Positions 1 to 32,362 of a DNA stretch of 32,362 nt are shown piece after piece. The stretch is from an uncultured Faecalibacterium sp. GTDB lineage: Bacteria; Bacillota; Clostridia; Oscillospirales; Ruminococcaceae. A program made the position numbers and the translations under genes. The stretch lies in NCBI GenBank assembly GCA_946411155.1, contig CAMKDB010000001.1, forward strand, positions 1-32,362, read 5' to 3'. The notes beneath the pieces are model-generated. The model saw only the letters and a list, made by a program, of their open reading frames with translations, had not been told where the DNA came from and searched no databases. Numbering within the stretch: the stretch's first letter is position 1; each line of letters begins with the position of its first letter.

Positions 1-118
1 CATCGTCTGGAGCCAAACCTTTCCGGGGCCGGTAACCACGGTGTTGAAGAGTCCCCGGATCGGCATCGTCTGGAGCCAAACCTTTCCGGGGCCGGTAACC
101 ACGGTGTTGAAGAGTCCC
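1..118. repeat. Tandem direct repeat: 55 bp identical at 1-55 and 64-118 (period 63 bp = 21 codons) inside the AIM24-family gene
   Basis: catcgtctggagccaaacctttccggggccggtaaccacggtgttgaagagtccc occurs twice; in-frame peptide GLFNTVVTGPGKVWLQTM is duplicated. Confidence 0.95.
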
Positions 119-681
119 TCTCCGCCGAGCAGAACGTTCGCAACGCCCTTTACGGTCTGGATATCCATGGAGCAGGTATCCTCCATCATAGCGATATAGC
201 CGCTGTCGATGACAAGACGCTCGCCGGGAGCCAGTGTGCGCTCCTGAACAGCGCCGTCGATCTCCATCCATGCGAAACCGTTTCCGCTGAACCGCTGCAT
301 CAGGAAGCCTTCACCGCCGAAGAAGCCAGCTCCGGCTTTTCTCTGAAGATAGATGTCCATCTGAACGCCTTCCGTCGAAGCAAGGAAAGCGGTCTTCTGC
401 GCGATGATCGGATGCTCCGAGATATTCAGGGCGATGATATCTCCGGGGCTGTGCTTTGCAAGCGTCAGTTCACCTGCAGCGTCCGCGGTATAGTGGTTCA
501 GTGCCAGGGACTCACCGACGACCATTTTCTTGAGCATGCCGCCGAGGCCGCCTGTCTTGGTCTCCATCCGGATACTGGGGGACATCCAGGCCATCGCGCC
601 GCTCTGACATTTAATCGATTCGCCTGCGTCCATGTGAAGAGTCAGGACAGTAAATGGCTGATTCTTGATTTCGTACCTCAT
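1..681 (-). CDS. AIM24 / TIGR00266 family protein, truncated at window edge (C-terminus missing)
   Basis: Open minus frame from ATG at 679-681 (SD AAAGGAG upstream) to position 1: MRYEIKNQPFTVLTLHMDAGESIKCQSGAMAWMSPSI...GGLGGMLKKMVVGESL...GPGKVWLQTM, a typical TIGR00266/AIM24 pattern. Not in the ORF track because it has no stop inside the window. Confidence 0.85.
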   Translation of the reverse strand, partial: MRYEIKNQPFTVLTLHMDAGESIKCQSGAMAWMSPSIRMETKTGGLGGMLKKMVVGESLALNHYTADAAGELTLAKHSPGDIIALNISEHPIIAQKTAFLASTEGVQMDIYLQRKAGAGFFGGEGFLMQRFSGNGFAWMEIDGAVQERTLAPGERLVIDSGYIAMMEDTCSMDIQTVKGVANVLLGGEGLFNTVVTGPGKVWLQTMPIRGLFNTVVTGPGKVWLQTM

Positions 682-698
682 AGTGTTCTGTTTCTCCT

Positions 699-740
699 TT
701 ATTTCTGTTTAGGTCCGCAGTGCGGACACTTCTGTTGCAT
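699..740 (-). CDS. Possible 13-aa small ORF MQQKCPHCGPKQK between the epimerase and AIM24 genes
   Basis: ATG CAA CAG AAG TGT CCG CAC TGC GGA CCT AAA CAG AAA TAA on the minus strand; zinc-knuckle-like CPHCG. Only a weak SD. Confidence 0.25.
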   Translation of the reverse strand: MQQKCPHCGPKQK

Positions 741-743
741 ATG

Positions 744-1787
744 TTAGGTTCCGAGAAGGATGGAGATCGTGCGTCTGAACCCGTCCTCCAGAGGATATTT
801 CGGATCCCAGCCGAGTTCACGGAGTTTTGTTTCATCCAGCACTGCGTCCTGGCTTTTGGAAAAGCCTTTCCGCTCCAGTTCGTCGGGGAGATCGAAAACG
901 ACAGCCGTTCCTGCGATTCCCGCGGCAGCCTGAGCCATTTCCGCAATCGTGATAACGGAATCCCGGTTGGATACGTTATAGGCTGCCCCTTTTTCCCCGC
1001 GGAAGAGAACACAGACGATACCGGAGACCGCGTCGGCACAGTAGCAGTAACTTCTGCGCTGTTCGCCCTTGCTCTTCAATACGATATCTTCTCCTGCCAT
1101 GGCCTTGCGGATAAACTGAGCAGCGACTTTATTGTCTGTCCCGGTCATCGTCGGTCCGTAGATATATCCAAGTCGGGTGATCACCGCATCCACACCGTAC
1201 TGTTCCGCATAACTGCGGCAGAGCAGTTCCGAGATCCGCTTGCTTTCCGGATATCCGGAACGGATCGCATTGAAGTCGATCAGCCCGTACTGTTCCTCCG
1301 TACTGACGTTCCCGTCCGGCATTCCTCCGTAGACTTCCATCGTGGAGGTGAACAGCACGCGTGTGTCCGCATGGCGACGCGCATATTCCAGAACGTTCGT
1401 CGTGCCGAGGATATTTGTCTGGATCGTTTCTACAGGATAGAGCGCATAAGTGCGTGGATCCGCATTGCTGGCGGCATGGACGATGAGGTCGAAGGAAAGC
1501 CCGTTGTCCAGTGGCTTTGTGATATCGCCCGCCATCAGGACCAGATCCGTTCTGCCTGCGGCGTAGGAAAACCGTTCCTGCAGCTTTCCGAGCCCGCGGC
1601 TGAGTGCATACACTGTATCCTGCCCTCCGCCGTTCCGGTTGTTCCACAGGAACGCGTCCACCAGCAGGGAACCGATCAGGCCGGACGCGCCGGTCACCAG
1701 AACCGAACGGGAACGGTCGGTCCGTCCGATATAGGAGGCGATCTGTTTCAGGTCTTCCTCATAGAGCGGATGTGCGACATTCAGCAT
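744..1787 (-). CDS. NAD-dependent epimerase/dehydratase (extended SDR)
   Basis: VTGASGLIGS Rossmann motif, catalytic YPESK, TRLGYIYGP. Confidence 0.9.
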   Translation of the reverse strand: MLNVAHPLYEEDLKQIASYIGRTDRSRSVLVTGASGLIGSLLVDAFLWNNRNGGGQDTVYALSRGLGKLQERFSYAAGRTDLVLMAGDITKPLDNGLSFDLIVHAASNADPRTYALYPVETIQTNILGTTNVLEYARRHADTRVLFTSTMEVYGGMPDGNVSTEEQYGLIDFNAIRSGYPESKRISELLCRSYAEQYGVDAVITRLGYIYGPTMTGTDNKVAAQFIRKAMAGEDIVLKSKGEQRRSYCYCADAVSGIVCVLFRGEKGAAYNVSNRDSVITIAEMAQAAAGIAGTAVVFDLPDELERKGFSKSQDAVLDETKLRELGWDPKYPLEDGFRRTISILLGT

Positions 1788-1802
1788 CTTCGATCCCTTT
1801 CT

Positions 1803-2513
1803 TCAGTGCAGCCAGGATGCCTTGCGCGAGATCAGAAGCGCGTTGAAGATCTCAAGATCATCCGGCGTGGTCAGTTTCAGGTTTTTCTCCGAACCAAGGG
1901 AAAAATACAATGTTTCTCCCAGTTCGATAAACATGGTACAGGTCGCGACGGACGCGGTAATCCCTCTTTTGAGCGCTTCCTTGTGTGCCCAGACCAGTTT
2001 GCCCAGACTGGCAGCCTGCGGTGTCTGCGTTGTCTTCAGATTATCTCTCGGGACCATGCCCGTGGAGGACTCTCCGTCAACAGTGCTGAGCATGGCTGCC
2101 GTGCACGGAACGACCGAGATGGCGTTTCCCTTGGTGCTTGCAACGCGGATGCAGTCGGAAATGATCTCTTCAGAGACCATGGGCCGGATCGCGTCATGGA
2201 TCAGGATGATATCCTCATCCTGGTGTCTCGTTGCGATATCCATGATTCCGTTCCGGATCGAATCCTGTCCGTTGGGTCCGCCGGGCACGATGCTTTCCAG
2301 TTTTGTGATTCCGAATTGTTTGCAGTAAGCGGCAAGGATCTCCTGCCACCCCTCGATGCACACCACGACGATGGCACCGATGTTGGGATGGCGCTGGAAC
2401 GCTTCCAGCGTGTAGATGATCACGGGTTTGTCATTGACGCTCAGGAACTGCTTCGGGATATCCTGCTGCATGCGCTGACCGGAACCTCCGGCAATGACCA
2501 GTGCGATATTCAT
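1803..2513 (-). CDS. IspD/TarI-like cytidylyltransferase (2-C-methyl-erythritol-4-P or polyol-phosphate cytidylyltransferase)
   Basis: N-terminal ALVIAGGSGQRMQQDIPKQFL, GGPNGQDSIRNGI, ILIHDAIRP. Context in a LicD/ABC exporter locus favours a TarI-like role. Confidence 0.85.
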   Translation of the reverse strand: MNIALVIAGGSGQRMQQDIPKQFLSVNDKPVIIYTLEAFQRHPNIGAIVVVCIEGWQEILAAYCKQFGITKLESIVPGGPNGQDSIRNGIMDIATRHQDEDIILIHDAIRPMVSEEIISDCIRVASTKGNAISVVPCTAAMLSTVDGESSTGMVPRDNLKTTQTPQAASLGKLVWAHKEALKRGITASVATCTMFIELGETLYFSLGSEKNLKLTTPDDLEIFNALLISRKASWLH

Positions 2514-2529
2514 TCTGCTTTACCTCATT

Positions 2530-4455
2530 TTATGAATTGATTTCTTTCTCGTATAGTTCGCCGCGGACATCGACATGGCGGGTCTTCCCCTGTGCCTGCG
2601 GGAACTGAACGTCGCCCAGATCGACACGCGCTAGAAGATGTCCGGAAACACGGCTGTCGATCGGCAGAAGTTCCATATACCGTTTGCTGTACAGGTGAGA
2701 CAGATAACCGTCATACCCCGCGGGAATCGGTGCGATCATGTCCGCGAAAGGAACATCCACCACGTCCGTCATCCATTCCAGGCGCATCGCGCCTTTCTTG
2801 ATGTTCAGCCCCATGGTATCGATCACATACTCCGCGTTTTTCTTTTTCTCATAGAACCGGGTGATCCAGTCGAACATCTTATGGAACCAGTTCCATCCGA
2901 TATGTCGCATCACCGGAAGCGCAATCAGAGACAGACGGTAATGGACGTTCTTCCGGGGAGAATCCCACCATTTGATGTTCATCACCCTCGTCCACATGGA
3001 CGTCAGCTGTATCTGGAGATTTTGGAGAAACCGGTTGTTCGAAGTCCGGTCATAGACCAGGACATCGATAAAAACACCGTCGTTGATGCGGAAATGGGTG
3101 GAATATTTTGTCGAAAAATAGGTGTCGTTCAGCCGGATCTTGTCGAAATGATAATGGCTTTGCCCGACGCCGTTCGCGTCCTCATAGGTATAGCAATCCG
3201 GGAGCTGTTCCGGGACGATCTTCCGGAAACGCTCATAGTCCTCACGCAGCATGCCGATATCGATATCGTCGTCCCAGGGAATGAAGTCCTGATGGCGGAC
3301 CGCACCGAGGCAGGAACCGCCAGCGAGAAAATACTGGATACCGTTTTCCCGGCAGATCCGGTCGACCGCCTTCAGCATCTCCAGTTCCAGTTTCTTGAGT
3401 TCCTCCAGCCGCCCGTTATAGGACAGCAGGAGCCGGGACATATCATATGGGATCCCGAACTCATAGCACCCCATCCGGTAGAGGACCTCCGCGATCGGTT
3501 TCCATTCCAGTCTCCAGCGGAGGTTAGTCAGTTTCAGGGAATCCAGACCGTGATAGACGGTCTCTCCAGGCACAATCTCCGCCGTGACCAGTTTCAGGCG
3601 TTCTGAGAACTGGCTGTGCAGCGCTTCTTTGACTTCCATAATTGTGACAGGATCTCCGGAAGCCTGATAGATGTTGCCGATCGCCGTGGCCCGCTCTCCG
3701 ACGAGCGTCAGCGCGGCACGCAGGAAATATCCCACATTGAGCATCGTGAACGAATGACGCGCGTCCTCTGAGGAAATCGTCACGGTCCCCTTTTCTTTTG
3801 CTTCCCGGAACAGGCCGGTCAAATCCATGGCATGAACGCCGTTCAGGTATTCCGGTCCCATGACATTATCGCAGCGAAGCATGCTTGCCGAACATCCGTG
3901 ATCCCGGACCTGCGTCCGGACGGTCTTTTCGACCTGAAGATACCATTCTTCCTGCCACGTGCGCTCTTTCCCTGCAAGGTAACTGTCGTATTCCCGTTCC
4001 GCCAGTCTGGTGACACCGGGCGGACAGGATTCGACCATCGGCACCATCGCGCATACGACCAACTGCCCGGAGGCGCCGCGGAAACGGGTGCACCACGCAT
4101 CCAGAGAAACGAGCAGTTTCTGCCTTGCCTCGGGGTTCCGGAAGCGTTCATCCATGCAATCCGCAACAAAGAAACATACGCCTTCCGCCGGGAAATGATC
4201 CGCGTCGGTCTCCTTCACCGTGATCTGATCGCTGAGAATGTTCCGGTTGAAGGAACAGTCTTCTTTATCCGCGAAGAGTCCGCTTTTCCCTCCGGAAGGG
4301 ACCAGTTCCGAAAGCACCGCAAGAAGATAGTCCCCCAGCACGCTTCCGTTGCGGACGACGACGCCTTTGCCGATCGGGGCGTATTCCCGAAGTTTATATT
4401 GCTGTGCCGCGCTCTGGAAGCTGTCCAGCACGATTTCATTCATCTGATTGATCAT
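2530..4455 (-). CDS. Fusion protein: N-terminal degenerate SDR/epimerase-like domain + C-terminal LicD-family phosphotransferase
   Basis: C-terminal LicD signature (ENGIQYFLAGGSCLGAVRHQDFIPWDDDIDIGM). N-terminal ~340 aa resembles an extended SDR but lacks a clean GxxGxxG motif. Confidence 0.85.
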   Translation of the reverse strand: MINQMNEIVLDSFQSAAQQYKLREYAPIGKGVVVRNGSVLGDYLLAVLSELVPSGGKSGLFADKEDCSFNRNILSDQITVKETDADHFPAEGVCFFVADCMDERFRNPEARQKLLVSLDAWCTRFRGASGQLVVCAMVPMVESCPPGVTRLAEREYDSYLAGKERTWQEEWYLQVEKTVRTQVRDHGCSASMLRCDNVMGPEYLNGVHAMDLTGLFREAKEKGTVTISSEDARHSFTMLNVGYFLRAALTLVGERATAIGNIYQASGDPVTIMEVKEALHSQFSERLKLVTAEIVPGETVYHGLDSLKLTNLRWRLEWKPIAEVLYRMGCYEFGIPYDMSRLLLSYNGRLEELKKLELEMLKAVDRICRENGIQYFLAGGSCLGAVRHQDFIPWDDDIDIGMLREDYERFRKIVPEQLPDCYTYEDANGVGQSHYHFDKIRLNDTYFSTKYSTHFRINDGVFIDVLVYDRTSNNRFLQNLQIQLTSMWTRVMNIKWWDSPRKNVHYRLSLIALPVMRHIGWNWFHKMFDWITRFYEKKKNAEYVIDTMGLNIKKGAMRLEWMTDVVDVPFADMIAPIPAGYDGYLSHLYSKRYMELLPIDSRVSGHLLARVDLGDVQFPQAQGKTRHVDVRGELYEKEINS

Positions 4456-5377
4456 ATTCCCTCTCTTCTTTCCGGGGCCCGAGGTCCAGTTCCACCAGGC
4501 TGTGTACCTCCCGGTGAGACGGGTCTTCCGGCGTCATATATCCGCTGCCGTAAAGCACAGTCAGCAGATAATCCGGATTTTTCGCCGCCCAGTATGTCCG
4601 CCCCTCAAAAGGAACAGGCTGTACCGGGAAAATCTCGCTTCGGAGGTAGGTCTCTCCGAAATAATGGCCTCTGCCACAGGAAACCGTCACATACTTGGAT
4701 TCCGGATTCCTGCATTTGGACTGCCAGTCCTCGCAGCGGCGGAACCAGATATTGCGGTCCTTCCGGTCAGAAAAGATCTTTCCGATCGCCGCTTTCAGCC
4801 GGACCGTCTTCTCCAACGGGCTTCCCTCCACATAGGAGAGCAGCCGCTCTTTTTTATTGTACATGCGCACACAGGACGCAATCAGGAAAAGCGCCTCGTC
4901 CGCGACACCGTTCAGCGTCCTGATGATTTCGCTGGAATACATGTCCTCCAGAGGGAAGACATCGATGAAAAGTCCCGCCCGTTCAGGCTCGTTCTCAAAG
5001 ATTTCCACATATTTCGTGCCTTTTTTCCGGAATTTGGAAAAAGGAAGGTCGCAGGCATCACTGGTCTCCAGATTCTGAATCCAGTAACGGTCCGACAGTT
5101 CCCTATCCACACATTCCCGCAGTCTGTCATAGTCGCTGCGCGGCATGATCAGATCGATGTCGTCGTCCCAAGGAATAAAACCCTGGTTACGGACCGCACC
5201 GAGAGCCGTCCCACCGGTCAGGAAATAACACAGACCGTTTCTCTCACAGAGTGCGTGAAAGTCATCCATCATCTCCAGCAGCGCCTGCTGGACATCACGG
5301 ATGTCCTTCTCGTCCAGTACCCGAAGCCGTTCGTTCCGGTTCGCGTACTGCTTCAACTGAGAAAATGTCTTCAGCAC
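4436..5377 (-). CDS. LicD family phosphotransferase
   Basis: CERNGLCYFLTGGTALGAVRNQGFIPWDDDIDLIMPRSDYDRL is the canonical LicD core. Confidence 0.92.
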   Translation of the reverse strand: MLKTFSQLKQYANRNERLRVLDEKDIRDVQQALLEMMDDFHALCERNGLCYFLTGGTALGAVRNQGFIPWDDDIDLIMPRSDYDRLRECVDRELSDRYWIQNLETSDACDLPFSKFRKKGTKYVEIFENEPERAGLFIDVFPLEDMYSSEIIRTLNGVADEALFLIASCVRMYNKKERLLSYVEGSPLEKTVRLKAAIGKIFSDRKDRNIWFRRCEDWQSKCRNPESKYVTVSCGRGHYFGETYLRSEIFPVQPVPFEGRTYWAAKNPDYLLTVLYGSGYMTPEDPSHREVHSLVELDLGPRKEEREYDQSDE

Positions 5378-6522
5378 GGATCCTCCCCGTCTGCGCAGGA
5401 CACAGAGCCGTTCAGCAGCTGCCTGGCAAGCGCAAGCCCACGTGCGACGACCTGATCCATATCGTAATACTGATAGGAGCCCAGCCTGCCGCCGAACAGG
5501 ACCTTCTGCCCGTCCGCCAGTTTCCGGTATCTCCGGTACAGTTCATTGTTCTTTTCGTCATTGACCGGATAATACGGCTCACATCCGTCCTTCCACGGAA
5601 CACTGAATTCCTTGGTGACGACTGTCCCCGGGATATCATTCCCCTGACGGTCTTTTCCGAACATGAACCACTTGTGTTCGATACTCCGGATCCAGGGCAC
5701 ATCCGAGTCCGTGTAGTTCACCACCGCATTGCCCTGATAGTTGTCCGTGTCCAGAAGCTCCGTCTCAAAACGCAGCGACCGGTATTCCAGTTTCCCGAAG
5801 CAACGGCCGAAGAACGCGTCGATCGGACCCGTGAACAGCACGGTGTCCGCCATCGCATCCAGTTCTTCCCTGCACGCCAGATAATCCGTGTTCAGGCGGA
5901 CTTCGGAGCCCTCCAGCAGACGTTCCGTCAGGACGGTGTACCCTTCCTCGGGAATACCCTGATGGCGCGCGTTGAAATAATTGTTGTCATAGGTGAACCG
6001 GACAGGCAGTCTCCGGATAATGAATGCCGGCAGTTCCTTGCACGGCCTGCCCCATTGTTTTTCGGTATAGCCACGGATCAGTTTCTCGTAGATATCCGTT
6101 CCGACCAGAGAGATCGCCTGTTCCTCCAGGTTGGAAGGCTCATCGATCCCGGCTTCCTTCACCTGCTCAGCGATGATCCTCCGGGCGTCTTCCGGACGGG
6201 TCACGCCCCACATCTGATGGAAAGTATACATATTGAAAGGCAGTGAGAACAGTTCTCCTCTGTACAGGGCAACCGGACTGTTCGTATACCGGTTGAAGGT
6301 CACGAAACGGTTCAAAAATGCCCATACTTCATTATCATTTGTATGGAAGATATGCGCGCCGTACCGGTGGACCATAACGCCGTCCACTTCTTCCGTATAG
6401 GCGTTTCCCCCGATATGGTTCCTTTTTTCGACAACGAGCACTTTCTTTCCGGCGTCCGTCAGTTCGCGCGCAACAGTCGCTCCGAACAGTCCGGCTCCGG
6501 CGATCAGATAATCGTAATGCAT
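5371..6522 (-). CDS. glf: UDP-galactopyranose mutase
   Basis: MHYDYLIAGAGLFGATVARELTDAGKKVLVVEKRNHIGGNAYTEEVDGVMVHRYGAHIFHTND; start moved to internal ATG at 6520-6522 from the longer 6717 ORF. Confidence 0.96.
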   Translation of the reverse strand: MHYDYLIAGAGLFGATVARELTDAGKKVLVVEKRNHIGGNAYTEEVDGVMVHRYGAHIFHTNDNEVWAFLNRFVTFNRYTNSPVALYRGELFSLPFNMYTFHQMWGVTRPEDARRIIAEQVKEAGIDEPSNLEEQAISLVGTDIYEKLIRGYTEKQWGRPCKELPAFIIRRLPVRFTYDNNYFNARHQGIPEEGYTVLTERLLEGSEVRLNTDYLACREELDAMADTVLFTGPIDAFFGRCFGKLEYRSLRFETELLDTDNYQGNAVVNYTDSDVPWIRSIEHKWFMFGKDRQGNDIPGTVVTKEFSVPWKDGCEPYYPVNDEKNNELYRRYRKLADGQKVLFGGRLGSYQYYDMDQVVARGLALARQLLNGSVSCADGEDPC

Positions 6523-6526
6523 CCCG

Positions 6527-7486
6527 TTATCCCTTCGTATTCCCAGTAACGTTCTCCGCCAGCAAATCGGGACGGTTCTCCCTGAGGATCGCCAGCGCAG
6601 CGTCCACTGCGGGCTGATTTCCTTCGCGGATATAAGCCTCGACCTGCTTGACCTGCTGCTGATGTTTCTTACCCTTCTGTTCCAGTTTCCGCCTCTGGAA
6701 TGCTTCCGCCATCTCACGGATCTGCTCGTCCGATTTTGGAGCTTTCTTCGTATTCATGAATTCCTCGTAGGCATCACAGCAGGTCTGAACGTCTTCCGTG
6801 AATGTGACCTGCCTTCCGTGATCCAGCCACAGGATCTTATTGCTCAGTTCCCGGATCTGCTCTATGGAATGAGATACCAGAATCCCCGTCACGCCGGAAG
6901 CGAGGATCTCTTTCATTTTGTTTCCGCTTTTTTTGCGGAATGCGCCGTCGCCGACGCTGAGGACCTCGTCCAGAATGAGGATGTCCGGATTGACAAGACA
7001 GGCAATGGAAAAAGCAAGTCTGCTCTTCATCCCCGAGGAAAGCTGTTTGAAGGTGTGATCCTGGAATTCGCCGAGTTCGGCGAACGCGATAATATCTTCG
7101 TATTTCTCGTCCATGAACTCACGGGTATAACCAAGCATCGCCCCGCGAAGATAGGTATTCTCCCTGACCGTCAGGTCCGCGTCGAATCCGCTGGTCAGTT
7201 CCAACAGCGCGGCGATTTTCCCGTTGGTGGTTACTGAACCTTCCGTCGGGATCATGATTCCGGAGACCGCCTTGAGCAGAGTGGATTTCCCAGCGCCGTT
7301 CGAGCCGATGATGCTTAACATGTCACCGGAATCCAGCGAAAAAGTAATGTCCTTGTCCGCCCAGAACTCCTTCACATGATACCGTCCAGTCAGCCTGCGG
7401 ATCACATATTCTTTTAATCCGATGTTCTTGAAATCGCCGGTGATATACCGGATCGAAACACCGTTCACTTCGATCACATTCTTCAT
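6527..7486 (-). CDS. Polysaccharide/teichoic acid ABC transporter ATP-binding protein (TagH/Wzt-like)
   Basis: Walker A GSNGAGKST, signature QLSSGMKSRL, Walker B ILILDEVLSVGD. ORF track start at 7507; ATG at 7486 (MKNVIEVNG) also plausible. Confidence 0.92.
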   Translation of the reverse strand: MKNVIEVNGVSIRYITGDFKNIGLKEYVIRRLTGRYHVKEFWADKDITFSLDSGDMLSIIGSNGAGKSTLLKAVSGIMIPTEGSVTTNGKIAALLELTSGFDADLTVRENTYLRGAMLGYTREFMDEKYEDIIAFAELGEFQDHTFKQLSSGMKSRLAFSIACLVNPDILILDEVLSVGDGAFRKKSGNKMKEILASGVTGILVSHSIEQIRELSNKILWLDHGRQVTFTEDVQTCCDAYEEFMNTKKAPKSDEQIREMAEAFQRRKLEQKGKKHQQQVKQVEAYIREGNQPAVDAALAILRENRPDLLAENVTGNTKG

Positions 7487-7499
7487 TGCATCACCGCCG

Positions 7500-8267
7500 T
7501 CAGACATAATACAGGAACTTGTGATTGAACTTCTTATACATCCAGGCTCCGATCATCAGGAGAAGGATGGCGTAACCTGCACACAGAAGATGGTAGTTCA
7601 GGGACGGGACCGATCCGTCGATTACCACGATCCGGAAATACTTGATATTGCAGTAAACGGGGTTCATCAGGAACAGTCTTCGGATATGAGCCGGATAACG
7701 GTCGACCTGATAGAAGATCGCCGACAGATAGTTCAGCAGCGTCAGGAAGATATCGTACAGATAGGAAGTGTCACGGAAGAACACATAGAGCGCGGAGAGG
7801 ATCAGTCCGATCCCGATGTTCATGACCACGAGACAGACGATCGGGTACAGCAGACAGAGGAATTTCAGCGTGAATGTGACATGATCCAGAATGCAGAAGA
7901 AGAAAAACACGAGGAGCGTCAGGCAGAAGTTGATCAGTGCCGAAACGTTCTTGCTGAGCAGGAACAGATACTTCGGCAGTTTGATCTTGGTAAAGACGTT
8001 CGCGTTGCTGACAAGCGCGTTCATGCCGCCCCTTGTGGATTCCCTGTAATATGACCATACCAGCGTTCCGCAGAACAGATATGTCGTGTAATGCTCCATA
8101 TCCCGTCCGAAGAACTGCGTAAAAACCAGGCGCATGACCAGAAGGTTCAGCAGCGGAGCAAGAACGCTCCACGCCATTCCAAGGACAGTGCCTTTGTATT
8201 TTTGCTTGAAGTCCCTCTTTACGAGTTCCTCAAACAGAAACTGGTTTTTCTTCAGTCTTTCAAACAT
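7500..8267 (-). CDS. Polysaccharide/teichoic acid ABC transporter permease (TagG/Wzm-like)
   Basis: MFERLKKNQFLFEELVKRDFKQKYKGTVLGMAWSVLAPLLNLLVM is an ABC-2 type polysaccharide export permease pattern; start reassigned to 8267. Confidence 0.92.
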   Translation of the reverse strand: MFERLKKNQFLFEELVKRDFKQKYKGTVLGMAWSVLAPLLNLLVMRLVFTQFFGRDMEHYTTYLFCGTLVWSYYRESTRGGMNALVSNANVFTKIKLPKYLFLLSKNVSALINFCLTLLVFFFFCILDHVTFTLKFLCLLYPIVCLVVMNIGIGLILSALYVFFRDTSYLYDIFLTLLNYLSAIFYQVDRYPAHIRRLFLMNPVYCNIKYFRIVVIDGSVPSLNYHLLCAGYAILLLMIGAWMYKKFNHKFLYYV

Positions 8268-8268
8268 A

Positions 8269-9021
8269 TTATCTCCTGTTTCCGCCAATGCTTCCGCGGA
8301 TTTTCCGCCATACGAAACGTGTGCCCTTGACCAGCCAGTTGACTTTTTCCGTCTCGAATACAGGAACCTCCTTATACCGGATCCTTTGCCGGTCGATCCA
8401 GACATCCAGTAGCCGCTCCGAAACAAAACCGAACACCCTGGCGTCGTAATCGGAATAAGATGAAATGTCCAGCCTGTTCTCCAGTTCGAACAGGATCGGA
8501 AAGAGCCACTCACAGTACAGGTCCATCACGTCTTTGCGCATGATGAACATGTTGAACCGGTGTCCTTTCGTACTTGCCATCACCTTTTCCCATGACGGCA
8601 CATAGTCGGGACATGTCTCCCGCAGGATCTCCAGTGTCTGCTTCAGGTCCTCTTCGTGGTGCGCATGAACATACTGAGAATAGTTCGTTTCAATATAGTA
8701 ATTGCGCGGTTTCGGAAGAATGACATTGGAGTCCTTCAGCCATTCCCCGATCTCCTTCCCGGTGGCAGGGCCGTTTCCTCCGCGGAAGAGCCTTCTGTAG
8801 TGGCACAGTCCGACCTCATCCGCATCAAGGTTCTTCCATGCCCAGTACAGGGCGGTCAGCTCACAGAATGTCCGATTCTTTTCGCTGATGGAATCTCCTT
8901 CCGCATCCGAGGTATAGGGCAGTCTTTCGTGGATGGCAGCGCCAGCCTGTACCGGAAGATAGCAGGGATCCTCCGGCATCGGATACGTCTTATGGGTCAC
9001 GACCATGATCTTAGTGCTCAT
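8269..9021 (-). CDS. DUF4422 domain glycosyltransferase-like protein
   Basis: KIMVVTHKTYPMP..., ELTALYWAWKNLDADEVGLCHYRRLF typical of DUF4422. Confidence 0.88.
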   Translation of the reverse strand: MSTKIMVVTHKTYPMPEDPCYLPVQAGAAIHERLPYTSDAEGDSISEKNRTFCELTALYWAWKNLDADEVGLCHYRRLFRGGNGPATGKEIGEWLKDSNVILPKPRNYYIETNYSQYVHAHHEEDLKQTLEILRETCPDYVPSWEKVMASTKGHRFNMFIMRKDVMDLYCEWLFPILFELENRLDISSYSDYDARVFGFVSERLLDVWIDRQRIRYKEVPVFETEKVNWLVKGTRFVWRKIRGSIGGNRR

Positions 9022-10396
9022 TGTTGATAAACCCGCCGAATGCTGTCTGGAACAGGATCCTGATGTCCAGCATCAGGGACCAGTTCTCGATATACCAGAT
9101 ATCGTATTTCACTCTGTCTTCAATAGACGTATCTCCGCGCAGCCCGTGGACCTGAGCCCATCCGGTCATTCCCGGACGAACCTGCTGCCGTACGAGATAG
9201 AGCGGTACGGTCTCCTTGAACTGGCGGACGTAGAACGGGATCTCCGGACGCGGGCCGACAAGACTCATGTCCCCAAGAAACACGTTGAACAGCTGTGGAA
9301 GTTCGTCGATGCTGTATTTCCGGATAAAAGAGCCGAAAGCAGTCCGTCTCGGATCCGCATCCGTGCTCCACGCGGAATCCTGCTCCGCATTGACGCGCAT
9401 ACTGCGGAATTTCAGCATCTTGAATGGTTTTTTGTCTTTGCCGACACGGTCCTGGGCAAAGATGATCGGACCGGGACTGGACAGTTTGACACCGATTGCC
9501 GCTGCGATCATCAGCGGACTGGTCAGCAAAATCAGCACGAAGGATCCAACAAGATCCACCGCCCGCTTCAGTAAAGCGTTCCAACCCTTGCTCAGCGGCG
9601 TTGACCGGAGGTTGACCAGATTGACTTCGCCCACGGTATCGATCACGGGATACTTCGGATAGAATTCGTTGAAGAACGGGATCAGCTGGACCTCGACGCC
9701 TTCTTTCTCCGCGGCATGCAGGACCGCCTGCATGAACTCCGTCTCATGAGGTTCCAGGGCAACGACGAGCTGATCCGGATTGACGGCGTCCAGGATCTTT
9801 TCCAGATCCTCATAACTGCCGAGGCATTTCCCGAGCCCTTCCTTCTCCCAGCCGACATATCCCTCGACCTCGAAGACGGGCAGTTCCTGATTCTGAACCG
9901 CATCGATATACTTTCTGGCAACATCTCCGTTTCCGACGATCACGACGTGTTTCTTTGCGGCAAGTTTGTCCCAGTAGCGGCTGAGGATCACCTTTTCAGC
10001 CGCATATCCGCCTTCCAGCATCAGCGTCGAGATGAGCCAGAACAGGAACAGCGCAACACGGGAAAAGTCGTTGCTGTGAATCAGGAACAGTATCACGACG
10101 AGCAAAAGAACGCTGATCAGATTGACGAAAAAAATCGTCGAATAGTTCTGATCGGTTCTTTTTTCCCCGGGATGCTTCCGTTCTCTGAGCGCAATGAGCA
10201 CCGCGCTCACGATAAAACCATATAAATATACCGACAGCGACATGACCGCTCCGGTCATGTTCGCATTGTCGGTACCATGCAAAATACTGATTCTGAGCCA
10301 GACAGAAATACGGTAGGACAGCCAGATGAGACATGCGTAAATGAAGACGCATGCCACTGCCAGCCCCTGATTGCTGTTTCTCTTCACTCCCATCAA
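9011..10396 (-). CDS. Polyprenyl-phosphate sugar phosphotransferase (exopolysaccharide initiating glycosyltransferase)
   Basis: N-terminal TM bundle, then KRAVDLVGSFVLILLTSPLM...FAQDRVGKDKKPFKMLKFRSM...SIDELPQLFNVFLGDMSLVGPRPEIP. Confidence 0.95.
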   Translation of the reverse strand: MMGVKRNSNQGLAVACVFIYACLIWLSYRISVWLRISILHGTDNANMTGAVMSLSVYLYGFIVSAVLIALRERKHPGEKRTDQNYSTIFFVNLISVLLLVVILFLIHSNDFSRVALFLFWLISTLMLEGGYAAEKVILSRYWDKLAAKKHVVIVGNGDVARKYIDAVQNQELPVFEVEGYVGWEKEGLGKCLGSYEDLEKILDAVNPDQLVVALEPHETEFMQAVLHAAEKEGVEVQLIPFFNEFYPKYPVIDTVGEVNLVNLRSTPLSKGWNALLKRAVDLVGSFVLILLTSPLMIAAAIGVKLSSPGPIIFAQDRVGKDKKPFKMLKFRSMRVNAEQDSAWSTDADPRRTAFGSFIRKYSIDELPQLFNVFLGDMSLVGPRPEIPFYVRQFKETVPLYLVRQQVRPGMTGWAQVHGLRGDTSIEDRVKYDIWYIENWSLMLDIRILFQTAFGGFINNEH

Positions 10397-10436
10397 ATGA
10401 CCGCCAATCCCCGTTTATATTCCGGACCATTAAATT

Positions 10437-10465
10437 ATTATAGTATAAACCGTCGATTGGTTCAA
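10437..10465 (-). promoter_or_regulatory. Sigma-A-type promoter for the minus-strand polymer operon (10396 leftwards)
   Basis: Minus strand: TTGAAC (10465-10460), 17-nt spacer, TATAAT (10442-10437), 41 bp upstream of the start at 10396. Confidence 0.7.
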
Positions 10466-10503
10466 TTTTCAGAATGTGAATGATAACCTTGCCGCATCTC
10501 CTT

Positions 10504-12417
10504 CTATTCGACCAGGAAAGCGAGATAGTGAGAAACGAACAACTCTCCGATCAGCAGAACGAGTGTGACGAGAAAAACGCTGAGGATTACGCGCTGTTTT
10601 CTGTCTCTTCCGCTCAGTCCGCCTATGCCGTGCACAAGCAGGAACCAGAACGGGAACGAAGGAATGAAATAGCGTCCCTGGATCCCCCAGATCGACGGAT
10701 CGGAGAGACTGGTCCAGGAACAAGCCTGAAGGAAAACGGCGAAAAAGAGCCCTGCCTGCATCAGCAGGTTCATCCATCGCTGTGCGGATGTCGGTTGGGT
10801 CTCGTCCTCATTGCCAATCAGCGCGCTGCCAATAAGAACGGTGGCGAACACAGCTGAAAAGATCATAGGCAGGTTGGTCTGCCAGGACAATCTCGTCCCG
10901 AACAGATCCCGTATCCAGGCAACCCAGTCTTCGGAGACCGTCCGCGCGAAAACGTTCCACCCTTCAGCGGGATCCTGAAGAAGATATCTCAGACTGTAGC
11001 GGGAATAGCCCTCCCTGCCCCATACCGCATAAATGAGTTTCGCGCCATATCCGCTGAGATAGAGGAACACGCCAGACACCGCGGCAGCTCCCGCCAATCC
11101 GGCGATGACCCATTTTCTGGTCTCTCCCGATAAGGTTCCATAAGCAGTGCTCCATGGAAGAACCGCATACATCATCAGCAGAAGGATATAGGCTTTGCAG
11201 CATGCCAGCAGGAGCAAAATGATCAGCAGCCCTGCCCAGTCTTTTCTGCGCAGTTTTTCGCCCGCGCTCAATTTCCCGTTCAGCATCGTCCAGAAGGCTG
11301 TAGCGAGAAGGGATACGGAAAAACAGAAGCAGTCCTGATTGACACTGATACACTGGTTGACCATCAGCGGCATCAGGGTCCACATCAGCAAGAACGTTTT
11401 TCCCTTCTCCGCGATACGCAGAGACAGCCATCCCAGCAGCAGATACAAAAGGATATTCATCCCTCTGGCAAGGTAGTATGTGGTAAAAGCGTTCCGTCCA
11501 AGCAGTCTGCCGACGGTGATCCCAGCAGCGGGCAGCAGATACACGACGCTGTTTCCGGCATGTCCCTGATGATCCGTCTTGACCATTTCCTCTGCGCCGG
11601 CGGAACGCCCGAGCTGATAGACGGACAGATAGATCCCTTCCAGATTCGGGATCGCCCAGCGATAATCGATGATCGTCCGGTCCTCTTCCCGGATCGTTTT
11701 CGTCTTTTCTCCAAGGATGCGGTTCGAGATTCTGTATGCCTGGATATAGTGATCGTTCTCGTCGCAGACCGTCCCCGGATAGAACAGCATGGAAAAGATC
11801 AGACAAAGCGGCAGCGCGACTGCCAGAAAGATCCGATGAACCGGTGCTCCGGTCTGAATCAGTGTCAGCCAGATCAGCAGAACAGCTGTGCAGAAAATGC
11901 CAAGTCCCCAGTATAGAACGGCAGCGAATCTCGGTCCGCCCGTGGCATACAGTGCGGTCCCTCCGTTTCTCGATGCGACCCGGACGACAGCGTCTGACGT
12001 AAGACAGCGGATCTGCAGGTCATATGTAGTCCTGCCGTCTTCCGTGACGACTCCGTCAAAGATCACAGTCAGCGCTTTTCCCTCAGGAATCGAGATGACC
12101 GTTTTCCTTCTTGTTCTCGTATCCGTGTTGAACAGCGAGATTTTCAGTTCTGCCTCCCTGTCGCTCTCGGTATAGATAGACAGGTCGCGTAATGCCTCAA
12201 AGGAAACGAACGTGTATTTCTGCTCCTTCTCCGCGCTCAGTTCCGCAGAGCAGTCCGGCTGAAGGCCGGCTGCGCCGATATAGACGTTCTGCATCAGGAA
12301 ACTGCTGAAACCGTTCGTCCCCAGCAGCAGGAACCAGACTATGCCAAGGAGAACAAGCAGAAAAACGCCGGCAGCAAACAGCCAGCGTCCCGTTATCCCG
12401 GACCGTCTTTTCCCCAT
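10504..12417 (-). CDS. DUF2142-family polytopic membrane protein (GT-C-like)
   Basis: Multiple TM segments and a DENDHYIQAYRISNRILGEKT region as in DUF2142 proteins. Confidence 0.75.
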   Translation of the reverse strand: MGKRRSGITGRWLFAAGVFLLVLLGIVWFLLLGTNGFSSFLMQNVYIGAAGLQPDCSAELSAEKEQKYTFVSFEALRDLSIYTESDREAELKISLFNTDTRTRRKTVISIPEGKALTVIFDGVVTEDGRTTYDLQIRCLTSDAVVRVASRNGGTALYATGGPRFAAVLYWGLGIFCTAVLLIWLTLIQTGAPVHRIFLAVALPLCLIFSMLFYPGTVCDENDHYIQAYRISNRILGEKTKTIREEDRTIIDYRWAIPNLEGIYLSVYQLGRSAGAEEMVKTDHQGHAGNSVVYLLPAAGITVGRLLGRNAFTTYYLARGMNILLYLLLGWLSLRIAEKGKTFLLMWTLMPLMVNQCISVNQDCFCFSVSLLATAFWTMLNGKLSAGEKLRRKDWAGLLIILLLLACCKAYILLLMMYAVLPWSTAYGTLSGETRKWVIAGLAGAAAVSGVFLYLSGYGAKLIYAVWGREGYSRYSLRYLLQDPAEGWNVFARTVSEDWVAWIRDLFGTRLSWQTNLPMIFSAVFATVLIGSALIGNEDETQPTSAQRWMNLLMQAGLFFAVFLQACSWTSLSDPSIWGIQGRYFIPSFPFWFLLVHGIGGLSGRDRKQRVILSVFLVTLVLLIGELFVSHYLAFLVE

Positions 12418-12498
12418 TTTTCCCTTACTTCCTGCGGAGGAATTCCTCTTTTTGCATATTGTATCAAAAACAATTCCGTTTGTCTGTCCCGTGACTTG

Positions 12499-14592
12499 TC
12501 AGCCGAGTGCTTCTCCCGTTCCGCCGAAGACACGTTCAAAGTCATAGATCTTTCCCACTTCAACCGAACTGACTTCGAGCAATGTACACTCCCGCGGCAT
12601 CGAACTGATCGTGATCTCTCCGACCCCGTCCTCGATCAGGACAGGCAAGTAATAACCTTCCGATGTGTCCGGCAGGAACCAGGCGTCGAAATTCTCAGCC
12701 GGGTAAAGATACTCCGCCGTTCCTGTCACTGCGATCAGTCTATTTACGGTCAGCGTGCGCAGACGTTCGCGTGTAAAAGAAGACTTATACCTCACACAGA
12801 CGTCCGCGATCAGCGGCCGGGTCCGGTCAGCAGCTGTCAGCCGGATCGTCGTTTCCGTTCCGCCGACAGGCAGGATCTCCGCTCGGACTTCCGTCTGCAC
12901 CTCATTGCTCTCCGTAGACCGGACCAGATACCGGCAGAACGTGTTGGCAAACGAAAACCGGTAGTGATCCGCCACTTCCCTGTAGAAGAACCAGTTCGCA
13001 TTGCATGCCCAGGCTTCCCATCGCGTGAAATCCCGGTTCAGGATGGAGACATACTCCGGCTCCATCTTTCGGAATGCTTCCAGATATTCCGCGCGACTCT
13101 CGTTTCCAAACACGTGCGTGATGTAGTCGTACCTGGTGGGCTGCATCGTCCCCTTCATCACCTCGAGCGCGGAACCGTATGTTGAGAACAGCGTTGCGCT
13201 GCCGATTTCCCGGTATGCGGCGTTCAGATCCGGATACCACGCATAGCAGTTCCCGTCCAGTGCTGCGATATAAGCATCATCCGGTTTCCCGTGTTCACCG
13301 GCATAGGAAAAACTATTCCACGAGAATACGACTGCGACGGCAAGGATCAGGCATCCTGAAGCATACAGCAGACGACGCAGCGTCGTTCTTCCCTTATCGC
13401 TGTTCAACAATGCAAACAGAAGCCGGAAAGGAAGATAACACGCCATCAGATACGTGTAGACGATGAAGATATTCGTATATTGTTCCTCATATCCGTTTTT
13501 CAGCAGGTTGAGATAAAGGAAGATGAAACTCGAAGTCAGGAGCATAACATGTCCCGCCGCAGTCCTCTCAGCCCGGTTTTCCTGTCTGAACAGAAGGATT
13601 ATCCAGATGACGAGACTCAACGCGCAGACAACGATGGGGATCACACATTCCCCGCTGAAAGGAGGATACTGCAGGATCCCGAGTCGCTTCCGGTCAAAGA
13701 ATACGCCATCGTACCACCAGAGGAAATCGGTCACGGCGAAAGTCTGCCTGAACCATGCGGATGCCTGTCCCCTTGTGACCAGCAGCATCACGGCAAATAC
13801 CGTCGCCAGCGTCGAGAGAACATAAATCAGGGTACCGAGAAGGGTATCCCTGAAACCCATTTTCTTCAACATGAGTAGGAAAAACAGGAATGACGCCCCT
13901 ACGTAAGCCGCACTGCCGTTGTCATTCGCCCAGAGGATCATCAGGCCGCCGAACGCCCCAAACAAGACCGGTTCTTTCCAGAATCTTCCGTGTCCCCTCT
14001 TCCAGCTCAGCTTCGGGCTGATGCTGTAGAAAAAAACCAGATAGAGAGCGATCACTGCCATCCGGGTAGGTCTGGAAGAATTTCCGGGAAGGAACAGGAC
14101 TGCAAATTTGGAGAATATTCTGTCCAGAAACGAAAAAATCCCGGTCAGCAGCGGTGTACCAGAAATCAGAGGCATCGCCTGCACCGTAGCAAATAACAGA
14201 ATTGCCATCATCAGCGCAAGCGAGATCCCCGCAGCCGCAGTCCTTTGTTCTGTAAACAGGTACAGAATACAGGCCGTAAGGAAAAAGCCGGCAGCCCATC
14301 CGACGGCAGTCGTGGAAAAGATGCTGTTTGCGAAGGAATTGCCGATCATGCTGAGTACGGCGCCGTTCAGGTATAGGATGCCCTGCCCGAGCACGACCGG
14401 GAAATCGACGAACGGGACCTGCCCCGCCAGAAGTCTGCGGAACATGTTGTAATGCTGCCAGTCCCCATTATACGGGGTATAGGAGATATCCGTTCTCGCT
14501 TCCATGCCGACAGAGACAGCAATCAGGAGCGCCGCCGCCACGAAGCACGCAAACAGGATCTGTTCGAGCTTTTTTGTCCGGTTTGATTCCAT
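12499..14592 (-). CDS. Large polytopic membrane protein, possible GT-C glycosyltransferase; function unknown
   Basis: 697 aa, many hydrophobic segments, N-terminal loop TPYNGDWQHYNMFRRLLAGQVPFVDFPVVLGQG and extracytoplasmic C-terminal part. Confidence 0.65.
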   Translation of the reverse strand: MESNRTKKLEQILFACFVAAALLIAVSVGMEARTDISYTPYNGDWQHYNMFRRLLAGQVPFVDFPVVLGQGILYLNGAVLSMIGNSFANSIFSTTAVGWAAGFFLTACILYLFTEQRTAAAGISLALMMAILLFATVQAMPLISGTPLLTGIFSFLDRIFSKFAVLFLPGNSSRPTRMAVIALYLVFFYSISPKLSWKRGHGRFWKEPVLFGAFGGLMILWANDNGSAAYVGASFLFFLLMLKKMGFRDTLLGTLIYVLSTLATVFAVMLLVTRGQASAWFRQTFAVTDFLWWYDGVFFDRKRLGILQYPPFSGECVIPIVVCALSLVIWIILLFRQENRAERTAAGHVMLLTSSFIFLYLNLLKNGYEEQYTNIFIVYTYLMACYLPFRLLFALLNSDKGRTTLRRLLYASGCLILAVAVVFSWNSFSYAGEHGKPDDAYIAALDGNCYAWYPDLNAAYREIGSATLFSTYGSALEVMKGTMQPTRYDYITHVFGNESRAEYLEAFRKMEPEYVSILNRDFTRWEAWACNANWFFYREVADHYRFSFANTFCRYLVRSTESNEVQTEVRAEILPVGGTETTIRLTAADRTRPLIADVCVRYKSSFTRERLRTLTVNRLIAVTGTAEYLYPAENFDAWFLPDTSEGYYLPVLIEDGVGEITISSMPRECTLLEVSSVEVGKIYDFERVFGGTGEALG

Positions 14593-14692
14593 TCCGGTTG
14601 ATCTCCTCCAGATCTTTTTCTTTCGATTATTCTACAACATTCTCCTCCGCTTTGCTCGTATCCGCGCAGTTTTATCTCCAGGGCACAAAACG

Positions 14693-14720
14693 AAAGCCTT
14701 TCCGGAAAGGAAAGGCTTTT
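14693..14720 (-). terminator. Rho-independent terminator after the pyruvyl transferase gene
   Basis: 11-bp inverted repeat aaagcctttcc-ggaaa-ggaaaggcttt, followed on the minus strand by a T-rich stretch (CGTTTTGTG). Confidence 0.7.
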
Positions 14721-14722
14721 CT

Positions 14723-15643
14723 TCAATGTTTCATCTTTTTCACGAACGACCTTGCTTTTTTGAATGCCGTTCCGATCCAGTAGCTGCGGCGATAAAACGG
14801 GATGGGATACGGAAAACATCCGACCAGTTCCTTCTGTTTTCTTCGGACCTCTGCGTAGCTGCCGAAAGAAACTGAAAAATCCTTTTCCGGATCCGGTTTT
14901 CCCCCGTTTCTCAGGTCAAAAGGTTCTCTGTCTGTTCCGAACGCGGAGAAATAATCGTGGAACTTATGCCCGTTCCCCTCAACTTTGTCCGAAACCTCAC
15001 ACCAGCAGCTGGGAATGTTGTATGCATCAGCCGTGATGATGCCGTGCAGACTGGTCGAAATGATCCGTCTGCACTGTGCGATCTGCCTGATGACCCTCTC
15101 GGGTTTCTGTTTCACATTGATCAGCAGCGAATCCGGATACTGTTCCTTCAACTGAAGGATCCGCTCATCCTTTGAATCATAATGATGGGGAACGATGCCG
15201 ACCTCGTATTTTTTCTTCTGAGGAGGGACGAGATACGGAGCCAGAAGCCCGGGATCCCCGAGGACGCAATGCACATCCTCGCCCATGAAGTCAGACAGCT
15301 GTTTCCTGGAGATCTCGCCGCGCAGTGCTTTCACGATGAACGGCCGGACCGGCTTATGATCCGTATCCTCATAGTCATACATGAATCCCGGTCCCCAAAG
15401 GTACATGGGCACGTCCCTGAGAGCATCCTCCTGCCTGCGCACATCGTTGATATGCATGTTTCCTCGGTCAATGATCCGGTCAAGAAGACTGCCCACCGCC
15501 GTCATTTCCGCTGTAGTGAATTCCTCCCTTTCGGCTTCATATCCGAAACGGCGCAGGATATTCTCATTCAGCAGATCCCCGAAATTTGAAAAACCCTTGA
15601 AATAATAGAGTCTGACCGGTCCGGTCTTTCCTTTTTCAGCCAT
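14723..15643 (-). CDS. Polysaccharide pyruvyl transferase family protein
   Basis: VRLYYFKGFSNFGDLLNENIL..., ISTSLHGIITADAYNIPSCW. Confidence 0.9.
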   Translation of the reverse strand: MAEKGKTGPVRLYYFKGFSNFGDLLNENILRRFGYEAEREEFTTAEMTAVGSLLDRIIDRGNMHINDVRRQEDALRDVPMYLWGPGFMYDYEDTDHKPVRPFIVKALRGEISRKQLSDFMGEDVHCVLGDPGLLAPYLVPPQKKKYEVGIVPHHYDSKDERILQLKEQYPDSLLINVKQKPERVIRQIAQCRRIISTSLHGIITADAYNIPSCWCEVSDKVEGNGHKFHDYFSAFGTDREPFDLRNGGKPDPEKDFSVSFGSYAEVRRKQKELVGCFPYPIPFYRRSYWIGTAFKKARSFVKKMKH

Positions 15644-15687
15644 GGAGACAGTCCCTTTCTTATTTATACATAATACATAATCAGAAA

Positions 15688-17070
15688 TCAGAACTTAAGA
15701 TATACAAAAGGATGTTCCCCGGTAAAGGCAAGGCACAGGATCATGCCCAGCTCCACAAAAAACCAGGTCAGCCCCCAGACCGTTTCCAGATCCGCCAACG
15801 GAACGGTATCCGAAAGCGGAACGCCCCCATTCTTCGATCTCCTGCCGGCTGAAACCGCATGGACAGTGAGAAAGAGAGCGGATACGGCTGTCCAGATGTA
15901 TGGCTGACGAATCCCGTCCTGAAGTATCAGGACGCTTCGGATCACTGTCCAGGCTTCCGCCAGCGTATCCGCACGGAACGGGATCCAACTGAAGGAAATG
16001 AACAGAAACGTGCATGCTGTACGGAGAATCCTGCCTGCAGGCCGTTCCGATTTCACCGGAACGACTTTTTCCAAGCAGAGAGCAAAACCGTTTAACGCGC
16101 CCCACAGCAGGTAATTCCATCCCGACCCGTGCCAGAAACCGCAAAGCAGCATCGTGAGAAAAAGGTTCCGGCATTGTCTGAGCAGACCGTGTCTGTTCCC
16201 TCCCAGCGGGATATAGACGTACTCCCGGAACCAGCTGGACAGGCTGATATGCCATCTGCGCCAGAATTCCGTTACCGAACGGGAGGTATATGGAAGGTCG
16301 AAGTTCTTCGGAAGATCGTATCCCAGACACATGGCGCATCCGGCAGCCATATCCGAATAGCCGGAAAAATCCAGATAGATCTGGAGGGAATAGGAGATTG
16401 CCGCCCACAGGATTGTCAGCCAGTGGTAGGCGGCAGGAACACGGAACACATCTCCGACGAAGACCGCAAGCCTGTCCGCAAGGACGGATTTTTTAAACAG
16501 ACCGAAAGCAAAAATCTGGATTCCCTGCAGGACTTTTTCCTTTGTAATCCGCTTTTCATCCCGGATCTGCGGTAAAAATACAGATGCCTGGAGAATCGGA
16601 CCGGCTTCCAGTCTAGGGAAAAAGCAGAAATACAATGCCAGCGTCCAGAAATCATTTTCCGCAGGAATCTTTCCTCTGCGCACGTCGACAAGGTAACCGA
16701 TCGCCTGAAACGTGTAAAAGGATACCCCTACAGGCATGATAACCCATCCCGCCTCTCCTCCACCGAAAAGGCCTGACAGCAATGGCATGATCTGTCCAAA
16801 GTGTCTTAAGAACGCAAGCACAGCCAACGGAACGAGCAGTCCAACCACGAACAGCCCTTTTTTAGAGATGTTTCTGGCGCACAGATATGTGGATGCCGTA
16901 ACAAGCAGCAGCGGCAGACACAATCGGATATCTGCCCAGGCGTAAAAGAAATAACTGGCAAGAACCAGAAAGATGGTATTTGTCCTATAATATCCTGCTC
17001 GTTCCGACAATACGGCAACGGAAAAAACAAAGAAGAAAAACAGCAGGAAAGGTATCGAAGTAATCGTCAT
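15688..17070 (-). CDS. MBOAT family O-acyltransferase (AlgI/DltB-like)
   Basis: YLDFSGYSDMAAGCAMCLGYDLPKNFDLPYTSRSVTEFWRRWHISLSSWFREYVYIPLGGNR ... LLCGFWHGSGWNYLLWG. Confidence 0.95.
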   Translation of the reverse strand: MTITSIPFLLFFFFVFSVAVLSERAGYYRTNTIFLVLASYFFYAWADIRLCLPLLLVTASTYLCARNISKKGLFVVGLLVPLAVLAFLRHFGQIMPLLSGLFGGGEAGWVIMPVGVSFYTFQAIGYLVDVRRGKIPAENDFWTLALYFCFFPRLEAGPILQASVFLPQIRDEKRITKEKVLQGIQIFAFGLFKKSVLADRLAVFVGDVFRVPAAYHWLTILWAAISYSLQIYLDFSGYSDMAAGCAMCLGYDLPKNFDLPYTSRSVTEFWRRWHISLSSWFREYVYIPLGGNRHGLLRQCRNLFLTMLLCGFWHGSGWNYLLWGALNGFALCLEKVVPVKSERPAGRILRTACTFLFISFSWIPFRADTLAEAWTVIRSVLILQDGIRQPYIWTAVSALFLTVHAVSAGRRSKNGGVPLSDTVPLADLETVWGLTWFFVELGMILCLAFTGEHPFVYLKF

Positions 17071-18086
17071 ACTTTCCCCTCCCCGAGGAGGAACGACAGT
17101 TCCTCTGCCATCATCTCAAGCCCGTATCGATTCAAGTGTCCACTCCCTACTGAAGTATTGAAAAAGCCATACGGAAGAACGTGGTTTTCCATGTATTCAG
17201 AAAGGAATCGTTCACCCATGTCACAGAAGAGGATACCCTCTCGCACGCAGATCTGCTCGAACAGTCGGACAGTTTTCGGATCGTCTTTTCTTTGTACGCT
17301 CCCGTCCGCCGACAACCCGATGGCAGGATGATAAATCACAATCAGTTGAACTTGATGTCCCTGCGCGATCCCGTTTATTTTCCTTAAAAGCATTCCCAAC
17401 AGTTCCGAATCCGGAAGGTCTTTCGCCTGAGATTGTTCCTCCCTGACATACTGCGGGAAAAAAGGTGTCTCTGATTTGGTCTTCCTATATCCCTGAAACT
17501 GGGAATACAGCAGACGCAGAAACGGATTCTTCTGAAGAAAGCCAATGAGCCCGTTGCTGAATGCGGAAATCTCATTCAGGCTTCCATTAACTGCACCATT
17601 GAGTTCCGAATCAGAAAACCAGACAGAACCCGTTTCGATAACGACTGCTTCCGATGGCTCATATTTATCCAGAGCAGTATTCAGATTGCAGCAGCAAATG
17701 AGAAAGCTATGTCCAGATATTCCTATGCTATATATGCTTTTTTCAGGATTCTTCATTCGTACTCTGGCAGCCAACCGGTCTTCCGGGGGTACTTGAAACC
17801 CCTCCAGATGTGAGGATCCCATAAGAAGCACGTCGACTTTTTCTCCCTCAAGATGATCGATTGAGTCGGTATACCCTTCGTTATTGGTAGAGCCCCAGGA
17901 GACTCCCTCCGTCCATCTGGAGTAAAAAGTCTTTTCAGACCATCTGTAATCCGTAGCTCCGGATTGTTCCTCACAGCGCGGCGGAAGGTTGAAATAAAAA
18001 AAGCAGAAACAAGTCAAGATCAGGAAGGCAAGCACCCCTGACAGCATCATTCTGCATAATATTTTCATGTTCCGGCGCATGTTCAT
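17067..18086 (-). CDS. SGNH-hydrolase-like membrane-anchored protein, MBOAT partner
   Basis: N-terminal TM, VLLMGSSHLEGF block and late SGHLNRYG His motif; 4-nt overlap with the MBOAT start. Confidence 0.7.
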   Translation of the reverse strand: MNMRRNMKILCRMMLSGVLAFLILTCFCFFYFNLPPRCEEQSGATDYRWSEKTFYSRWTEGVSWGSTNNEGYTDSIDHLEGEKVDVLLMGSSHLEGFQVPPEDRLAARVRMKNPEKSIYSIGISGHSFLICCCNLNTALDKYEPSEAVVIETGSVWFSDSELNGAVNGSLNEISAFSNGLIGFLQKNPFLRLLYSQFQGYRKTKSETPFFPQYVREEQSQAKDLPDSELLGMLLRKINGIAQGHQVQLIVIYHPAIGLSADGSVQRKDDPKTVRLFEQICVREGILFCDMGERFLSEYMENHVLPYGFFNTSVGSGHLNRYGLEMMAEELSFLLGEGKV

Positions 18087-18324
18087 CTTTTTGAACCATT
18101 TTATTCCACGTTATTTTTACGAGTATAGCACAGATATCCCGGGCAATATATCCTGCTTCGGAATCCGAATGCAGAAAGCTTCGTTTACCAGAGAATGCGA
18201 GGTCGAGCTTTCGCCTGGCATTTCAGCCGCTTCCATTTCTTCTGCTCTCATTCCATCTTTCACATACCAAGAACACATGAACATGAGGTGGCTCATTCAT
18301 TTCGGACATGTTATTATTTCTGTT

Positions 18325-20643
18325 TCAGACTTTCTGTTTCAGAAAATGATTTTTGACATATGCTGCATACTTTCCATAATCGCGTTCTGGATACTTTTTA
18401 TACAATTCCTGATAAAGTTCATATGCTTTTCCCGCAGCGGTGATGTTCCCTTTTTCCGCGTCCCTGTAATACTTCATTGCGACCTGAGCTTCCACAAAAC
18501 GGATGTTGTCTGCATAGAAAGCGGCTTTTTTCTCATCTCCTCTTTCTCCGGCATATTTGATCAAAATCTGATAATAGGCCTTCAACTGCTTTTCCGTATG
18601 AATGATCCCGATCTTTTCATTAAGAGCATTCTCGACCTCAACGGCTGAGCGGATCTCCGCCTCCGCCTTGGTATAGTCCTTCCGGTCTTCCGCAACGGTT
18701 GCCCGGCAGACATGAGCAAAAGCAAGGATCCTTGCTGAACTGATATCTCCAACGCTTTCATGCTCTTTTTCTGCCAGCGCGACGAATTCATCAGCGGTGT
18801 TTCGCGCTGCGTAATTGTTTTTCAGCCTGATATATGTATTGATCAATGTCTCATAGACTCTAAAGGTATACGGGCCCTGTACAAATTCTCCCAGCTGGTT
18901 CCTCAGTCCCTGAACGTACAAAAGGGTTTCGCGGCATTTTCTTTCTGCCTTTCTGAGATTATCGGAAGAATTGTTGTCTGCTGTGAAATATGCATTGGCG
19001 ATTTTCCCATAAAGACCTACCAATTCTTTGGCAAGTCCCTTATTATTTGCCGGATTACTGGCAAATACTCTTCTGATCAGCGGTTCCGCCTCTTCATAAC
19101 AGCGGACCGCCTCTTCCCGGTTTTCCTGTTTTGTCTCAATATCTCCCAGAATATTCAGCCCGACGCCTCTGTACAGAGCACTTAATAGAGCGGTATACTG
19201 TGTCTTCTTTTTGTCCTCATTTTCGCTTAACGAAGAAATGAAACTGTCAGCGATCTCCAGCATTTTCTTCAGATACGCTCTCGCTCCGGACAGGTCATTC
19301 TGTCTTACGGCGATCTCAGCTGCAAACTGAAACGATTCTGCCAGGGCGATTTTTTCATGGTCTGTCATCCCCATCAGGTCCAAGGACAGCATCTTCTCCA
19401 GTAATTTCCAGCATCGTTCGTATCGCAGAAGGTCTGCCCATTTTTTGGATGCCGCATTTACTGCTCTTATGTAGCGGAACAGCAGATCTTCCCCGTTATC
19501 TCCATCTGTCAGCTTTTTCTCCAGATAATCAGCATATCTCTCCTGCCAATGAGCGCTCTGCTCGTGGTCCCTTCTGACGCCCTGTCCCGTTTCATACATG
19601 GAAACAAGTTTCCTGTATGCCTCCTCGATTCCTCCCTCAGCCGCATCGGTGATCAGAACCCGGGCTTTTTCGTGATCCGTCTCTGTATCGATGCCGGACA
19701 GATACGCCAGTCCTATGAAAAATTTATGCCGGGGATCATCGTTTGTTTTGACGTTCAAAGCCTCTCTGATCCATTTCCCGACACGGTCAGGATCTTTGAT
19801 CGGCTCGGGAATGCCCGGATAATACTTTTTAAGAGTTTCCATCTCCGCATCGGCAGCCGCTATCGGAAGGATCTTTTTTTCTGCCTTTACTGCCATCGGA
19901 TATTCCGTGGTCATGACGTAATTCGGTTTTTCCAGCAGGTTCGGCGTAACGACCATTGAGAAAAGATCACTCTTTTCAAAAGCCTGCCGGATCGACTCGT
20001 TAAAATCCTCTCCCGGAGTCAGAAACTCATCATACCAGATCGCGATATCCCGGGTAAAAGACTCTTTATGGATCATCCGCATCACTTCCTGAGCGTAGCG
20101 TCGGTCCTTTTTACGGTAGCTCAGGAAGATGTACGCAGCAAAAGCCTGCCTGATCTTCTCTATTACTTCATCTTTCAGCAAAATGGTATCAAGGAACAGT
20201 TTCAGTTTGTCCTTATAGGGAAGCGCAGTCGGATCCGGGTCATATTTATTCAGTATCTGGAGATTTCCGCAGACCTCATTGAAAAGCATTTCCAGTCCCT
20301 GTTCCTCCAGCAAAGGCAGAATCGGGATATTCTCCCTCATCGCGAAGGCTAGTTCCAGTTTGCGTGCCGTATTCTCCGTTCTCAGGAATTCACCGGTCAC
20401 CGGCACGACGAACAGATCCATCCGAGAAAGGTCGCTCAGATACTGTTCTTTTCCTTCATCGTCGATCTGACCGAGATCCTGGTCACGGTACCAGACAGAA
20501 ATGTTGTTCTGCAGTTCAAAAAGATCAGAAGTGATTTCTTCAAAATACTTCGTGTAGTCTTGTTCCGTCGAACAGAAGAACACTTTCTGAAGGTCCTTCA
20601 GCAAATACGTTCCTTTAGTTTTATATCTCAGAGTGATTTCCAT
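18325..20643 (-). CDS. TIR-domain protein: N-terminal TIR-like domain, second TIR domain, Sel1-like repeats, TPR-like C-terminus
   Basis: KVFFCSTEQDYTKYFEEITSDL...DLFVVPVTGEFLRTENTARKLELAFAMRENIPILPL (TIR-like), AAYIFLSYRKKDRRYAQEVMRMI...IAIWYDEFLTPGEDFNESIRQAFEKSDLFSMVVTPNLLEKPNYVMTTEYPMAV (TIR), AEGGIEEAYRKLVSMYETGQGVRRDHEQSAHW (Sel1-like). ATG at 20643 with AGGAAG SD; TTG at 20664 also possible. Confidence 0.85.
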   Translation of the reverse strand: MEITLRYKTKGTYLLKDLQKVFFCSTEQDYTKYFEEITSDLFELQNNISVWYRDQDLGQIDDEGKEQYLSDLSRMDLFVVPVTGEFLRTENTARKLELAFAMRENIPILPLLEEQGLEMLFNEVCGNLQILNKYDPDPTALPYKDKLKLFLDTILLKDEVIEKIRQAFAAYIFLSYRKKDRRYAQEVMRMIHKESFTRDIAIWYDEFLTPGEDFNESIRQAFEKSDLFSMVVTPNLLEKPNYVMTTEYPMAVKAEKKILPIAAADAEMETLKKYYPGIPEPIKDPDRVGKWIREALNVKTNDDPRHKFFIGLAYLSGIDTETDHEKARVLITDAAEGGIEEAYRKLVSMYETGQGVRRDHEQSAHWQERYADYLEKKLTDGDNGEDLLFRYIRAVNAASKKWADLLRYERCWKLLEKMLSLDLMGMTDHEKIALAESFQFAAEIAVRQNDLSGARAYLKKMLEIADSFISSLSENEDKKKTQYTALLSALYRGVGLNILGDIETKQENREEAVRCYEEAEPLIRRVFASNPANNKGLAKELVGLYGKIANAYFTADNNSSDNLRKAERKCRETLLYVQGLRNQLGEFVQGPYTFRVYETLINTYIRLKNNYAARNTADEFVALAEKEHESVGDISSARILAFAHVCRATVAEDRKDYTKAEAEIRSAVEVENALNEKIGIIHTEKQLKAYYQILIKYAGERGDEKKAAFYADNIRFVEAQVAMKYYRDAEKGNITAAGKAYELYQELYKKYPERDYGKYAAYVKNHFLKQKV

Positions 20644-20745
20644 CTTATTGACTTCCTGCCGCAAAACGCTTTCCTTTGCCTGTCCCTATATTAATATCAT
20701 ATCAGCAAAACGCACCTGATTTTCAGTCATTGCTATATTTCGAAA

Positions 20746-20788
20746 ATAAAAAGGCACATGCTCCATGAACAGAAACATGTGCCTTTTC
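20746..20788 (-). terminator. Rho-independent terminator of gap
   Basis: Inverted repeat aaaaggcacatg ... catgtgcctttt with a minus-strand TTTTTATTTT tail, just downstream of the gap stop. Confidence 0.85.
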
Positions 20789-20810
20789 TACACTTGGTTT
20801 TCAGTACCGA

Positions 20811-21878
20811 TTAGCCGAGTTCGCTGAAGTACTTGATGGTGCGGACCATCTGGCTGGTGTAGGAGTTCTCGTTGTCATACCAGGACACGACCTGTACCAG
20901 ATATGTGCCGTCGCCCATATCGGAGACCATGGTCTGGTTGGCATCGAAGAGGGAGCCGAATCTCATGCCGATGATGTCGGAGGAGACGAGCTTCTCTGTG
21001 GTGTAACCGAAGGACTCATTTGCATGGGCCTTCATTGCTTCGTTGATGCCCTCAACAGTGACGTTCTCGCCTTTGACAACAGCGTGCAGGATCGTGGTGG
21101 AGCCGGTAACGGTAGGAACTCTCTGTGCAGCGCCGATGAGCTTGCCGTTCAGTTCAGGAATGACAAGACCGATCGCCTTTGCGGCACCGGTGGAGTTCGG
21201 TACGATGTTGGCAGCGCCAGCTCTTGCTCTCTGGAGGTCGCCTTTTCTGTGCGGTCCGTCGAGGATCATCTGGTCACCGGTGTAAGCGTGAACAGTGGTC
21301 ATGATACCGGACTGAATCGGAGCATAGTCGTTCAGAGCCTGGGTCATCGGAGCGAGGCAGTTTGTGGTACAGGAAGCAGCAGAAATGATCTTGTCTTCCT
21401 TCGTGAGTTTGGTGTGGTTGACGTTGTAGACGATGGTGGGAAGATCGTTGCCTGCCGGAGCAGAAATAACGACTTTCTTTGCGCCTGCATCGAGGTGAGC
21501 CTGGGATTTCGCCTTAGAGGTGTAGAATCCGGTGCACTCCAGAACGACGTCAACATCGAGCTCTGCCCAAGGAAGATCCTTTGCGTTGGGCATTGCATAG
21601 ATTGTGATCTCCTCGCCATCAACTGTGATGGAGCCGGGGGTCTTGACGGTCTTGCCGTCTTCCTCATACTCGGGCTCTTTGGAAGTGACAGTGTGAAGAT
21701 TTTCGCCGAAAACGCCGCAGTAACCGCCCTGTGCAGAGTCATACTTCAGCAGGTTTGCAAGCATCTTGGGGCTTGTCAGGTCGTTGATAGCAACGATGTC
21801 ATAACCCTCAGCGCCGAACATCTGACGGAACGCAAGACGACCAATGCGGCCGAAGCCATTGATAGCAACTTTTACCAT
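20811..21878 (-). CDS. gap: Glyceraldehyde-3-phosphate dehydrogenase
   Basis: [56 protein letters not shown]. Confidence 0.98.
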
Positions 21879-21931
21879 TAACTTTTATCCTCCAAAAAAT
21901 AGTTGAAAAAATTGTTTGTTTAGCCGCGTTT

Positions 21932-21960
21932 ATTGTATCAAACTGAGCCGATGTATGCAA
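21932..21960 (-). promoter_or_regulatory. Sigma-A-type promoter of gap
   Basis: Minus strand TTGCAT - 17 nt - TACAAT, then GGAGG SD before the gap ATG. Confidence 0.6.
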
Positions 21961-22029
21961 GCAATCCGCGCCGTTTTTCCTTTTATCCATGCGGTTTTAC
22001 AGGCTGCCAGCCAAAACAAGAACATATGT

Positions 22030-22638
22030 TTAACCAAACGAGAAATCGCGTTCAAAACGATTGAGCGGGCCATATTCTTCCAGCAGTTTCAGATAAACGG
22101 CAGCACAGCCGAAACTGTCGCTTCCTGCCTGATGAGCATCCAGCGGTATACTGTAATAATCACACAACGTACCCAGTTTGTGATTCATGACAGTTCTGCC
22201 AAGCAGCGAACGCGCAATCTCCACTGTGTCCGCGAAACGCACCGGATGCCAGTCCAGATCGTAGGCTTTCAATGTTTTCTTTAATACATTTAAATCAAAG
22301 CGCGCGTTATGTGCGAGCACCAGTCCGTTTTCCAGATCCTTGCGGATCATCGGCCATACTTCCGGAAAAATTGGTTCCAACTCCGCTTCTTCCTGTGTGA
22401 TTCCGTGGATCTGTACGCAGAACCAGTCGAAATCCTGTTCCGGATTGATCCTGTATTCCACGGAGCCCGTGATCCTGTTGTTTTCAATTCTGGTGATCCC
22501 GATCGAACACATCCGCTCGCTCTTTCCGTTTGGTGTCTCAACGTCAAAAGCGACTGCCCGTTCAATAACGGGCAGTTTCAGATGTTCAGGTGCCTGCTCA
22601 CGTAACTGCTTCAGTTTTTCTTCATCGATCCAGATCAA
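22030..22638 (-). CDS. DnaQ-like 3'-5' exonuclease (DEDD family)
   Basis: AVAFDVETPNG, LVLAHNARFDLNVLKK, HQAGSDSFGCAAV; TTG start with AAAGGAG SD. Confidence 0.85.
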   Translation of the reverse strand: MIWIDEEKLKQLREQAPEHLKLPVIERAVAFDVETPNGKSERMCSIGITRIENNRITGSVEYRINPEQDFDWFCVQIHGITQEEAELEPIFPEVWPMIRKDLENGLVLAHNARFDLNVLKKTLKAYDLDWHPVRFADTVEIARSLLGRTVMNHKLGTLCDYYSIPLDAHQAGSDSFGCAAVYLKLLEEYGPLNRFERDFSFG

Positions 22639-22649
22639 TGTTTCTCCTT

Positions 22650-22665
22650 TGTTCCACGTGGAACA
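22650..22665. promoter_or_regulatory. parS-type site 1 (TGTTCCACGTGGAACA)
   Basis: Perfect 16-bp palindrome matching the chromosomal parS pattern TGTTNCACGTGAAACA with one difference in the right arm. Confidence 0.9.
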
Positions 22666-22686
22666 TTTTTCTTTCGGTCGCGTTTA

Positions 22687-22702
22687 TGTTCCACGTGGAA
22701 CA
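22687..22702. promoter_or_regulatory. parS-type site 2 (TGTTCCACGTGGAACA)
   Basis: Identical 16-bp palindrome. Confidence 0.9.
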
Positions 22703-22732
22703 AAAACGGGATCTGCGTTGCCGCAGATCCCC

Positions 22733-22820
22733 TGGCGGAGAGTTAGGGATTCGAACCCTAGGTGGGTTTCCCCACACAGCATTTCGAGTGCTGCACCTTC
22801 GACCACTCGGACAACTCTCC
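22733..22820 (-). tRNA. tRNA-Ser(CGA), CCA encoded
   Basis: GGAGAGTTGTCCGAGTGGTCGAAGGTGCAGCACTCGAAATGCTG...TAGGGTTCGAATCCCTAACTCTCCGCCA; long variable arm; loop CTCGAAA. Confidence 0.96.
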
Positions 22821-22947
22821 AAGCGCAAGATAGATTATATCCAAAAAACCACATTCCGTCAACGCAGAAGAAAGCTCCGTCGCTTCCATTTCCGTTGCCT
22901 TTTACCATCCTTTGCGCTAGAATTGAAAAGAATTCATAAGAAAGAAT

Positions 22948-22963
22948 TGTTCCACGTGGAACA
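22948..22963. promoter_or_regulatory. parS-type site 3 (TGTTCCACGTGGAACA)
   Basis: Identical 16-bp palindrome, 12 bp upstream of the parA start. Confidence 0.9.
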
Positions 22964-22975
22964 AAAATCGGAAAA

Positions 22976-23752
22976 ATGGGAAAAATCATCGCTCTAACCA
23001 ATCAAAAAGGCGGCGTCGGCAAGACCACTACCGCCGTAAACCTTGCTGCTGGCCTCGGTGCTGCCGGTCAGCAGGTCCTTTTGATCGATATTGATCCTCA
23101 GGGAAATACGACAAGCGGTTACGGGATCAACAAGCGGAGCGTCAAGAACTCAACTTATCAGCTGATCACCGGGATCTCATCCCTTGAAGACTGCATCTAC
23201 AAGACCATGTATCCCGGCGTTTCCGTTGTGCCATCCAGTATCGACCTTGCAGGAGCGGAACTGGAGCTGGTCTCTCTGGATCGCCGTGAATTCCGCTTGC
23301 GGGATGCCCTTCTGCAGGCAAAGAGCACTTACGACTTTATTTTGCTGGACTGCCCCCCTTCTCTCGGCCTTCTGACGCTGAACGGGCTGAATGCCGCTGA
23401 CAGCGTTCTGATCCCGATCCAGTGCGAATATTATGCACTTGAAGGCCTTTCACAGCTCATGAGCAGCGTGCGTTCCGTTAAACGCCTTTACAATCCTTCC
23501 ATTACGATCGAAGGCGTTCTGGTAACCATGTATGACTCCCGTCTCAGCCTCACAACGCAGGTAGTTGACGAAGTCAAACGGTTTTTCCCTCAAAAAGTCT
23601 TCCATACAACGATCCCGAGAAACATCCGCCTGGCCGAAGCGCCCGGTTTCGGAAAACCGATCCGATACTACGACCCGTCCTCCAAAGGCGCACAGGCCTA
23701 TGACAGCCTGTCTCAGGAGGTAATCCAGAACAATAAGAAAGGGGAAACCTGA
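22976..23752 (+). CDS. parA: ParA/Soj chromosome partitioning ATPase
   Basis: MGKIIALTNQKGGVGKTTTAVNLAAGL, LLIDIDPQGNTTSGYG, DFILLDCPPSLGLLTLNGL. Confidence 0.97.
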   Translation: MGKIIALTNQKGGVGKTTTAVNLAAGLGAAGQQVLLIDIDPQGNTTSGYGINKRSVKNSTYQLITGISSLEDCIYKTMYPGVSVVPSSIDLAGAELELVSLDRREFRLRDALLQAKSTYDFILLDCPPSLGLLTLNGLNAADSVLIPIQCEYYALEGLSQLMSSVRSVKRLYNPSITIEGVLVTMYDSRLSLTTQVVDEVKRFFPQKVFHTTIPRNIRLAEAPGFGKPIRYYDPSSKGAQAYDSLSQEVIQNNKKGET

Positions 23753-24600
23753 TGGCGAAAAAACTTGGTGGGCTGGGAAAAGGCCTGGATGCACTGTTTC
23801 AGGACAACTCAGTTCCGGCGCAGGGCGCCACTGAACTCCCCATTGATGAAGTATTTCCGGACCGCAATCAGCCGCGGAAAGATTTCAACGTCGATAGTTT
23901 GCAGGAACTGGCCAATTCCGTACGGGAGCATGGTGTTCTGCAACCGATTCTTGTCCGTCCGATTGAGAGCGGATATCAGATCATAGCGGGCGAACGCCGC
24001 TGGCGCGCGGCAAAAATCGCCGGACTGACTACGGTCCCAGTCAATATCCGCGAGCTGACAGACTATGAGGCGATGAGCATCGCCCTGGTTGAAAACCTTC
24101 AGCGCGAGGACCTGAATCCGATTGAGGAAGCCGAAGGCTACCGAAAACTCAGCGAAACCACCGGGTGGACCCAGGAACAGATCGCTAAGCGTGTAGGTAA
24201 ATCCAGACCGGCGATCGCGAATTCCCTGAGACTCCTGAGCCTGCCCGAAGAGGTCATTGATCTGCTGAAGGAAGGAAAACTGACCACTGGACATGCTAAA
24301 GCTATCCTTTCTCTTGCGGACGACGCATCCAGGGTCTCCATTGCCAGAACGATAGCGGAAAAAGGCCTCTCCGTCAGAGAAGCGGAAAAGATTTCCCAGA
24401 AAACGCCGATTCAGAAGTCTTTCCGCATGCCTTCAGGTAAAGACCCTGTCGCACACGAGGTAGAGATCGCGCTTCAGAACGAACTCGGCGTCGAAGTGGA
24501 CGTCAAATACAAGGCAGGAAAAGGCACGCTGTCCCTTAATTTCTATTCAAAAGAGCAGCTTTATGAATTTGCAAACAAACTAGGTGGAAAGGATAAATAA
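23752..24600 (+). CDS. parB: ParB/Spo0J chromosome partitioning protein
   Basis: LGKGLDALF, FPDRNQPRKDF, ENLQREDLNPIEEAEGYRKL, GERRWRAAKIAGL. Confidence 0.97.
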   Translation: MAKKLGGLGKGLDALFQDNSVPAQGATELPIDEVFPDRNQPRKDFNVDSLQELANSVREHGVLQPILVRPIESGYQIIAGERRWRAAKIAGLTTVPVNIRELTDYEAMSIALVENLQREDLNPIEEAEGYRKLSETTGWTQEQIAKRVGKSRPAIANSLRLLSLPEEVIDLLKEGKLTTGHAKAILSLADDASRVSIARTIAEKGLSVREAEKISQKTPIQKSFRMPSGKDPVAHEVEIALQNELGVEVDVKYKAGKGTLSLNFYSKEQLYEFANKLGGKDK

Positions 24601-24605
24601 ACACT

Positions 24606-25886
24606 ATGATTGATATTCGTCTCGTTCGTACCAATCCTGAACTCGTAAAAGAGAATATCCGCAAAAAATTCCAGGACGAAAAACTCGTTCTTGTCGACGA
24701 AGTCCTCGATCTGGACAAGCAGTACCGGGAAGCCCGCACCCGCTGCGACGAGCTGCGTTCCCAGCGCAACTCCATCAGTAAACAGATCGGCGTCCTTTTC
24801 GGTCAGGGAAAACGCGATGAAGCCAATGCGGCAAAAGCGCAGGTCTCTTCGATCAATGAAGAACTGGAAAGTCTGGAAAAAAGCGAAGTAGATCTGGAAG
24901 CCGAGATCAAAAAGCGGATGATGGTCATTCCTCAGATCATCGACGATTCCGTGCCGATCGGTAAAGACGACAGTGAGAACGTCGAAATCGAGCGTTTCGG
25001 CGATCCGGTAGTCCCGGATTATGAGATTCCCTACCATGTGGACATCATGGAACGGCTCGCAGGCATCGATCTGGATTCCGCCCGCAATACCAGTGGAAAC
25101 GGTTTCTACTATCTGCGCGGAGACATCGCCCGCCTGCATTCCTCGATTCTCAGCTATGCCCGCGACTTCATGATCAACCGCGGTTTCACTTACTATATTC
25201 CCCCGTTCATGATCCGTGGCAATGTCGTGAGCGGCGTCATGAGCTTCACCGAGATGGAAAACATGATGTACAAGATCGAGGGTGAAGACCTCTATCTGAT
25301 CGGCACCAGCGAGCACTCCATGATCGGCAAATTCATCAACACAATTTTGGATAAGGATCAGCTTCCCCAGACACTGACAAGCTACAGCCCCTGTTTCCGT
25401 AAGGAAGTCGGCGCACACGGTATCGAGGAGCGCGGCGTATATCGGATCCACCAGTTTGAGAAGCAGGAAATGGTCGTTGTCTGTGAACCCGAAGACAGCA
25501 TGAAATGGTATGACATCCTCTGGCAGAACACGGTCGATTTCTTCCGCAGTCTGGACATTCCGGTCCGCACCCTTGAGTGCTGCTCCGGTGATCTGGCCGA
25601 TCTGAAAGTCAAGAGCTGCGACGTTGAAGCATGGAGTCCGCGTCAGAAGAAGTACTTTGAGGTCGGAAGCTGTTCCAATCTCGGCGATGCGCAGGCAAGA
25701 CGCCTCGGCATCCGCATCCGCGACAAAGAGAAGGGTAATTACTTCGCTCACACGCTGAACAATACCTGTGTCGCTCCTCCGAGAATGCTCATCGCATTCC
25801 TTGAGAACAACCTTCAGGAAGATGGCCGGATCCGCATTCCTGAGCCTCTGCGGCCATATATGGGCGGGCAAGAATACATCGGGTAA
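24606..25886 (+). CDS. serS: Seryl-tRNA synthetase
   Basis: MIDIRLVRTNPELVKENIRKKF; class II motifs; LIGTSEHSM; NNTCVAPPRMLIAFLENNLQEDGRIRIPEPLRPYMGG. Confidence 0.97.
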   Translation: MIDIRLVRTNPELVKENIRKKFQDEKLVLVDEVLDLDKQYREARTRCDELRSQRNSISKQIGVLFGQGKRDEANAAKAQVSSINEELESLEKSEVDLEAEIKKRMMVIPQIIDDSVPIGKDDSENVEIERFGDPVVPDYEIPYHVDIMERLAGIDLDSARNTSGNGFYYLRGDIARLHSSILSYARDFMINRGFTYYIPPFMIRGNVVSGVMSFTEMENMMYKIEGEDLYLIGTSEHSMIGKFINTILDKDQLPQTLTSYSPCFRKEVGAHGIEERGVYRIHQFEKQEMVVVCEPEDSMKWYDILWQNTVDFFRSLDIPVRTLECCSGDLADLKVKSCDVEAWSPRQKKYFEVGSCSNLGDAQARRLGIRIRDKEKGNYFAHTLNNTCVAPPRMLIAFLENNLQEDGRIRIPEPLRPYMGGQEYIG

Positions 25887-25937
25887 TATTCTGATTGCAG
25901 TTATATACAGATTGTATTATTTGGTGTTCTTTATTGG

Positions 25938-27323
25938 ATGGAACTTGGTTCACTACAATTTGATCTGTTTCTTCTTATAGCGCTGTTGCTGTATTGGGCA
26001 AGGAAACAACAGAAATGGCGGCGATCGGTACTGATTGTCGCCGATTTTTGTTTTCTCGTATTTTGCGGGCTGAAAAATGCGCTGTGGTGTGTTTCAGTCA
26101 TTCTGGCGGGTTATCTTCTTGGAAAAGCGACCGCTTCTTCCCGGGAAAGAAAGCGTACAGGAAGACTCGCAGGCTTCCTCATTCTGGTGATTCTCTTCCT
26201 TTCATGGTATCTGCTTCCGAAATTGACGGGGTACGGGATTTTCCCTTCCGTTGGCATGAGCTATTACGCGCTTTCCGTTGCAGGATATCTGTTCGATGTT
26301 GGAAACGGAAAAAGAGAATCCGCTTCGTTTAGCGACCTGTTCCTGTTCTCCGGGAACTTTATGACCTTCCTTTCCGGTCCGATTCTTCCTTCGTCTGACA
26401 TAGATCAGTACCGTGAATTGCCTGAATATGATGATTTCTCTTTCAATGACGGATTGCTGCTGATTCTCTGGGGTTTCTTCGAAAAGACCGTTGTGGCGAA
26501 CGGACTCGCCCTCAGCGTGGATTCTTTCTTCGGGCAGATTGCAACCGCTACGCCTTCCAGGCTCCTTTTGTCAAGTTTATTTTACACTTTTCAGCTGTAT
26601 TGCGACTTCGCCGGCTATTCGTCCATAGTGATGGGCATGGGCAAGCTATTCGGTGTGTCTATCCCGGAGAATTTCCGCAATCCTTATCTTGCCACGAATA
26701 TTCAGGATTTCTGGCGCAGATGGCATATCGGCCTTTCGCACTGGTTCCGGGAACATCTGTATTTCCCGCTCGGCGGTTCCAGAAAAGGAACCTTCCGTAC
26801 GATGCTGAATGTGCTGATCGTATTCGCGGCGAGCGGTCTCTGGCACGGATTCGGACTGAATTTTCTGGTATGGGGTCTGCTCCACGGCGCGGCGCTTGCT
26901 TTGTTCAATCTGATTCGTCCCCTTCTGAACCGTTCCGGAATGATGGAGAACGCGGAGAAGAACCCTGTTCTGCGGTGGATCTCCCGTCTGCTGAACCTCT
27001 GCTTCGTCAATTTTGCCTGGATTTTCTTCCGCTGCCCCTCCCTTTCTGCAGCGATTGATTATATCAGCCGTTTCAGAGAACCGCTCGAATTCCCCTCCTA
27101 CATCCTCAAGACGATGGACCTTCCTGAGAAAAAGATATGGTCGGTCTTTGCTGGGCTGATCGTCATTCTGATCGTCGATCTTCTCAAAGAACACGGGATC
27201 CTGCCCAAGGAACAGATTCTCCGCTCCCCTGTTCTCAGATATTTGGTCTTCCTGCTGCTCTTTGCGTCGATTGCTTTTCTCGGGAACTTCGAACTGTCCG
27301 GTTTTCTTTATTACAATTTCTAA
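25938..27323 (+). CDS. MBOAT family O-acyltransferase (second copy type)
   Basis: YCDFAGYSSIVMGMGKLFGVSIPENFRNPYLATNIQDFWRRWHIGLSHWFREHLYFPLGGSR ... ASGLWHGFGLNFLVWGLLHG. Confidence 0.95.
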   Translation: MELGSLQFDLFLLIALLLYWARKQQKWRRSVLIVADFCFLVFCGLKNALWCVSVILAGYLLGKATASSRERKRTGRLAGFLILVILFLSWYLLPKLTGYGIFPSVGMSYYALSVAGYLFDVGNGKRESASFSDLFLFSGNFMTFLSGPILPSSDIDQYRELPEYDDFSFNDGLLLILWGFFEKTVVANGLALSVDSFFGQIATATPSRLLLSSLFYTFQLYCDFAGYSSIVMGMGKLFGVSIPENFRNPYLATNIQDFWRRWHIGLSHWFREHLYFPLGGSRKGTFRTMLNVLIVFAASGLWHGFGLNFLVWGLLHGAALALFNLIRPLLNRSGMMENAEKNPVLRWISRLLNLCFVNFAWIFFRCPSLSAAIDYISRFREPLEFPSYILKTMDLPEKKIWSVFAGLIVILIVDLLKEHGILPKEQILRSPVLRYLVFLLLFASIAFLGNFELSGFLYYNF

Positions 27324-27337
27324 AGGAGAAGTTCTGT

Positions 27338-28423
27338 TTGAAACATGTCCTGAAAAACACACTGTGGTTGCTTGTCGTGTTTGCTTTGGTCGTTGTCGTC
27401 AACTACTGGGCAGACCCTGCCAACCTGACACAGAATGAGTTTTTCTTCGGTCGTATGCTCTCACTGATGCAGGAGGGGTACAACATCGAGCATGTCGCGG
27501 ATTTCAAGGACAGGATCTTCCAGCAGAAAGCTGCCGAAGTGATCGACCGTCCTGAGACGTTGATCTTTGGTTCCAGCCGTGTCCAGCAGATCGATACGGA
27601 AGTCTGCGGCACGACCGTCTGGAATGCGGGCGTTTCCGGAGCCACAACGCAGGATATCTGCGGATTGTATCAGGTCTTCCGGGAGAATGGGAAAATCGGA
27701 GACCGGGTCATTATCGGCATCGATCTGTGGACGTTTGACGGGACTTATACTGATGCCCGTGCCTCTCTATATCTCGAGGCGCCACTTGCACGCTTTATGT
27801 CTGAGGCTGTGGGGATCCCCACCCCCGCAAAACATTTTTCTTTCTCTACCCTCTCCTATCTGTCGGAACTGACCTCCCTCTCCTACTTCCAGTCCTCTTT
27901 TGACTATCTCATGGATGGAAACCACAGTGTCCGCATGCGTGATCTTGTCACCAGCACGGAAAAAGACTATTCCCTCTACGGTATGATGCGTTTTGACGGA
28001 AGTTATGTCTATCCCAGCAACTACGTACTCTCCAATCAGAATGAAGTCGAAAAGCGCGTATTCAGCGCGTTTGACGCTGTTGTTGCTCCCACGGCGGAGT
28101 GGAAAGGCATCGACCCGCAGCTCCGCACCATGTTTGAGGCACTCTGCGGCAGCGTCATTTCCAACGGTTCCGACCTTGTTCTTCTGATTTCTCCCATTCA
28201 CCCGATTGCGTTCTATGAGATAAAACAGAGAGGCGGTGAAGCTGCGCTCCTGGACGTTGAGAACTATCTTCACGAATATGCCGACTCTGTAGGCGCAACC
28301 GTACTGGGCAGTTTCGATCCAGAGGCCTGTGCCTGCGACTTTTTCGATTTCATGGATGCGCTACACATCAATTATCAGGCGACGCTCCGGCTCTGGCAGC
28401 ATGATCTTGCTCTTCCCTCCTGA
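27338..28423 (+). CDS. SGNH-hydrolase-like/DltD-like membrane-anchored protein, partner of the preceding MBOAT
   Basis: TTG start at 27338 after AAAGGAGAA SD; N-terminal TM; LIFGSSRVQQID block and C-terminal DALHINY. ORF track start at 27137 overlaps the upstream CDS. Confidence 0.7.
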   Translation: MKHVLKNTLWLLVVFALVVVVNYWADPANLTQNEFFFGRMLSLMQEGYNIEHVADFKDRIFQQKAAEVIDRPETLIFGSSRVQQIDTEVCGTTVWNAGVSGATTQDICGLYQVFRENGKIGDRVIIGIDLWTFDGTYTDARASLYLEAPLARFMSEAVGIPTPAKHFSFSTLSYLSELTSLSYFQSSFDYLMDGNHSVRMRDLVTSTEKDYSLYGMMRFDGSYVYPSNYVLSNQNEVEKRVFSAFDAVVAPTAEWKGIDPQLRTMFEALCGSVISNGSDLVLLISPIHPIAFYEIKQRGGEAALLDVENYLHEYADSVGATVLGSFDPEACACDFFDFMDALHINYQATLRLWQHDLALPS

Positions 28424-28485
28424 CCGGGATTTACCGCATTTTTTATCCGCAAATAAACGCGAACCTGCAGATAAAGGAAAAATCG

Positions 28486-28515
28486 TTGACAAACGGTTAT
28501 TTTGTTCGGTATAAT
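28486..28515 (+). promoter_or_regulatory. Sigma-A-type promoter of the tRNA-Met/tRNA-Glu unit
   Basis: TTGACA (28486-28491), 18-nt spacer, TATAAT (28510-28515), 22 bp before the tRNA. Confidence 0.85.
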
Positions 28516-28537
28516 TTTTCTTGCGCTAAATGTACAT

Positions 28538-28614
28538 GGCGGATTAGCTCAGTTGGCTAGAGCACTCGGTTCATACCCGGGGTGTCGTTGGTTCGAATCC
28601 TACATCCGCTACCA
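28538..28614 (+). tRNA. tRNA-Met(CAT), elongator-like, CCA encoded
   Basis: Cloverleaf GGCGGAT/ATCCGCT; anticodon stem CTCGG/CCGGG, loop TTCATAC; lacks initiator GGG/CCC anticodon stem. Confidence 0.92.
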
Positions 28615-28689
28615 GGCCCGGTGGTCAAACGGTTAAGACACCGCCCTTTCACGGCGGTAATACGAGTTCGATTCTCGTCCGGGTCACCA
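28615..28689 (+). tRNA. tRNA-Glu(TTC), CCA encoded
   Basis: GGCCCGG...CCGGGTCACCA; anticodon stem CCGCC/GGCGG, loop CTTTCAC. Confidence 0.95.
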
Positions 28690-28695
28690 AATGAG

Positions 28696-28730
28696 AAGCA
28701 CCGCTCAATGATGGGCGGTGCTTTTTCTTT
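28696..28730 (+). terminator. Rho-independent terminator of the tRNA unit
   Basis: aagcaccgc-tcaatgatgg-gcggtgctt followed by TTTTCTTT. Confidence 0.88.
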
Positions 28731-28890
28731 GATTCTGTTTTTGGAATATGGGAACTGGTTCTGCAAATCCCGACAAACTGTATCTCAAAAGCGCTTCTCA
28801 TTCTTTGCTATACTAAAAAAACAGAATTATCCGCTCAAAATGTGATACAATAAACAGCACGCGAATAGATGAAAAAAAGGAATTATCAGT

Positions 28891-30978
28891 ATGAAGAACT
28901 GGAAAAAAAGGCTGTTTCCTGTGCTTGCAGTAGCCTGTCTTTTTGTATTTACTGTGTTGTTCTACGGCCCGCTGAGTCTGTATCTGAACAACGCGCAGGA
29001 GCTGTTCTTCAGCTTGAATGACCTGCTGAAAGTCATTATTCCGGTTTCGCTTGCCGGATTGGCGGTAATATCCGTGTTGCTCATGATCCTTCCCAAGAAG
29101 ATTTTCACACCGGTTTTAGCCGCGGTCTTCGGCCTTTCGCTTTGCTTCTATCTTCAGGGGAATTTTCTGAATATCAGTTATGGGACCGGTGTTCTGGACG
29201 GAAAAGAGATTGACTGGAACGCATACGGAAGTTACGCCGCGGGGAATACCGCCCTCTGGATCCTGGTCTGCCTGATCCCGGTCGCAGCATGGTTTTTCCT
29301 GAAGAAAAAGAAGAAAACGCAGATCCTTCGGACCGCCGTCGCCTTTGCCGCGCTGTTTTTCATTTTGATCCAGATCCCGGCCATGGCGGTTGAGGTGATC
29401 AACTTCTCCGAACCCGAAGGCGGTTCGCTGACCATTACCGATGAAGGGATGTTTGAACTGTCAGAAGGGAAGAACACCCTGATTTTTATTCTGGACACAT
29501 ATGATGAAGTCTATTACGAGCAATTCCTTGCGAACGACCCGGCTTTTCCAAACCGGACCAACGGGATCGTGCATTTCGGGAACACGCTCACCAGCGGCGC
29601 GACAACGATGGTAGCGATGCCATCGATTCTTACCGGACGCCCATTTCTCAGAGACGTTTCATACGCAGAATACCTGAAGGATGTCTGGGACGGACAGAAT
29701 CCCGTACGCGCACTTGCAGAGACGGGAACAGATGTCCGCATCTATTCCGAAGCGATGTATTTTGCCGAGAGCACAGCGGATTTCGTTGCAAATTTCACTC
29801 ACGGGGAACAGAAAGTCCGCTCTTATCCGATCCTCGGCAGCAAACTGTATAAGCTCACGTTTTCCAAGTTTTTCCCGCATCTTCTGAAACGATTCGTATG
29901 GTTTTATACCGGGGAATTTGAAGAAGCGAAGGAGGCGACAGGGCAGTACAAGGTGAACGACGCTGCATTCTATTCGGATTATCTTTCCGAAGGCTTCACT
30001 TTCACGGACAGTTATGACAATGCCCTGCGTCTGTATCATCTTCACGGCGCTCATTCCCCTTACACGCTTGGAGCAGACGGAAAGAAGAAAGAAGACGCCT
30101 CATTGGGAGATCAGCTTGCAGGTTCCATGAAGATCGTGGAGGATATGCTTCGGGATCTGCAGTCCACTGGTCATTATGACGATACCAGAGTAATCATCAC
30201 TGCGGATCATGGAGAAAAGCATCGAAGCGAACAGCCCTTTTTCCTTCTGAAGGATTTTGGCGCAAAAGGGGAGTACACTTCTTGCGACGCTCCTCTTTCT
30301 CTCTTCGATCTCTCGGTACTCTTCTATGATGAGGCTGGCGTTGATTTCGGCGATACTCTGCCATATGGAATGCACTGGGAAGAAATGCTGACAGCAGGTA
30401 CCCGGGAACGCCGTTTCTTCCGTAACGCTTCCGGCAGCAGCAAAGTCATGATCGATGAATATAAAACTACCGGTCATGCAGGAGACTACGACGCTCTGGA
30501 ACTTGTCCGGTCCTGGGAAGATCCGCTGGGTGCGGACGCACCGTATACACTGGGCGAAGAACTGTCATTTACAACCGAGGCGACCGGAAACCGGTATTCC
30601 GTGGAGGGTTTCGGCAATAATACGGGGTTCCGTACCAAACTCCACGGGCCGTATGCGCTGTTGGAGATCCCGGTGGCCGATCCAGAACCATTCGGCACGC
30701 TTACTTTCAATCTGAAATTCCATCACAACAAGATCAACGTGAAGGAAACGGTGATCAAAGTCAACGGCAAGGAATATTTCCGCGGTGAGATCACCCGTTC
30801 AATGGCAAAAGAAGGAGTAGTGTTTACTGCCGAAGCCGCAGAACTCTTTGCGGCAGATAATATTATACGGATCGAACTGGTATTTCCGGAAATATCCGAA
30901 GAGGAGATGGAGAAGGATGTCACCAGCCGGACAGAAACCCTCTCCCTGATCTCCATCACGATCGGTCCCGCCGAATAA
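28891..30978 (+). CDS. Membrane-anchored sulfatase/LTA-synthase-like (alkaline phosphatase superfamily) enzyme
   Basis: N-terminal TM segments, then LIFILDTYDEVYYEQFL, NTLTSGATTMVAMPSILTG, VIITADHGEKHR. Confidence 0.8.
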   Translation: MKNWKKRLFPVLAVACLFVFTVLFYGPLSLYLNNAQELFFSLNDLLKVIIPVSLAGLAVISVLLMILPKKIFTPVLAAVFGLSLCFYLQGNFLNISYGTGVLDGKEIDWNAYGSYAAGNTALWILVCLIPVAAWFFLKKKKKTQILRTAVAFAALFFILIQIPAMAVEVINFSEPEGGSLTITDEGMFELSEGKNTLIFILDTYDEVYYEQFLANDPAFPNRTNGIVHFGNTLTSGATTMVAMPSILTGRPFLRDVSYAEYLKDVWDGQNPVRALAETGTDVRIYSEAMYFAESTADFVANFTHGEQKVRSYPILGSKLYKLTFSKFFPHLLKRFVWFYTGEFEEAKEATGQYKVNDAAFYSDYLSEGFTFTDSYDNALRLYHLHGAHSPYTLGADGKKKEDASLGDQLAGSMKIVEDMLRDLQSTGHYDDTRVIITADHGEKHRSEQPFFLLKDFGAKGEYTSCDAPLSLFDLSVLFYDEAGVDFGDTLPYGMHWEEMLTAGTRERRFFRNASGSSKVMIDEYKTTGHAGDYDALELVRSWEDPLGADAPYTLGEELSFTTEATGNRYSVEGFGNNTGFRTKLHGPYALLEIPVADPEPFGTLTFNLKFHHNKINVKETVIKVNGKEYFRGEITRSMAKEGVVFTAEAAELFAADNIIRIELVFPEISEEEMEKDVTSRTETLSLISITIGPAE

Positions 30979-31022
30979 ATAATGCTCCTGACGGAGCGTG
31001 ATATAAGGAAAAGGAACAGGAT

Positions 31023-32362
31023 ATGGAACTGATAGGACGAATATTCGGAACGATGATGCGGTGGTGCTATGCACTGGTGCGCAATTACGGCACCGCGATC
31101 TTTGTATTCACATTGCTGACGAAAATCGTATTATTGCCTATTTCCGTCTGGACCCATTTCAACTCTATCAAAATGATCCAGGTTCAGCCTGAAATCAACC
31201 GTCTGAAAGTCAAGTATTACGGGCAGAACGATGTTATTGCCGAAGAACAGGCTCAGGTCTTCAAAAGGGCCGGATACCGGCCGCTTCTTTCTATCATTCC
31301 GACTGTGGTTCAGCTGATTCTGCTTGTAGGCGTCGCCGGTGCTATACGCGCCGGAGTGAATGACCCTTCCATCAACATGAACTTCTTCGGTATCGATCTC
31401 TCACAGGTACCAAGCAGGACCGGTCTCTCTCTGATCTGGTCTCCGCTGGCGGCAGGTTTTTCCTCTTTTCTGCTGAGCTTCGCACAGAACCGCAGCAATG
31501 TTCTTCAATCCGAACAGTCCGCTTACAACAAATACGGGACCATGGCGCTGACCGTACTGCTTTCCTGTTACCTCGGATGGATCGTACCTGTAGGCACTGC
31601 CTTTTACTGGGTATGCAGCAATCTGCTTGCCATTGCGCAGATGTACCTTTTCAACCGGATATTCCCTCCGGCAAAACACATTGATTACGAGGAACTGGAA
31701 GCAAGCCGCGCTGCACTGGCGGAGATCCAGGACGTAGGGGAGAAAGAAGGTTACTTTTCGGAGAACCGCAAGCGGGAACGCGCTGACTATAAGCGTTTCT
31801 TCTCAGTAGTCAACAAGCATCTTGTCTTTTATTCCGAAGGCAGCGGATTCTATAAGTATTACAGGGGCATCATCGAGTATATCCTTGAACATACGAGTAT
31901 CACCATTCATTATGTGACCAGCGATCCCAATGATCAGATCTTCCGTCTGGCAGAACAGGAGCCCCGAATCCGGCCGTACTATATTGGCGAGAACAAACTG
32001 ATTACCCTGATGATGAAAATGGATGCCGATGTGGTGGCGATGACCATGACAGACATCGAGACGTATCACATCAAGCGCAGCTATATCCGTAAGGATATCG
32101 AATATGTGTATATCCAGCATGGCATCGGCAGCATGAACCTGACCTGTACGAAGACCGCCACGGATCACTATGACACCATCTTCTGCGTCGGCAAGCATCA
32201 GATGGCGGAGGAACTGGAGAGAGAGCGTGTCTATGGCGTTCCAAAACGGAAACTGCTGGAAGTCGGATATCCGATGCTGGACGAACTTCGCGCAGCATAC
32301 GACAGCGGCGAACACCAGAAGCACGATAAGCCCCTGATCCTGATCGGACCATCCTGGCAGAA
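31023..32362 (+). CDS. Fusion protein: N-terminal YidC/Oxa1-like membrane domain + CDP-glycerol glycerophosphotransferase (TagF-like) domain; truncated at window edge
   Basis: Open + frame from ATG 31023 with no stop to the window end (not in ORF track). YidC-like NYGTAIFVFTLLTKIVLLPISVWTHFNSIKMIQVQPEINRLKVKYYG...AGYRPLLSIIPTVVQLILL...VGTAFYWVCSNLLAIAQMYLFNRIF; TagF-like YVYIQHGIGSMNLTCTKTATDHYDTIFCVGKHQMAEELERERVYGVPKRKLLEVGYPMLDEL. Confidence 0.85.
   Translation, partial: MELIGRIFGTMMRWCYALVRNYGTAIFVFTLLTKIVLLPISVWTHFNSIKMIQVQPEINRLKVKYYGQNDVIAEEQAQVFKRAGYRPLLSIIPTVVQLILLVGVAGAIRAGVNDPSINMNFFGIDLSQVPSRTGLSLIWSPLAAGFSSFLLSFAQNRSNVLQSEQSAYNKYGTMALTVLLSCYLGWIVPVGTAFYWVCSNLLAIAQMYLFNRIFPPAKHIDYEELEASRAALAEIQDVGEKEGYFSENRKRERADYKRFFSVVNKHLVFYSEGSGFYKYYRGIIEYILEHTSITIHYVTSDPNDQIFRLAEQEPRIRPYYIGENKLITLMMKMDADVVAMTMTDIETYHIKRSYIRKDIEYVYIQHGIGSMNLTCTKTATDHYDTIFCVGKHQMAEELERERVYGVPKRKLLEVGYPMLDELRAAYDSGEHQKHDKPLILIGPSWQ

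Follow-up and report, generated by a model that had tools for sequence, protein, structure and literature searches.

A tandem-TIR protein with a Sel1/TPR tail belongs to an unnamed family of gut Bacillota, some members of which are encoded beside RyR-domain proteins

Does a single gene of an uncultured Faecalibacterium sp. encode a self-contained NAD-cleaving enzyme, or may its product take part in nucleotide signalling? The gene lies in a stretch of 32,362 nucleotides from contig CAMKDB010000001.1 (hereafter, the window). The initial annotation described a protein with two TIR-like units followed by Sel1-like and TPR repeats, and proposed a possible single-gene defence or stress-sensing NADase. 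The open reading frame was confirmed to the exact nucleotide on the minus strand (Table 1), and all motifs that had been quoted for the protein were found in it. The ATG codon at 20643 gives a protein of 772 aa, and an in-frame TTG codon at 20664 would give 779 aa. Full-length homologues (L041-L045) are 774-775 aa long and share 65-67% identity with the window protein. Because the feature is conserved across more than 80 aligned homologues, a chance origin is excluded. The AlphaFold model of the full-length protein (pLDDT 90.2), which served as the proposed check on the domain count, contains two alpha/beta TIR domains (TIR1 and TIR2) ahead of the helical repeats and solely helix pairs at residues 304-771. 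Thus, the TIR1-TIR2-Sel1-TPR architecture is genuine.

Table 1 Features of the tandem-TIR locus in the window
Feature	Position (nt)	Strand	Basis
Gene for the 772-aa TIR1-TIR2-Sel1-TPR protein	18325..20643	(-)	ORF; full-length homologues L041-L045
TIR1, divergent TIR fold, residues 1-162	20158..20643	(-)	hhalign to TIR2; AF2 and Foldseek; E97 column
TIR2, canonical TIR, residues 164-300	19744..20154	(-)	Pfam TIR_2 (5e-15); E247 conservation; AbTIR profile match
Sel1-like repeats, approximately residues 303-379	19507..19737	(-)	Pfam Sel1 below cut-off; phmmer; helix pairs in the model
TPR superhelix, putative sensor, approximately residues 387-772	18328..19485	(-)	AF2 helix pairs; TPR_12; low column identity
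Strong terminator-like hairpin in the gap between the GAPDH and TIR genes	20728..20815	(-)	Fold z-score -4.85

Pfam TIR_2 covers residues 172-264 of TIR2 (E 5e-15), and the TIR2 profile matched AbTIR in the PDB. TIR2 possesses S175-Y176-R177, the BB-loop region W203-Y-D205 and a glutamate, E247, at the catalytic position between strands C and D; at its WxxxE position, V243 replaces the tryptophan. In a first set of homologues E247 was invariant (86/86 proteins); these 86 members had been chosen by the TIR2 peptides FLSYRKKD and AIWYDEF, and the invariance of these motifs is partly built in. Therefore, we re-measured the conservation on 32 profile-selected sequences. Wherever TIR2 was present, S175, W203, D205 and E247 were each conserved in 29/29 sequences. 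The glutamate that had been assigned to the NADase position of the second TIR unit is thus constant in both sets.

TIR1 was recognised by profile-profile and fold comparison only. When residues 1-162 were searched alone, Pfam gave TIR_2 with an E value of only 0.0018, and a PDB profile search with TIR1 returned no TIR match. In contrast, hhalign aligned the TIR1 profile (66 homologous N-domains) with that of TIR2 at 97.6% probability (E 2.7e-12), and in this alignment E97 of TIR1 pairs with E247 of TIR2. Because the Foldseek matches of the full-length model were dominated by TPR proteins, TIR1 was modelled separately (pLDDT 90.5). The matches of this model in the PDB were mainly TIR domains (RPS4/RRS1, SPARTA TIR-APAZ, AbTIR, PdTIR and SARM1). 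Thus, the N-terminal 165 or so residues, which had been noted as TIR-like, form a true TIR by profile comparison and fold, and both of the claimed TIR units stand, TIR2 being identified by Pfam as well.

Position 97 is glutamate in 61/86 proteins of the first set; in the profile-selected set (n = 29) it is E in 6, D in 11, V in 6 and A in 4. Because this glutamate is poorly kept (6/29) whereas E247 is present in 29/29, the enzyme is very probably TIR2; across the family, TIR1 is most readily understood as a partner that is mostly non-catalytic. A catalytic/regulatory TIR pair, as the initial annotation had supposed, is therefore the best reading of the protein. The window protein itself possesses E97, and since this residue is retained, its own TIR1 may be a second active TIR. 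Three of the 32 profile-selected sequences (L035, L036 and L225) carry TIR1 without TIR2, and TIR1-only TPR proteins occur within the same genus as the window. The TIR1-only TPR genes of two congeners (L035:7975-9270 and L036:3633-5018) each adjoin the same type of small gene, which we presume may belong to the YjbQ family.

In the C-terminal region, Pfam TPR_2 was above the cut-off at residues 496-519 (E 1.3e-6) and Pfam Sel1 was below it at residues 348-366; with phmmer, solved Sel1-type proteins matched residues 263-373 (E 6e-13). Both types of repeat are accordingly present, as had been described. TPR_12 was found in 75/78 C-termini of the family, the tails of which range from 245 to 977 aa and align with a mean column identity of approximately 10%. 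The mean pair identity is 57% for TIR2 and 46% for TIR1. By sequence comparison, the TIR pair is thus constant in the family while the TPR tails diverge strongly, and this sensor-like divergence is in keeping with the earlier idea that the repeats act as sensors.

How widely is this module distributed? A scan of genome_contigs with the single sequence gave no relatives, and a query with the alignment gave 406, from which 79 loci were kept. These derive mostly from Bacillota MAGs of ruminant and other animal guts, with some from Spirochaetota and Chloroflexota. The Spirochaete rows of the module tree make up a single clade that is placed among the Bacillota rows, and the Chloroflexota row likewise lies among Bacillota. 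Profile searches found the module in 9/391 genomes of the class (E < 1e-20) and in about 10/299 genomes of the family. Its occurrence is therefore patchy (2-3% of sampled genomes), and some carrier genomes have two or three copies. An NCBIfam search gave a chance match only, the TIR1-TIR2-Sel1-TPR family has no name in NCBIfam or PADLOC (2023), and we did not find the architecture described in the literature. Thus, the family is large, resides in gut Bacillota and is so far unnamed. It occurs widely in bacteria from the guts of ruminants and other animals, and its built-in pair of pseudo-TIR and TIR offers a one-chain system for studying how TIR pairs switch on.

The genomic setting was surveyed among the homologues, as the initial annotation had recommended. 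In the window, the TIR gene is located 146 bp downstream of a GAPDH gene, and its other neighbour is a 339-aa ORF without RyR. Because a strong hairpin separates the upstream GAPDH gene from the TIR gene (Table 1), separate transcription of the TIR gene is suggested. The GAPDH-TIR gene order is common to the window and two relatives. Across the 80-odd family loci no constant partner gene was found, the direct neighbours being mostly housekeeping genes, and among 81 direct-neighbour proteins only scattered single PADLOC matches to defence genes were obtained, none of them consistent. No phage or plasmid records carrying the module were found; two IMG/VR contigs carry it. The gene is therefore chromosomal and in no obvious defence island. 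Accordingly, the survey gave no constant partner for a defence system, but it did reveal a recurrent neighbour of another kind, a gene for an RyR-domain protein. An antiphage role of the family may still be proposed; we infer it from analogy and from the patchy occurrence and fast evolution of the family.

Pfam RyR was detected in 4/81 direct-neighbour proteins, and with an iterated RyR profile an RyR gene was found directly adjoining the TIR-pair gene in 9/102 family loci (approximately 9%). RyR genes account for 9/192 direct neighbours versus 1/718 genes at a distance of three or more positions (Fisher p 6e-6). The genome background, with 31 RyR genes across 391 genomes, would lead one to expect approximately 0.007 RyR neighbours. 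In the L086, L085 and L105 genomes, the sole PF02026 gene found is the one adjoining the TIR gene. The partners are of several types: proteins with hydrophobic, N-terminal membrane segments and a C-terminal RyR (L111, L105, L084 and L064, and also L034, where the gene is two genes away), proteins that combine an HD-like part with RyR (L060 and L085), and small RyR-only proteins (L086 and L193). A further protein with a RelA/SpoT-like N-terminus and a C-terminal RyR (L191:5240-8122) is encoded 14 bp ahead of its TIR-pair gene. The HD-like, RelA/SpoT-like and Rossmann/TrkA-like assignments are based on low Pfam scores or on motifs. Conversely, RyR genes from the class sample had a directly adjoining TIR gene in seven loci (L225, L227, L228, L231, L232, L234 and L235). 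Runs of three genes, for a large RyR protein, a small RyR-only protein and a TIR protein, were seen at L227:4825-8314, L231:2152-7378 and L232:1-4658. At L193:3118-9982, consecutive genes encode a PP2C phosphatase, a 1359-aa kinase-like protein, an RyR-only protein and the TIR pair, and at L031 a kinase-domain protein is encoded near TIR genes.

RyR proteins of phages either cleave or sequester TIR-made 2'/3'cADPR, and their site residues are H75, W78, H100 and D117 (PMC13232231, 2026 preprint). L086:10504-10851, a small RyR protein, has His, Trp, His and Asp at +0/+3/+25/+42, which is the spacing of these RyDEP residues. Because RyR genes adjoin TIR-pair genes in approximately 9% of loci, we propose that the family, or at least a part of it, may signal with ADP-ribose-type nucleotides, beyond NAD+ depletion; for the same reason, the earlier label of a single-gene NADase may be too narrow. 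We did not find bacterial RyR-TIR operons described in the literature, although they may be covered by a 2025 survey of TIR signalling systems. Of the leads obtained, the linkage to RyR is the most interesting. With it, one can test whether RyR domains of bacteria serve as receptors for signals made by TIRs, and the 2026 RyDEP preprint raises the receptor question for animal ryanodine receptors (PMC13232231).

In the window, no RyR gene adjoins the TIR gene, and the window genome (68.8% complete) gave no match to PF02026. With the iterated profile, a membrane protein whose C-terminus is RyR-like was detected in this genome (L202:6568-8484, contig G000:C17; E 3.6e-7, Pfam-negative), and the gene directly after it encodes a TIR and beta-propeller protein (L202:8503-11604). 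Relatives of the membrane protein are present in 4/5 genomes of the nearest TIR-pair relatives as well as in congeners that lack the TIR pair. The window TIR gene and this membrane protein may be connected in trans. Elsewhere in the same genome (L037:85-3579, contig G000:C99), a BspA-type leucine-rich repeat protein has a TIR domain inside it.

How might the protein act? We favour a cytosolic sensor-enzyme, a reading to which we assign a probability of roughly 55%. The fast-changing Sel1/TPR C-terminus would recognise a ligand derived from an intruder or from stress, and the N-terminal TIR pair would then be released or assembled, after which TIR2 would cleave NAD+ via E247. TIR1, no longer reliably catalytic, would pair with TIR2 within the same chain and serve in regulation or assembly. 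The reaction would result in NAD+ loss and/or an ADP-ribose-type nucleotide, and, in a part of the family at least, RyR-domain proteins from adjacent genes would probably read or remove this nucleotide. We infer that the protein is an NADase, that TIR1 regulates it and that the TPRs sense a ligand, and likewise the identity of the signal and the (antiphage) role in conflict. Approximately 90% of family loci have no adjacent RyR gene and the window gene has none, which counts against the sensor-enzyme model, as do the mostly housekeeping neighbours, the lack of phage or plasmid copies with only two IMG/VR contigs, V243 at the WxxxE position of TIR2 and the retained E97 of the window's TIR1.

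The lack of a constant partner, the invariant catalytic glutamate of TIR2, the variable tails and the patchy distribution would also suit a stand-alone abortive-infection NADase, in which the TPRs would sense a phage component, NAD+ depletion would kill or arrest the cell, and the RyR neighbours would be counter-regulators or incidental. SpbK provides a precedent for a single-gene TIR NADase (PMC12847820). Given that a defence-island or mobile-element setting is missing and that the RyR linkage far exceeds background, we consider this explanation conceivable but rather unlikely. If, instead, TIR2 made a cyclic or modified ADP-ribose, RyR proteins might be its membrane-anchored readers or small erasers, and at the window genome the reader would work in trans. 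The excess of RyR genes among direct neighbours, their membrane segments, the ligand residues of the L086 protein, the seven loci reached independently from RyR genes and, in the window genome, the adjacency of another TIR gene to the gene for the RyR-like membrane protein all speak for such signalling. However, most family loci, including that of the window, have no neighbouring RyR gene, and the domain in the window genome is Pfam-negative and has a different TIR as its partner; we consider this explanation unlikely. Housekeeping neighbours, the GAPDH-TIR order common to two relatives and the chromosomal location would fit a scaffold for housekeeping or stress signalling outside defence, in which both TIRs bind proteins and the TPRs bind the cell's own proteins. 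Strict glutamate conservation in TIR2 only is hard to explain without catalysis, and patchy distribution and fast-diverging tails also argue against a scaffold, which we regard as improbable. A broader proposal, which we hold to be doubtful, places the family in a branch of bacterial nucleotide signalling that has yet to be described. As the TIR arm of this branch, a tandem pseudo-TIR/TIR enzyme with an exchangeable TPR sensor would make an ADP-ribose-type signal, and bacterial RyR proteins (membrane proteins with a C-terminal RyR, and small RyR proteins) would be its receptors and off-switches. If this is true, the arrangement would parallel cADPR and the ryanodine receptors of animals.

The sensor-enzyme reading can be compared with known systems. 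Both TIR units share the TIR fold with enzymatic TIRs (AbTIR, PdTIR, SARM1 and SPARTA TIR-APAZ), and TIR2 shares with AbTIR the glutamate at the catalytic position and an alignable BB-loop region. The window protein differs from these enzymes in its tandem TIRs, one glutamate of which is not conserved in the family, in the absence of the WxxxE tryptophan from TIR2 and in the Sel1/TPR tail. Thoeris ThsB resembles it in the TIR unit, with weak PADLOC similarity (E 7e-4 and 9e-3), and the neighbouring gene of some relatives carries a domain related to cADPR binders. However, this similarity is marginal and short of ThsB level, the window protein has a large repeat tail, and no ThsA (SIR2-SLOG) or other constant effector gene is adjacent. 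TIR-TPR proteins of 'group 6', which are mainly actinobacterial, possess one N-terminal TIR followed by many TPRs and exceed 700 aa (PMC7075850). The N-terminal TIR, the many TPRs and the length are shared, whereas the family described here has a TIR pair and Sel1 repeats and occurs in gut Bacillota and a few Spirochaetota/Chloroflexota. SpbK resembles our working model in combining a catalytic TIR and a sensor region in one protein; the window protein differs in its tandem TIRs, and no prophage or ICE context was seen. The RyR-only neighbours of some relatives share ligand residues with the RyDEP/RyR (R12) phage proteins (PMC13232231), but the relatives' RyR proteins are bacterial, are encoded with TIR genes and are often fused to membrane or HD-like parts.

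The history of the locus may involve the GAPDH gene as well. The GAPDH of the window (20811-21878) is 93-95% identical to that of Erysipelotrichaceae MAGs with the nearest TIR homologues and 81-82% identical to that of congeners. In contrast, SerRS (24606-25886) shows the opposite trend (75-76% versus 87-89%). The GAPDH gene is in its usual place, adjoining an exonuclease gene. These identities suggest that GAPDH may have been acquired long ago, perhaps along with the TIR gene. A recent joint transfer of the two genes was considered and rejected: the GAPDH DNA identity is 81% versus 78-80% and third positions are heavily changed, and therefore any transfer would be old. At the contig end (window 1-270), an ORF contains a short head-to-tail repeat in which GLFNTVVTGPGKVWLQTM occurs twice, probably an artefact of the assembly end.
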